A stretch of 64,000 bases of DNA from Aphrocallistes beatrix (lineage: Eukaryota; Porifera; Hexactinellida; Sceptrulophora; Aphrocallistidae), in contig OY725500.1 in assembly GCA_963281255.1 (NCBI GenBank), forward strand, positions 3,653,184 to 3,717,183, given 5' to 3'. Shown here piece by piece: positions 1 through 64,000 of the stretch (positions are counted from its first letter, which is position 1; the number at the start of each line of letters is the position of its first letter). Both the position numbers and the translations under genes were made by a program. The notes under the pieces are model-generated. The model was given only the letters and a program-made list of their open reading frames with translations. It did no database searches and was not told where the DNA came from.

Positions 1-244
1 AGCACGAATATGACAAATAAAAAACTGAATTGCAATCATTTGAAAGGTTAAACTCTGTTTTCAAACAGGCGATTTTTATAGTCAGGGGTCAACGACGGGG
101 TCGTGGCAAATCACTTTCCGATACTCCGATTTCGGTAAACTTTTAGTATGTTACTCCTAAGACATGATACAACCGAAAAATGCAATAAAACAATTTCTTG
201 CAATTTTTTGGGGTTGGGACTATTTGCTTCCTATTTTGACCTGA

Positions 245-913
245 CTAGAAATCTAAATATTCTAGTTCCCAGCATAGATTTAGTTGTTCTAGTAACTTAC
301 TTTCTTTCTTAGTAGAAATAGCAGCAGATTCTAGAAATTTTCCCTTCTTCAAGAGCTTTTCAACTTTCTTCAAGCTAGGATCATTTTCACAGGCTTCTAA
401 GAGGCTGGCTTCATCGATTATCTTTGGTAAATCTAAAATCATTGTTAAAATAGTCCAATGTACGTAGTATGTAGTTTATATCTCTCCGCACTACCCGCAT
501 ATCATATAAGATTCTAACCAAAGAAGAGGGAGAACGGAAGCAGTATATACTTGTACGTATATACTATACGCATGTCCTATGATCCCGATTCTTCAAATGC
601 CTGTCATTATTTGCATTAGTTATTTTGCAATACATATAGGTATATATATTAGTTATATACATTAACATTGACTATTTTGCGCATAATGAAAAAATATGTA
701 AAAGTGAACAACGTAACACATAGTGAATGATAAGAATGATAAAATACATAAAAGACACTGACCTGAGATATTGAAGTTAAGTATTTCTCTTAAAAAATGC
801 TTAGCCTTCTCTCCCGAATCTCTGCTAATATTTAAGAAATCCCCCACTGTTCTCTTATCATTATTGGGTGAGTGTTGGGAATTGATCTCTATCTCAGTTT
901 CATTAGTTGCCAT
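245..913 (-). CDS. Small two-exon gene, 112-aa hypothetical protein
   Basis: Two minus-strand open segments join cleanly. Exon 1 is 913-763 (ATG at 913, 50 codons plus one base) and ends at a TCAG|GTCAGT donor. Exon 2 is 432-245, after a TTTTAG acceptor, ending in TAG. Both sites are phase 1, and the 330-bp intron (762-433) has GT...AG ends. The N-terminal half is polar and acidic (MATNETEIEI). The C-terminal half is predicted helical and charged, rich in Leu, Lys and Glu (DLPKIIDEASLLEA, KVEKLLKKGKF). No signal peptide, membrane segment or cysteine motif is visible. I recognise no family. An ATG at 937 would add eight residues. The matching phases and absence of stops make a real gene likely, but there is no homology support. 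Confidence 0.5.
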
Positions 914-2917
914 ATTTACCTTAAAGCATGAGTACAATTATTAATTTTAATTAGTAGAGTACAGTAAATTAACGGTTTAAATATATGGGAGATACGAATA
1001 AATTGAAAAGTTGGTAAGCTTTACGTAAAGCTGTTTGCTCGGTATTTGTCAGTAGGGCATTAGGATCGTGTTAGTATCGATCACTAGATCAAAATCTTTT
1101 TTATTAAAAATTCATCGATCACTTTTCGATCATTTTTTAACTTTCAAAGTTTATCCTCTCATCATCATAACCTTATTCGTTAAAATATAAAATATATTAA
1201 TTGGAGATAGGAGAGGTTACACCTGGGGGACGACCAAGGCAGTCACTAAGTGTTTGCATTCCAAGAAGCGCAAACAAGTATAGGACCAGGTTAAGCTTTT
1301 AAAAATCAAAATAATCTAAACTATAAATCATTAAACGATCGAAAAAATGATCGAGATCGGGATCGCGATCCTTTTTGGAATTAAGGTCTTGATCTGAATC
1401 GCTGATCATAACTTCAGCTAGAATCAGGATCGAGAGCTTCTTTCACAATCGCATTCATACCAACCTTCCCGTTTTATATGAAATTTCCCTATCACACAGG
1501 AAATCCCACAGAAACACAAAGAAAATCCCACAGAAAATCCTCAGAAACACACAGGAAATCCCACAGAATCCCACAGATGCTCACATATAGGAATTCCTAT
1601 AGACCTAAAGTCATTCCCATTCCCACGGTAACCCTGATATTATATAAAACAGAAGGCATCTGTTTCATTATTTTTAAACTATGTATACTTTAGAACATTG
1701 TATGGACTTAACTTTTTTTCACTTCCATATATGAGTAGTACTTATAATTTTTAAATTAGGTTTTTCTCTACAATATATTAATAAAAGGAATTTAAATGTT
1801 GTACATAACCTACCTTTTTATCTACAACTTCAAAAGTTGTAAAAGTGACTTTCAAAAGATGTACAAATTAACCTTTTAAATGCCACGCTCAAGTAGAGTA
1901 AACCTTTAGCTGATTAGCAGTCTCTGTAGGTAGTTACTCATATATATACCACTCTGAAATAAAATTGCAGACTAAAGTGAAATTAATACTATTGAACATA
2001 ATATTTGAGTTTATACATTAATTAGATTTTGTAAGTGATAGTCACTACAATTAAAATTAGGTTTTAATATTACTATATTATTATTATTATTATGTACCCT
2101 CAACCTGACCTTCTTGGTAATGGGCACTATCTGCTGTGCACCCTACATGACAATAATAAAATTCTGATCTCCAAATTTGGCAAGAACCATATCGAGTGAC
2201 CCCCTTTTCTCGGCTATGTCCACTGAGTTTGAATTTGCTGATATAAATACTCTAAATATCAATTTGAGAAATAATGACATGTAGTTTGACATGGTAGTCA
2301 TTTAATGGAAAAGAAAACTAAAAAGAAATTCAAATGAATCAGAACCTCACTCAATTTTTGATGCGGACAGAAATTTAAGTGGATCCAAAGGTAAAATTTA
2401 CCAGTATGCCATAAACTATCTTCAGTTCCTCACTCAACTTATGCAAAACAAACGGCAAGAACATTCATAAGTTTTAATTCGTACTAATAGTACAAAATGA
2501 TCTTGGATTCTTGATATTATCATTAACATAATTAGGTTGGTTATTAATGCAATCGAGTCAGTAGAATTAGGTCATTAATTAGAGATGCTCTAATAGTAGC
2601 CAATTGCATTGCATATTATAATAATGTGCAATCAAGTAGTTTATGTATAATAGATTGGCTCTAGTCTAATCGTTAGCTTAATATAGAAATGTACTAGGAG
2701 TCAATGACTAATATTATATTGAACATATTATCATTAGCATATTATAGAATGGTGCAAGAGAATCTATCAGTAAAGTGAGATAAGATTGAGTATGTAATCG
2801 TCAGCAAATTATCAAATTGTGCAACAGAGTATGTTACTAAGTTTACATCAGCAAACCATTTTGCCTGAATTTTGAATCCATGCCAAAAGTATTTGAACAT
2901 CGCAATATTACACGTCA
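914..2917. other. Gene-free AT-rich spacer with simple repeats
   Basis: No convincing coding sequence. About 1050-1440 is rich in GATC-containing words (GATCG, CGATC) that recur near 62.98-63.06 kb, so it is probably an old dispersed repeat. About 1490-1580 is an irregular direct repeat of a CCCACAGAAA-type unit; the open frame over it is a by-product of the repeat. A short ATT run lies near 2082-2093. The rest is unremarkable AT-rich DNA. Confidence 0.6.
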
Positions 2918-2921
2918 TTAA

Positions 2922-3038
2922 CCCGAGCACGTCCAGGAATGTTGAATTGAAAGTGAAAGTTAATTGAAAGTAAACTGAAAATGAAACTGAAAGCTGGGTC
3001 ATTTCTATTTATACCTTTGACCCCAAGTAATCCTCGGG
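2922..3038 (+). repeat. piggyBac-like MITE with GAAA-repeat interior (copy 1)
   Basis: A 117-bp element flanked by TTAA on both sides (2918-2921 and 3039-3042), with terminal CCCGAG and its complement CTCGGG. TTAA duplication with CCC...GGG ends is the hallmark of piggyBac-type elements. The interior is a run of GAAAGTGAAAGT-type repeats, including the 12-mer GAAAATGAAACT at 2977-2988, followed by GGGTCATTTCTATTTATACC. Related copies lie at about 4990, 35305 and 50767. It has no coding capacity and would be a non-autonomous element. Confidence 0.75.
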
Positions 3039-3643
3039 TTAATAGAACTAAATGGGAGTATTCTTGGAAAATAATTCATTCAAACTACGACACAGTAATA
3101 TCCAGGCCCAAATTTTCATTGATCTAGCCAACCAGTATCGACATAAGTATCTACCAATTTTTACCCAGGAGCTCTGCTGGTAGTTAGGATGTTAGTGGAG
3201 CACAATTAATCATGTTTAGCCCGATCATTTATATTATCTCCTCTCCTAGCCATCATTAACTAATTCTATTTTTTCTAAGCTGTATAGACTATAGTAGAAA
3301 ATTTATACTGGTTGCCTCAACCTCAGCTTTTCTATTACTTTTCAAAATTGAACGCCTATGGTAGCTATTTAAAGGGGAATAAACAAATTTCATTGTTTAA
3401 TTATTATATCAATCGAATACAAAACGAAATGGGGCATATAAAAACTTGGGCCATTCTAAGAGCCACAGACCAACCCATTTTCTTATTTTTTATCAATCTA
3501 TAATTATAGATTACTAAAGTATACAGCCTACCCATCATATTCAGGAATAAGCCCACCTTGTTATCAGAAACAGTTACACCGAAGAGAAGTGTTCTAGGAA
3601 TGATCTTATATCTCTAGAACGACAAAATTAGAATGTGTGAATA

Positions 3644-3735
3644 ATGAAACAAATGTTGTCAGCTTCCAGGGGCAAGCCTCTGGACCGCAATGGGGGTTAC
3701 AGCACCCCCAGACCCCCAGCTAGTTGGTTGTCCCC
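3644..3735. repeat. Dispersed GC-rich repeat (CAGCTTCCAGGGG family)
   Basis: The sequence TGTCAGCTTCCAGGGGC followed by a GC-rich tract of CCCC and GGGG blocks recurs near 28230-28300 and 62330-62400, with the same lead-in. The blocks can fold back on themselves (CAGGGGC with GCCCCTG in the 62.3-kb copy). The class is unknown. The open frame over this stretch is not a gene. Confidence 0.6.
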
Positions 3736-4619
3736 CAATCAAAAAAGTGTTCCTACGCCAATGGTTCGATTTACAGCATATTATGATGTGTCTTGTCGGG
3801 AGTGGTTAGAAATTGGTGTTTTTAATGCTTCTAATTCTCTTGGGTCAAGTAGGATCATTTCCAAATTTTTAAGTACTCGTTTGGTTAATCGGATAACTGA
3901 CATTCTACTGTATAATAAAGGTGACAATGACGTAATAAATGCATGATAAGTTGACATTTTCATCTGAAATTTGAAATTACTCGAGCCACTGACAAAATAC
4001 TCAGTTGTGCCAAAAAGTAGTTCCTCATGACTACTCTAGGTGTACGTAGGCCCCTCGCTTAATAATTTATGGATTTTTATTTTAAAATATCTAAAAGTAA
4101 TAGCTGAGTTGAACATTCTTGCTCAACATACCAAAACACGGTGAATAATCGGTTACTAAAATCTTTTTACGATACCACATGCCATGGTAGAATATTCTAG
4201 TATATTTTAGTAATTTTCTTAGAGATCTTATTTTATTTTCATTGTTTATATTGAAGTAGCTTTCAATATCTGAATAGAACGTTGGAAGAGTTCATAAAAA
4301 GTGGCAAGGGAATTTCATTGTGTTAATCAAAAATATTGCGCCTCATCCACCTTATCATCCATAGAACAAACACATTTTTTTAAAAACTGGAAGAATCATG
4401 CCTTGCACTGCATCTTATAACCTTGCTGAAAATTTAGCTTTCTATTTATGTATTAATGTGTTTATTTGAAATAATTTAATTTAATTATTTATGATATCCG
4501 CGTCGATTCCAACGATTGCCCATAGCATATTTCATACTTAGTAGGAATATTTCACCTGTTTACTCGTGATACACAATAATTGAAATAACATGGCGATGAA
4601 TTACCTGTTCAATTACCGT
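3736..4619. other. Spacer, nothing recognised
   Basis: AT-rich sequence. The overlapping open frames on the two strands (about 60-100 codons) show no domain or composition bias. I see no gene, RNA or clear repeat. Confidence 0.5.
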
Positions 4620-4915
4620 ATTGCTTGAATAAGCGCCTGGGCGCTTATTTATTTCGTGCACCCTTTAGACCCGGCGCTTATTTTTTTCATTCGCTATTTT
4701 GACCCGGCGCTCTTTTTTTTGTTTACTACATTGACTGGCACTTTTATTTTTGCCACAACTGAGAATGTTAGTTCTATTAAAAAAGGATAATGTAATGTTT
4801 CAAAAAGCACTTGTATGATGTTCAGAGAACTAAAATGCCCTGGTGTCCGACGCTTATTCGAGCCCCGGCGCTTATTTATTTCGCTCACCCTTTAGGCCCG
4901 GCGCTTATTCGGGGA
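4620..4915. repeat. GGCGCTTAT-rich dispersed repeat
   Basis: The word GGCGCTTAT or its close variants (CCGGCGCTTATTT, GGGCGCTTATTT) occurs repeatedly between 4630 and 4910, at both ends of a 300-bp block, beside TTTATTTCG and CACCCTTTAG words. The arrangement suggests a degenerate repeated element whose two ends are related. No coding capacity. Confidence 0.55.
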
Positions 4916-4989
4916 AATACGGTACTTTTGCCTGGTTAGTGTATATTGTATTCTGCAAATACTCAAATTGTAATGTTCTTTTATAATTA

Positions 4990-5095
4990 TCCTACTTTGC
5001 CTTGGAATGTTGAATTGAAAGTGAAAGTGAATTGAAATTGAAAATGAAAGTGGGGTCATTTCTATTTATACCTTTGATCCCACGTCAAATTAGGG
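4990..5095 (+). repeat. piggyBac-like MITE (copy 2, degenerate ends)
   Basis: Shares the GGAATGTTGAATTGAAAGTG lead and the GGGGTCATTTCTATTTATACC tail with the 2922-3038 element, with a GAAA-repeat interior. The flanking TTAA and CCC/GGG ends have decayed (TTAT-CCT on the left, AGGG-TAAA on the right), so this is an older copy. Confidence 0.6.
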
Positions 5096-5528
5096 TAAAT
5101 AACTCATCCCCAAAAAAGTTCAAAATATTTTTGTTGCTCCTAAGAATAATACTTTACAGCAATTCTTTTAATTTATCAAATAATTTGCTCCATTTGATTC
5201 ATTGAAAACTTATCTAAAATAATAATTTCCATCAGTATATGAAAATATCCTTCTATGTGCAATCGATATGTTCGTGATTAGTATCACGTGTATTCATCTG
5301 AAGAATATATTTTCTACACCAATTCTTTGCAATGTTTTCCTATTATACAATCAACACTATCTTATCAGCTGTTTATATTTTACTATATATTATGTTGTAA
5401 AATTGTCAGCCCATATAAATGAATGAATCCCAGTAATTATGATTGTATAATTTTCATTAGGCATCTAAATTAAAGAAAGTTCAATAAATATAATAATTCT
5501 ACAATTTTTCATATACTGTAATCCAGTA
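5096..5528. other. Upstream region of the ABC transporter gene
   Basis: Very AT-rich, with no open frame of note. It should contain the promoter and 5' UTR of the downstream gene, but I cannot point to a convincing TATA box or start site. Confidence 0.4.
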
Positions 5529-8500
5529 ATGAAAAATACAATGGAACAATCGATTCAAAAAGATATTCGAGGTAACTTTTTATCGAAACTGTTATTCTTA
5601 TGGATGGAGCCTATTATATTCAGGGGATATAGAAGAAAAATACAGATTGAAGATATCCCTGATGTACCACAAGAAATGCAAATTAGCAGATTAAAAGAAA
5701 ATTTTGATAAAATATGGTCTTTACAAGGAAAGAATTCCTTATTTCGCACTTTTCTCATTCAGAACAGGTATAATATAATAATTAGTGGACTGTGTGTCAC
5801 TTTGACAAACTTGTGTGAGTTATGCGGTATCGTGATGGGATGGTTAGTCCTGGATATTTTGATCAATCCAGATAAAGGTGCTAACCTTGGCATACACGGG
5901 ATAGTATACTGTTGCGTTTATACAATCTCCACCTTTGTAGGAGCAATAGCAAATGGGAAGTATCTCTATATTAGCAATTTGTTAGATATAAAAAATTTCA
6001 CACAATGTGTCATAGCTCTCTTCCAGAAATCTCTCTCGTTACCACAGGACGTGCTAAATGAGATATCTATCGGACGTATTGTGAACATGGTAGCGAATGA
6101 TATAAGATCTATTGAATTTAAATTCTTCAAACTACAGTATATTTGGGGATTTCCACTTACATTATTAGGGACTATACTGATGCTATATTTCTTAGTTGGA
6201 CCAATTGCGCTGGTCGGTATTGGAGTATACTGTTTCAGTGTTATTTTGATGTTTGCAGCTACTCCTTTAATGGGAAAGATCAAATCCAAAAACCTAGAAT
6301 TAGCGGACAAACGAGTTAAGTTCATAAATCAAGTAATAAAGAATATGCGAATAGTGAAGATGTTTGGTTGGGAAGAGCTAATAATTCGCATTGTGGAAAG
6401 AATTCGGAAGAAGGAATGGATGTATGGATTGATGTTTACATTGGTGAATACTGGTCCCATTATTTTATTCTTTATCATACAAACTCCCTTAGCGATCTAC
6501 ACAACATTTTTAGTTAGTTACCTAACTGATTCACCGATCCGCTTTGGAGAGGCTGTTCTCTGCTTCATGCTCTATCAACAAATCCAAGTCACTACAGCAC
6601 AGTTTATGATGTTCATCTCCGCATCTTTGGATGTATATGTATCAGGCTGCAGAATTTCTGAATTTTTGAATTTGGAGGTTTGTACGAAACTTAAGTCTGA
6701 AAACATACCATTGCGTGATACGGATTCCTGCTGTATCAATATTCATAAACTAACCGTTGGGTGGTCCAACCAATCCAAAGGTTTGGATAATATTGATCTG
6801 AAAGTAACCAATAAGCCTCAATTGATATTCTTGATCGGCGCAGTTGGTGCAGGGAAATCTACACTATTACTCACACTTTGCAATGAGATATCACAGTATC
6901 AAGGACATGCACAAGTAAATGGGAGAGTTGCTTACTCAGCGCAAGAATCCTGGGTATTCTCAGGTACAATTCGAGATAATATCCTGGTTGGAGGTGAGTT
7001 TGAACATGATCGTTATTGGAAGGTGCTAACAGTATGTGGGTTAATTTCAGACCTGAATTCATTCATTAAAAAAGATAAAACTTTGGTTGGTGAAAGAGGG
7101 GTCACTCTGAGTGGGGGCCAGAGAGCTCGAGTGTCCTTAGCACGTGCTGTGTACACAGTTGCTGATATATATCTGCTGGATGACCCACTAGGAGCTGTAG
7201 ACACCCAGGTTAGCAAGCATATATTTGAGGAATGTATTCAGGGATTCTTGAGTGATAAGGTAGTTATTTTGGCTACACATCAAACAAGATTTGCTCGTAA
7301 CAATGATAGAATGTTGAAACTCGAAAACGGTGAAATTATTCAAGATGACAAATACGTAAATATGAAGAGTAAAATGAAAAAAGAATTGACGTCAGAAATT
7401 CTTGTCTGTGAAAGCATTAATGATAATTTCGAAAATTTGGATGGTGATACAGGAGCGAAATTAGAATGTGTGAATGAGAGCGAAAGTGAAATTACGAACG
7501 AACCAATGTCAACAGCACTCAGTGAGGAAAAAGCAGATCGTCCGAGATTCTGGATGTACCAATACTTCAAAACTGGAGGCCTCTGCATCACCCTTTTGTT
7601 AATTTTATATACATCTGTGGCTAATGTAGCTCAGATTTCCTTCATTTGGTGGATCCAGAAATTCATGTGGCTTGCCTCAGTAACAGATTCGTACGATAAT
7701 CAAACGATTCCAACTAATTCCACCAATCTCTCAAGTGATATTATTGTATCTCCATGGTTTGTCCATATACTCAGCAGGAACCATTTCTGGGCGGTAACAG
7801 CATTACTCGTGGGATCAATATGCTTTCTCTTCCAAGCATGGTTCACTCTTGTGATACTAATATGGAGAGTGGCAATCAAACTTCATTGTAATATGTTGAA
7901 AAGCGTTATACACACTTGGATGCGTTTTTTCGAAGTCAATCCGAGTGGACGAATTCTAAGTCGCTTTTCTAAGGACACAGGTTATATAGATTTTGAAATT
8001 CCGGAAAGATTAATTGATTTTTGGTTAATTTCTTTTAGTATTATATTTTTCCTAATCGCTTCTTGCTTTGTTCAAAAACTTCTGATTTTACCTTCAATTA
8101 TCCTCATCCTCATTTTCTTCGCGAGTGTACGCTATTATCTTCCGACAGTAATGGAATTACGGAGCCTCGAATCACTTTTGAGAAGTCCCCTCTACTCACA
8201 TATTTCGCTCTCTTTGCAAGGTATGACAACCATTCGAGCGCTTGGAATCCAACAAAAGGTAATGGAGGATCTGCTTTCGCATCTGTATTCATATACAAAA
8301 GTATGGGTTTTAGTTCATTCAAGTATACCTTGGTTTCTACAACGATTGGCATTCATTGTTGGAACATTCTTATCAATTGTGATCTGGACAGCCTTTGTTA
8401 AAAATTTCTACTATGGAGCGAATGAAAACATTGCTCTTTCATTCCAAATATTATTCACTATTCCATTGCAAATCAGCCTTGTTTCTATCCAAGCAGTTCA

Positions 8501-9446
8501 CTTAAACATCGTGATGGTGTCAGTGGAGAGAGTTCTGTCCTATATAAAACAAAAACCTGAGCATGAATATTCTAGAAAAAACACCCTTAAAACACGAAAA
8601 AATGAGCTACTTTTTTACCCCAATGTTGTTCCAAATACAAACAAGGTATGTAGGGGTAGTATTACGTTTGAAAAAGTTTATATGAAGTATGCTGATGATC
8701 TTCCCATGGTCCTCAATGGAATATCTCTTCAGATAGAAGGAGGCAGTAAAGTGGGTATCGTAGGAAGAACTGGTGCAGGAAAATCCTCCATTATCACTGC
8801 ATTGTTTCGCTTGACTAATCTTAGTCAAGGCAGAATACTAATAGATAATGTTGACATAGCACTTTTTACTTTGAATCATCTTCGTATACAAATATCAGTG
8901 ATACCTCAAGATCCAATGCTATTCACTGGAACAATTCGATTCAACTTAGACCCATTCGAGCAGTTCTCAGACGCAGAAATATGGTCCTCCTTGGATCATG
9001 TCGACATGAGAGGTCTAGTCAGATCTTTAAAGGGCGGCATATTTGCAATTGTACAGGAAGATGGTAGTAATTTCTCAGTAGGAGAAAAGCAATTGTTGTG
9101 TCTTGCAAGAGCTTTGCTTCGGAACACGCGTATTCTCGTAGTAGATGAGGCCACGGCAAATGTCGACCATCGTACGGATGCTAAGATTCAGAATACCCTA
9201 AGAAATAGCTTCAGCACTCAAACTGTTATCAGCATTGCACACCGTCTGAATACAGTGATTGATTATGATCGAATTGTCGTCATGGATGGAGGGAAGATTG
9301 TAGAGGTGGATTCTCCTCATCTCCTACTTCAAGATACTAATGGCTATCTAACGAAGCTTGTTTCTCAAACTGATCCAGATACACAATTCGCGTTACGAAG
9401 AGCTGCTCACACCGCATACACCAATTCTGATCAATTGAACGTCTAA
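5529..9446 (+). CDS. ABC transporter, subfamily C (MRP4/ABCC4-like), intronless
   Basis: Full-length 1305-residue ATP-driven exporter of the short MRP type: two membrane domains, two nucleotide-binding domains and no extra N-terminal TMD0. The N-terminus has the LFLWMEPIIFRG and EDIPDV segments typical of ABCC proteins. NBD1 has Walker A GAVGAGKST (about residue 437), signature LSGGQRARVSLARA and Walker B LLDDPLGAVD (about 549-558). NBD2 has Walker A GRTGAGKSS (about 1079), signature FSVGEKQLLCLARA, Walker B VVDEATANVD (E about 1207) and switch IAHRLNTV. NBD1 has Asp where the catalytic Glu normally sits, the usual ABCC asymmetry. By family it would export organic anions or conjugates across the plasma membrane; the substrate is unknown. 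No intron interrupts the frame. Start is the ATG at 5529. Confidence 0.95.
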   Translation: MKNTMEQSIQKDIRGNFLSKLLFLWMEPIIFRGYRRKIQIEDIPDVPQEMQISRLKENFDKIWSLQGKNSLFRTFLIQNRYNIIISGLCVTLTNLCELCGIVMGWLVLDILINPDKGANLGIHGIVYCCVYTISTFVGAIANGKYLYISNLLDIKNFTQCVIALFQKSLSLPQDVLNEISIGRIVNMVANDIRSIEFKFFKLQYIWGFPLTLLGTILMLYFLVGPIALVGIGVYCFSVILMFAATPLMGKIKSKNLELADKRVKFINQVIKNMRIVKMFGWEELIIRIVERIRKKEWMYGLMFTLVNTGPIILFFIIQTPLAIYTTFLVSYLTDSPIRFGEAVLCFMLYQQIQVTTAQFMMFISASLDVYVSGCRISEFLNLEVCTKLKSENIPLRDTDSCCINIHKLTVGWSNQSKGLDNIDLKVTNKPQLIFLIGAVGAGKSTLLLTLCNEISQYQGHAQVNGRVAYSAQESWVFSGTIRDNILVGGEFEHDRYWKVLTVCGLISDLNSFIKKDKTLVGERGVTLSGGQRARVSLARAVYTVADIYLLDDPLGAVDTQVSKHIFEECIQGFLSDKVVILATHQTRFARNNDRMLKLENGEIIQDDKYVNMKSKMKKELTSEILVCESINDNFENLDGDTGAKLECVNESESEITNEPMSTALSEEKADRPRFWMYQYFKTGGLCITLLLILYTSVANVAQISFIWWIQKFMWLASVTDSYDNQTIPTNSTNLSSDIIVSPWFVHILSRNHFWAVTALLVGSICFLFQAWFTLVILIWRVAIKLHCNMLKSVIHTWMRFFEVNPSGRILSRFSKDTGYIDFEIPERLIDFWLISFSIIFFLIASCFVQKLLILPSIILILIFFASVRYYLPTVMELRSLESLLRSPLYSHISLSLQGMTTIRALGIQQKVMEDLLSHLYSYTKVWVLVHSSIPWFLQRLAFIVGTFLSIVIWTAFVKNFYYGANENIALSFQILFTIPLQISLVSIQAVHLNIVMVSVERVLSYIKQKPEHEYSRKNTLKTRKNELLFYPNVVPNTNKVCRGSITFEKVYMKYADDLPMVLNGISLQIEGGSKVGIVGRTGAGKSSIITALFRLTNLSQGRILIDNVDIALFTLNHLRIQISVIPQDPMLFTGTIRFNLDPFEQFSDAEIWSSLDHVDMRGLVRSLKGGIFAIVQEDGSNFSVGEKQLLCLARALLRNTRILVVDEATANVDHRTDAKIQNTLRNSFSTQTVISIAHRLNTVIDYDRIVVMDGGKIVEVDSPHLLLQDTNGYLTKLVSQTDPDTQFALRRAAHTAYTNSDQLNV

Positions 9447-9656
9447 ACTAGACATCTGCTCTACTTATATAAATAAGGAATTCTTGCTTTGTACAAGTAA
9501 ATTTGCTATGCTCAAGCTCCTAAATATGTGTTTAATATTAAAATATTATATTAATACATTTCACAGCTCAATTTTCTCAGGTTAGGTATGCCAAGTTCGT
9601 TAGTGCATTACTCACCATAGATACACTTATATGCAGCTGATTACTTTTTAATTTTA
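9447..9656. other. 3' flank of the ABC gene
   Basis: Short AT-rich tail after the stop codon, with possible polyadenylation signals but nothing decisive. Confidence 0.4.
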
Positions 9657-9902
9657 ACAAGCACGCTTCGCTTGCTTGCGCTGCGCGGCTGGCGGACACT
9701 GTGTCCGCCGGAGTCGCCCTTTGGGTGCCTAGGGTCTTCTCAAAATACGTCTATCCTACAGTTATAATCGATATCGCACGAAAAATAACCAAATTTATCA
9801 ATTTTAAAATTTTTGATGCGTAATGATTCGTGATGATGAGACTCCCACATGCCAAATATACTATATATATATACACATTAATCGAGTTTTAATAGTATGG
9901 AT
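9657..9902 (-). repeat. TA-microsatellite/GC-hairpin repeat family, copy 1 (internally deleted)
   Basis: Reads in reverse relative to the copy at 13873. It begins with ACAAGCACGCTTCGCTTGC, then a hairpin with arms GGCGGACAC/GTGTCCGCC, and ends with TTAATCGAGTTTTAATAGTA just after a short TA run. Most of the interior seen in longer copies is missing. Non-coding. The general plan (subterminal motif, TA microsatellite, GC-rich 3' stem-loops) resembles non-autonomous Helitron/Helentron-associated elements, but I cannot assign the class firmly. Confidence 0.7.
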
Positions 9903-10266
9903 GGAATTGGATTCCCAAATAACAAAAATTGTATTCAGACCGTAATTTTAGTTATATTTATGTGATGTGCACTAAATTCATTATTATTTAAGGATTTTAA
10001 TAGGTAATATTTTGTAGCCGCTTCAAGCCCCTTTTCAATGATACAGTAAATTACTTCAAACACTCTACTTATCTACTCCAGTCATTTCTCTCCATTGATG
10101 GATGATTGCACCTGAATAGACAGAACATACAAGTGTGTAAGTTAATTGATTATATACACAATACAATGATTTCAAGGATAAGAATAGGAAATTATCAAAC
10201 ACTCTATATTACAGTCATATCACACTAGTTATATAATTCCAATAATGCCTTTTTAAGCTTTTAAGG
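9903..10266. other. Spacer, nothing recognised
   Basis: AT-rich sequence between the repeat and the 3' end of the MRH-domain gene. No gene or repeat recognised. Confidence 0.4.
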
Positions 10267-11004
10267 CTACATATATAGCTGGTTCACTCCTCTTCCTTTG
10301 CGGCGGTTGAAAACTAGTACTATGGAGAAAATAATGACAAGAATAATTACAATTACAATTGTGAGACCAATTATTCCGCCTATTATTTCTTTTCCACTTA
10401 CGGGAAGAGTAATTGAGGTTTGAGGAACTATATCAGTTACTATAGTCTGGCTGGTTCCTGTAGTTCTGCCTTGTGGACATGCCTTGGAGGATGTTAACTC
10501 AAAGTTATAGACAGGAATGGGGAACTCATTGATAAATTTCAGTACATCTGGAGTCCCTTCTTCACCACAGCGTATAGCTATTGTAGATTGAAACAGTTCT
10601 CCCAATCCGTATACAAGGCTCCCTGCGTGATATTCTATTTTCAGGTACGAATTTCTGACATTTTCTGTATCAGCTACAGCTTCAATTATGGAATAAGCTG
10701 ATGCACGTCCGACGGAGTAAAATACATTTTCATTAACTTTGTAAACACAGAGTGCATCGCCTATCTTACAGTCACTATCCGAAGCGCCCCATTTCTGACC
10801 CGCACCACATGGGAAGAAACGGTAAATGATACCATTTGCTTCTGCCGATTCAATGTAAGATTTCCCAGAATCGCGTCTATATCCTGATAGGTCAATTGAT
10901 CCTCCTCCGTTCAGGTCACATCCACATGGCGATTGCGTTGTGCAATTTGGGTTTCCACTCACGATGGCTATTCCAAGACATAAGATCAATAATAATTTTT
11001 CCAT
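10267..11004 (-). CDS. Type I membrane protein with MRH (mannose-6-phosphate-receptor-like) domain
   Basis: 245 residues from the ATG at 11004, which puts a signal peptide first (MEKLLLILCLGIAIVSG); an upstream in-frame codon at 11073 would bury it. The lumenal part has the cysteine-rich layout of an MRH domain: YRFFPCGAG, a short C-x7-C segment (DCKIGDALCVY), YSVGR, STIAIRC, NEFPIPVYNFEL and a closing SSKACP. One membrane segment follows (IIGLTIVIVIILVIIFSIVL), then a short basic tail ending NQLYM. Family members bind mannose-type glycans or sort cargo in the secretory/lysosomal route. The Arg usually found in the RST motif reads Gln here (FQST), so classical mannose-6-phosphate binding is doubtful. 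I rate the MRH assignment likely but not certain. Confidence 0.7.
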   Translation of the reverse strand: MEKLLLILCLGIAIVSGNPNCTTQSPCGCDLNGGGSIDLSGYRRDSGKSYIESAEANGIIYRFFPCGAGQKWGASDSDCKIGDALCVYKVNENVFYSVGRASAYSIIEAVADTENVRNSYLKIEYHAGSLVYGLGELFQSTIAIRCGEEGTPDVLKFINEFPIPVYNFELTSSKACPQGRTTGTSQTIVTDIVPQTSITLPVSGKEIIGGIIGLTIVIVIILVIIFSIVLVFNRRKGRGVNQLYM

Positions 11005-11381
11005 GTTGTATATCAATTTTTTTAATCTACATAGCTTTTCTCTCGGTTTATATAGTTTTTGGGGCGAAAACAAAATTTGGGAGGAGATGTCATCTTATTG
11101 CTTGTTTGTATTAAAATATTACTCTTCTCTTATTAGAAGATTAGTTATTATCTCATCTCAAAAGTAAATTAGTTAGGATCACTGTTCTTGTAATAATACT
11201 CAATTAAACTGGAGTAGAGATTATATCATCTCTACTGATACAGCATAGCAGTATCATCTCATTTTCTTACTGTACGTAGATTTGTACAACGCATAACGTC
11301 TATTAATTCCTTTATATTAATTTGATTGATAGCAAGTCAAGTAATACTGCAATTGTTGCTTTCCCTTAAAATAGTTTATTT
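11005..11381. other. Spacer, nothing recognised
   Basis: Divergent spacer containing the promoter of the minus-strand MRH gene. Open frames here are antisense shadows. No repeat recognised. Confidence 0.4.
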
Positions 11382-11557
11382 GGGCATGCCTAATTTACGG
11401 GACGGGACGGGTTAAGATGCCTAATTTACGGGATGGGACGGGTTAAGATGCCTAATTTACGGGACGGGACGAGTTAAGATGCCTAATTTACGGGACGGGA
11501 CGAGTTAAGATGCCTAATTTACGGGACGGGATGCCGTCCCGTAAATTAGGCATGCCC
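11382..11557. repeat. 31-bp tandem array enclosed by inverted repeats
   Basis: About five units of a 31-bp sequence (GATGCCTAATTTACGGGACG followed by GGACGGGTTAA, with small variants). The array begins with GGGCATGCCTAATTTACGGG and ends with its reverse complement, so the whole block could fold into a hairpin. Similar TTACGGAA/CGTCCC words recur around 52570-52690. It looks like a MITE whose interior was amplified. Confidence 0.8.
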
Positions 11558-11759
11558 GTTTATTTGAACTTTGACTCACATTTAATAGTGCCATCCAGCA
11601 GGTGTCCTTCTACATTCTTATCCACCAGGACAAAAGATCCTAGGCCAGAGGTTCGGATGACTTGGTGAAATTGGTGAAAAGTGGTCCGGTTGAAACCGGA
11701 CCAACCGTACCGGTGGCTACTGCCCTGAACTAATAAGGTTGTCCACCTCAACAACTAGG
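11558..11759. repeat. Copy of an AGTGGTCCGGT-type dispersed repeat
   Basis: AAAAGTGGTCCGGTTGAAACC followed by its near-complement GGACCAACCG (about 11675-11710) resembles sequence at 60440-60570 and, more weakly, 50560-50620. Short inverted arms suggest the remains of a TIR element. Non-coding. Confidence 0.45.
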
Positions 11760-12110
11760 GGACCAATTTGAGGTTTGGCCGCAAATTGTCACGAAAATTT
11801 TGGTCCGCGAAAAAATTGATCCGAGGGACCAATTTTTTCATGGAAAATTGGTCCTCCCCTGAGGCCTGCAATGGACTTTTTTTCAGGGAATATTAGTCCG
11901 GGGACCATTTTTTTCAGAGAATATTGGTCCGGGGACCATTTCTTTCAGGAAAAATTGTACGGGAGACTAATTTTCCATGAAAAAATTGGTCCCCCCGGGC
12001 CAAAATTGCATAGAAAATTGGTCCATAGTAGGACCAAGATTTTAGCGTAGATTAGACCGATTTTCCCTGAAAAAATTGGTCCCCCGGACCAATTTTCCAG
12101 TGAGCCAGCC
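11760..12110. repeat. Degenerate array of GGACCAATTTTT / AAAAATTGGTCC palindromes
   Basis: Roughly ten copies of the semi-palindromic words GGACCAATTTTTTC and GAAAATTGGTCC alternate in both orientations, with spacing of roughly 25-60 bp and small base changes. Both strands therefore read alike, and the block can form many stem-loops. It is not a CRISPR (no constant repeat/spacer rhythm) and has no coding capacity. Confidence 0.75.
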
Positions 12111-12397
12111 CACCCTTGCTATATCATTCAAACTTGCCAACCGTCCCGTTTTTGTAAGGACATGATATTATAAATTAGAATTACAAAAAAAATCACTATC
12201 AAAGGACGGAAAATATTCTGAGGCACGCGGGCTTAGAACCACTGCTCTAGAGATTAGAATAGAGATTTGTTTGTTAATTAAATTATGTAATTTTATCTAT
12301 GGTATAAATACTCCCTTATATTATGTCCAGTTGAATATTCGTAAAATCATTTGGTGCTTGATTTCTAATTAAACTTGTTGAGTTCCTATTTCTGATA

Positions 12398-13397
12398 ATG
12401 GCTACTGCCAAGGTTAGTCGTGATACAGAATTTGAGGTTGTAATAATTCGCATAAAAAGTGAAATTGAGAATGGATTCAGAGAGTTGATTGCCCAGGTGA
12501 GGGAGAGGGAGAGAGAACTCCTCCAACAGCTAGAGGAGATCAGCACTGCTCATAGAAAGGAGAGAGAAAAGCAGGAACGATCTATTTCAGAGTTGGAGGT
12601 AATGCTGAAACTAACTCGAGAGAATATTAGTTCAGAAAGTCTTAAAGAGTTACAAGAAACAGTCGTTGAGAAGTTCAGAGAGAAGAGAAAGGAATTCGAT
12701 GCTCAGATCGATAGTAGAACCGTCGGCTTAGGTTGGGATGATAGTGTGATATTAGATCTCGTCCGTAAACTAGGCGTACTAACTGTTACGGGAATATATG
12801 GCACGAGTACATCAGTGGTTGATTACACTGGCAGGAAGAAACCGATCATGCATACTGGTACACGAGGTAATGCAGAGGCCCAATTCAACAATCCATGGGG
12901 CATATCAATACACCACAAGAGTGGGAACATTTATGTGGCAGACCAGTGGAACCACAGAGTCCAGGTGTTTGATAGCGAAAGTAATTTCCTGTTCTCGTTT
13001 GGCGCTATAATTGGGCGTGTAGGAATGGATTTGCCTCTCTACATCGCCGTCACGAATGATCAAGTCATCGTGAGTCAGTTTCGCATCGGATGTTTGCGAG
13101 TTTACGATTTAGGAGGAAATTTTATCGGACAGATCGGAAGTAGGGGCAACGGTAATGTACAGTTTAACAATCCTTTTGGAATTGCAGTTAGCGATTCGAG
13201 TGGCGATATTTATGTGTGTGATAATACTAACAATCGTGTACAAATCCTCTCGAAATATTTCTGTTACAAATCTGAAATTGTAGTTCGAGCTCCACGAGAT
13301 ATCAAACTAACTACTCAGCACATCAACGTGCTAACTGCACACAGCCCTTTCCTCTTGATCTTCAACTACGAACACTCACAGATTGTGCAGAATATGT
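12398..13397 (+). pseudogene. 5' part of a coiled-coil/NHL-repeat gene split by a MULE transposon
   Basis: ATG at 12398. Residues about 20-75 are strongly charged and helical (RERERELLQQLEEI), a predicted coiled coil. NHL beta-propeller repeats follow, for example QFNNPWGISI...GNIYVADQWNHRVQVF and QFNNPFGIAV...GDIYVCDNTNNRVQIL. The frame stays in phase to IVQNM at 13397, where the MULE begins; beyond that the open frame runs into transposon sequence. The remainder of the gene resumes at 18930. Joining across the single target site would give 409 residues, matching the 404- and 398-residue NHL genes at 37129 and 40132. The layout is like TRIM/NHL proteins without RING or B-box. As it stands the gene is interrupted, though the break is otherwise clean. 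Confidence 0.9.
13390..13397. repeat. Left 8-bp target-site duplication of the MULE (GAATATGT)
   Basis: GAATATGT directly precedes the element start GGTTGTTACT and is repeated exactly at 18922-18929 after the other end. Eight to nine base pairs is typical of Mutator-like elements. Confidence 0.95.
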
Positions 13398-13516
13398 GGT
13401 TGTTACTAAAATCCGGGACGGGACGGGACAGCGGCGGGATATTCCGGGTTTTGACTAAAATACAGGACACATTTGAAACTGTCATAATGGACCCACGTTT
13501 CACTGGATATTATATT
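13398..13516 (+). repeat. Left terminal inverted repeat of the MULE
   Basis: The first ~118 bp match the reverse complement of 18804-18921, with only a handful of differences in the inner half. It includes a GGGACGGGACGGGACAGCGG tract. Confidence 0.9.
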
Positions 13517-13872
13517 TACAGGTACTGTAGGTACGGCGTTTACCCTTCCACAAGCCTGGATCGGAGTGACTGGCTATGCGCCTGCATTAGTCACACACAA
13601 GTTAATTAATAACGATAATGTTATTTCTGCAATTCAATTGTGCATATAACTTGCAAGCCAATACTACTATGTGGGTGTTCAATCATTCTGAAGTGTAACT
13701 ATGATAAATCACTTAGTATGTTACTAATTAGCAGTATTTGACAGGATAACTTATGAAGTTCTCTCTATCTTTCAAAACCCTCAAGATATTTATATTACAT
13801 CTCCTCCTCAGAAGCCTAAAGCAGGCCAAGTGTTTCTATACAAAGCTGACAATCCAGGACTGGAAGGTATTC

Positions 13873-13911
13873 TATCCTTACTATTAAAACTCGATTAATT
13901 TGTGTATATAA

Positions 13912-13991
<80 letters not shown>

Positions 13992-14301
13992 GTATATATA
14001 TATATATCTGTAACAAATTGATTGAAGAAACTGCCGGTTATAGAAAGCTGATTTTTGGCATGTGGGGGTCTTTCGGCTATGGCTCCAGTAAGTTCTGAGC
14101 TCAGAGCAAAATGTCGACTCATCGTGGAATTATGACGTCATTGTCACATTTTTAAAAGTAAAATACAGTTATTCGTGTATAACTCGAGAGATGCTTTTTC
14201 CCTTATAATCAACCAATGTGACCCCAGGCGACCGAAGGGAGCCTCTGGCGGACACAAAGTGTCCGCCAGCCGCGCAGCGCAAACAAGCGAAGCGCGCTTG
14301 T
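13873..14301 (+). repeat. TA-microsatellite/GC-hairpin repeat family, copy 2, inserted in a MULE intron
   Basis: Starts TATCCTTACTATTAAAACTC, runs through a long TA tract (13913-13988), then CTGTAACAAATTGATTGAAG, CAAAATGTCGACTCATC and GAATTATGACGTCATTGTC. It ends with the hairpin GGCGGACAC/GTGTCCGCC and AGCGAAGCGCGCTTGT. It begins six bases after the probable splice donor at 13867. Open frames over the TA tract are meaningless Ile/Tyr repeats. Confidence 0.85.
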
Positions 14302-15046
14302 ACTTATTAATTAAATAAAATAATAGACATTGTTTTACTTCTATATTTAGGCTCCTGTTAATAGTAAACTTTTCAGCTTTATCTCTTACTTAATAATATT
14401 ATTAAGGCTAATGATTTGATATATATAATTGGCTACAAATATTTAATTAATAAACATCGAAATCTCAATAACATTAACATAGATTGAATGCTAGTAATAT
14501 CGATTGTATGATTCAATCAAAATATATTCCCTGAATCCGAAATGGGATAAAATACTGATTTCAATAATGACAATAATAACAATATATGTGGTAGCAAATA
14601 TTGATGCGGGCGGAGGAGCGGGAACGTGTTTTCAATTAACAGTGACCTTACTTATAAGAGGATTATTCACAACATATGACTGGAGGGCTGATAAATACCG
14701 TTAGGTCAACCAAGGGGTCACCACTACCGCGTAAGAAACCAAACTTGAAGAAATATTACTTTTCAGCAGACACCCCTCAAGGAATGATCCAGGATTTCCA
14801 ATTTTTGTCATCGAAGCACACACAAAAATGAGCAGCCTTTTATAAGAACGCTTCCATCCACCCTGAGAAATTATGAAAACTTATGTAAGTTTGACAAAGC
14901 AAGTGTTGTGTACAAACGAGCAGTGGCTTCAATGGATTGCAACCCAGAACATGTAGCAGTTCAGATCCCAAGGAATATGAAACAGTTACGTAACCTCCGA
15001 TTTGTAAGCACCTCCACCAGTCGCTAATTTCTCAAGATACCCTATA

Positions 15047-15431
15047 CAGTCGAAACCGGTTTTTTTTGACACTGGGTTTTTTTGACAATTGTTGGTGTAA
15101 AAATCTGAGTTTTATGTACAGTTGACACAGTGTTTTTTTGACACCCAATTTTCAGCAATTAGTTCATGACATCCATAACAAAACAGAAACGTCTGACACT
15201 GACGGAAAGGCACGAGATAGTCCTGCGTCTCGACAAGGGTCACCCTCTGACGGCAATTGCCAAGGGCTACGGAGTCAAGAAATTAATCTTTACAAACTTA
15301 ATAATTCTTACTATGACCTCTAAAATATATTTTCTTCGTTGTGGAATGCGCAACACTGGGTTTTTTTGACAATCGGGGTTTTTTGACATTTTTTCGTGCA
15401 AATGGGGTGTCAAAAAACCCGGTTTCAACTG
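15047..15431 (+). mobile_element. Tigger/pogo-type deletion derivative with CENP-B-like HTH fragment
   Basis: 385 bp with terminal inverted repeats starting CAGTCGAAACCGG and ending CCGGTTTCAACTG, flanked by TA on both sides. The inner ends are rich in TTTTTTTGACA. It keeps a short frame (from about 15166) reading KQKRLTLTERHEIVLRLDKG...AIAKGYGVKK, the N-terminal helix-turn-helix of pogo/Tigger transposases; the catalytic part is absent. It inserted in the MULE transposase, splitting the codon for the Tyr before NIHELAYD. Confidence 0.85.
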
Positions 15432-16960
15432 TATAACATTCATGAGCTGGCCTACGACATTCCTGGCTTCGTTTGGAAAAATCATACATTTCCTGACCTT
15501 GTTTGCATCTGTGGTCTGTATGTATTTATCAACAGTATATCATCGTAGCTTGGTGTTTCCATATGATCTACTTTTAAAATTTGCCCGATTCTACAAACTT
15601 TGATAATATCTCTGAGTAAAAAATTATAAACCTAGACTTTAATAACTTTAAATATTTTCAGGAAATCTTAGATGAAGCTGACCGAGTGCTCACTCTAGAT
15701 GATCCGCAATTATTATCATACAATACTACCTTTCAGCTTGGTGACAGTTATGTTTCACCACTTATTTTCCGCCATACATTATTCCAAGAGAGGCCTTGTA
15801 TTCCAGCCATGTTCCTTATACATGAGAGGAAGTTCACATAGACACAAAGAGATGTTTAAGGAATGTGTAACACGCATCCCAGGACTAAGAAAGACGAAAT
15901 CCCCATTAGTGACTGATAAAGAGAGGGCAATTGTGAATGCTGTCAAAGCTGAGATTGACAATGTACCGGTAGTGCACTGTTGGAATCACATTTTGCAAAA
16001 CATAAGGTTATGGTTGAAAAGGCACGGGGCTCCATCAGAGGATATATCTGTATATTCAAATGATGTGTTTGAATTGTTTCACTCTATTTCTAAAGAGCAG
16101 TATGAGCAACAACTAGTTGTCGTTAGCAAAAAGTGGGATGGAGCTTTTGACCTTTACTATAAAAGGGAGATCCATCCCGATGTTCATCTATCTATTGGAA
16201 GGTGGATGTTGGAAAACCTGCGAATATATAACCCATACAGCGGAGTAACAAATAACCAGTCAGAAGGGCTTAATCGTGTAATGAAAGATCTTCAAGGGTG
16301 GAAGGAAGTCTCAGTAGATTGTATATTGTTGACATTATACCAACTGCAAGCATTTTATCTAAACGAAATCAAACGAGAGATCGCAGGCATTGGAGAGTAC
16401 CACCTCAAATTGGGCTATGCCAACATACAATCAATCAAGATTTGGTTGAGTATATTCCAACCAGCACTCCTGGTGATATAGTTGAGAGGATCAAACGGGG
16501 CGAAAACTTATCTACACAGGGTGAATATGTTCAAATTAAGAAAGAGCCTACAAATGATCCACCAAACCGAATACCCAGCGTTCAGGCTCGGGCACAACAA
16601 CTGTTGACATCCAATCAAATTAGCTTTGATGCCAAGCTCCATGTGTTTACTGTTAAAGGTTATTCTGGTGTCCCACGTGTCGTGACCATCTTCCCCAAAG
16701 AAAGTTGCAGCTGTCCTTCTACACGAGGTTGTTACCACATCATAGCTGTCAAACTTGGTCTAGGAGTACAATCTACGAAACCACCTAGTAGTGGAAACTT
16801 GACACAACTGCGGAACAAATACAAGGTCGAGAAAAGACAAGATGAGTGGGAGGAAGCGACCGAGGGTAAAAGATTTAGATCTTGAAGATCAAGGTATTCA
16901 ACACTAATCAAAATTCAAGCAATTGAAGCGCGCTTGTGACTAATATATACTTTACTGCAG

Positions 16961-18096
16961 GTGACAACAGTGAACAAGTACTGAATACAACTATATCGAT
17001 GGAAGGAGGAGAGAATATTCTGAACTCATTCAATTTCGGTCAAGAATCACCAAACAATAATTCTTGTCATTTCAGTCAACCTGATAGCCCATCTTGCCTA
17101 CCACATCTTGATAAGCTTTTTATTAGTGGAACCTGCGAATCGAATAATGATATGCACTCTCAGCTTATATCAATCGAAGAAAATAAAAAACCAATTTGCA
17201 AATTTGGAGCTCAAAGAAAGAAGAACCAATATGCTTACAAGTTGATGCTCACTTTGCGAGAAGAGCAGTATACTATTATAAAATCTGTGAGCAACCAGTC
17301 TGACAAAATCATAGACGTTGATAATAGCGATATTGCAGACCCACTTCCGAGCTCTCAATGGATCCAGAATAGCCTCATCACATTAAATCTAGCAGAAAAA
17401 GAAATAATTGAATCGAGAAATTGGTTGACAGACAATATTATAGATGCCGGTCAAATAATCCTGGAAATGCAATTTAGTGTTCGATTTGGGAAGGCAGGCT
17501 TTCAGAGTGTAGCATTGGGGAATACTTTCTCATTTACCGTTGAATCTGGTGAATTTGTACAAATTTTGCATGATGGCCATTTTCACTGGCTCACAATTAG
17601 TTCGGTAGGAGCTACACCTTGCCAGATAGTAGCCTATGACAGTTTTTATCCTTCTGCAGGACTAACCACTAAAATGCAAATAGCATGTTTGATGAATAGT
17701 TTGGAAAAGAATCTGGTGGTAACGTTCGAAGATGTTCAGATGCAAGCAGGAGGAAGTGATTGTGGTGTTTTCGTATTGGCATTTGCTGTAGTTATATGTT
17801 TTGGTCGCTCTCCTGGGAAAATCCACTTCAATCAACATAGTATGAGAAGTCATTTGATTACATGTTTTGAGAACAATCAGTTTACCATGTTCCCAATCGG
17901 AAAAGAACGTCACCAGAGGAAGACAAAAAGCAGTGAGGTAATTGCAGTTCATTGCATTTGCCGCATTCCAGAATTAAAGCAAGTACCAATGATACAATGT
18001 ACCCTCTGCAAAATATGGTACCATGGAAAACACTGCTTGAAAGTACCAGATGATGCTTGGCTCCCTGGAGCAAAGTGGCTGTGCTTCACAAATTAA
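16961..18096 (+). other. Ulp1/C48 peptidase-like and PHD-finger exon of the MULE gene
   Basis: Intact last exon of about 378 codons. The open frame nominally begins at a GTG at 16936, but a TTTACTGCAG acceptor ends at 16960 and the phase matches a donor at 16866, so it is best read as an exon. The C48-like core shows HFHWLTIS (His), VAYDSF (Asp) and QMQAGGSDCGVFVLA (Gln and Cys), the papain-like triad plus oxyanion Gln of Ulp1/SENP-type peptidases. The C-terminus is a PHD-like zinc finger: CICR...MIQCTLCKIWYHGKHCL...WLC. Peptidase domains of this class occur in several MULE lineages. Unlike the upstream exons this one has no stop or frameshift. Confidence 0.85.
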
Positions 18097-18241
18097 TAGG
18101 ACTTAGTTATTTAGTATTCTTTAGACAAGGTCTGTCTAGATCTATTTATTTATTCTTTCTCGAATATGTATGTCATTTAATTACTTAGTGATAGTGATAA
18201 ATGCATTCTTACTTAGGCTGTTATAATGAATATTACTTGTA

Positions 18242-18667
18242 CAGTAGAACCCCGCGTATCGGGGCACCTCCGTCCAAGCACAATGCGCCCCGATAAGCGG
18301 GATTCTAGGAAAATTATAATATAGTTGTTCGGAATGTTTCCCTGAACGTCCTTGAGATTCTCGATCTTGTCACGCTGATCTCTAAGAATTCTTCCGACCT
18401 GACCCTTACTACTTCCAACCTGCAAGGCGATCTTCCTGCCTTGTTTAGTTCAATGACCTCAGCACGTGTCTCTATCGGGAGTGGGTGACGCTTAGCGGCC
18501 ATTATAGAGAAATACTAAGTTTTCAAGCACAAAAGGTATGTTACTTGAGGGGAAAAATCTCTGGCGGAGTGCCCCGATAAGCGAATGACGCCCCAATACG
18601 GGGTTCACTTTTAGTGAAAAAAACAACAAATTCCCATCCTACCGCCCCGATAAGCGGGGTTCTACTG
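18242..18667 (-). mobile_element. Tigger/pogo-type deletion derivative inside the MULE
   Basis: 426 bp, TA on both sides, terminal inverted repeats starting CAGTAGAACCCCGCGTATCG and ending with the complement (one mismatch in about 24). On the minus strand from 18502 it encodes MAAKRHPLPIETRAEVIELN, then after a frameshift SSKGQVGRILRDQRDKIENL. This is the CENP-B/pogo N-terminal DNA-binding domain in broken form. The catalytic domain is missing. Confidence 0.85.
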
Positions 18668-18803
18668 TATTATGATAACTTGACTTGATCACGTTTGCGT
18701 TTAACAAAATGAAATTCTGGAGAGATGTTTGTGCAAAAATAGCTAATTTCTAGACTCAAGGAATGATACCATTACAAAAAAATGTCGGTCCACAGACCTA
18801 GAT

Positions 18804-18921
18804 ATATAATATTCAGTGAAATGTGTGTCCATTGTGGCAGTTTCAAATGTGTCCCGTATTTTAGTCAAAACCCGGAATATCCCGCCGCTGTCCCGTCCCG
18901 TCCCGGATTTTAGTAACAACC
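18804..18921 (-). repeat. Right terminal inverted repeat of the MULE
   Basis: Reverse complement of 13398-13516, ending GGATTTTAGTAACAACC immediately before the second GAATATGT. Open frames that cross it are artefacts. Confidence 0.9.
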
Positions 18922-18929
18922 GAATATGT
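18922..18929. repeat. Right 8-bp target-site duplication of the MULE (GAATATGT)
   Basis: Exact match to 13390-13397. Removing the element plus one copy restores the NHL reading frame (IVQNM continuing SISIG). Confidence 0.95.
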
Positions 18930-19159
18930 CCATATCTATTGGGCGCCATTTGAAAGATCCATTTGGATTCTGCATTGACAGTGCAGGGAAATTCCTTATT
19001 TCTGATTATGACAGGAATATGATTCTCGTATTTGACAAAGAAGGTAGCATGATACATCAGTTAAGTGACGCCAGTATAAGAGCACCAAGAGGAATCGCCT
19101 TAGATGAGCGAGGAAGGATTGTACTTGTTAGTGGAGGGCCATGTCTTCTGATTTTCTAG
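18930..19159 (+). pseudogene. 3' part of the split NHL gene
   Basis: Continues the frame of the 12398-13397 fragment: SISIGRHLKDPFGFCIDSAG, then KFLISDYDRNMILVFDKEG and PRGIALDERGRIVLVSGG, two further NHL-type blades, ending at TAG 19157-19159. The C-terminus aligns by pattern with the paralogues at 37129 and 40132 (SRGNFLISN...IRIFSPDGVLKHSLG...GIALDNSGSIVCVN). No extra damage is visible, so the insertion is the only lesion I can see in this gene. Confidence 0.9.
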
Positions 19160-20639
19160 TTAGGTGAACATGTAGGCATACGTAATTGCATCCTATAAAT
19201 AAGAAATGTTGTCTTCATATTTATTATTTGTAAAATTCTTTCAGTTTTCTTAGTGATTATAACATTTTATTAGTTTTTTATTCCTCCTCCCACAATTGGG
19301 ATTTTCCATTGACTCTTGACAGTGCCCGAATGTATAGTTCTAGGCCAGATGTCTCCCCTCCCCTGACATGTGGCGCTGGGGAAACATGTAGTGAGGTTGG
19401 TTGGTGTTCCTTCCTTTGAATTTCTAGGTCAGATAATCATAGCCATTGAGTAGACAATTAACTTTTTATTTTTTAAAGTTTTTTTCCTTTCAAAACAGAG
19501 ATACAAAGAAATTGAATAAAATTTTAGAATTTTTAATTAATTCACTGGCGACGGAAGGGTTTTGAAGCAGGTACGAGCAGAGTGGACCATGGGTCACATG
19601 GGTTACATAAATCGATGAGTCATGGGTCACGACCTCTTGACCCAGTGACCTGTGAGACACGACCTAATTGATTTTTTTCAAATACGTACATTAAATGAAC
19701 GCGATTGAGGGGAAGAATATTTGATATTAACGCGATTTGGAGAAATTCGCGTTAATTTTCTATAATCAGGTATCTCTTGTCCCAAAATAGGTTTCCAGTC
19801 TACTTGATAGACATACGTACTACGTAGTATCCTCTCAACCCAGTCACGCATCGGAAAGTATGTAAATTGGGAGTTTGCCCATTCATTACATAAATTTGTT
19901 AAATAACATAAATGACAGGAAATTAAGGTTTTGGAAATTAACGCTCCATGAAATTATCGCGAAGGAAATTGATACGATTTGGAGAAATTCGCGTTATTAA
20001 TTTCCTATTATATAATAAGGTATGTATAATAACCATATTATAACCAACCACAAACAATTAGTGTGCTTGTGTAGGGTCACATGGTGGGTCATGGGTCACG
20101 CATGGAATTGAGATGGGTCCGAATGGGTCTAAGTGACTCATAGTCCACTCTGGGTACGAACACTCCTCTTTTAAGCCCAAATAATATCTCACTAGACCAA
20201 ATAATGTCTGAGTAGTCACAAGTACAATATAATAGCCTAAATATGACCAGCTCAGATAAAAGACTAGTTTCCAACTTTCTTAAGGGAAAGTATCAATTTT
20301 TCAGAACTACATAAAAGCTTAAATTTCAACCTCAAAAGTGTGTGCTCTGGTTTCTCAACTGTCGCGATCTCGTTTGTCTCACGATTTTCGCTTTATGAGA
20401 CCATTGCTCACTTTTATCTTTATTTAGAGCTACACTGTTCATAATACTAATTTAGTATATCACACGATTTAGTTAGATTACAAGTTGAGAGGTCTGTGTG
20501 TTCGCACTGCTCACATTGGCTCCGCCTTTATTAATTATATAATATGCCCAGACACTACTCTGGTCCCTGTATTACTCGTTGGTAGAGTTTTAATTTAATA
20601 AATTCCTTTGTATCTTGCACTTAGCTTGTAATACTCAGA
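19160..20639. other. Spacer with an internal duplicated motif
   Basis: No gene. A short sequence, ACGCGATTTGGAGAAATTCG followed by CGTTAAT, occurs near 19733 and again near 19971. GGGTCACATGG / CATGGGTCAC words occur near 19590-19660 and 20070-20100. These look like remnants of a repeated element. The last ~150 bp before 20640 should include the TOP3B promoter. Confidence 0.45.
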
Positions 20640-23222
20640 ATGAGGAGAAAATCAGCTCTGATGGTAGCTGAGAAGCCTTCGCTAGCTGCCTCCATCTCTT
20701 CAATTCTTTCAAACAACAATTCACATAAAAGAATCAACAAAATTTGTCCTAGCTGTCCTGTTTACGAATTCCAACAATCCTTTCCTGCTACCGGGGAAGG
20801 TGTTCTATTCAAAATGACCTCTGTTTGCGGTCACGTGATGGGGATCGACTTCACCTCAACCTACAACAACTGGGACAGCACAGACCCACGTGAGCTCTTC
20901 ACAGCTCCTGTCCGGAAGAAAGAAGCCAACCCTAAAATGCGCATGGTGGAGTTCTTGAGGTCGGAAGGCAGTGGACTGGACTACCTCGTATTGTGGTTGG
21001 ACTGTGATAAAGAAGGTGAGAACATCTGTTTCGAAGTCATTGACGCTATAGGGATGCCTTACACACAGAACATATTCAGAGCTAAGTTCAGTGCCATCAC
21101 GCCCAAAGACATCAGACAGTCATTCGAGCAGTTGATACTGCCTAATCAAGATGAAGCGAGGAGTGTGGATGCTCGAATGGAATTGGACCTTCGCATCGGC
21201 TGTTCTTTCACGCGACTACAGACACGGTACTTCCACGAGAAGTACGGTAACCTAGAGAGTGCGCTCATCTCGTACGGACCCTGTCAGACACCGACGCTCA
21301 GTTTCTGTGTCGAGCGGTTGGATGAGATTCTGTCCTTCACCCCGCAGGCTTTCTGGTACTTGAAGCTGCTCGTGACGGCCGGAGGGAAGTCCGTGGTCGC
21401 AACTTGGTCAAAAGGGCGCCTCTTCGACAAGCACCAGGTGGAGGAACTTTTCAGAAAGACGCGTTCGAACGCGAAGGTGTCAGTAGCCTCAGTTACGCAC
21501 AAAGAATCCGCGAAACAGCGTCCAGTCGCTCTGAATTCGGTGGAGCTACTGCGTCGAGCGTCCGATAAACTGAAGATGTCTCCACACCAGACGATGCAGG
21601 TAGCGGAGCGTCTCTACACACAAGGGTACATCAGCTACCCACGTACCGAGACCTCGCACTATCCAACCAACTTCTCCTTCTCGAGCGTGATCAGGGAGCA
21701 CACCGCCTCTGCACACTGGGGGGATGTGGCCAGAGGGCTGGTGGAGACTGGACATGAGAAACCGAGACAGGGACACGACGCGGGTGATCACCCTCCTATC
21801 ACCCCGACACGTCTAGCTAGCGAAGCTGAGCTGTGGGACCAGGCCAGCTGGCGTGTGTACGAACTGGTCGTGCGTAACTTCCTCGCTTCCATCAGTTCTG
21901 ACTGCATCTCTAAGGACACGCACGTTACACTCGAGTTAGGCTCTGAGTCATTCACTCTCACTGGCAAGCGTTATGTGCATCCTGGGTTCTTTCCCGTGCT
22001 GCACTCTATCAAGAATATGGAAGATGAGAATATCCCCGAATTCAAGGTTGGAGAGCAGTTCCCGTTTACTTTGTCAGTGGAAGAAGGACACACACATCCG
22101 CCCGACTACCTCACAGAGTCAGAGCTCATCTCTCTGATGGAGAAACACGGTATCGGGACAGATGCGAGCATTCCGGTGCATATTAACAACATCTGCACGC
22201 GTAATTACGTCAAAGTGGACTCTGCATCTCGACGCCTCTTCCCTACAGACCTCGGGATCTCTCTGATACACGGATACAAGATGATAGACGCCGAGCTGTG
22301 TCTGCCCACCATGCGCGCCCAGTTGGAGAGAGAACTCGGACTGATCGCGAAGGGGCAAGCGGAATTTAGAACTATCGTGCGTCAAGGTACACAGCTGTTC
22401 TTGTCGAAGTATGACTTTTTCACTGAGAATCTGTCTAAGATGGATGAGCTGTTCGAGGTTAGTTTCACTTCATTATCTGACACTGGGAAGGCGTTCACTC
22501 GTTGTGGCAAGTGTAGAAAGTTCATGAAGTTCATCAGCACGCGTCCCTACCGCTTGCACTGCTCCATCTGTAAAGAGACGTACAGCCTTCCTCAGAATGA
22601 GTGCAGCTTCCAACCCTCCGAGAAGATTTGTCCTGTCGATGGGTTCGAACTCGTGTGTCATCTTTTGAACGGGGCGAAAGGTCATTTCTTTCTATTATGT
22701 CCTAACTGCTACAATTACCCGCCAAACCAAGATACTCAAATGGATGCTGGAGCTGGAACAGGTGCAACACCTGGTCATCATGTTAAGAGCATGTTATGCG
22801 CTGAATGTACCAACTCTAGCTGTCCACAGTCAATGCCTAATAACTCCGTAGCAGCTTGCACTGACTGTGATGACGGGTTCCTTGTACTACAGCAAACGAA
22901 CCAGAGAAAGTTCAAAGTACAGTGCAATATCTGTTTTGTGGTGATTAATTTTAAAGGTAAAGTGGACTCCGTACAGTTCGGTGGGAAGGAATTCTGTCCG
23001 ACCTGTGCTACAGCCTTCCTGACTATCTCTTTCAAGAAGGACTCAGGATTTCAGAAGTTCAGGGGCTGTGTATTCTGTGCGGAAGAGATGAAGATTCACG
23101 GAGAGTTCTACGAATCAGCACGCCGTTTCAGGTCCCAATCTACCCGCGGTAGAGGGAGAGGGAGGGGAAGGGGTAGAGGCAGGGGGAGGGGCAGAGGAAG
23201 GGGGGGAAGGGGGAACATGTAG
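20640..23222 (+). CDS. TOP3B: DNA topoisomerase 3-beta, intronless
   Basis: 860 residues, close to the 862 of human TOP3B. TOPRIM begins MVAEKPSLAASI and contains the metal site DCDKEGE (Asp121, Asp123, Glu125). The catalytic Tyr is in GYISYPRTETSHYP (Tyr333). Conserved RQGHDAGDHPPITP and LMEKHGIGTDASI segments follow. The C-terminal third (about 622-820) has several CxxC zinc-ribbon pairs (CGKC, CSIC, CAEC, CTDC, CNIC, CPTC). The tail (about 834-858) is an RG-repeat/RGG box, which in TOP3B supports RNA binding. By family it is a type IA topoisomerase that passes single DNA or RNA strands, usually with TDRD3; no TDRD3 gene is seen here. There are no introns. GC is clearly higher than in the flanks. 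Confidence 0.97.
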   Translation: MRRKSALMVAEKPSLAASISSILSNNNSHKRINKICPSCPVYEFQQSFPATGEGVLFKMTSVCGHVMGIDFTSTYNNWDSTDPRELFTAPVRKKEANPKMRMVEFLRSEGSGLDYLVLWLDCDKEGENICFEVIDAIGMPYTQNIFRAKFSAITPKDIRQSFEQLILPNQDEARSVDARMELDLRIGCSFTRLQTRYFHEKYGNLESALISYGPCQTPTLSFCVERLDEILSFTPQAFWYLKLLVTAGGKSVVATWSKGRLFDKHQVEELFRKTRSNAKVSVASVTHKESAKQRPVALNSVELLRRASDKLKMSPHQTMQVAERLYTQGYISYPRTETSHYPTNFSFSSVIREHTASAHWGDVARGLVETGHEKPRQGHDAGDHPPITPTRLASEAELWDQASWRVYELVVRNFLASISSDCISKDTHVTLELGSESFTLTGKRYVHPGFFPVLHSIKNMEDENIPEFKVGEQFPFTLSVEEGHTHPPDYLTESELISLMEKHGIGTDASIPVHINNICTRNYVKVDSASRRLFPTDLGISLIHGYKMIDAELCLPTMRAQLERELGLIAKGQAEFRTIVRQGTQLFLSKYDFFTENLSKMDELFEVSFTSLSDTGKAFTRCGKCRKFMKFISTRPYRLHCSICKETYSLPQNECSFQPSEKICPVDGFELVCHLLNGAKGHFFLLCPNCYNYPPNQDTQMDAGAGTGATPGHHVKSMLCAECTNSSCPQSMPNNSVAACTDCDDGFLVLQQTNQRKFKVQCNICFVVINFKGKVDSVQFGGKEFCPTCATAFLTISFKKDSGFQKFRGCVFCAEEMKIHGEFYESARRFRSQSTRGRGRGRGRGRGRGRGRGRGGRGNM

Positions 23223-24418
23223 GTACCATTTTATCATATAATTAAACTCGAAAAAAGAATATAGCATTTGAAATGCGCGGACTTTCACTGTATAAAAGAG
23301 TATAATCGGTAGAGAAGTCAGGAAATTTTCTGTACTGAACAACTTTGTAGAATTAGAATTCTTTATAAAGGTGATCATTTGTAGGAATGATCGTCACTCA
23401 GAGGAATTATTTTCTGTGACTACTCGAAGCTCAGGTTTATTTTTATTGTATTATAATACCTTCAATGGTAATATCAATGCTATCTACGAACTATTAATTA
23501 TTTTTAAATTTCATTATAGGAAAAGCCACTCACAGACAGGATGGGAGTGTGTTTTCACATTCTTTTGTGAGACACAGTATGAAATATTGCGTCATTATCC
23601 TAGAACGTAAAAGCACACGCCATTCCCATCTGTTAGGGACTTTTATCATTTTATAATATGTCCACTTCAATAACTTTTTATTTGAAAGATATTAAAATTA
23701 AAAAATCCTGAATAGGAGGAGTGATGCTACCTACGCTACGTAATGTAACGTAGACTCAATTGGAACAACAGTATTAAAATGTCGACAAGACTTTTAGCAA
23801 ATTATCGAAATTTTGTTTTTTCTCGTGTGAAGTAAGCATGATGGGCGTTAGCATTATATCATCGAGACATTCATACTGAACATTTTATCAATCAAATATT
23901 GTTTTCTAGTTTCAAGCAAAAAGTGAAATCACTAAATGCTGCGTAATCATGCTGATTTAGTTTCTATTGAAAATTGTTGAGTTAAGTGCGAATCTACACA
24001 TATAGTCGCACCTTAACAAAACAATTAAAGTGATTATGTTCTAAACTCTGGACAAGGCCGGATCATCAGCACTCATTCCAATAGTATGCTTCCTAAATCA
24101 GAAATGTGTGTACATTTCAAAAGTTATCATATACAGTGAAACCCCCTATCACGCCCTTATGTACATGTAGGTTAGAGGTTAATTGTAATGGAAACATCGA
24201 TGATGGGGCTGTTTTGTAATGCCGTTATGTACAGGTTCTCGGTATGGCGTTATAGCAGCTTATACTGCATTTCTAAACAACTGACCCATAGTGAGATTCC
24301 CTATGCAAATAGAGCATTCCATTGAGACTATGCAATACACCTGAAGAGTCAATATAGTAGACTGATATTGCCACTAGCCACTTCCTTATTTATATCATTT
24401 TACATAGCGAATTCATTT
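23223..24418. other. Spacer, with one possible decayed TIR element
   Basis: No gene. About 24134-24270 starts ACAGTGAAACCCCCTATCAC and ends with GGCGTTATAGC...TACTGCA, a weak inverted relationship that may be an old Tigger-type MITE. A stretch near 23990-24085 (ACACATATAGTCGCA...GGCCGGA..CATCAGCACTCATT) resembles sequence inside the hAT element at about 53100-53200. Confidence 0.4.
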
Positions 24419-25363
24419 ATGGCTAGTGTCGAGGCATCCCTATCAAATCTCAAATCTGCATCACTCCCTATTGAGTACGGGACTGGAATCAGGTTTCAAA
24501 TAACACCGGAAGTGACTCAACCAGATAAACTTCTTCCTACTCATACTGTCAATGAAATATTCACTCTCGAAGATTGGAATGAATATATGCCACAAGGGTT
24601 CAAGCTCATAGGAATATGGAATAAAGAGTTCAAGAGAGAAAAATTCGTCACTATCTATAACAGAATACCTCATCCTTTTCTCAAAGCCTCTTGCGAAGCT
24701 TATACCAAGCATTACCCTCTGAAGATACGTCCTGATGACATCTGGTTAATGATTCTGCAAGCAGCTGGACTGCACATCAACATGAATAGCGAGGAACTGC
24801 GTTCTCAGTTCGTTAACTTTGAAGGTAAACAACTGCTTACAGTTGTGCGTCCTGAATTCGTACTTGACAGTCTGGATAATGACTGGGGCAGTGTAACACT
24901 AGAATTCTTGAAGAAGATTGGTGAGAATACTGTCGGTGATTTCAAGGAAATCTGCGAAGCAAGTTTTTCCACTTCCACTCCATTGGATCATGTGACTAGG
25001 TCTATGACTGTGATGAATGCATTGCGAAAGTGCTTTGCGTATAGGACATGTGGTTGTGGATTCCCATACATTGTGCTGGAAGGTAAGAAAGAGGATTGGA
25101 TACGATTGAAAGAGAGTACTACACGTCTGTTATCCAAGTTAGGTAAATTCGGAACAGAATGGTCTCAGTCTCTACTGCCTCTGCTCGACAAGATGACGGA
25201 ACCTTTTCATGGAATCGTGGACAGATTGTTCTGGAATTCCATGTATACACTGGTGCCACGTATATTATCTGGTATTGTCTGGGAACCAATGAGCGGATGG
25301 GTCAATATATTTTTCCCTTTTCTAAATCAGATTATAAAAAAAGATTATAATTTAAGTCAATAA
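24419..25363 (+). CDS. DUF4419-domain protein, C-terminally truncated copy
   Basis: 314 residues from the ATG at 24419 (MASVEASLSNLKSASLP). The open frame upstream of that starts at a TTG and is not used. Core motifs of the DUF4419 family: RPDDIWLMILQAAGLHINMN, then EELRSQFVNFEGK, and CGFPYIVLEGKKEDWIRLKE. The frame ends shortly after MSGWVNIFFPFLNQ, whereas the paralogue at 25654 continues about 90 more residues to a conserved GVNQDADGVISTQVGWYVL tail. This copy has lost its C-terminus and may be non-functional. The molecular function of DUF4419 is unknown. Confidence 0.8.
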   Translation: MASVEASLSNLKSASLPIEYGTGIRFQITPEVTQPDKLLPTHTVNEIFTLEDWNEYMPQGFKLIGIWNKEFKREKFVTIYNRIPHPFLKASCEAYTKHYPLKIRPDDIWLMILQAAGLHINMNSEELRSQFVNFEGKQLLTVVRPEFVLDSLDNDWGSVTLEFLKKIGENTVGDFKEICEASFSTSTPLDHVTRSMTVMNALRKCFAYRTCGCGFPYIVLEGKKEDWIRLKESTTRLLSKLGKFGTEWSQSLLPLLDKMTEPFHGIVDRLFWNSMYTLVPRILSGIVWEPMSGWVNIFFPFLNQIIKKDYNLSQ

Positions 25364-25653
25364 CCTGAATTTACAAGTAGAATCCATTGTTAATGCAATA
25401 TGAGCTCAAATAGTATAGCTTGAAAATTGATTAAACTAAAGCCAGAGGCGATCTATGATTTGTGGCCCGTAAGGCGGAGCCTAATTTTTAAAGTGGCTCG
25501 TAGATTTAAAAGTTTGAGCACCCCTGCAGTCTAGCCACTACCTGTCTAACGGCCATTTTTGATCAGTCCCTTGGATGACGTTGTAGAGAGGTTCGATTGT
25601 GTATAATTACGTATAATTATTTATTTTTTGGGATCTCAGACTTAATTAAGTAT
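25364..25653. other. Intergenic spacer between DUF4419 copies
   Basis: About 25440-25515 has words typical of decayed hAT ends (TTTGAGCACCCCTGCAG). A GGGATCTCAG acceptor-like site just before 25641 is followed in frame by DLIKY and the ATG at 25654. Similar lead-ins precede the other copies, so an upstream exon is possible. Confidence 0.4.
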
Positions 25654-26883
25654 ATGGCTAGTGTCAAGGCATCTCAGTCCACCCGAATCACCCGATCTAC
25701 TGCCAAAGCTGCATCACTCCCCGTTGAGTGCGAGACTGGTATCAGATTCCAAATAACTCCGGAAGTATCTCAACCAGATAAACTGCTTCTAACTCAAACT
25801 CTCAATGAAATATTCACTCCTGGAATTTGGAATAAGTATATGCCTCAAGGATTCAAACTCATTGGAATATGGGACAAAAATTTTATGAAATCAAAATTTG
25901 TTCATTCTTTTAACGGCGTACCTCATCCGTTTATCAGTGCTACCTACGAAGCTTACACCAAGCATTACCCTCTGAAGATACGTCCTGATGACATCTGGTT
26001 AACGATTCTGCAAGCAGCTGGACTGCACATCAACATGAATAGCGAGGAACTGCGTTCTCAGTTCGTTAACTTTGAAGGTAAACAACTACTTACAGTTGTG
26101 CGTCCTGAATTCGTACTTGACAGTCTGGATAATGACTGGGGCAGTGTAACACTTGAATTCTTGAAGAAGATTGGTGAGAATACTGTCGGTGATTTCAGGG
26201 AAATCTGCGAAACGACTTTTTCCACTTCCACTCCACTGGATCATGTGATTAGGTCTATTACTGTGATGAATGTAATGCAGAAATACTTTCACTATAGTTT
26301 ATTCGGTGGCTGCGGATTCCCATACATTGTGCTGGAAGGTAAGAAAGAGGATTGGATACGATTGAAAGAGAGCACTATACGTCTGTTATCCAAGTTAGGT
26401 AAATTCGGAACAGAATGGTCTCAGTCTCTACTGCCTCTGCTCGACAAGATGACGGAACCTTTTAATGGAGTCGTGGATAGTTTGTTCTGGAATTCCATGT
26501 ATACACTGGTGCCACGTACGATATCAATGTCTATTACCTGGGTTCCGATGAGTGGATGGATCAATATACTGTTCCCTTATCTTAAACAAAGTCGTAAATA
26601 CGATGACTATGTGCTTAATACATTTTGTGTTCCATATAATGAAGAGAAGGCTTTGGAGTTAGAAAAAAAAGGTGGTAAAGATATGGATAGTGATGCGCCT
26701 GAGTGGGATATGTTTCCTAACGGACGCCTTTTTGCTCCTGGTTCATTGGAAATTCCTCCTGATGAAAAGATCTACGACATCCGCTACTATTCTGGGTTTT
26801 TGGGTGTCAATCAAGATGCTGATGGAGTCATTTCTACTCAAGTAGGATGGTATGTCCTTAGAGACATGGAAATGCCCTCATAA
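25654..26883 (+). CDS. DUF4419-domain protein, full-length copy
   Basis: 409 residues from the ATG at 25654 (MASVKASQSTRITRSTAKAA). DUF4419 core: RPDDIWLTILQAAGLHINMN (about 110-129), EELRSQFVNF, GCGFPYIVLEGKKEDWIRLK (about 218-237) and a long helical segment with LLPLLDKMTEPFNG. The C-terminal third ends YYSGFLGVNQDADGVISTQV and WYVLRDMEMPS. No signal peptide or membrane segment. The central block is almost identical in DNA to the copies at 24419 and 56203, while the N- and C-terminal parts differ more. DUF4419 proteins are found in fungi and invertebrates and have no established function. Confidence 0.88.
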   Translation: MASVKASQSTRITRSTAKAASLPVECETGIRFQITPEVSQPDKLLLTQTLNEIFTPGIWNKYMPQGFKLIGIWDKNFMKSKFVHSFNGVPHPFISATYEAYTKHYPLKIRPDDIWLTILQAAGLHINMNSEELRSQFVNFEGKQLLTVVRPEFVLDSLDNDWGSVTLEFLKKIGENTVGDFREICETTFSTSTPLDHVIRSITVMNVMQKYFHYSLFGGCGFPYIVLEGKKEDWIRLKESTIRLLSKLGKFGTEWSQSLLPLLDKMTEPFNGVVDSLFWNSMYTLVPRTISMSITWVPMSGWINILFPYLKQSRKYDDYVLNTFCVPYNEEKALELEKKGGKDMDSDAPEWDMFPNGRLFAPGSLEIPPDEKIYDIRYYSGFLGVNQDADGVISTQVGWYVLRDMEMPS

Positions 26884-28492
26884 ATGCCTTAGATTTTAGA
26901 CTCATGAGGGATTATTTAGTAGTTGTTGTTTTTTTCTAGTACGAGCATGTCTTTTCTTAGATTTTTTTTTCTAGTGCAGCAGTTTTAGAAGATTATAGTT
27001 AATCTATTTACTCTCATTTGTATTTACTAAATGTTTGATACTCTTCTTTCATCTTCTTTTATCAAGGATTGCTACCCATTAAAAGTACTGTAGATATTGG
27101 ATATAGTGATAGTGCCGGGGGATAGGGAATTTTTGGTCAAATTATTACTATATCCAATAAAATTAGTATGAAATGTCATCGACTGGGGTACCTCAAGCCC
27201 AACAAAATTATCACCAAGGGCGTAGGGAGGGGGGTCAGGGGGGACAGCTGCCTGCCCCCTGGCTAGATAGTAACAAGACTGGATATCTTTGAAGTATGAT
27301 ATTCTAAAGACATCAATTACATTCATTTTCATACACTGACCAAAATCAAATGAAAAAAGGGTGAGGAAAAGCCCAAGAAGCGCATCTGGGAGGCTTTTTG
27401 GTATAGACTAATTTCGTCTAAGAACCCTTTATGAAACTGAAAATATTAATGAGGGATTTCCGGTATACAAGGACATGCCATCCTACTTTATCACAGTTAT
27501 AGACCTAGTCACTATAGTGGAGTGGAGTGGAAGTGGAAAAACTCGTTTCATAGATTTTAAATTTCAATTACAGTTATAAAATAACATCTCATTCATGATC
27601 CAATTGCAATCCGACTTTTAGAATTTCATGGATCCCAGAGTTGAATCAGGTTTAAATTATTTTCACATTTTTGGACACCACATCCACCAATAAGAGTCAT
27701 TTCATGAATTATTGATAATTATCCATCAAATGGTGCAGTCAACATCACAAATATCATATATTGTATAACTAGACAATGCTACTGAATAATTAAAAGCATC
27801 ATATATGGTTATTTGAGGTAATATATATTAACTATACAAATAACACGTGCAGTTTTGCAATACACATCTAGAATTACAAGTGCAGGTATATTATCCGAAA
27901 AAGCTTAAGATTAATTCCTTAAGGTTAAGATTAATTCCTGATAGTCCCAGGTTGGTTTAAAGTGTAATAATATACATCTCAAATAGACTGATATTTGCGT
28001 ACGGAACGTGAGTTGTATGGTATTTCTGTATGTTTTTGTTAACAGTCCCACAAATTATAGGAAAGTAATTCTCACCACTCTTTCTGGATAATTCAACTTC
28101 AACTGAAATTCGCTAAGGTCTTTGTAGGAAAGAAACCTATCCATCGAGATTAAATAAACTAAATTTTGAGAAAAATATTGCATTTCTTTTGTCTAAATTG
28201 AGGAAGTTTTGTATAGGTATTATGAAATAAATGCTGTCAGCTTCCAGGGACTTTCAACAGTGATGTTCTAGCGCTCCCAAAGCCCCAGTTGGGCGAGGGG
28301 AAACAAATTAATTATCTTACTCGAAAACTTACTCGAAAATACGATATCTACACCCCTGAAAACCCCATGTCAACCGTTGAAAGCAAGTTTCTAGCTTATT
28401 TTTGAGATTTGTTTACTTTACGTATCTATTGTAAGCAAAAGTAAACAAATAATTTATCATATAGATCTGAAAATATGATATTCGAAATCTAC
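26884..28492. other. Spacer with repeat fragments
   Basis: 26884-27090 is the 3' flank of the DUF4419 gene and is matched in the same orientation at about 51650-51850. 27170-27270 contains a GGGCGTAGGGAGGGGGGTC repeat. 27775-27990 matches the reverse complement of about 51285-51490. 28230-28300 is a CAGCTTCCAGGG repeat. No gene seen. Confidence 0.5.
27775..27990 (+). repeat. Dispersed repeat, inverted partner at about 51285-51490
   Basis: Shared words in the same order but reversed include AACACGTGCAGTTTTGCAAT, ACACATCTA, TATATTATCCGAAAAAG, TGATAGTCCCAGGTTGG and TTTAAAGTGTAATA. The two copies are diverged and lie 23 kb apart. The class is unknown; no terminal repeats were found. Confidence 0.65.
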
Positions 28493-28716
28493 AAGGAAGG
28501 AACCGGAAGGAAGGAACCTATGTGTGGACAGATGAAACCAGCAATAATTATAACAAATTTGCTCGCGGACAACCAAACAATGTAAACTCTGGGAAACATT
28601 GTGCACTCTTTATTCCTAAATGGAAGGTAACCTTACTGGAATGGAATGATATCCCATGTTCCTACAGACGATGGGGAACTGCACAGTCATCTTACATCTA
28701 CCAAGAGTTAAATTAG
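28493..28716 (+). pseudogene. C-terminal half of a C-type lectin domain
   Basis: Reads GTYVWTDETSNNYNKFARGQ then PNNVNSGKHCALFI, LLEWNDIPC and TAQSSYIYQ. The WND calcium-site motif survives. The N-terminal half (with the first Cys pair and WIGL) is absent, and the last conserved Cys reads Tyr (SYIYQ instead of SYICQ). It looks like a fragment of the gene type at 31787. Confidence 0.75.
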
Positions 28717-28784
28717 ACAATTAAGCTGTTGGTTTACTGGCGATATTATACTAGGTTTGCTGACTATAATTCATACACTAATAT

Positions 28785-29150
28785 AGGTATATGCCCAAAT
28801 CAAGTCCAGATGTAATCTTGTTCAAAACGGAAAATGCTACGTATTCGGTGAAAAAGATATAAATTGGCACACCGCAGAGACCTGCTGTAGAGAGTGGGGA
28901 GGTCATCTAGCAAGCAACACTCTGATCTAGAAAATTACGGGATTAATTCCATTCGGAATAAGAATCATAGGACTTGGATAGGACTGAATGATGTTAGAGA
29001 AGGAACCTTCGAGTGGACTGATGGAACACCACATAACTATGAGAATTTTGCTACTCGCCAGCCAAATTCTTCCTAATTCTCTCGAATCAAAATGGGATAA
29101 TGAATCCTGTAGTTGTTGTAGCAAAATAATTTGTTTGCAAAAAAGGTGAG
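28785..29150 (+). pseudogene. Decayed C-type lectin domain exon
   Basis: Follows an intron-like TATAG boundary. In shifting frames it reads CPNQ, then NGKCYVFGEKDINWHTAETC, CREWGGHLAS, then after another shift RTWIGLNDVREGTFEWTDGT and PHNYENFATRQPNSS, stop. At least two frameshifts and a premature stop are present, so it cannot make a folded domain. It is closest in wording to the second lectin domain of the 31787 gene. Confidence 0.8.
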
Positions 29151-30914
29151 TGTATGAACGACACTTTTTAAACACTTATTATACAACTTGAATAGCGATT
29201 CGTAATAAATTTCTATAATTGCGACCCTTGAATAATTTTCCCAACTAAAAAGATTGCCAAAACTCTCTTATACTTGTACCCCCACGGAAAGACTGTTTAG
29301 TCAATTACTTCTTCTTTCTATTTATCAAATCACTCGGGCGTTAAATTTTATCAGGTAGAAAAATGAATCTAAATTAATCATAACCCAGATATGATATTCA
29401 GGGATCTATGATGTCTGATCTATGAGCAATACGAGTACGACCCAACAGTCCAGTATGTAGGTCATTTTAGTAAATTGGATATGAATAATCTCAATGGTTC
29501 TATAACCATTGAGATGATTCATGATAACAACTTCAAAATTAGTGCGTATACTGATTTCAGTTAGCATGAGGTAGAATGATAGAATATGAGTAATGATACA
29601 ACATTCTAATGAGTATTAATAAAATATGAGTCATATTACTAGAGCAGACTATCGTGCTGCATATCTAGGTGATATCTTATATATTAAAATGCTAGGATTT
29701 TTTTGATTGTCTGAATTGATTGAAGAATTGGGAAGTCATAGAGATGTGAAAATTGGCATGTAGGTGTCAAATGATATGACTACAATTAAGTTCTAAGATC
29801 TAAGCGAAATTTTCTGCAAAAAAAAATGGAAAACAATTTTTCACACCTTTTCTATACAATATATACTTGTATGACTTCACTCTCACAATAGAAATCATTG
29901 TACGAGCACTACAATAGATTGTCATTGTTATTAATACTTTAAAGCCACAAATCAGAATATCATATTTTCCAGTAAGCGCAAGCAAGCGAAGCGCGCTTGT
30001 ATTTAATTATTCATATTCACAAAACTGGATGTGAAAAATACAAAGATGATTCAGTATAATATGATATGACTACTGTGTTAAATGAAGTAAAGAGATGAGA
30101 TGACATAACCCTTAAATTACCTGGAGTCATTTCTATTTATAGCAAAGACCCCACACTTCTAAGGTTTCCCCGCCCAAAATGACTTAACCGGAAATGAGTT
30201 AGCAAAAATCTAGTGCCATTTAAAGGTTAACTTAATTAACTGTTGAAAATGCCACATGTATGGGCGTAGGCAGTGGCGGATCCAGATATTTTAATTTACG
30301 GGGGCCAACTTGAATTCGACTGTCCTAGAATTAGAAGACCAGCGTTAATGCAGGAGCGTAGCCAGGGTTTTGGATTGAGGGGTCCTGAGCGAGCGAAGCG
30401 AGCAAATAAGGGGTCTGGGGGACTTGCTCTCCAGAAAATTTCCAAATCTTAGACCCTGAAATTTCGATCTTGATCTAATTTATCTTATTTTTCATTCATT
30501 TTGATAATAAAATCAAGACAAAAAGTAGAAAGAAACTTTATAACGGTTTTGCCATACCTGTAGTACAAATTCTGTAAAAATGTAGTAAAAGAAGGTTAAT
30601 GCCGTACCAGCTATATCGCTTCCGCTGCCTCTGGTTTATGGTATGGACAATGCACCACGTCCGCTCACATGAATGTATGTATGCAGGAGGGGGGAATACA
30701 CTTTTTCTTCCTAATACAAAGGGCAACCCATGGGTTCCAGGAGTTGACCTACATCTACTCGTAATCAGATCATATATATTAGATTACCATAGTAATACAT
30801 ATTTCGAGGATACCTTTCGATTGCAGTTGAGATCAACTCAATCGCACGTATATTTTCTGAGCTTCACCAGATCGCAATACTTGACTTTTCGATACTGGGT
30901 AATTTTATGGCTTC
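29151..30914. other. Spacer with several repeat fragments
   Basis: 29700-29970 matches 38510-38760 (TTGATTGAAGAATTGGGAAGTC, CATTGTTATTAATACTT words) as a dispersed repeat; a short piece occurs reversed near 53590-53660. 29975-30001 is the bare 3' tip of the GC-hairpin family (AAGCAAGCGAAGCGCGCTTGT-type end). 30110-30190 shares GTCATTTCTATTTATA with the piggyBac-like MITEs. 30270-30430 contains GGCAGTGGCGGATCCAGAT and a GAGCGAAGCGAGC tract, typical of hAT ends. No gene recognised. Confidence 0.5.
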
Positions 30915-31555
30915 AAAGGAATCAGATTCCATTATTGAACAAAGGACCTACATCAAGTTTCACACAAAACTCTGGTTTGCTCCTAAAAGCGATATTTGAA
31001 GAGCTGGTTATTGTATGTCCAGATAGTCACCTTTCGTATTCGAGAGTATGTGAGTGGGCAGCTTTCGAGGAGGAAGACTATCTGTTGAAGATGACCTTCG
31101 ACCAGGCCCCGAATTTAAGGTTCGGACGGACGAGAATATCGCTCGAATTAAGGCTATTGTTGATGAGGACCAAGGAGTTATCTAGGAGCGCGAGACGCTC
31201 CTTTAGACGTATGACTTTAAGCCGCAAAGTGATTAGGAGCGTAAAATCCAGAGAAATACCCAATTTACCCTATATTATAATGTTATTTATCAATTTAGGC
31301 GTATGAAAATTTAAAAATTTTAGATTAGAAGCGTATCTCTGAAAGGCTCTATAATACCCTGATGAGGACCCACATTGTAGCATCAAAGAGATTGCTCACG
31401 AATCTGGGATATCAACGGGAAGTGTTGAGAGGATTCTGACAAAAATTCCCCATAAACGATTCTCAGCGATTAGCACGTCTAAAATGTCCAAAGAACTCTT
31501 AAAAGAATATAGCAATGCAGATCCTAGGCATCTTTTACAAATAACGGCACTAATT
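30915..31555 (+). pseudogene. Mariner-family transposase N-terminal fragment (HTH), decayed
   Basis: In shifting frames the sequence reads as a mariner (Mos1-type) DNA-binding region: TYIKFHTK, AIFEELVIVCPDSHLSYSRV, CEW, GRLSVEDD, RTDENIARIKAIVDEDPH, then SIKEIAHESGISTGSVERIL and KEYSNADPRHLLQIT. The catalytic DDD domain is absent. Frameshifts separate the pieces and a 188-bp element interrupts it at 31172. No terminal repeats were identified. Confidence 0.8.
31172..31359. mobile_element. 188-bp insertion with 11-bp direct flanking repeat
   Basis: TGATGAGGACC occurs at 31161-31171 and again at 31360-31370. Skipping one copy plus the intervening 188 bp rejoins the mariner frame at VDEDPHCSIKE. 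The inserted DNA begins AAGGAGTTATCTAGGAGCG and ends CTCTATAATACCC; the ends show only a weak inverted match. A 9-11 bp duplication suggests a MULE-type or other long-duplication element. Confidence 0.75.
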
Positions 31556-31559
31556 AATA

Positions 31560-31786
31560 GTGAATCATATTACTAGTGAGACCACTATGTATTTCAACGT
31601 AATTATTAATCAATCACGACACGATTGGAAAAATTGAAAGATGATTCATTTAATGTATTATGAGATTACATTAGTGTAGTAATGAGTGTAGAGATGAGAT
31701 TACTTGAACTAACAATAATTTGATATAAATACACCCTGGGAAAGTTTTGTCTAACCTTTGCTGTTAATAATAAAACAAACAAAGAA
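31560..31786. promoter_or_regulatory. Upstream region of the lectin gene, TATA-like box at 31724-31730
   Basis: TATAAAT lies 57 bp before the ATG at 31787, a plausible distance for a TATA box with a short 5' UTR. The start site is not proven. Confidence 0.4.
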
Positions 31787-33030
31787 ATGAATCAATTAAT
31801 AATATTGCTAGTTACATTGACACTCATTCTAGCTAGCATATCAGGTAAGATTTTGGTTATATAATTATATATGAAAAATAAACTCAATTGTTTATCATAT
31901 TTAGTATCATCTATCAATGCAAGATGTTTTGTGAGGCCGGAGTGTGATATCAAACTTTTAAATAAATGCTACGTCCACATTGATCAGAGTGTGAATTGGA
32001 ATCAAGCAGAGTCTTGTTGTAGAGCATGGGGAGGTCACCTAGCTAGCATACACTCAATTAATGAGAACTATCTCCTCAACCTCATCCGTAATAAAGATAG
32101 ATTTACCTGGATCGGACTCAGCGATACAGTAAAGGATGGGAAATATGTGTGGACAGATGGATCCGATTATGATTATCAAAATTTTCACAGACATCAGCCA
32201 GATAGTTTTGGTGGAGAATCTTGTTTCCATCTTCATGATCGGCCGAGAGGTGATTTAACCTGGAATGATTACCATTGCAATAGAAATCATTGGGGAACAG
32301 TCAAAACATCATATATCTGTCAAAAGAGTAAGTTTTCCCTATAAAAGACATTTCATTATAAAATATATTATTTAATTTAATTGACATCTACGTATATAAA
32401 ACATAGATATGTGTCCAAATCTCCCGAAATCCAGATGTGATGTGGTCTTAAATGGAAAATGCTATATATTCGGTAACAAAGAAGTCAATTGGCATGAAGC
32501 TGAGATATGTTGTAAAGATTGGGGAGGACACCTGACCAGTGTACACTCTGATCCAGAAAATTATGTAGTAAATTCTATACGAAAGACTGAGCGTAGCACT
32601 TGGATTGGACTGAATGATCAAGTTAAAGAAGGAACTTATGTATGGGTAGATGGAACTCCATTGGATTATAAGAATTATCACAAAGGAGAACGAAACAATA
32701 ACAAAGGATTGGAACACTGTTTACTTCTCGTTTCATCGGGAAGGTTGACATGGAATGATGGAACTTGTAATACAAAGAATAATTTTATCTGTAAAAAAGG
32801 TAAGAAAGTTTGTTGAGTATATGGGAGGGAGGTCAAGAAATAAAGGGTTCTCAAGGTTTTTCCATATGTATAGGTTTATTAAGAATATTTTATTCATTTT
32901 ATCATTTTTATAAATGATAAAAGTACAAAAACTACAGAAATCTCACAATGCAAGAGAATAAAGCTTACTTAATAATATAAAATTATTTCTTATAGATTTT
33001 ACCCCATTGTCATGTAAAAGCAAATCATAA
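31787..33030 (+). CDS. Secreted protein with two C-type lectin domains, four exons
   Basis: Exon 1 (31787-31844) is a signal peptide, MNQLIILLVTLTLILASIS. Exon 2 (31905-32327) is lectin domain 1, with NKCYVHI, AESCCRAWGGHLASIHS, WIGLSD, HQPDS and LTWNDYHC. Exon 3 (32407-32799) is lectin domain 2, with GKCYIFG, CKDWGGHLTSVHS, WIGLND, LTWNDGTC and NFICKK. Exon 4 (32996-33030) adds DFTPLSCKSKS and the stop. Introns are 60, 79 and 196 bp, GT-AG, all phase 1. If intron 3 is retained the protein ends KGKKVC at 32816. Domain 1 has QPD and WND, the pattern of calcium-dependent galactose-type binding. Domain 2 lacks a clear QPD/EPN motif. Probable secreted recognition protein. Confidence 0.82.
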
Positions 33031-33503
33031 TGATGAAAACTGGAATGCAAATTAAGGAATTGCTGAATTGAACAATGAGCAGAGAAGATTGATGTTGAAA
33101 TAAGCTACTTATGTGTCTATAATCTGAGAATCTATTCAATTATCTACCATCCTTCTTCTGTCAAGTTAAATGTCTAGTTTTGCAAACATAGCTTATTGAT
33201 AATATAGTATATTTATAGCACATGTATCAGTATCTGAATGAATAATGCATATTTGTTTGTATGATGTGTCAAATGGATTCGGGATTCTTTACACAAATTG
33301 ATCAGCAGTTTTTCATTTTGAATTTGATCAATTCAAACAGAGTAAGAGTTGGGCGGGAAATGGTCGAATGGGCAAAAAATGGAGCCATAATTAATATAGA
33401 AGATTTATATTTAATTAATCTCCTCTTTTATCTTAAACTAAAGCATAACTTTCTGTTGAGTTATGCAAATATTTAATGCACTAAAGATGAGCATAACACG
33501 AAC
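33031..33503. other. Spacer, nothing recognised
   Basis: AT-rich 3' flank of the lectin gene. No coding region or clear repeat. Confidence 0.4.
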
Positions 33504-33528
33504 ATCCTTACTATTAAAACTCGATTAA

Positions 33529-33588
<60 letters not shown>

Positions 33589-34213
33589 TATATACAGTAG
33601 GACGTCAGTTATCCGAACGGGTTGGGACCGCGGGGGTTCGGATAACTGAAATGTTCGGATAACTGAAGTTGTTATGTGATTATATAGAAAAGTTGGTCAG
33701 TAGTACTAAGTAGTCATAATGAGGAATATGTATAAAATACTTATTAGCTTAAGTAGGTATCATCAATAGTATATAAAATGATGGCAGTGTAATAATTTCA
33801 ATTATCAACTCAGGATGCATCATTTATACATTTATTATATTTTAGTTTGGTCAACCAAGGGGTTCAGATAACTGAAGTGTTCGGATAACTGACGTTCTAC
33901 TGTATATATGTGTATATATATATATAGCTAGAAATTTGAAATTTGAATAGAATGTGTATATTGATATATCTCACATATGATACAACTATCATCAAAAATT
34001 ATTACTCATCACTCTGTTGTTACGTCATCATTACGTTTCAAAAATTTCAAAACTTTGTTATTTTTCGAGTGATATCGATTATAAAAGTAAGACAGACATA
34101 TTTAGAGATGTTTTCTCCCTTATTAATCAAATTAATCAATATGAGCCCAGGCACCCAAAGGGCGCCTCCGGTGGACTCTTTGCGTCCGCCAGCAAGTGAA
34201 GCGTGTGTGTGCG
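33504..34213 (+). repeat. TA-microsatellite/GC-hairpin repeat family, copy 3, with nested MITE
   Basis: Starts ATCCTTACTATTAAAACTCG, runs into a TA tract (about 33540-33594), is interrupted by the Tigger-type MITE at 33595, and resumes with TGTGTATATTGATATATCTC and ACAACTATCATCAAAAATTA. It closes with GGCGCCTCCGGTGGAC...GTCCGCCAGCAAGTGAAGCG. The 3' end is more decayed than in copies 2 and 7. Confidence 0.8.
33595..33902. mobile_element. Tigger/pogo-type MITE, 308 bp
   Basis: Terminal inverted repeats CAGTAGGACGTCAGTTATCC and its complement at the right end (one mismatch over about 24), flanked by TA at 33593-33594 and 33903-33904. GTTCGGATAACTGAA is repeated internally near each end. No coding capacity. 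Confidence 0.88.
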
Positions 34214-36832
34214 TATATAATAGTCCAGGACCAAATCATGGATTTAGGGGTCAACCGGGAAATTTGTGAGATATGAACTTTTTTGGTGGTTTTGAGTTCT
34301 TAGGGGGTGCTAAAATTAATCCTATGCCACTTTGGGATGTTTAGGTAATCCTTTTTATGTAAGCTTAAATATTTTTGGGACGCTCGAATAATTCGGACAA
34401 TTCCGCATTCAGGAAATCCTATTGAGTGATCATGTAGAGTGTTGATTTATTTTTATTTGAACTCATGGAATATAGGGGAGCAAAACAAGGGATTACTCGA
34501 TGGGGTTACAAGGAGGTTTGAGATTGGAATATTGCACATTTCTGCGTCGTCAAGAAATATATTCAGTTCGAATATGGTCATGTGACCCCTCAAATTTCTC
34601 AAGATTTAATGCTGAATACGAATATCCTTACTATTAAAACTCGATTAATGTTTATATATATACACAAGCGCGCTTCGTTTGCTTGTGCTGCGCGGCTGGG
34701 GGACACTTTGTGACGAACTCCGGTTAACACGAACACGGATAAGACGAAATATCGGATAATAAGTACGATTTGTGGGTCCCCTTCAGTGCGTTTTCAATAC
34801 TAAATACATCGGTTAATACGAACACGGTTAATACGAACAGGTGTGTGCCTACGAGCACTTTGAATATGGTACGTAGTATGTACGTAGATAGATACTAGAC
34901 AGATATTTCTCAATGAAAATACAGTCGAATGTCGTTAATACAACATGGATAATGAGTTCTCTATTTGACAAGTACAATTTCATACTCTCACGTAGTTATC
35001 ACTATGTATATTAAGTATTTTGGACAAATGTGGCTATGTACGTACTTCGGTTAATACGTACTCCGGATGAGGAGTACAAATCTCCACGGTCCCTTGGTGT
35101 ACGTGTTAACGAGAGTCGACTATATATATATATACATATACTGATTTTTGGCTATGGCTCCACTAAGTTCTGACCTCAGACGAAAATGTCGACTCATCAT
35201 GGAATTATGACGTCATTGTCACCTTTTTTATAATTAGAAATATCAGTTTTTCGACTAGAACTCAGCCATTTTAGGCTGAAATTTTAATAGAATGTGTATA
35301 TTAACACTTGCATGCCCATAGCGAAAGTGAAAGTAAATTGAAAGTGAACTGAAAGTGAAAATGAAAATGGGGTCATTTCTATTTATACCTTTGACCCCAA
35401 AGGCATTGCAGGGTTAACTTAAGTGACGATTTTCAAGGCCTAAGCATAAACGGACAATATTTTTTAAAAATTGAAGTAAAGTAAATCTATTTGATTTGCT
35501 ATTCCTGTAATTTGAGATGTTAGCAGGTGATTCTATTTTGGACTAAACAGTATAGTCTCACACTAGTTTAGTATAAGAACAACTGTACTGATGTGCTTCA
35601 GTAATAATTCATTCTAGCTTCTAACATTTCTTTATTACAATATTAACCTATCAAACTCTTTGTTATCATTCCTTGAAGTTCATTTGAGGTGAGTCGTATT
35701 GAGTATCAATTATTGATTTTTTAGTTTAATGCGCTAAGTTTTCCAAATAATGCATTCTTTTCTCTGAGCCTGGAATATCAAAATAATTTCTTACAAAGCC
35801 TTCCATGGGCACTGAGAAAGATTTTAGATTCAAGTGGAGCAATGACTTGGATAGTGGGATAGTAAAGTATTTTGCGAGTTAGTTAGTTACTAATTATATA
35901 ATATCCCATGGTTGCCCTGGAATGTGCTACGTCATTTCCAGTCTAAGTCATTTTGGGTGTTTACTATAAATAGACAAATCCCAGAGGCAACCGTGGTTAA
36001 TTAAAGCGAACGTAGCTTGCATCCTAAATGAGAATCCGACAATTTTCTAATTCAAAATCAATCTACGAATGGATTTATACAAAACAGCAACAAAGCGATG
36101 GAAAAAACTTAAAAGCATACACATTTCCATTTGAAGTCATAATGATCATTAACTAGATTCTCTTTCTCTAATTACTGCCAATTATTACATTTTGCAATGC
36201 GTAAAAATAGGGTCATAATTGTTATGGAAAATAACATTGCAATATTCTGATTATAGAAAGAATGAAGATGTATCAAACTAAACATATCGAACTGTGTCGC
36301 TTGAATCGCGCTTCACAATCCACGATACTTTGGAGAAGGAATACTCTGTTAATGCTCTGATTATAGTATAAGTGAATGTCGAAGAATTTTTAGACCACGA
36401 GCCCCAGTAACTGCTCATACACTGCTCAACCAGAAATAAGAGTTAGTATTTATTGAATGATCCTGTATAGACTAATGTTTCTCGAGGACTAAAGTGAAGG
36501 GATAGTCTGGCAGACGATGGCATGCTGGTCTTTGTACTTTGATATTAAGCCCTCAAATATGACTTTACGGGAATAAATAATTTCTGTACGGGACGATGTG
36601 GATGAAGTAGGCATGCATTCATTGTGTTTTTTTGATAATTCAAAATTACTCAACTTTGAGACCTCAACTGAATTCATTGTTCCCACAGTTATAAATATAG
36701 ATTGTCATTTACCAGCATCATTATATCTATATATCTCTATGACCGTGATTAGTAGCACAAAATTGATAATTCTATACTTAGTAATAATAAATATCCGAGC
36801 TAAGTGTTCGAAACAAAAATATTGAAAACTTG
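34214..36832. other. Gene-free region packed with repeat fragments
   Basis: 34623-34713 is a family head (TATCCTTACTATTAAAACTC) joined through a TA run to an inverted family tail (ACAAGCGCGCTTCGTTTGC). 34720-34860 has GGTTAATACGAACACGG words. About 34922-35121 is a Tigger-type MITE (CAGTCGAATGTCGTTAATAC; other end the imperfect complement). 35126-35300 is another family fragment. 35905-35995 has inverted GGTTGCC/GGCAACC arms around GTCATTTTGGGTGTTTACTA. The remainder to 36832 is plain AT-rich spacer without a recognisable gene. Confidence 0.55.
35305..35413 (+). repeat. piggyBac-like MITE with GAAA-repeat interior (copy 3)
   Basis: 109 bp between TTAA at 35301-35304 and TTAA at 35414-35417. 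Right end GGG intact, left end CAC. The interior GCGAAAGTGAAAGTAAATTG runs through several GAAA repeats to GGGGTCATTTCTATTTATACC. Inverted ends TTGCATGCC and GGCATTGCA are recognisable. Confidence 0.75.
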
Positions 36833-37009
36833 ACAGATTTTGTGATTTTTAACATCGATAATGATAGTAAGACAGACGTATTTAGAGATGTTATCTACCT
36901 TATAATAATTCAATGTGAGACTAGGCGCCCAAAGGGCGCCTCTTGTGGACACAAAGCAGACAAAAAAGTCCGCCAGCCGCACAGCAGAAGCAAGTGAAGC
37001 GTGCTTGTA
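36833..37009 (+). repeat. 3' half of the GC-hairpin repeat family (copy 8)
   Basis: AAGACAGACGTATTTAGAGA, GTTATCT, GGCGCCTCTTGTGGACAC, GTCCGCCAGCCGCACAGC and AAGTGAAGCGTGCTTGTA: the last ~175 bp of the family. It ends 119 bp upstream of the ATG of the NHL gene at 37129, in the same orientation. Confidence 0.8.
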
Positions 37010-37128
37010 TAATACTACAATTGAAATCAGTTGAATCAATATTCTTGCGAAATTAGAAAGGAAAAGAAAACTTGGACTGGTGAGCCAGTTTCATTCGGAA
37101 ATATTTTATCATATCCATTATAGGATTA

Positions 37129-38343
37129 ATGGCAACTGCAGGAGTTACGAGAGAAAGTGATTTCGATAGAAAATTTCAAGATTTGGAGAAAGAAATATTT
37201 CAAACATTTCAAGAATTGTTTCAGGCTTTAGAGACACGTAAACAAGACTTGTTATCTCGTCTGTCAACACTCAAGTCAGCTCATGATAATAACATACAAC
37301 TAGATGAAGCAATCAAACAACTCCGAATAGTGAGAGATAATGCAGTTAGTGTGATGACGAGCAATCTACTAGGAGAAGATCTGGATCCGATAAAAGAAAG
37401 CTTCGATGCTAAAATACGTTCGAAAGAGGAAATGAAAGTTCCGAATGTACTTGTAAATGTGAATCTGATTGAATTCCGTTGTCTATCCGAACAAATCCTG
37501 AAAGGAATCGAAGAAACAGATCTCATTGAGTTACTTCCTGAGTACGTAGGGAGGGAAAATCCAATTCTTAAAAAATGTTCTCAAGGTCATAAGAATGGAC
37601 AGTTTATAAATCCTGGAGGAATATCGATTGATAGAAGCACTAACGAGGTTTATGTAGTGGATAAGAGCAACAGTCGTATTCAAGTCATGAGTATTAACGG
37701 AGATTATTTGCGATCATTCACAAATGAATACTTGAAAGCACCTTATGGAATTTGTTTGTCAGACAATGAAGTATTCGTGACTGATATAGAAACTTTTTTG
37801 CTTAAGTTCCATAAATCTGGAAAGTTCTTGAAGAAAGTTGGTTCAAGAGGTACTACACCAGGATGCTTCAGTGGTATAAAAGGTCTGTGTTATGAGGAAC
37901 GTTTGGTTTATGTCTGCGACAATAGCATGCAACAGATTAACATATTCGATTCAGAACTTAAATACTTTAAATATTTTGCTTACGGAGAAATCCAAACTCC
38001 ATTTGACATCACTATCCATGCTAACTCTATCTACATATTATCTGTAGATCAGAATGTGATTTATTACTATAACAAGGATTGTAGCCTTCAGAACACAATC
38101 AAGCTTAGCGGACAGAAAGTACCAATGACTACTGCCTACTTTTTCACAATGGATTCCAGAGGTAACTTTCTTATTTCGAACGCATATTCATCAGAAATTC
38201 GTATATTCTCTCCTGATGGAGTTCTCAAGCACTCATTAGGAAGAGGACATCTTAAAATTTTAAATGGCATCGCACTAGACAACAGTGGATCTATTGTATG
38301 TGTTAATTCCGGTGTAAATAATGCCTGCTTTCAGAAATACTGA
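37129..38343 (+). CDS. Coiled-coil/NHL-repeat protein, tandem copy 1
   Basis: 404 residues from the ATG at 37129 (MATAGVTRESDFDRKFQDLE). Residues about 10-90 are helical and charged (FQELFQALETRKQDLLSRLS), a predicted coiled coil, as in TRIM-type proteins but with no RING or B-box. From about 165 NHL blades follow: INPGGISIDRSTNEVYVVDK then SNSRIQVM; APYGICLSDNEVFVTD; GIKGLCYEERLVYVCD; and, near the C-terminus, MDSRGNFLISN...IRIFSPDGVLKHSLG. These should form a beta-propeller for protein or RNA binding. Full length relative to its paralogue at 40132 and to the 409 residues of the split 12.4-kb gene. Single exon. Function unknown. Confidence 0.88.
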   Translation: MATAGVTRESDFDRKFQDLEKEIFQTFQELFQALETRKQDLLSRLSTLKSAHDNNIQLDEAIKQLRIVRDNAVSVMTSNLLGEDLDPIKESFDAKIRSKEEMKVPNVLVNVNLIEFRCLSEQILKGIEETDLIELLPEYVGRENPILKKCSQGHKNGQFINPGGISIDRSTNEVYVVDKSNSRIQVMSINGDYLRSFTNEYLKAPYGICLSDNEVFVTDIETFLLKFHKSGKFLKKVGSRGTTPGCFSGIKGLCYEERLVYVCDNSMQQINIFDSELKYFKYFAYGEIQTPFDITIHANSIYILSVDQNVIYYYNKDCSLQNTIKLSGQKVPMTTAYFFTMDSRGNFLISNAYSSEIRIFSPDGVLKHSLGRGHLKILNGIALDNSGSIVCVNSGVNNACFQKY

Positions 38344-40131
38344 ATCTTAGTCTCCTAGTAGTACATTCATGAACTCTTCTTATTGATGTACTACTTCCCT
38401 TATATCGTCAATATTTTAATGCCCATTTAATTTATGCATTGTTGGTTATGTTTACTTAGTTGTGATTATTGCATTCTGCGATAGATTTCTTGAAAATGTG
38501 TTTGTTTGTTTGGTTGCTTGTCCAAAATGATTGAAGGATTGGCAAGTCGTAGAGATCTGAAAAATTGGTAGGGGTATGTGTCAAATGATGAGTCAATGAT
38601 TAAAATGATGAGTCAATGATTAAAATGACGAGTCTACGATTGAGCGAATTTTTCACACCATTTCTATACAATATACTATATGTATGGCTCCACTTTCACA
38701 TTCGAAATCATTGTACAACACAACAATCGACTGTCATTGTTATTAATACTTCAAAGCAATAACTTATATAGGTGTCTCAATTGGATTATAATGTATAGCA
38801 ATAAAAAGGTTATGTATATATTTTCCCTCCCTTATATACATATTTTCGCACCATTTGAAGAATTTAGAAAAAATTGCTAGAGACTAGCTTTCAATGGTTG
38901 ACATGGGGTTTTTAGGGATGTAGATGTAGAATATCATGTTCTCGAATCTGTATGATAAAATATTTGTTTACTTTTTTTGCAATATATACATAAGGTAAAT
39001 AAATCTCAAAATATGTTTGAAACTAGCTTTCAACTGTTGTGCTGTGATGTTCGAGATATAGATTCCTATATAGATTCCTAATATAGATTCCTAATATCTA
39101 TATATAATAATTTTTCTACTCAGATGCTATTGTGAATAAGCAAGGATAATATATTCCTGAACAAATGATGAGAGAATGTACGAAGGTATCCATAACAGTT
39201 TCACTGAGAAATATTCCACTTTACGACACTTACGAATCAAATCTAAATTTATAAGTGAGTCTTATTGAGTTCTGCTGATGTATCGAATTCAGATGAGCAA
39301 TTCCCATCACATCCAAAAAGCTTTCCACCCGAAAATCAAAAGTTGTGGTTTAAGTCCTGAATTTGATTATTAAGTAGGCATATTCTAATTCTGAACTAAA
39401 CAACGTACTCTCATACAGAAGTTTCAGTATAGCTGTACTGGCGTTGTTTCGCACTAATATTAATTCAAATTATTCAATATTTCGTTTTACAATATCAATC
39501 ACAACGACAATATTTGTTATTGTTTCCTGATATTTATTTGAGGGGTCAGTTGTAAGATAAAACTAATAATATACGCATATGATGATTATTAGACGTTTAT
39601 ATGGCTTCGCACTTTTATGGTTTCAGCGCCATAGAAAATGGCTGGGAGACATCCGCGATATCTGGGACACTGTGTCCCCTCTGGGCATTCTACGGTTAAA
39701 GACGAAGTAAAATCACGTGATAATCCAGATATTGGATACAAATTCTAGGAAAATAGATAAAGAAATTCCACCCTCGTTTAGTTGACGCTCTTTGGATAAC
39801 TCTAATTCAAACATAATATTCCCTTAATTTAGTTTGTTCAGTAGATTAGTGCAAATGCTCGTTCCGTATCGCGTTTTTTGGATTAAATGAAACTGAATAT
39901 AATATAGGCAGAATCCGATAATAATGTATAGTGGAACTTCCATAAGTTGGGATCTCTGGAGGGTAAAATCTACCTTCCCCATTCCTACTTATGATTTGGT
40001 ACCGTTATCACAAACATTAGCCCAACATACTTAAATCCAAAAATAGTACACAGCAAGTCTTTTAGTAATTTTAGGTAAATTATACACAAAATCCTATTGA
40101 AATAACACATACAATCTCCAATATAGGATCA
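38344..40131. other. Spacer between the tandem NHL genes
   Basis: 38510-38760 is a dispersed repeat shared with 29700-29970. 38890-39110 has a short motif repeated (ATAGATTCCTA three times). 39930-39990 begins ATAGTGGAACTTCCATAAGT, whose complement ends a similar fragment near 47880; these look like orphan ends of a Tigger-type MITE. No gene. Confidence 0.5.
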
Positions 40132-41328
40132 ATGGCAACTGCAGGAGTTACGAGAGAAAGTGATTTCGATAGAAAGTTTCAAGATTTGGAGATAGAAATA
40201 TTTCGAACATTTCAAGAATTGTTTCAAGCTTTAGAGACACGTAAACAAGACTTGTTATCTCGTCTGTCAACACTCAAGTCAGCTCATGATAATAACATAC
40301 AACTAGATGAAGCAATCAAACAACTCCGAATAGTGAGAGATAATGCAGCTAGTGTGATGACGAGCAATCTACTAGGAGAAGATCTGGAAGGCTTTGATAT
40401 TAAAATACGTTCGAAAGAGGAAATGAAAGTTCCGAATGTAAATGTGAATCTGATTGAATTTCGTTGTCAATCCAAACAAATCCTGAAAGGAATCGAAGAA
40501 ACAGATCTCATTGAGTTACTTCCTGAGTACGTAGGGAGGGAAAATCCAATTCTTAAAAAGTGTTCTCAAGGTCATAAGAATGGACAGTTTATGAATCCGT
40601 TAGGAATATCGATTGATAGAAACACTAACGAGGTTTATGTAGTGGATACAAGCAACAATCGTATTCAAGTTATGAGTATTACTTGCGATCATTTGCGATC
40701 ATTAACACATGAATACTTGAATGCACCTCATAGAATTTGTTTGTCAGACAATGAAGTATTCGTGACTGATCAGGGAACATTTTTGCTTAAGTTCCATAAA
40801 TCTGGAAAGTTCTTGAAGAAAGTCGGTTCAAGAGGTACTATACCAGGATCCTTTAGTGCTATAAAAGGAATGTGTTATGAGGAAGGTTTGGTTTATGTGT
40901 GTGATGGTGGCATACAACTGATTAACATATTCGATTCTGAACTTAAATACCTGAAAAATTTTGCCTACGGAGAAATAAATAATCCAAATGACATCACTAT
41001 CCATGCTAACTCTATCTACATATTATCTGTAGATCAGAATGTAATTTATTACTATAACAAGGATTGTAGCCTTCAGAACACAATCAAGCTTAGCGGACAG
41101 AAAGTACCAATGACGAATGCCTACTTTTTCACAATGGATTCCAGAGGTAACTTTCTTATTTCAAACCACGATCCATCAGAAATTCGTATATTCTCTCCTG
41201 ATGGAGTTCTCAAGCACTCATTGGGAAGAGGACATCTCAAGTTCTTAAAGGGTATAGCACTAGATAACAGTGGATCTATTATATGTGTTAACTTCGGTGT
41301 AGAGAATGACTGCTTTCAGAAATACTGA
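40132..41328 (+). CDS. Coiled-coil/NHL-repeat protein, tandem copy 2
   Basis: 398 residues. Very similar to the 37129 gene over the coiled coil and the last ~90 residues, with more changes in the middle blades and a short deletion (LGEDLEGFD against LGEDLDPIKESFD). NHL-type blades: MNPLGISIDRNTNEVYVVDT then SNNRIQVM; APHRICLSDNEVFVTDQG; AIKGMCYEEGLVYVCDGG. The 5' flank just before the ATG (ATATAGGATCAATGGC) and the 3' flank also match copy 1, so the duplication included flanks. Intact and single exon. Function unknown. Confidence 0.88.
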   Translation: MATAGVTRESDFDRKFQDLEIEIFRTFQELFQALETRKQDLLSRLSTLKSAHDNNIQLDEAIKQLRIVRDNAASVMTSNLLGEDLEGFDIKIRSKEEMKVPNVNVNLIEFRCQSKQILKGIEETDLIELLPEYVGRENPILKKCSQGHKNGQFMNPLGISIDRNTNEVYVVDTSNNRIQVMSITCDHLRSLTHEYLNAPHRICLSDNEVFVTDQGTFLLKFHKSGKFLKKVGSRGTIPGSFSAIKGMCYEEGLVYVCDGGIQLINIFDSELKYLKNFAYGEINNPNDITIHANSIYILSVDQNVIYYYNKDCSLQNTIKLSGQKVPMTNAYFFTMDSRGNFLISNHDPSEIRIFSPDGVLKHSLGRGHLKFLKGIALDNSGSIICVNFGVENDCFQKY

Positions 41329-42030
41329 ATTTTAGTCTCCTAGTAGTATATTCATCTTCTCTTCTTATTTCTGTTTCATTCTCGCAGTATTAGTCATTAT
41401 CTATTTAGTCTCTTTTATTAAATTTGCTTAATTTTATGATTTGTTAGTTATATTTAGTTACATTTGTGATTATTTACAATCTATAACCAATCTGCTTAAA
41501 GATGGATGTTTTGTTCCTCCAAATTGTATTTGGATTATTTTTGAAACAAAGAATCCAATTTTTTGAAAATCTTATCTGTAGTTTTGGAATGTTCTTTAGA
41601 AAGTGTTCCATTCAATTATACTAGGTCCCATTTCGTATTACCATTTTGATGTAATTTGACAGCTTCACAAATAGAATGTTTTAGATCACAAATAGACAGC
41701 ATAATTTGAGGTTAATTTTAGTCAATCGTGAAGGTTTCTTTCCTGCTTTATAAATTCTTAGTTTATTGTCTCCATTTTAATACGGACAGTGAAATTCGCA
41801 TAATTATTAGCTTTTCGGGTTTTACTCATAAAAAGGTTGCGACTAAGCGAAATTACTAATAAGGGAATATAATTTTGAAAAATCTTGAAATTGGTTTCTA
41901 GCAGAGCAATAATATATATTGCAAGTAGGGGAGTTGGTAATGAGCAAACTCCACTAGTTATTTAATTTGCTATTTATTTCAGAACAACAAGTGTTTGTAA
42001 GTATAGTTATTATTGAAATTATTATAGTGC
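41329..42030. other. Spacer, nothing recognised
   Basis: AT-rich 3' flank of the second NHL gene, its first ~30 bp like that of copy 1. No gene or clear repeat. Confidence 0.45.
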
Positions 42031-42087
42031 GACTCTGTAGACACGAAGTGCAAACCGCGCAGCGCAAGCAAGCGAAGGGTGCTTGTA
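42031..42087 (+). repeat. 3' tip of the GC-hairpin repeat family (copy 9)
   Basis: GACACGAAGTGCAAACCGCG followed by CAGCGCAAGCAAGCGAAGGG and GCTTGTA: only the last ~55 bp of the family. It ends 46 bp before the ATG of the DUF4419 remnant, same orientation. Confidence 0.7.
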
Positions 42088-42133
42088 TAATTATATTTAT
42101 TTAGGTTTTGTGCTCTCAGAGTTAGTAAAGCAT

Positions 42134-42460
42134 ATGGCTAGTGTCAAGGCATGGCATTCAAAGCTACATCACTCCCCATTGATTGCGAGGCTGGTATCAG
42201 ATTCCGAAAGTATCTAAACCACGTTATCTCTTACATTTCAAGCTGTTGATAAATATTCACTCCTAAACATTGGAATAAATATATGCCACAAGGATTCAAA
42301 CTCATTGAAATAGGGGGCAAAAAATGCACGAAATCCAAATTTTTAACTTTTAAAACAGCGATACTATTCTGGGTTTTTGGGTGTCAATCAAGATGCTAAT
42401 AGGGTCATGTCTACTCAAGCAGGATGGTGTGTCCTTAAAAACCTGGAAATGCTCTCATAA
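42134..42460 (+). pseudogene. DUF4419 remnant with large internal deletion
   Basis: Begins ATGGCTAGTGTCAAGGCATG like the 25654 gene, follows it with frameshifts to about CACGAAATCCAAATTTTT, then jumps directly to the last ~30 codons (FWVFGCQSRC in a shifted frame, matching GFLGVNQDADGVISTQV) and ends at TAA 42458-42460. Most of the DUF4419 core is deleted. Clearly dead. Confidence 0.85.
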
Positions 42461-42896
42461 ATCTATTGGATTTTAACTATGAGGATTCTTTGGTCGGATG
42501 TTTTTCTAGTGCGAGTATTTATTTTAACTCCCTACTCCTGGTTCCATGTACCCCCGACTTAAGCTCCGCGCCCCAGGTTGGGAAATGCTGGACTAGAACA
42601 ATCAATCTATGAGTTCCGAATTAAATCGACAAATGTTATATCTCATGTAATCCACCAATTAAACTATGGATGTAGTAAATTACTATAATCAGACCTAGGT
42701 GGACAGATCACACTACAAATACAATATAACTCAGGCATACGTACAGTTAAAAGATACAAACACAAACTATTGGCACAATATAGTAGTTCCCTATATTGAA
42801 CATACAGCAATAATAGTAGATCTACGTACTTGTATAATAAAAGTGTACATCTTCAGTCACTTCTGGATCACGACTAATTAACTATGCCAATAATAG
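42461..42896. other. Spacer with hAT-like end
   Basis: About 42540-42600 reads GCGCCCCAGGTTGGGAAATG and CTGGACTAG, wording typical of decayed hAT termini. Otherwise nothing recognised. Confidence 0.4.
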
Positions 42897-43610
42897 CTAT
42901 TTTAACGTGACATCAAGATAAGCATATTCCATCACTTGACAAGCTGTTTTAGCTCTTATAAATTTATCATGCGACACAGTCAATTCTGTCTCTCCTTTAC
43001 GAGTATCGGTTAGCTTCCAATTAATTCGTGCAGTACAGTTGGTTAAGATAATATTTTTCCAATTACTAGATGGAATAAGAAGGTAACAAGCCGGACATAT
43101 CATATCTTCAATAACTCTCCGAATTGAGCAATATCCATTATATTCGCTACACATTCCTTTTCTAACAAAAACAGAATGCGAATTCCTGAAAGATTCGCAA
43201 TTGCTGTTTTCACATTTTGCCTCAAGACTAAGCCCCTTGTAGACAATCATATAATCGGGAGCTTGGGCAGAAAAATCTAGTGTCTCAAAACATTCTTGTT
43301 GGGTTACATCAAAAAAGTTAATATTATCAAATCCAGTACTAGGACCTGGTTTATTCGTAGCTCCTCCCCTAATCGGCACGTGTAGAGCGAGGTTAGTGAC
43401 TGGAGTGGTGCCACAGAACTCGTGCAGAGGAGTGGAGTCAGAGAGCTGAGTAGCAGCATGGTAGAGAGTCTGAGAGAGAACAGGAATGCCTGTGAGAGTT
43501 TCTAGTTTGTGTTTGATGCTTAGAACGCAGTCAGAAGGAGACACACCCACGTACACACTCCCCCCTGTACCTCTAGACAGCTCTATGCGTAGGACTCGCT
43601 TCTGTCGCAT
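42897..43610 (-). CDS. Ubiquitin-like domain fused to cysteine-rich domain (UBL copy 1)
   Basis: 237 residues. Residues 1-83 resemble ubiquitin: VLRIEL, VSPSDCVLSIKHKLETLTGI, QTLYHAATQLSDSTPLHEF and a C-terminal LHVPIRGG that matches the RGG end of mature ubiquitin. After Gly-Gly comes a variable linker (ATNKPGPSTG), then a cysteine-rich domain: YMIVYKGLSLEAKCENSNC, GYCSIRRVIEDMICPAC, NWKNIILTNC. The paired Cys suggest zinc binding. I recall similar cysteine-rich domains beside ubiquitin-like domains in protists and rotifers, but cannot check. The Gly-Gly followed by more residues is what a deubiquitinase would need to release a free modifier. First of five related genes, all on the minus strand. 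Single exon. Confidence 0.82.
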   Translation of the reverse strand: MRQKRVLRIELSRGTGGSVYVGVSPSDCVLSIKHKLETLTGIPVLSQTLYHAATQLSDSTPLHEFCGTTPVTNLALHVPIRGGATNKPGPSTGFDNINFFDVTQQECFETLDFSAQAPDYMIVYKGLSLEAKCENSNCESFRNSHSVFVRKGMCSEYNGYCSIRRVIEDMICPACYLLIPSSNWKNIILTNCTARINWKLTDTRKGETELTVSHDKFIRAKTACQVMEYAYLDVTLK

Positions 43611-44126
43611 TGTTATTTGTTAAGCTAATTTGAAATTAGTAAGAATTGTATTTATTTTATACATACTCCCGTTAAGATAATTTGAACCAAAATATATTCT
43701 ATTAAGGATCACAAAATTGCATTTGTTTATTTTGGAGTACAAAATATTTCAACTCTTTGCAGAGCCGGCGTCAGCAAGGTGTCCTGGGTTTCCAGAAATA
43801 ACCACCTGGTCCCAATTTTATTTTTTAGAAAGGATTTGTATTGAATCAAGTTCGCTTATTATAAAGTATCTCTATTATGAACATATTTTTTGGTCTCCTG
43901 GTTGTTCACAATAAGTGACCCTGACTCTATTATTAAATAACTTCATTAATATTTATTATAGAGAAATCATCTGTATATCTAGAAAAATTTTTCATTATGG
44001 CAATTATATATAGCTAAAGCAAAATACAGTACAACATAGTATATATAACTAGCTACCGTAAAGTTAACATAGATAAGGGGATATTTTCAAGTCAGTTTTG
44101 AAGCTTAGCTTTTGGTTATTTTCATT
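43611..44126. other. Intergenic spacer in the UBL cluster
   Basis: AT-rich. It holds the promoter of the minus-strand gene ending at 42897 and the 3' flank of the next. No repeat recognised. Confidence 0.4.
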
Positions 44127-44837
44127 TTATTTCATCTTAACATCAAGATAAGCGTATTCCTTTAATTCGCATGTTGTTTTGGCTCTTGTATATCTATCTT
44201 TTCCTACGATGAATTCAGTACTTCCACAGGATGTTTGGTCAGATAATAACCATTCAATAGTTACTGCACAGTCGGTGAAAACAATATTTTTCCAATTGCA
44301 TGCAGGAATCGTGAAATTACATGAGGGACAATTCATTTCTTCAATTTCTCTCCGAATTGAGCAATATCCGCAAGTTTCTGCATTAAACATACCTTTCCGA
44401 ACATATACACAATGCGAATTCTCAACAGATATGCATTCTGGATTATTACATTTGGCTTCAATATTCAATCCCTTATGCACTATCCTATAATCTGGAGCAT
44501 GCGCATCAAATTTTAAAGATTCAAAACAATCTTCGTTTGTGACATCTTGAAAAACTAAAGGGGTGGACATTGTTGGTTTATTTGTAGCTCCTCCCCTAAT
44601 CGGCACGTGTAGAGAGAGGTTAGTGACTGGAGTGGTGCCACAGAACTCGTGCAGAGGAGTGGAGTCAGAGAGCTGAGTAGCAGCATGGTAGAGAGTCTGA
44701 GAGAGAACAGGAATGCCTGTGAGAGTTTCTAGTTTGTGTTTGATGCTTAGAACACAGTCAGAAGGAGACACACCCACGTACACACTCCCCCCTGTACCTC
44801 TAGACAGCTCTATGCGTAGTACTCGCTTCTGTCGCAT
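44127..44837 (-). CDS. Ubiquitin-like domain fused to cysteine-rich domain (UBL copy 2)
   Basis: 236 residues from the ATG at 44837; an upstream in-frame TTG at 44849 is not needed. The first 83 residues are identical to copy 1 apart from one position (TNLSLHV against TNLALHV). The linker differs (ATNKPTMSTPL). The cysteine-rich part keeps the pattern KGLNIEAKCNNPEC, FNAETCGYCSIRREIEEMNC, SCNFTIP, NWKNIVFTDC but is clearly diverged. Same strand and arrangement as its neighbours. Role unknown; a ubiquitin-like precursor or an adaptor are both possible. Confidence 0.82.
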   Translation of the reverse strand: MRQKRVLRIELSRGTGGSVYVGVSPSDCVLSIKHKLETLTGIPVLSQTLYHAATQLSDSTPLHEFCGTTPVTNLSLHVPIRGGATNKPTMSTPLVFQDVTNEDCFESLKFDAHAPDYRIVHKGLNIEAKCNNPECISVENSHCVYVRKGMFNAETCGYCSIRREIEEMNCPSCNFTIPACNWKNIVFTDCAVTIEWLLSDQTSCGSTEFIVGKDRYTRAKTTCELKEYAYLDVKMK

Positions 44838-45573
44838 TGTAAAGTGCAAGTATTGCTAATTAATTTCTAATTTTTTAGAAAAGAATTAACAGCTTAATTA
44901 AAATACACTGTCCACTCTTGATAATCTAAAAAATACTATCCATTTAACTTTTCACAGCTCCATAAGCATCACTTATCTTTTTCTCACACACCAATCAGAG
45001 TAATGTATGCAACCTTAGTAAATTTTTAACGACTTTTTGTATATTAGTCCTAACCATTCCTCATCCAGAGTCTACGCCCCTGCTTATTTAATCAATAAAA
45101 CTATTCCTAATCTCCACCTAGCTACTATGCCCCCCATCAGGAATTTTTTAACAGCTTATTTCGACCGATAGAGAGGTAATGCGGCGAAGTTCTTGTTACT
45201 CTGACTCGAACAAGTTTCTCTCCTGGATGCTATACTATTTATACTATCAAACCTGGTAGTAAGTGAAATTTACTGCTGATTCCAGGAGGTATAAGATAAG
45301 ACCCCGACTAAGCATTCGAGATTCTAAGCATTAAAACGCGCTTTCGTCTATAATAGGACAAAACAGCAAAAGTTCCTAAACTAGTCTGGATTCCCAAAAA
45401 TATGCATATATATGTACGTACTTGTAATTTGATGTGAGGACTAATAAAATGCCAGGTAATTCCTAAATCTTTCAAAAAGTGGTGCAGCCAGATCGTTTCT
45501 GTACATTTTTACATTTCATTGTTCTACATTAATTATTTATATACGAAACATAAAATACATAGAACAATTCAAA
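44838..45573. other. Intergenic spacer in the UBL cluster
   Basis: AT-rich. No gene or clear repeat seen. Confidence 0.4.
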
Positions 45574-46374
45574 TCAATTGATAAATTGCAATTCTAAATA
45601 TCTTACATGTCCACTTAAATAACTGCTACATTTCGCAAATGTAATCATATTGTTGGATGCTTTCTTTTCAATCTTACCACGTTTTCCGTCATTTAACTTA
45701 TAACGTATTTCAAATTTGCATTCGAAGAAACAGAATCCAAATGAGTTATCCGCTCTTATTTGTTGCTTGCAAATGGGGCAATTGACCTTGTGGATTTCTC
45801 TATCGAATGAACAATATCCGTTACGTTCTGGATAGAGACCGTTTGGACACATAACATCTTTCAAGAAGAATTTACATTCAACGTTTTTACAAACAGCGAC
45901 TATGTTTAGTCCAGGTTGCACTTGGAGATGAGTATCAGTCCAATTAACTTCACTACAGCCATACATATTTGGGTTTATCATGTTAGTACCTGAGAGGATT
46001 GACATTACACAGCCTATGTTGCTCACATTCCTGTCTTCAGAATTTTGCATAGAGTTATTTGGTTCTTCATTTAATTTTATTGAATACGAGTTGATATTTT
46101 CCATTGAAATTTTATTTTCTACATCCGAATCCGATTTGAATTGACTATCATTGTCTATTTCTTTTGGTTTGTAAAAATGCATATCATCTGCTTTACTTTT
46201 AACTGTGAATGCCTCACAATCCAAATTTGTTTGAGTACCATTAACGTCTCGATTTGAGGGGTTTATTAGGGTAGTAAATCTGTCTCGACAATATTCCTTG
46301 AAACATGTAATACTATATCCCCTTTTTGCTCCAAAAGGACATATATAGAAAATAAGGCTGATGAAACCACCCAT
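45574..46374 (-). CDS. Cysteine-rich domain protein with N-myristoylation-type start (Myr copy 1)
   Basis: 266 residues, ATG at 46374. The C-terminal ~115 residues match the cysteine-rich domain of the neighbouring UBL genes: LQVQPGLNIVAVCKNVEC, GYCSFDREIHKVNCPICK, SFGFCFFECKFEIRYKL. The ubiquitin-like domain is absent. Instead it begins MGGFIS, which fits the N-myristoylation pattern (Gly2, Ser6), followed by a hydrophobic/cysteine-containing stretch and a ~120-residue polar, acidic, probably disordered linker. By inference the domain is tethered to a membrane here rather than fused to UBL. Single exon. Confidence 0.78.
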   Translation of the reverse strand: MGGFISLIFYICPFGAKRGYSITCFKEYCRDRFTTLINPSNRDVNGTQTNLDCEAFTVKSKADDMHFYKPKEIDNDSQFKSDSDVENKISMENINSYSIKLNEEPNNSMQNSEDRNVSNIGCVMSILSGTNMINPNMYGCSEVNWTDTHLQVQPGLNIVAVCKNVECKFFLKDVMCPNGLYPERNGYCSFDREIHKVNCPICKQQIRADNSFGFCFFECKFEIRYKLNDGKRGKIEKKASNNMITFAKCSSYLSGHVRYLELQFIN

Positions 46375-47989
46375 ACTAAACTTCTGTGCTAAAACTAGTT
46401 GCTATGTAGCTAAATTTCAGACAAATAATATTGTTACCATAATAACCTTTGCATTTTGATGAAATTTGGAGTGAAGGTCGAGTTTTTTCTAAATATAAAT
46501 GACTAATATTATGTGCGATGGAATGCATGGCTTAGCACTCATACCCAAGGCCATCTCTGCAAAATATATAAGGAGGATTATGACAGCCTTGATATAATAC
46601 TAATTATTAATACCTAATAGATCAATAATATTGCTACTTATTGTGTTTAAGTTTATAAAGGCGAAAAATAAAGGATGTCAGCTAGAAGGTTCGATTTACT
46701 CATGAGTGTCCTCCTTTGATTGATTTTAAAATATTTTATACTGGCTATCCATACTTTCACTTCTTTTACGTAATTATGCACCAATAATCAATCTTTAACT
46801 TGTGTATTGAGGAACATATTGCATTTTAAGCTGCACTGCATTATTTAGAATACATTATAGGTGAAAATAGAGATGAATATTAAAACAATTAATGAAATTT
46901 ATTAAAATATATGACATACACAGATAATAACTTACGTATGGTTCTTTTATATGCTTTCCAATCTATTGTATATTTGCACTGCTGTGAATTTCTAAATTAA
47001 TGCAATGAATTAAATTCAGACCTTTTCAACAACGTAAGCACTTGGCGAAAGGTTGGAATCTTAGCCCAAAACTTCATGTAGATATATTATTGGCTGGATC
47101 GCTGTTATACTAGAACTCAACAAATGAGAAAAGAGAGATAGAGTTGTGTAACTGCATAATGAGAGAATCTAATAGAGAATAGAATTGTCTTTAAGAGTTT
47201 GTGACTGAGGACACTGTTAAGAGGACGCTCACATACTTTTTCCTTCCTCCATACTTAGTATATGAATATCTTATGGGTAGGGTCGATATTTTTCAGTTTA
47301 GTTCCTAGCTAATTGGGCAAGAATTGGATAAACAAATAATGAGCTATTCATTGATATTCAAGGAAAGAATTGGTCAACTTAGATTAAATTGTGTATTTTT
47401 TTGTTCAAGAAATAAAATTTATCTTGAGGAACTTAGCATATTTAACAATTTACCAGTCAAATTTTTATTTTTTATGCTGCAAGACAAAAAATATACTCCT
47501 TAAAATACAATACTATGTGATTTTATTCCATGTTACTTCATTGGGATTATGAGTATCCCAACGTCACTCCATTAAGACAGTTGCATTATAATAATTTTAA
47601 ATGCTTCTAATTTGCTTTCCCTAATGTCTGTTCTTTACTTGACCTGACTTTAAAATCATTTTCAGATATTCTGAGTTAACAACATTTTGATCCAAATAGT
47701 CAGAAAATGAACGAAATATATGTATTATTGACCTAAAATGACAATAAATAGTTGAAATTACTATTTTGGATTTATTCAAACCATTTCACTTAATATTTTG
47801 TGAATACGGCACGGAATCATAAGTGAAGGGAATGATCGAGTGGGTACATTTTCGCCTGCCCGTGCTCCTACACTTATGGAAGTTCTACCATACGTATAAT
47901 TTTACAACATATGAATATAAAAGTAAATAATTCTATAATTTAGGGGAACAAGCTACTTTATTAATGAAATGTATTTACTATATTCAAAA
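46375..47989. other. Long spacer in the UBL cluster
   Basis: No open frame of interest. 47820-47900 carries TACACTTATGGAAGTTCTAC, the complement of the end motif near 39930, so an orphan Tigger-type end. Otherwise AT-rich DNA without recognised features. Confidence 0.45.
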
Positions 47990-48733
47990 TTATACTGGGT
48001 GGAGGTTCACCTTTATTTCAAAGCTAGCGTAGTTCTTCTTCCATTGATTGCTTTTAGCAATTGCATATTTATTACTTGGTACATGTATTTCATATTCACC
48101 ACATGACTGTTCGTCACCTGATACCCATTCAATTGTAGCCCTGCAGTTGGTGAAAACGATATTTTCCCAATTGTCTGAAGGTATTTTACTGAAGCAAACG
48201 GGACATTTCATTTTCGTCTTTTCTTCTCCCATGTCATATTTCTGTTTTGATATTCCTTTTCTAATATAAACAGAATGTGATTCTTTTACGGATTCACATT
48301 CATTATTGTTACATCTAGCTTTAAAATTCATTCCCTTGTAAACTATCATATATTCTGGAGCTGTAGGTGCTAGTTTTTCTGTTTTAAAGCATTTGTTCGT
48401 CGTAATATCGTAGAACTTTATCGGATCAAAAGGGCTGTTCACCTGAGAGCGACTTTCTACCCTCGGCATATTGAAGGAGCATCCTCCTCCCCTGATAGGC
48501 ACGTGTAGAGAGAGGTTAGTGACTGGAGTGGTGCCACAGAACTCGTGCAGAGGAGTGGAGTCAGAGAGCTGAGTAGCAGCATGGTAGAGAGTCTGTGAGA
48601 GAACAGGAATGCCTGTGAGAGTTTCTAGTTTGTGTTTGATGCTGAGAACGCAGTCAGAAGGAGACACACCCACGTACACACTCCCCCCTGTACCTCTAGA
48701 CAGCTCTATGCGTAGGACTCGCTTCTGTCGCAT
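47990..48733 (-). CDS. Ubiquitin-like domain fused to cysteine-rich domain (UBL copy 3)
   Basis: 247 residues. Residues 1-83 match UBL copy 2 exactly, ending LHVPIRGG. The linker is different (GCSFNMPRVESRSQVNS). The cysteine-rich part reads YMIVYKGMNFKARCNNNEC, KMKCPVCFSKIPSDNWENIV and FTNCRATIEW. It lacks the GYCSIRR segment of copies 1 and 2 (here QKYDMGEEKT), so one presumed metal ligand differs. The DNA of the UBL block is almost identical to the other two copies and distinctly GC-richer than the rest of the gene. Confidence 0.82.
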   Translation of the reverse strand: MRQKRVLRIELSRGTGGSVYVGVSPSDCVLSIKHKLETLTGIPVLSQTLYHAATQLSDSTPLHEFCGTTPVTNLSLHVPIRGGGCSFNMPRVESRSQVNSPFDPIKFYDITTNKCFKTEKLAPTAPEYMIVYKGMNFKARCNNNECESVKESHSVYIRKGISKQKYDMGEEKTKMKCPVCFSKIPSDNWENIVFTNCRATIEWVSGDEQSCGEYEIHVPSNKYAIAKSNQWKKNYASFEIKVNLHPV

Positions 48734-49127
48734 TATCGATCCTTTTTTATATGCTAGTTATTTGTATCTTAAATTTGTTATACCACTTGTTTAATATAGT
48801 TGATCATCAATGTACTAAGAGCTCAATGGCCATTTTATATGCCTCACACTCCGTGAATCCCCGTCTAGTTTATCATTTCTTTTTATTTTGAGAAGATATT
48901 AATTTTATGGAAAGTTTAAATCAGAGTTAAAACCGATTGAACCGAATACCAGTATTCATGAATAGTTCCTTGACCGAATACGAATGCTGATATTAATTCC
49001 CAACCAATATCAACTATTTGCTAAATAGTATTTGGTCTAGCCGAATGTTGAACTACGTATTCGGTTGCAACCTTATTTTAAACACAAAATTAGAAATATA
49101 TAAATAAATAATTTTAAAGAAATAGAA
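48734..49127. other. Intergenic spacer in the UBL cluster
   Basis: AT-rich. About 48920-49060 contains several CGAATA/ATTCGG words (ACCGAATACCAGTATTC, GACCGAATACGAATGC), perhaps a short repeat. No gene. Confidence 0.4.
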
Positions 49128-49811
49128 TCAATTTTGGAATTGAATGTCTAAGTATTGCAAATGACCATTCAAATTATTGCTGCATTTAGCAAATAAAAGC
49201 TTATTATTAGATGCTTTCATTTTCATCTTATCGCTGGTGTCGTCATCTAACATATAACTCATTTCAAATTTGCATTCGTAAAAACAGAATCCAAATGAGT
49301 TGTCTGCTCTAATTCTCTGCTTGCATATGGGACATTTAACCTTATGAATTTCTACATCGAAGGAACAGTATCCATTTTCATCTGGGTAGAGACCCTTTGG
49401 ACATAAAATATCTTTTAAGTATAATTTACATTCAACATTTTTACACACAGCGAGTATGTTTAGTCCGTGTTGCACCTGGAGGTGACTATCAGTCCAATTA
49501 ACTTCACAGCTTCCATACTTGTGACCGTTGATTATGTTAGTGGCTGCTATCATTGAAGTTAAATCTTTTAAGGTGAAAACTTTAATTTTTATATCGTCCT
49601 CTGAAAATTCGTTAACTTCCAACATGGGAGAAGTATCATTGGACTCAAGATTTAAACTTATTATTTCGGAATAACTGATGGAATCATCAGCATTTTTTGA
49701 AAAATTTTCCTTTTCGAGCTTTTGATACTTCACTTGCATATCAGTATTATTTTTACGCCTTTTAAATCCGAAAGATCTGCTTTTAAAATAACTGCAGTTG
49801 AGACAACCCAT
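49128..49811 (-). CDS. Cysteine-rich domain protein with myristoyl/palmitoyl-type start (Myr copy 2)
   Basis: 227 residues, ATG at 49811. Starts MGCLNCSYF followed by basic FGFKRRKN. Gly2 with Cys3 and Cys6 and nearby basic residues is the classic dual-acylation layout of membrane-anchored signalling proteins. A polar acidic linker follows, then the shared domain: LQVQHGLNILAVCKNVEC, GYCSFDVEIHKVKCPICK, SFGFCFYECKFEMSYML. Over that domain it is very close to Myr copy 1, so these two are sister genes even though UBL copy 3 lies between them. Single exon. Confidence 0.78.
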   Translation of the reverse strand: MGCLNCSYFKSRSFGFKRRKNNTDMQVKYQKLEKENFSKNADDSISYSEIISLNLESNDTSPMLEVNEFSEDDIKIKVFTLKDLTSMIAATNIINGHKYGSCEVNWTDSHLQVQHGLNILAVCKNVECKLYLKDILCPKGLYPDENGYCSFDVEIHKVKCPICKQRIRADNSFGFCFYECKFEMSYMLDDDTSDKMKMKASNNKLLFAKCSNNLNGHLQYLDIQFQN

Positions 49812-50762
49812 ACCCTTGATGGCTTTACTTAATTAACGCAGGAAGCTACTTGTAAAATAATGCATAAATATTATAGAATAATTAACAGTTATCCCTTATC
49901 CTAAGGGGTGTCATATTAAATGCTACATTGTCTTTTTATACATGGATAAACGTATATAATAGTATGTAAAAGTCAGTAATAATTATAGAAGATACGATTG
50001 GCGTCATCATATGATGAGAAATAATTTCTGATTAAGCTGAAACAAAATTTAATTCCCAAATACATATTTCTCAAAATGGCTCAGTTTTTAAGAAGTTTAT
50101 TCTTCTAATAAGTAGTCAAGTGATCTGTAATTTTAATAACTAACATTGTCCTCGTTTTAGTACTTTTTGCTAGAAATGGTATATATATTTGATGTTTGCT
50201 TCAACGAATTCGAGGATTAGAGATTGATCTATAAAACTCTGTACTATCTATCTCCAGGCCCATCGTCAAGCATAAAATCCTTACATGCTGGTGGTCGTAT
50301 ATCCTACGAGAATTCATATCTCCCGTTATAGAAAGGTGCCCATTCCTCAAGACATATTTAAAACTAGTGTGCTGGGGATAGACAACCCGATATGATCCAC
50401 ACGGGCGACACTCAACGAGCATTCGAACATTACAACCCCGAATGACGAGCTATCGCTACTTCACATCCTCCTTAATTAACAATCAAGTACAACTATCTCA
50501 TGGTTGGGAAACAACTTTATCTCTTAGGGCATATGGGAATATCCATAGCAGCACCGGCACTATGGTTTTAGAAGTGGTTCAGTTTAACCTGACCAATAGA
50601 ACCAGTGGCGTCGACTCAGCATGGGCCTGTCCCTTGCATCCGAATTAGTGAAATTATGCACGGCATATCTCCTGAAGAACTACGAGTACAAACTCCCCAC
50701 CGAAGAATCCCCAGTAAATATATACTAATTGGTACTCCATTATCAATGGAGGTTGATGTCTC
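49812..50762. other. Spacer, one weak repeat
   Basis: About 50550-50620 (CTATGGTTTTAGAAGTGGTT...CCAGTGGCG) resembles the repeat at 60440-60570. Otherwise no gene or element recognised. Confidence 0.4.
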
Positions 50763-50766
50763 TTAA

Positions 50767-50884
50767 CCCTCGCCTGGCTACGTCTCAAAAGTATAAATAG
50801 AGAAAACCCCACTTTCATTTTCACTTTCAGTTCACTTTCAATGTACTTTCATTTTCACTTTCAACATTCCTAGCCAGCCGCGGG
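50767..50884 (-). repeat. piggyBac-like MITE with GAAA-repeat interior (copy 4)
   Basis: 118 bp between TTAA at 50763-50766 and TTAA at 50885-50888. Terminal inverted repeats CCCTCGCCTGGCTA and TAGCCAGCCGCGGG. On the minus strand the interior reads GGAATGTTGAAAGTGAAAAT and on through GAAAGT repeats to GGGG and CTATTTATAC. Best-preserved ends of the family in this window. Confidence 0.8.
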
Positions 50885-50888
50885 TTAA

Positions 50889-51284
50889 AGACAAACAAAC
50901 ATGGGATGAATCTATTTTAATATTTCGAATAGCATCGAGTCCGAGCAATAATAATTACCCTGGGAGTTAAAACAGTAACTTTAAGATATGCTAAGAAAGC
51001 TATATCTATGGCCTACTTAATTGTACATACTTGTAGTTTATATACCCTGAGCTACAATAATTATTTACTTATTATTATACAAGTATTAGGCGATAATTTG
51101 TACTATTCAAGGTAGAAAATAATATATGCATATATTCACTCAGATCTTAACAAAAAACATTAAGAAATACCGTACAATTATAACTCACGCCCCGAAAGGA
51201 AATATCAGTCTATTTGAGATAGTCAGAAGATAACTTATGTATTCCTCGATAAGTATAAGAATTTTGCATTTATATAGTATTACA
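50889..51284. other. Spacer, nothing recognised
   Basis: AT-rich, no gene or repeat seen. Confidence 0.4.
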
Positions 51285-51490
51285 CTTTACCAACCTGGGA
51301 CTATCTAACATATATATTTGAAAGAATTAATCTTGACCTTTTTCGGATAATATATCTGTACTTAGATGTGTATTGCAAAACTGCACGTGTTCTTTTGTAC
51401 AGTTAATATATTACCTCAAATCAATACGTATGATGCTTTTACGAGTAATTATTCAGTAGCTTTGTCTCGCTATATAATCTAGGATATTTT
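51285..51490 (-). repeat. Dispersed repeat, inverted partner of 27775-27990
   Basis: Reads ACTTTACCAACCTGGGACTA, TTCGGATAATATATCTG, ATTGCAAAACTGCACGTGTT and TGATGCTTTTACGAGTAATT, the reverse complement (diverged) of the 27.8-kb copy. Confidence 0.65.
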
Positions 51491-51540
51491 GGAGAGGCTT
51501 TGAAGTTAAAAACATTATTTAAAGAAATGGAATTTCCTGG

Positions 51541-51850
51541 TAAGACCTATAACATTCTGGGTTTTTGGGTTAATTAATCAAGATGTTGATGGAGTTATTT
51601 CTACTCAACAAGTAGGATGGTATGTCCTAAAAAGCCCTCATAAATGTTTTAGATTTTAGGCTCATGTGGAATTCTTTAGTTATCATTTTTCTAGTACTAG
51701 TTTCCCTTCTAGATTTTTTTCTACATAGTACTGCAATTTTAGAATATTGTAATTGATCTATTACTCTCAATTGTATTTAGTAAATGTATGATACCCATAT
51801 TGCATCTTCCTTTATCAAGGATCGCTACTCATTTAAAAATGTTTTAATAG
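51541..51850 (+). pseudogene. DUF4419 3'-end remnant plus its 3' flank
   Basis: ATTCTGGGTTTTTGGGTTAA, then AATCAAGATGTTGATGGAGT and GTAGGATGGTATGTCC correspond to the GFLGVNQDADGV and VGWYVL tail of DUF4419 genes, with frameshifting insertions. The ~200 bp after it match the 3' flank of the 25654 gene (TTTATCAAGGATCGCTAC). Only this tail is present. Confidence 0.8.
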
Positions 51851-52850
51851 GTATAATCAATAACAAGGTCGGCTGAAGCAGTTGTAAAGTGGTCAGGCCC
51901 ATTGCTTCACCATCCCTATCGTGGTCAGATTTCCTAGGTTTTTAGTATTACAACCTTAATTAACATAAGTGGTAGGTCATGGCCTGACTGACCACTTCTG
52001 CCGGCACTGAACTTTGGAGTTAAAGTAAATAACAATGATTTAAGTTTGGAATATTTTTGAGAAATTTATCTTCCAAATTGTGCGATCAGGTGGTGTTTTT
52101 GGGTAAAAACCCCCGAATTATTTCACCTTGTTAGAGGGCTTGTATATTGAAAGTATCTGTGTGAATGTGAAATTTTCTACACTATTATGATGGGTGTAAC
52201 TAGGGCATTAGGATTTCATCATGTAGGATCCGATTTTCGCGCTTTAAAAGTAATAATATGAATATTTCAAGAGTTATTAACATATTGTTATGTGCATATT
52301 TTCACCTGTAAAAAATATTTCATTTTGAGTTAAAAGCAAGTTCTCAACGGCTATTATAGGGTATTTTAATATGTAGATTCCAAATTTTCACACTTGGAAT
52401 GCCCTAAAATGAATATTTCCCGATGTATTCCCAATATTCATAATTCATGTTCCTTCGACTCACTTCCTGGAGCAGCACTATCGGTCTGTCGACCGACATT
52501 TTTCATTGATTTACTAAATTTGTCACAATCATTAACACACTTGCCCATAATTTACGGAATGTCCGTCAATTTGGCTTTATAATATACGAGGAACCTTTTC
52601 GTCAAGTTCCGTAAATTAGGTACTCTGATTTCCCGAAATCGTGCCGTGCCGTTCCGTCCCATTCCGGAAATTAGGTATGTCCCAAATGCAAGTGCCTCCT
52701 CGCAGGCCCCAATTAGGGCCCACTTAAGGGATTAAGGTTGCCCGCCATTATGTCGCATGCCATCAAATTTTGTCGAAATTATGTCGCTCGACACAATTGA
52801 TGACGAATGTTGACTACCCTAATGGTAGTGGAAATATCATGCAACATAAT
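51851..52850. other. Spacer with repeat fragments
   Basis: 52570-52690 has CCGTAAATTAGG and CCGTTCCGTCCCATTCCGG words like the tandem array at 11382-11557. No gene. Confidence 0.45.
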
Positions 52851-53404
52851 CAGGGTTACCATACGTCCTTTTTTAGAAAGGAGTCCTTCTTTTTTGCTAC
52901 CTGTCCTTTTTAATATATGCTGTCCTTTTTGTCCTTTTTTTTCGCTTTTTGTCCTTATTGTCCTTTTTTTCGCTTTTTGTCCTTTTTGTTCTTATAAACT
53001 CATTCTTGTCCTTTTACGTTTTACTTGTAGATTATATACTAGAATGGCTATCATGATCATTTAGCATATTTTGGAAATCGAAACCCTAGGTGAGAATTTA
53101 CACATATATGTCCGCAGCTTCACAAAAAAATTCAAACCGATATCTCTTAAACTAAGGTCTGTACACCACATACGGCCGGACACCAGCACTCATTTTAGAA
53201 CTGTGTACTATAACATTATATTGGATCATAGATCCAATATAATGATATAGAAGCACACTAAAAACATTCAAAACAATTCCTTGGGGTGCTAGCACCCAGA
53301 CAGCCATTATTGTCGTTCGCTACGCTCTCTCTTTACATCGTTTTTCAAAATCTTCGATCTATCCCTGAGTGTCCTTTTTTATGACTGAGGAGATGGCAAC
53401 CCTG
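52851..53404. mobile_element. Non-autonomous hAT-type element, 554 bp
   Basis: Flanked by the perfect 8-bp duplication AACATAAT (52843-52850 and 53405-53412). Ends CAGGGTTACCATACGTCC and, at the right, the complement of CAGGGTTGCCATCTCCTC. The left part is an irregular repeat of TTTTTGTCC. No transposase. Open frames in the T-rich part are spurious. Confidence 0.85.
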
Positions 53405-53673
53405 AACATAATTAAACACCAAAAAGGCCTGTAATTGAAGGCTTTTCTTTTCCAAAAAATCCCAATTGGTTGTGTCATTTGGGGTGGAGGTTTCTACAAT
53501 ATTTCCATAAAATGGCAGCCCGGGAAGGGCAATCCTAAACTTGTAATTTTATAGTTTATTAGCCTGCTTTGCGCTCTTGCGCAACGGGCGTATCGTAGAC
53601 TCATAATTTGACACCTACACAAGCCAATTTTCATATCTCTATGACTTGCCATTCTTCAATCAATAGCCTAGGC
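53405..53673. other. Short spacer with a repeat fragment
   Basis: 53590-53660 is a reversed piece of the dispersed repeat seen at 29700-29970 and 38510-38760 (TTTGACACCTACACAAGCCA, CTATGACTTGCCATTCTTCA). Confidence 0.55.
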
Positions 53674-53774
53674 CAGTGGTCTTCAAACTGGGGTACGCTA
53701 GGCTTCTTATAGGAATTCGCCGGCCTCTCAAATCAGTCTGGGGGTACGCTTGGAAAAAGGTTTGAAGACCACTG
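53674..53774. repeat. hAT-type MITE, 101 bp
   Basis: Starts CAGTGGTCTTCAAACTGGGG and ends with the complement GTTTGAAGACCACTG. GGGGTACGC occurs near both ends. Flanking GCCTAGGC and GCCTAGAT match in six of eight positions, consistent with an aged 8-bp duplication. Confidence 0.8.
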
Positions 53775-53841
53775 GCCTAGATCAATGGTCGGGTCCCTAG
53801 TTGGATCGAGGCGCTAAGAGGTGATGAATCTAAATATTATA

Positions 53842-54291
53842 CACTACCCGGACAAAAGTATTCGACCACACGAAAACCGCTATTCAAATAGTAAGTGGAT
53901 CTATATATAAAGGAATATATAGACAAAATGTATGAAATATTCTATTTTTGATTTCAAATTCGTAATCTAGACATTCTAATTACTAACTTTTTATGCTTTC
54001 AACAAAAATTCTTCTCATGTCGAAGGTTATCAACCTGTGCCGCTTTTTGTCACTAATCAACATCATATTTAATAACCGGACAGGGACAGCAGCATGGTGT
54101 CAAAGGTATTTTTAAACTTGAGAGTTAGTACTACAGTTGATCTCAATTATGATTAATTAGAATGTGTAGATCACGAATTTGAAATCAAAAATAGAATATT
54201 TCTTACAGCTTGAGTATTTATTCCTTTATAAATAGACTTATTTTAATTGAAACTATTTGTATGGAGAGGTCGAATACTTTTGTCTGGATAT
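53842..54291. repeat. Tc1-type MITE with long inverted ends
   Basis: Left end CACTACCCGGACAAAAGTAT then TCGACC; right end is the complement of GATATCCAGACAAAAGTATT then CGACC. The inverted similarity extends inward (ATTCTATTTTTGATTTCAAA on the left, its complement on the right). TA precedes the left end. It stops about 13 bp before the tRNA-Lys gene. Confidence 0.75.
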
Positions 54292-54304
54292 CAAATATTT
54301 TATC

Positions 54305-54377
54305 GCCCGGTTAGCTCAGTCGGTAGAGCATGAGGCTCTTAACCTCAGGGTCGTGGGTTCGAGCCCCACATCGGGCG
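54305..54377 (+). tRNA. tRNA-Lys (CTT)
   Basis: 73 nt folding as a standard cloverleaf. Acceptor GCCCGGT pairs with ATCGGGC, D-arm GCTC...GAGC, anticodon stem TGAGG/CCTCA around loop CTCTTAA (anticodon CTT), T-arm GTGGG-TTCGAGC-CCCAC, discriminator G. No intron. A-box and B-box sequences are intact, so it should be transcribed by RNA polymerase III. Confidence 0.97.
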
Positions 54378-54734
54378 CTACCTTTTTGATATTTTCCTAA
54401 TTTGTGCTAATTTTCCTTAGGTATATCAAGGTAGCATTATTACTATTATTTATTTTGGAATGGCGTAACTTGTATTATTTTAGAATATGAGGAAAAATCA
54501 CAACATATATTTTACAAGCGGTCTTCGCTTGCTTGCGCTTTTTTTGCGCTAAACGCTCCCGGTAGAGACGCAATTCAATGCAGTGTGGTGGTTTTAGCGA
54601 CATATTTTTTTGGAATAGTTTCGCTTTCGCATGTATAAACATTTTTAAAACTATTTTTGCTTATGTGCAAAGTGATGATAGATAATCCGCAATGAATTTT
54701 TAAAAATACCTCATCAACTACCCCCTCGAACATA
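54378..54734. other. Spacer with one repeat tip
   Basis: About 54512-54549 is an inverted tip of the GC-hairpin family (ACAAGCGGTCTTCGCTTGC). Otherwise no feature seen. Confidence 0.5.
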
Positions 54735-54777
54735 TCCTTACTATTAAAACTATATTATTGTTTGTATATATATATAT
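54735..54777 (+). repeat. Head fragment of the TA/GC-hairpin family
   Basis: TATCCTTACTATTAAAACTA followed by a TA run, directly abutting an inverted full copy. Same head-to-inverted-tail junction as at 34623-34713. Confidence 0.7.
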
Positions 54778-55377
54778 ACAAGCGCGCTTCGCTTGCTTGC
54801 GCTGCGCGGCTGACGGACACTTTGTGTCCGCCGGAGTCTCCCTTCGGTCGCCTGGGGTCACATTGATTAATTAAATGGGAGATGATCTCGAAATAGGTCT
54901 TTCATACAGTTATAATCGATATTCCACGAAAAATCGCCAAATTTGTCAATTTTTAAAATTTTGATGCGTAATGATGACGTCATAACAGGGTGATGAGTCA
55001 TCATTTTTTATGATAGTTGTGCCATATATGAGATGTATTAATATACATAATCTATTAAAATTTCAGCCTTATATCTCCTACAATGGCTGAGTTATACTCG
55101 AATAACTGTATTGCTTAACTTTTAAAAATGTGACAACGACGTCATAATTCCATGATGAGTCGACATTTTGCTCTGAGCTCAGAACTTACTGGAGCCATCC
55201 AAAAAAAACTCCCACATGCAAAAAATCAGCTTTTTGTGACTGGCAGTTTCTTCAATCAATTCGTTACAGATATATATATATATATATATATATAATTATA
55301 TATATATATATAGTATACGTATATATAGATAAATAAATAACTAAATATACTTTAATCGAGTTTTAATAGTAAGGATA
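54778..55377 (-). repeat. TA-microsatellite/GC-hairpin repeat family, copy 5 (near full length)
   Basis: Reads in reverse: ACAAGCGCGCTTCGCTTGC, hairpin GACGGACAC/GTGTCCGCC, GACGTCATAATTCCATGATG, CGTTACAGATATATATA, ending TTTTAATAGTAAGGATA. One of the longest copies in the window (600 bp). Head-to-head with copy 6. Confidence 0.85.
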
Positions 55378-56080
55378 GATATATACTATATATAACGAAT
55401 TGATTGAAGAAACTGCCAGGCGTAGAAAGCTGATTTTTGTGAACTCAGACTAAAATGTCGACTCATCATGGAATTATGACGTCATTGTCACCCTTTTTTA
55501 TACAGTCATCTCCCGTTATATCGAACACGGATATATCGAAGTTAATTAACAACCCCAAAGCAATCTCATTCAATCTAATTTATAAGAATTCGGTTATATC
55601 GAAATTCCGCTAATATCGAAGGAATTTCCCCAGTGATAATATAACTACAGTTTTAATCCGGTTATATTGAAGTCGAACACCGCTGATTTCGAAATTATTG
55701 AAACTTAAACTTCGCTTATATCGAAATAGAAACCTTCGACTTCGATATAACGGGAGTTGACTGTAATTAGAAATTTAACTCAGCCATTTTAAGTCATAGA
55801 AGGCTGAAATTTTAATGGAATGTGTATATTAATATATCTCACGTATGATGCAAATATCATCAAAAAATGATGACGCATCACTCTGTTATGGCGTCATCAT
55901 TACGCATCAGAATTTTTAATATTAACAATTTGGAGATTTTTCGTGCGATATCGACTCTAACAGTAAGACAGACGTATTTAGAGATGTTATCTCCCTTTTA
56001 ATTAATCAATGTGACTCCAGGCACCCAAAGGGTCAAAGGTCCGCCAGCCGCGCAGCGCAAGCAAGCAAAGCGCGCTTGTA
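55378..56080 (+). repeat. TA-microsatellite/GC-hairpin repeat family, copy 6, with nested MITE
   Basis: Forward copy: ACGAATTGATTGAAGAAACT, AATTATGACGTCATTGTCAC, interrupted at 55503, resuming with GGCTGAAATTTTAATGGAAT and ending CAGCGCAAGCAAGCAAAGCG then CGCTTGTA. Ends 122 bp before the ATG of the DUF4419 gene at 56203. Confidence 0.85.
55503..55763. mobile_element. Tigger/pogo-type MITE, 261 bp
   Basis: Terminal inverted repeats CAGTCATCTCCCGTTATATC and complement (one mismatch in 23), TA on both sides (55501-55502 and 55764-55765). TTATATCGAA words repeat inside. No coding capacity. A third distinct TIR type beside those at 33595 and 18242. Confidence 0.88.
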
Positions 56081-56202
56081 CAAATATGAAGTTAGAGATA
56101 CGTTGTATATAAATGTAATTGCTTTACTTTGCATTAAAACAGAATTACGATTGTTATATTTCCGTTTAGCAACGAATAAGCATTGCTAAAATTATAATTT
56201 CA

Positions 56203-57465
56203 ATGAATGGTTTGATAACGATACTCTGGTTACAGAAGCTAATCGGAATTTTGTTTATTGCCAGTGTTGAGGCATCCATTTCCGATTTCAAATCTGCATC
56301 ACTCCCCGGTGAGTGCGAGACTGGTATCAGATTCCAAGTAACAAATGTAACTCAACCAGATAAACTGTTTCCAACTAAAACTCTCGATGAGATATTTACA
56401 CCTGAAGATTGGAATAAGTATATGCCACAAGGATTCAAACTCATTGGAATATGGGACAAAAGCTTCATGAAATCCAAATTTGTTAGTACTTATAACAACC
56501 TACCTCATCCGTTTATCAGTGCTACCTTTAATGCTTACTCCAAGCATTACCCTCTGAAGATACGTCCTGATGACATCTGGTTAACGATTCTGCAAGCAGC
56601 TGGACTGCACATCAACATGAATAGCGAGGAACTGCGTTCTCAGTTCGTTAACTTTAAAGATAAAAAACTACTTGCAGTTGTGCGTGAAGATTTCATATTT
56701 GATAGTCTGGATAATGACTGGGGCAGTGTAACACTAGAATTCTTGAAGAAGATTGGTGAGAATACTGTCGGTGATTTCAAGGAAATCTGCGAAACGACTT
56801 TTTCCACTTCCACTCCACTGGATCATGTGACTAGGTCTATGACTGTGATGAATGTACTGCAAAAATACTTCGACTTTCATTTGAGCGGTGGTTGTGGATT
56901 CCCATACATTATGCTGGAAGGTAAGAAAGAGGATTGGATACGATTGAAAGAGAGTACTACACGTCTGTTATCCAAGTTAGGTAAATTCGGAACAGAATGG
57001 TCTCAGTCTCTACTGCCTCTGCTTGATAAGATGACAGAACCTTTTAATGGAGTCGTGGACAGTTTGTTCTGGAATTCCATGTATACACTGGTGCCACGTA
57101 TATATTCTAGTATTGTCTGGGAACCAATGAGTGGATGGATCAACATACTTTTTCCTTATCTAAACCCAACAAGTGATAGTGGCGATGAGTATGTGCTTAA
57201 TAAGTTTTGTGTTCCATATGATGAAGAGAAGGCTTTGGAGTTAGAAAAAAAAGACGGTAAAGATATGGATAATGATGCGCCCGATTGGAAGATGTTCCCT
57301 AACGGACGTGTCTTTGCTCCTGGTACAATGGAATATCTTCCAGATCCTAAGATCTACAACATCCGATACTATTCTGGGTTTTTGGGTGTCAATCAAGATG
57401 CTGATGGAGTCATTTCTACTCAAGTAGGATGGTATGTCCTTAGAGACCTGGAAATTCCCTCCTAA
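56203..57465 (+). CDS. DUF4419-domain protein, full-length copy with altered start
   Basis: 420 residues. Core: RPDDIWLTILQAAGLHINMN, EELRSQFVNFKDKK, GCGFPYIMLEGKKEDWIRLK, tail YYSGFLGVNQDADGVISTQV and WYVLRDLEIPS. Where the other copies have ATGGCTAGTGTC, this one has ATTGCCAGTGTT, so the usual start Met is lost. Translation would begin at an upstream ATG (56203), adding the hydrophobic MNGLITILWLQKLIGILF, which could act as a signal or anchor. Alternatively GGTTACAG before AAGCTAATC is a splice acceptor for an upstream exon. Otherwise intact and close to the 25654 gene. Confidence 0.85.
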   Translation: MNGLITILWLQKLIGILFIASVEASISDFKSASLPGECETGIRFQVTNVTQPDKLFPTKTLDEIFTPEDWNKYMPQGFKLIGIWDKSFMKSKFVSTYNNLPHPFISATFNAYSKHYPLKIRPDDIWLTILQAAGLHINMNSEELRSQFVNFKDKKLLAVVREDFIFDSLDNDWGSVTLEFLKKIGENTVGDFKEICETTFSTSTPLDHVTRSMTVMNVLQKYFDFHLSGGCGFPYIMLEGKKEDWIRLKESTTRLLSKLGKFGTEWSQSLLPLLDKMTEPFNGVVDSLFWNSMYTLVPRIYSSIVWEPMSGWINILFPYLNPTSDSGDEYVLNKFCVPYDEEKALELEKKDGKDMDNDAPDWKMFPNGRVFAPGTMEYLPDPKIYNIRYYSGFLGVNQDADGVISTQVGWYVLRDLEIPS

Positions 57466-58188
57466 ATATTTACATTTTAAGCTCGTGAAGGTTTCTTAGT
57501 TGTTTGTTATTTTTGTATATGTGTTATTTTTCTTTTTATGATGATACTTATTTTCTAAAGCAGTTTTAGAAGATTGATTTTGATGTATTTTCTCTGACTT
57601 GTATTTAAATGTATTTTCCTTCTTTTTTTTATCGATGGTCGCTACTTTTTAAAATTTGACACGGTGTTACACATTGAAGACTTTTTTGTAAAATTGCATT
57701 AAACATTTAGTGGACATTAGGTGAAATGGGTTGATTTTAAAATTTCAAAAAAGCCCATGTTTTGGGTAACAAACCTTATTCTCCACCTGAAATCCAAATT
57801 TATTATTATAATTTATTATTTGTTAGAATGAATGAGAAAATGAAAATGAGGATTCAATAATTTCGTTCAAAGAAATTTCAGCGAAGAAACATCCGCCATT
57901 CGTTATTGGTAGAATTTCGAGTAATCATTCACTCACTTGTTGTATAAGTTCCTCACTAATACATTTAAAATATTTTAGTGCATGCGCTGTTTTATTTTAG
58001 CGCCATTGATCCCTCGCTTCATGTTCATGACTTAGATGATTTATGGGGCATTTTTGGGATGAAACAGCACTTGCGCTAAAATACTTTAGATGCCTCCTCT
58101 CAGCTGTTGCCACTCGACTATTATAAACTCGTATAATATCTTTTGTAATGTCGCAATAGCTCTTCTCTAATTAGCTAGACCGGTATCG
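57466..58188. other. Spacer, promoter side of VPS26
   Basis: 3' flank of the DUF4419 gene and 5' flank of VPS26. No gene, repeat or clear promoter motif recognised. Confidence 0.45.
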
Positions 58189-59178
58189 ATGGCTGGGATA
58201 CTAGGCTTCGGCAATGCCGCAGATGCGATAATTTTCCTGAATGAAGAGGAGGACAAGAAGAAGGTGGAGTACCGCTTGGAAGACGGTACGAAGACGAAAC
58301 TTCCTCTCTTCTATGACGGAGACAATCTGAGTGGACGGATCAAAATACACGTGAAGAACAACAAACTCCAGCACGCCGGGATTCAGCTAGAGTTTGTAGG
58401 TCAGATTGTACAGTTCAGCGATAGGAATAACCCTCAGGAATTCACCACGCTCTTACGCCAGCTGTCAAAACCTGGCGAACTCCCGCAAGGAGCTCATGAA
58501 TTCCAATACGAGTTCTTACACGTGGAAAAACCCTTTGAAACCTATTACGGCATCAATGTACGGCTAAGATATTTCCTACGTCTGACGATTGAGAAGCGTT
58601 TCGCTAACATTGTGAAAGAGAAACCTATAGCTGTGCAGACACTGCACGTCTATCCTGAGGTGGATCAATCCAGTCTCAAGATGGAGGTAGGCATAGAAGA
58701 CTGTCTGCACATCGAGTTTGAGTATAACAAGCAGCGCTACCATCTGCGTGATGTTATTCTCGGAAAGATTTACTTCCTGTTAGTACGTGTGAAGATTAAA
58801 CATATGCAAATTGACCTGATACGTAAGGAGATAACAGGTGGCCTTTCTAACGGTGTCACTGAGACGGAGAATATCACCAAGTATGAGATCATGGATGGAG
58901 CGCCAGTCAAAGGTGAATGCATTCCAATCCGCTTTTTCCTCGGCGCGTACGACCTGACTCCGACCATGAAAGATATAAATAAGAAATTCTCAGTGCGTTA
59001 TTACATCAACCTCGTTCTATTGGATGAAGACGACCGCCGTTATTTCAAGCAGCAGGAGATTATCCTATGGAGGAAACTGGACCGTTCAAAGAGAACAGCT
59101 AAGGGTGCTTCCGTGGTGCCTGAATTTAGTTCCAAACCCTCTCCAGAAGAGAAGTCCTCTCCTTCTCCCGAGGACTGA
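58189..59178 (+). CDS. VPS26: Retromer subunit VPS26, intronless
   Basis: 329 residues, the usual VPS26 length. Begins [20 protein letters not shown] and shows conserved arrestin-fold segments: [90 protein letters not shown], and [20 protein letters not shown] followed by KQQEIILWR. By family it binds VPS35/VPS29 on endosomes and sorts membrane cargo back to the trans-Golgi or cell surface. The C-terminal ~30 residues are Ser/Pro-rich. No intron interrupts the frame. GC is higher than in the surrounding DNA. Confidence 0.97.
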
Positions 59179-59687
59179 GTACATTTATTCTGTTTGAGTA
59201 AGAGTATATTGGAATATTCTATATAATATCGTAGTGTTATGTTATTCAGGCCTGGAGTTACATTGTAGAGAAGTTATTGTAATTATTCACTATTGATTCA
59301 TGCGTTGCGAGTTGTGATTTATAAGGATAAAGGCTTTGTGAGTAAATATTAAAATCCCAAGAATCCCTGTAATATACGGAGGTTACCTGCGTACATGCCA
59401 ACTACTCCGTTTTTAGCGCGACGTCCTGCCTTTTTCACTCTTCTATTTGATTTAATTTTAGAGTGTCCCGCTCTTACTTAAAGTTTTTCCATTATGTCCC
59501 GCTTTTTTAAATTCTATGTATAATACTTTTCTATTGCAAAATTCAACGCTGCGTCCCGCTTTTATCATAGCTCGATTTGGCATGTATCGCTCAGGGAGAG
59601 AGAGATAGAGGGAGGGCAAATTTCCTTTATATCTTTTTTTAACTTTTCACAATCACGATGTATGATCTGCCTAACTAGTAGCTACGT
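59179..59687. other. Spacer with T-rich repeat words
   Basis: 59390-59570 contains several TGTCCCGCTTTT-type words (GTCCCGC followed by T runs), reminiscent of the T-rich interior of the 52851 hAT element and probably the remains of a related element. No gene. Confidence 0.45.
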
Positions 59688-60134
59688 ATGTCTCGAGGAC
59701 TTGACTCCTACTCCTCTCAATTCGTATATCGCGTGCTAAGACCCAATGAAGATCTAAATCAAGATCTCAAATGCTCCGCTTCTCATTCTAGTCTCACCAT
59801 CGACCAGTTTATTGAAACAGGACTGCAATCCCCCTCCAAGTACATCTCCACCACCGCCAGCCTGAGATGCGCCCACAAATGGATGAAGAAAGCAGATTCA
59901 TTTACGTCTGACAAGTACGGGAATAAGCGGAGTATCATTGCTAAGGTTAATCTGAATTTGATCAAAAGTAAGTACAAAAAACTAGCGAGTAGCGCTTATG
60001 ATTTTACTAATATTAAAAACCGCGAACACTTTCTTAAAAATGCTAAGCAGATGAAATTTGCAAAAGCTTATGAAGAGATAGTATTCGAAAACTTCATTCC
60101 ATCCGAGGCTCTAAGCCTTGCCTTCAAGAAATGA
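59688..60134 (+). CDS. DUF7587-like protein (possible ADP-ribosyltransferase-fold), copy 1
   Basis: 148 residues, ATG at 59688. Motifs in order: FVYRVLRPNED near the start, TIDQFIETGL, SKYISTTASLRCAHKWM, YGNKRSIIAKVNLNLI and AYEEIVFENFIPSEALSLAF at the end. The YRV...ISTT...EIVF...IP order matches what I know as DUF7587 and loosely recalls the Arg, Ser-Thr and Glu positions of Arg-Ser-Glu type ADP-ribosyltransferases. That enzymatic reading is inference and unproven. No signal peptide. Near neighbour of the copy at 61470, same strand. Confidence 0.7.
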   Translation: MSRGLDSYSSQFVYRVLRPNEDLNQDLKCSASHSSLTIDQFIETGLQSPSKYISTTASLRCAHKWMKKADSFTSDKYGNKRSIIAKVNLNLIKSKYKKLASSAYDFTNIKNREHFLKNAKQMKFAKAYEEIVFENFIPSEALSLAFKK

Positions 60135-60863
60135 AGATCCAAAATCGCTATTCCGGACTGACTGGTTCGAGAGACTAATACTTTTATATTCATTTCCTTG
60201 TTAAACATGTTCAATTTTTATATTTTAAATGTCCATTAATTCAATTTTTATTGCATCTCTTCCCAATTCATATCCCATATATTACTTTCTTGTATTCCTT
60301 TTGTTTATAAAAACTTTTTTTCCTTCCCCTCCATATTTATACGTTCACTATGACGCTATTATATGTATGTCTTATTAAGTGTTACGGTCACTGACATAGT
60401 AATACTCTTGCTCGGCTCTGTGACTGTACAGCGCTGGCGCCACGGTTTTAGAAGTGGTCCGGTGTTTACCGAACCACCGGACCACTTTTGAAAAATTTTC
60501 CGGTTTAACAGGGCCAACTTGGTGCCATTTTTAAAAAGTGGTCGTGTTAAAACCGGACCAGTGGCGCAGAACACATTTTGTGTCCGTTCACACATCCTGC
60601 AGGTGTGTAACTAACCGAATAATTATTATAACAAGCGCTCGAGTTTTAATTAATAGTAAGGATATGTTACTAGGCATACTATGTCTGATGCTATATTTCT
60701 ATATAACATTTTAAGAATAGCGATGCATTGATAACTGTATCCCTTGTGGGAGTGAAAATTTGATGGATCAACACTATATAACAGCAACACTCATTTTAGA
60801 ACTCTTTATTCTATTGGTTGTTTGGTCTCATATAAGTATTCCCTAGAAAAGCACACTATATAC
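60135..60863. other. Spacer with an inverted-repeat element
   Basis: About 60430-60570 carries CTGGCGCCACGGTTTTAGAA, AGTGGTCCGG, internal CCGGACCACTT and a closing CCGGACCAGTGGCGCAGAAC: inverted arms of a MITE, possibly hAT-type. About 60630-60664 is an end fragment of the TA/GC-hairpin family (CGAGTTTTAATTAATAGTAA). Confidence 0.55.
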
Positions 60864-61380
60864 TATCCTTACTATTAAAACTCGATTAATGTATATATAT
60901 ATATATATATATATATCTGTAACGAATTGATTGAAGAAACTGCCGGTCATAAAAAGCTAATTTTTAGCATGTGGGAGTCTTTTGGCTATGGCTCCAGTAA
61001 GTTCTGAGCTCAGAGCAAAATGTCGACTCATCATGGAATTATGACGTTATTGTCACATTTTTAAAAGTTAAGCAACACAGTTATTCGAGTATAACTCAGC
61101 CATTATAGGAGATAGAAGGCTGAAACTTTAATATAATCTGTATACTAACATATCTCACATATGATGCAACTATCATCAAAAAATGATGACTCATCACTTT
61201 GTTATGACGTCATCATTACGCATCAAAAATTTTGTGATTTTTCGAGTAATATCGATTATAACAGTAGGACAGACATATTTAGAGATGCTATCTCCCTTAT
61301 AATCAACCAATGTGATCCCAGGCGACCGAAGGGAGCCTCCGGCGGACACAAAGTGTCCGCCAGCCGCGCAGCGCGCTTGT
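60864..61380 (+). repeat. TA-microsatellite/GC-hairpin repeat family, copy 7
   Basis: TATCCTTACTATTAAAACTC, short TA run, CTGTAACGAATTGATTGAAG, GAATTATGACGTTATTGTC, GACTCATCACTTTGTTATGA, hairpin GGCGGACAC/GTGTCCGCC and GCGCAGCGCGCTTGT. Intact end to end (517 bp). It ends 89 bp before the ATG at 61470. Confidence 0.85.
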
Positions 61381-61469
61381 GTTAATTATTCTACCAAGTA
61401 AATTGTAATCATGTGTGTATTTCTAATGAGCATATTTGATATACTGTCCAGCTATACACAAACATTGAA

Positions 61470-61976
61470 ATGTCGCAAGGACTTGACAACTGTACGTCTC
61501 CATATGTGTATCGCGTGCTAAGACCCAATGAAACTCTGAATCAAGATCTCAAATGTTCTGACGCGAATTCAGACATGACTATTGACCAGTTTATTGAAAC
61601 AGGACTAAAGTTACCCTCGAAATTCATTTCCACGACTACCAGCAAGAAGTGTGCTCGCAGATGGATGTGGAGAGCCGATACCTTTACCTCTAAACAATAT
61701 GGAAACAAGAGAAGCATCATTGTCAAGATTAATATAAACTTGATCAAAAATAAGTATAAGAATTTAGCAAATTCTGCGTATGACTTAACTGAGAAAAAGA
61801 ATCGTGAACATTTTCTTAAAAACTTAAAGCAGAAGAAGTTTGCAATCGCCTATAAAGAGATTGTTTTCCAAAATATGATACCGTCTGAAGCTATAAGCCT
61901 CGTCTACAAGAAAGGTTCATCAGTTCCTTCGAGTAATTCATCTGAACCACACAACATCCATCAAGTTCTAATTTAA
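61470..61976 (+). CDS. DUF7587-like protein (possible ADP-ribosyltransferase-fold), copy 2
   Basis: 168 residues, ATG at 61470. Same motif order as copy 1: YVYRVLRPNETLNQDLKCSD, TIDQFIETGL, SKFISTTTSKKCARRWM, YGNKRSIIVKININLI, REHFLKNLKQKKFAIAYKEI, VFQNMIPSEAISLVYKK. It has an extra Ser/Pro-rich tail of about 20 residues (SSVPSSNSSEPHNIHQVLI). The conserved Arg (YRV), Ser-Thr-Thr and Glu (KEIVF) are all present. A tandem duplicate 1.3 kb from copy 1 with a repeat element inserted between them. Function unknown. Confidence 0.7.
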   Translation: MSQGLDNCTSPYVYRVLRPNETLNQDLKCSDANSDMTIDQFIETGLKLPSKFISTTTSKKCARRWMWRADTFTSKQYGNKRSIIVKININLIKNKYKNLANSAYDLTEKKNREHFLKNLKQKKFAIAYKEIVFQNMIPSEAISLVYKKGSSVPSSNSSEPHNIHQVLI

Positions 61977-63217
61977 ATATTTATTTCTTTTTGATTTTTT
62001 AATGTCACATGCATCATTTTTCTTCTTGATTCTTTAGTTCTACTTTACAGTTGTGTAACTATAAATTTTCGTAGATCTATATTGTTAACCATTCATGTAC
62101 ACTTATGCCGATGATTGGAAATTTGATTAAATCATAACAGTTTCTTCAAATGTGCTCTATTCTTATAAATTTTTCAATTCTGGGATCCGTTTTTGGGCAG
62201 GGCGGGGGGAGTAGCCAGCCCCCTGGCAGAAATTTATTTATAGTCTCTAGTATTGTGTATGGGAACCATTCCGTTCCTGGAGACTTGTCCCAATTAAGCG
62301 GAGTTTACTGTATTGCAATTATTCAAATGCTGTCAGCTTCCAGGGGCTTTGCCCCTGGATCCCACTAGGGATTTACAAGGCCCCCATCAGAAAATTTGTT
62401 TTGTGGTTCTCCCCAGGAATGGATTCCTGGGGAGCAATGGAGGGTAATTGCCTCCCCCCAGTTTCATTGAAAATGTCTAAATAATCGTTTTTCAGTTAAA
62501 AATAAAAGTACTAATTGTTAAAAACAAGATTTATTTGGAACCATTAGCCTCATCTTTAGTATCATTTTCAGGGTAATACTAATATTAGTATTTCCGTTAC
62601 AAGCTACCTGTAAATATTTAGCCATAGTGAGTTCAATTTTGCCCCAAAAATTGTCAATTAAAATTTGCAATCTAATTGAAGCCCTTCTTACTTTGTAGGG
62701 GTAGCGCGAGGAGTTGCGGAGGTTGTGGCTGTAACCCCCGCGGATAATCTCGCGACTCCTAAGGGTCTCGAGATTTTAATATTTTTACGATTCTGGAATA
62801 TTCTATATAAGTAAACACAATTCACTGCACTAAATATAACTGAATCAAGATCAAAACTTCAAACTGTTCCTTAATATTAATAGCAATCGATCAAATATAA
62901 AAAATAATTTTGATATGCAGTTGAGGGTCAACCAGAGTATAAAACCTGGCACTGCCCATGCTTTGTAGGAGTAAACCTAGCAAAAGATCGTGATCGGATC
63001 GTAGATCCTTTTTGAATATGGGATCAGGAACGCGATCCTTCTCTTTTTGAGGATCGACCAATGCCCTGACTCTACCTTGGAGAATTTGGTATTATGTTCT
63101 CTCATTAGCATTGAGAAATCAATTATTAACCAACCACATGGATTCTGCTCTGTATCTAGTTTCTATATATGTGTGTTGGCTAGGAAGTTTGTTCGGAGGC
63201 TAAATGAATCGCTACTT
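61977..63217. other. Spacer with dispersed repeats
   Basis: 62330-62470 is a copy of the CAGCTTCCAGGGG repeat (CAGGGGCTTTGCCCCTGG hairpin). 62690-62765 has a GC-rich stretch (GGGGTAGCGCGAGGAGTTGC). 62980-63060 repeats the GATC-rich wording of 1050-1440. No gene recognised; the 61-codon frame ending at 63232 runs into the tRNA-like sequence and has no support. Confidence 0.5.
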
Positions 63218-63289
63218 CGCTTTTTAGTTTAATGGTTCAAACGTACAACTGTCGTCTGTAATTTCTAGGTTCAATTCCTAGGGAAGCAC
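63218..63289 (+). tRNA. tRNA-Asp (GTC)-like sequence, probably a pseudogene or tRNA-derived repeat
   Basis: Folds with canonical spacing. Acceptor CGCTTTT with GGAAGCA (first pair C-A mismatched, two G-T), D-stem GTTT/AAAC, anticodon stem TACAA/CTGTA (one A-C mismatch) around loop CTGTCGT (anticodon GTC), T-arm CTAGG-TTCAATT-CCTAG. Pol III A-box (TAGTTTAATGG) and B-box (GGTTCAATTCC) match consensus. The weak acceptor and anticodon stems argue against a working tRNA. The leader GGAGGCTAAATGAATCGCTA has a close relative at the window end. Confidence 0.5.
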
Positions 63290-64000
63290 CCAAACCAGCG
63301 ACTCATACAATCCTCCTTTTTGGGTCTCAAGTTTTGTAGTAAACCTCTTAGGTCTCAAGTTTTGTAGTAAACAATCTTATTAAGTACATCCTGAACAATT
63401 GGTGCCGGATTAAGTTTGTTATATATTCAGTGGAGTCGAGTGGAGTTTGTAACAGTGGCACCTTCAGACTCTCAAATACGAATGGCGATGCGATCTAGAA
63501 TTCATAACAAATGTATCAAAGCCATTTGATGAATGAAAAGAGGCTATAATCTGCTATAAACCATTTTTCTAGGATAATATTTATGATGCCTCTATGTGTC
63601 AGGGATCATCCTTAATATTCTTCTCTCCCTAGCTTCGAAATTCTGATTGCAATTGACTGATTAATCTCATTAAAATGTAAGAGTATCATTATAACACAAA
63701 ATTTATAAATGGCGTATGCACTCGAATAGTATCCAGCCCTCGAATAATCGAGCCCCTATGGGCCCCTACCTCTACCCACACCCCCAATCTTAAATCCTCC
63801 TATTATGAACTTTAGGTACATACTAAATTTGCAACACACTTGCTGATATAAGGTAGGAGTATTTTGTAATGGATATTGGGCAGTATAATAATGTATGAAT
63901 TAGAATCAACCCATAATTAGTGCGGGAAATATAATTCTGTCTATAAATTAGAACTGTACGCTGTATTTAGATGGAGGCTAAGTTTATCGCTACTCCGCTT
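63290..64000. other. Spacer with short direct repeat; partial tRNA-leader copy at the end
   Basis: GGTCTCAAGTTTTGTAGTAA (plus AC) occurs at 63323-63344 and again at 63351-63372. The last ~30 bases (GGAGGCTAAGTTTATCGCTA then CTCCGCTT) resemble 63196-63223, the leader into the tRNA-Asp-like sequence, so a second copy may continue beyond the window. No gene. Confidence 0.5.

Follow-up and report, generated by a model that had tools for sequence, protein, structure and literature searches.

What do five neighbouring genes of the hexactinellid sponge Aphrocallistes beatrix make, if the same cysteine-rich C-terminal domain (CTD) stands in some of them behind a ubiquitin-like domain (UBL) and in others behind an N-terminus that resembles a lipid-anchor site? 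The genes lie on the minus strand at 42897..49811 of the window (the whole stretch of DNA that was analysed, 64,000 nucleotides), and the list of open reading frames (ORFs) bears out all five as real, as the first-pass annotation had proposed. We tentatively favour the reading, and put its chances a little short of even, that the UBL genes code for a ubiquitin-fold modifier in precursor form, joined to a shared adaptor or targeting CTD in ubiquitin-type signalling.

One C-terminal domain shared by five genes

Genes 1 (42897..43610), 2 (44127..44837) and 4 (47990..48733) encode a UBL, a linker and the CTD, the last at 42900-43316, 44130-44552 and 47993-48415, respectively. In each of these ORFs the UBL exceeds the PF00240 cut-off, and the CTD is supported by alignments in genes 1 and 4 and by models in gene 2, which was the source of both structure models and whose ATG, at 44837, lies 12 bases inside the listed TTG start. 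Genes 3 (45574..46374) and 5 (49128..49811) open instead with a Met-Gly (MG) start (MGGFIS at 46357-46374, and MGCLNC at 49794-49811, accompanied by a basic KRRK), then a long divergent N-terminal stretch and the CTD (45577-45957 and 49131-49511), as judged from the ORFs, CTD homology and a motif check. The CTD is one homologous domain in all five genes, those with MG starts included, as had been claimed.

The CTD is about 140 residues long, and comparison with Pfam, NCBIfam, PADLOC and the PDB yielded no convincing match. In the window, all five CTDs stayed below every Pfam cut-off, and the best Pfam E-value over 14 single CTDs was 0.0044, with cut-offs compared for one member only; CTD arrays, in which many copies stand in tandem on other contigs (one ORF reaches 1271 aa), exceed the Trm112p cut-off of 22 bits as a sum only (29.1 and 27.9 bits), no single stretch exceeding it. 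A C-x4-C motif (with one longer gap), a CPxC motif and a fifth cysteine were invariant in seven of seven rows, five from the window and two from the chlamydial protein L077. Across 36 CTDs, C60, C63 and C80 are kept in all 36 and C22 in 35, in rows that were cut and shown by motifs including the first four cysteines, so that C80 alone is free of this bias. Four conserved cysteines in two pairs, as in zinc-binding domains, point to a zinc-ribbon-like CTD that may bind metal, and the confidence of the structure model is intermediate (pLDDT 68, pTM 0.59).

A ubiquitin-like domain with a conserved Gly-Gly end

The UBLs of genes 1, 2 and 4 occupy 249-bp cassettes (43362..43610, 44589..44837 and 48485..48733, minus strand) that run from the ATG to the Gly-Gly codons, are near-identical to one another and have sharp edges on both sides. 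All three represent one ubiquitin-fold domain whose last residues are Arg-Gly-Gly, and the beta-grasp fold that had been predicted for them was confirmed by PF00240 and by comparison of the structure model, for which the best row was ISG15, tied with ubiquitin. Ubiquitin itself was ruled out, with 32% identity to the ubiquitin of this genome and a tail HVPIRGG against LRLRGG.

The genome holds 14 UBL-CTD genes on five contigs, and in all 14 the UBL ends in Gly-Gly and is followed by an extension, as in precursors of type I UBLs, which are processed and conjugated; in a Pfam ubiquitin scan of six other sponge UBL-CTD proteins two (C12, C20a) fell just below the cut-off, and their UBLs were assigned in part by visual inspection in which the Gly-Gly could be seen. 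Among nine diverged UBL representatives, with a mean identity of 25%, the only invariant columns are one leucine and the Gly-Gly, which for this reason looks functional; it is retained also outside two near-identical UBL groups, in the genes of C12, C15 and C20, whose UBLs are very diverged and unlike the true ubiquitin there. Because the Gly-Gly is present in 14 of 14 genes and invariant among the nine, the earlier idea of a cleavable precursor remains plausible, the cleavage itself being predicted. At the same time, the residue matching ubiquitin Arg72, which is important for the ubiquitin E1, is a proline in the window and C4 clusters, and the normal ubiquitin E1 may for this reason not use their UBL. 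No E1, E2 or ligase gene was seen beside the sponge clusters among the ORFs read, in an unsystematic look.

The uniformity of the UBL is set against the divergence of the CTD. Synonymous divergence (dS) of the UBL is 0.03-0.095 in the C14 cluster and 0.015-0.047 in the C4 cluster, and in 20 of 21 gene pairs that of the CTD is above 1, with only C4a/C4b lower, at 0.30; the cassette edges are sharp at the ATG and directly past the Gly-Gly, downstream again with the exception of C4a/C4b. By analogy with ubiquitin families, this is the pattern of one modifier kept uniform on several precursors per cluster. Moreover, three UBL-less paralogues start with M-A[CS]GQSTGFQPF and group, with support of 99/99, with the UBL gene C4c, in which RGG is followed by ASRQTTGFQPF. 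Since their starts align to C4c directly after RGG, the edge of the module coincides with the expected cleavage site.

Possible anchors, chlamydial relatives and giant-virus fold matches

The lipid-anchor class that had been proposed for genes 3 and 5 was weakened: both fit PROSITE PS00008, the N-myristoylation pattern, but none of the 31 other sponge ORFs does (33 were checked; in 3 the reading began at a residue ahead of the likely start), and the closest relative of the MG-type genes outside the window starts MDCNQS, the myristoylation start not being conserved there. Other members of the family carry possible anchors of different kinds: a C-terminal CVIL in two sponge CTD genes, CIIV in one chlamydial gene, and a hydrophobic tail in two chlamydial CTD proteins, one of them borderline (one of the two tails has a hydropathy of 1.52, against 2.30 for an internal segment of the C15 protein's globular part). 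Owing to these features, the CTD may, in a looser form, be paired with either a UBL or a membrane anchor; anchoring is here predicted from motifs and hydropathy.

The first-pass annotation had known of no described system with this layout. The layout proved to recur beyond the cluster, although no recognisable description of the domain was found in the available parts of the literature searched. The CTD occurs in 7 of 232 Chlamydiota genomes, of the protist-symbiont, amoeba-dwelling kind, where it is fused to UBLs, to two ubiquitins ending in LRGG, to PARP and to ankyrin-patatin, and the gene with the two ubiquitins, LRGG and CTD adjoins one with a U-box and a CTD. With a chlamydial CTD as query, the sponge genome returned 26 places at E <= 1, of which 22 had E < 0.001 (best 1e-12). 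The two intact single-UBL chlamydial proteins that were read, L077 and L085, are without Gly-Gly, and their UBL is for this reason probably not released. Beside one chlamydial UBL-CTD gene there is a trypsin-NACHT protein. Furthermore, the model of the CTD resembles, in giant viruses, proteins that bear the names 'Ring and ubiquitin domain protein' and 'Ubiquitin' (E 3e-8 and 8e-7; TM 0.73), a likeness suggested by structure comparison and protein names.

Weighing the explanations

The UBL could instead be a permanent, uncut domain that binds parts of the ubiquitin pathway (ligase, E2, proteasome or ubiquitin receptors) with the CTD binding a target, so that UBL-CTD proteins would be adaptors and the Gly-Gly a remnant of descent from ubiquitin that gene conversion has preserved, or a flexible hinge. 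We regard this as possible but on the whole unlikely: L077 and L085 do retain UBL and CTD without Gly-Gly, and the window genes do have proline at the Arg72 equivalent, yet the Gly-Gly persists where nearly all other UBL residues have changed, including the C12, C15 and C20 genes, and LRGG is kept after two ubiquitins in one chlamydial protein. We consider it improbable that the UBL is mainly an N-terminal aid to the folding or expression of a zinc-type CTD, removed without a role of its own and leaving the CTD as the working protein, as in ubiquitin-L40 and ubiquitin-S27a. Many CTD proteins (MG-type, the C3 group, the arrays) do without a UBL, and the UBLs of C20, C12 and C15 have diverged far from true ubiquitin, which speaks against such an aid even though the layout is that of the ubiquitin-L40 gene of this genome (C3:2880227) and a passage of one paper mentions that fused ubiquitin acts as a chaperone (PMC11354881).

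The CTD might also sense a microbe or ligand, the family being intracellular immune receptors with interchangeable UBL, U-box, PARP or membrane-anchor outputs, and the bacterial and viral copies decoys or hijacked effectors. The strong divergence of CTDs within clusters, the chlamydial and giant-virus distribution and the trypsin-NACHT neighbour are in line with this, but the ligand is hypothetical, and we hold the proposal to be quite improbable.

Under the modifier-precursor reading that we favour, a UBL ending in Gly-Gly and followed by a zinc-ribbon-like adaptor CTD would be cut after the Gly-Gly by a protease of the deubiquitinase type, and the freed UBL would be conjugated at the target or serve as a signal. 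The CTD would be a shared targeting or docking module, whose members bear the modifier itself (UBL-CTD), an enzyme (in the bacterial relatives a U-box, PARP or patatin), a possible anchor or tandem CTD copies, and would bring such parts together or direct them to a common target; nearly the same UBL on different CTDs would be one signal with many addresses. A role in conflict with intracellular microbes is suggested, to judge from gene distribution, by the lineage-specific clusters, the rapid change of the CTDs and the presence of homologues in bacteria that live inside cells and, as fold matches, in giant viruses. A fuller version, which we find rather doubtful, is an undescribed branch of ubiquitin-like conjugation, in which clustered genes make one modifier on different adaptors. 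At the membranes that surround intracellular microbes, the CTD would bring the precursor together with partners that carry an anchor, a ligase or a scaffold of several CTDs, and the same parts would have been copied or donated by giant viruses and by bacteria living in amoebae.

Significance and comparison with known systems

In an animal and in bacteria, and in giant viruses to judge by the fold, a domain for which we found no Pfam model stands together with ubiquitin, UBLs, a U-box or PARP, and perhaps with membrane anchors; it offers a direct handle on unexplored ubiquitin signalling and host-microbe conflict. Moreover, the retention of Gly-Gly and the homogenisation of the UBL predict that many precursors release a second modifier, one specific to the lineage.

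ISG15 and the secondary ubiquitin-like modifiers share with the sponge proteins the fold and a diverged UBL that retains Gly-Gly. ISG15 is a tandem UBL, whereas the sponge proteins have one UBL and the CTD of some 140 residues, and conjugation of the sponge UBL is a prediction. The giant-virus proteins A0A3G4ZQ93 (Barrevirus) and S4W648 (Pandoravirus salinus) match the CTD model and have names that imply ubiquitin or RING, the likeness being one of structure and name. Amoeba-symbiont chlamydiae, the same kind of bacteria, have RING/U-box, F-box and BTB gene families (PMC4209131, in the passages available); the terms 'ubiquitin-like' and 'ubiquitin domain' are absent from the main text of that paper, and its available passages name no CTD-like domain. 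In algae, ubiquitin is fused to zinc RING fingers and unnamed partners, and ubiquitin genes evolve in concert (PMC6332867), with no partner of the CTD cysteine pattern in the available passages. As for ubiquitin-L40 and ubiquitin-S27a, they too have a ubiquitin fold with Gly-Gly before a cysteine-containing C-terminal partner, and several precursors for one modifier; unlike them, the sponge UBL shares only the 32% identity with the sponge's own ubiquitin, and its partner is non-ribosomal and occurs also without a UBL, in many forms.

UBL-CTD genes across the sponge genome

Searching the sponge genome (28 contigs, 100.5-Mb) with the ubiquitin-like domain (UBL) gave eight matches, namely three in the window, four on contig C4 (84-87% identity to the window UBL) and one in the ubiquitin-L40 gene (C3:2880227; 32% identity, E 1e-3). 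Two queries with the shared cysteine-rich C-terminal domain (CTD) matched at least 52 and at least 62 places, with E up to 10 and weak matches counted. Sorted by reading the ORFs at these places, the genes comprise 14 of UBL-CTD type (three on the window's contig C14, four on C4, five on C20, one each on C15 and C12), three UBL-less genes on C4 with the CTD type of the UBL genes, genes with a long unrelated start before the CTD (two in the window, six on C4 counting the first half of a fusion gene, two on C12 and a broken one on C7) and five short CTD-only genes on C3. The Pfam scan covered six of the 11 UBL-CTD proteins lying outside the window; four passed the ubiquitin cut-off of 25.4, and those of C12 (24.6) and C20a (22.6) lay just under it.

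The fusion gene (locus L009, G000:C4:6063380-6064576) is a single ORF in which an MG-class CTD runs straight into the terminal part of a UBL, with its Gly-Gly in an SGG end, and then into another CTD, an arrangement that looks like the product of a deletion between adjacent genes. Long ORFs of many tandem CTD copies were found on C18 (C18:41274-45086, L072), C2 and C10, one of them 1271 aa long, the Pfam scan covering one C18 and one C2 stretch; such arrays are possible candidates for a multivalent scaffold.

Among the neighbours of the cluster in the window are proteins of the TOP3B, Vps26, ABC transporter, C-type lectin, NHL and DUF4419 kinds, which mark the genome as eukaryotic. Two NHL-repeat proteins, adjacent close copies (37129-38343 and 40132-41328), lie right next to the cluster, and a further ORF at 12398-13609 resembles them. 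Three DUF4419-type proteins, one checked (25597-26883, E 1e-63) and two assigned by likeness (24368-25363, 56203-57465), make this family, which has no known function, a repeated one in the window. A small paralogue pair (59688-60134 and 61470-61976), with a weak DUF7587 match below the cut-off, gives only the impression of small ADP-ribosyltransferase-type proteins.

Separate evolution of the UBL and the CTD

The UBL and the CTD evolve separately. Within the window cluster, synonymous differences between the UBLs number 2 to 6 and non-synonymous ones 0 to 1 (dS 0.03-0.095), against a CTD dS of at least 1.4 for these genes. UBL dS in the C4 cluster is 0.015-0.047; CTD dS there is saturated, the young pair C4a/C4b being the exception (0.30). 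In comparisons between the two clusters UBL dS is 0.17-0.27 and CTD dS 1.04 or more, CTD values being past the formula's range in 13 of the 21 pairs compared overall. The cassette, the 249-bp UBL segment, has sharp edges: in 30-base steps within each cluster, identity rises from 0.2-0.4 before the ATG to 0.9-1.0 inside, and drops again no more than about 30 bases past the Gly-Gly codons, except that C4a and C4b stay alike further on. Moreover, the cassette differs in GC (0.51-0.53) from its upstream sequence (0.28-0.34) and from the CTD (0.35-0.43). Gene conversion inside clusters is the simplest reading of this UBL homogeneity.

The Gly-Gly end and the proposed membrane anchor

The first-pass annotation had described a UBL with a Gly-Gly end, and this is borne out by all 14 sponge UBL-CTD genes, although identification of the more diverged UBLs relied in part on visual inspection that took in the Gly-Gly itself. 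Among nine UBL representatives (25% mean pairwise identity; each of the two clusters counted as one, C20c and C20d 73% alike), no column is invariant except one Leu and both Gly. Furthermore, the three UBL-less C4 genes begin M-A[CS]GQSTGFQPF and the related UBL gene C4c reads RGG followed by ASRQTTGFQPF, so that the edge of the UBL module is the expected cut site. These two lines of evidence favour a functional Gly-Gly. On the other hand, the position equivalent to ubiquitin Arg72 holds Pro in the genes of the window and of C4 and is variable in the others, and Gly-Gly is absent from both intact chlamydial single-UBL proteins read; both points count against it.

The lipid-anchor start proposed for genes 3 and 5 fared less well. 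Both genes fit the N-myristoylation pattern, and none of the 31 other sponge ORFs checked does (those of C4b, C15 and the C18 array began, in this check, at a residue upstream of the likely start), and their closest relative outside the window starts MDCNQS. Acylation of this pair is thus possible, but would be young or accidental. Two of the short C3 genes end in CVIL.

Chlamydial homologues

In the prokaryote collection, four loci matched a pattern scan, three of them in chlamydial genomes: Parachlamydiaceae MGR_bin34 (L077), Parachlamydiaceae SSA5 (L078) and a Neptunochlamydia (L079). In L077 the UBL is backed by a profile match (PF00240, E 3e-12) and joined to a CTD; in L078 and L079, whose frames are broken, unscored UBL-like pieces identified by reading only precede the CTD, that of L079 ending LVLRLRGGG. 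A CTD profile search of Chlamydiota found 7 of 232 genomes at E 1e-4. The layouts, read from the loci and Pfam-checked where so marked, include UBL-CTD (L077, L085; both over the Pfam cut-off), two ubiquitins with an LRGG end before the CTD (L089, E 1e-45), PARP-CTD (L087 and L093 over the Pfam cut-off; L091 by likeness, at a contig end with a stop inside the match), ankyrin-patatin-CTD (L077) and CTD with a hydrophobic tail, without Pfam match (L086, L092). Hydropathy is clearly high for the L092 tail (2.18) and borderline for L086 (1.52), and a stretch within the C15 CTD scores as high as 2.30 by this measure, which calls for caution with the tail scores. Adjoining the PARP-CTD gene of L093, a CTD protein (L093:1843-2451) has the C-terminus CIIV; this CaaX-like end could be a substrate for the prenylation enzymes of a eukaryotic host. 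After the L085 UBL-CTD gene lies a trypsin-like and NACHT protein (L085:1982-3376), an immune-type architecture in a bacterium. On a Ruminococcus albus plasmid, a gene annotated 'ubiquitin family protein' (NC_014824.1:388219-388401) is a weak match (E 0.04).

By tblastn with a limit of E 1, the L089 CTD matched 26 places in the sponge genome (22 below 0.001, best 1e-12), all inside contig regions with known CTD genes; in the window it matched gene 3 (1e-7), gene 2 (6e-7), gene 4 (2e-5) and gene 5 (9e-4), gene 1 being absent among the 26. In a CTD tree of 36 sequences, the five chlamydial rows stand together (support 96/90), genes 3 and 5 group with the first CTD of the fusion gene C4:6063380 (100/98), and many deeper forks are open.

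Comparison with ubiquitin systems

No paper recognisably about the CTD turned up in literature searches covering few subscription journals (PMC4209131, PMC11354881, PMC3482391 and PMC6332867 included). Our reading is that the CTD may be a ubiquitin-world adaptor domain, joined here to a lineage-specific UBL precursor; conjugation, docking, anchoring and defence are what we infer. The best hint of mechanism comes from L089, where the next gene after the two-ubiquitin one, in the same orientation, combines a U-box (PF04564, E 2e-10) with a degenerate CTD (profile E 3e-8), since a docking domain would then be common to modifier precursor and ligase. Gene conversion would presumably profit a modifier needing sameness across several genes, and concerted evolution is also described for ubiquitin genes (PMC6332867).
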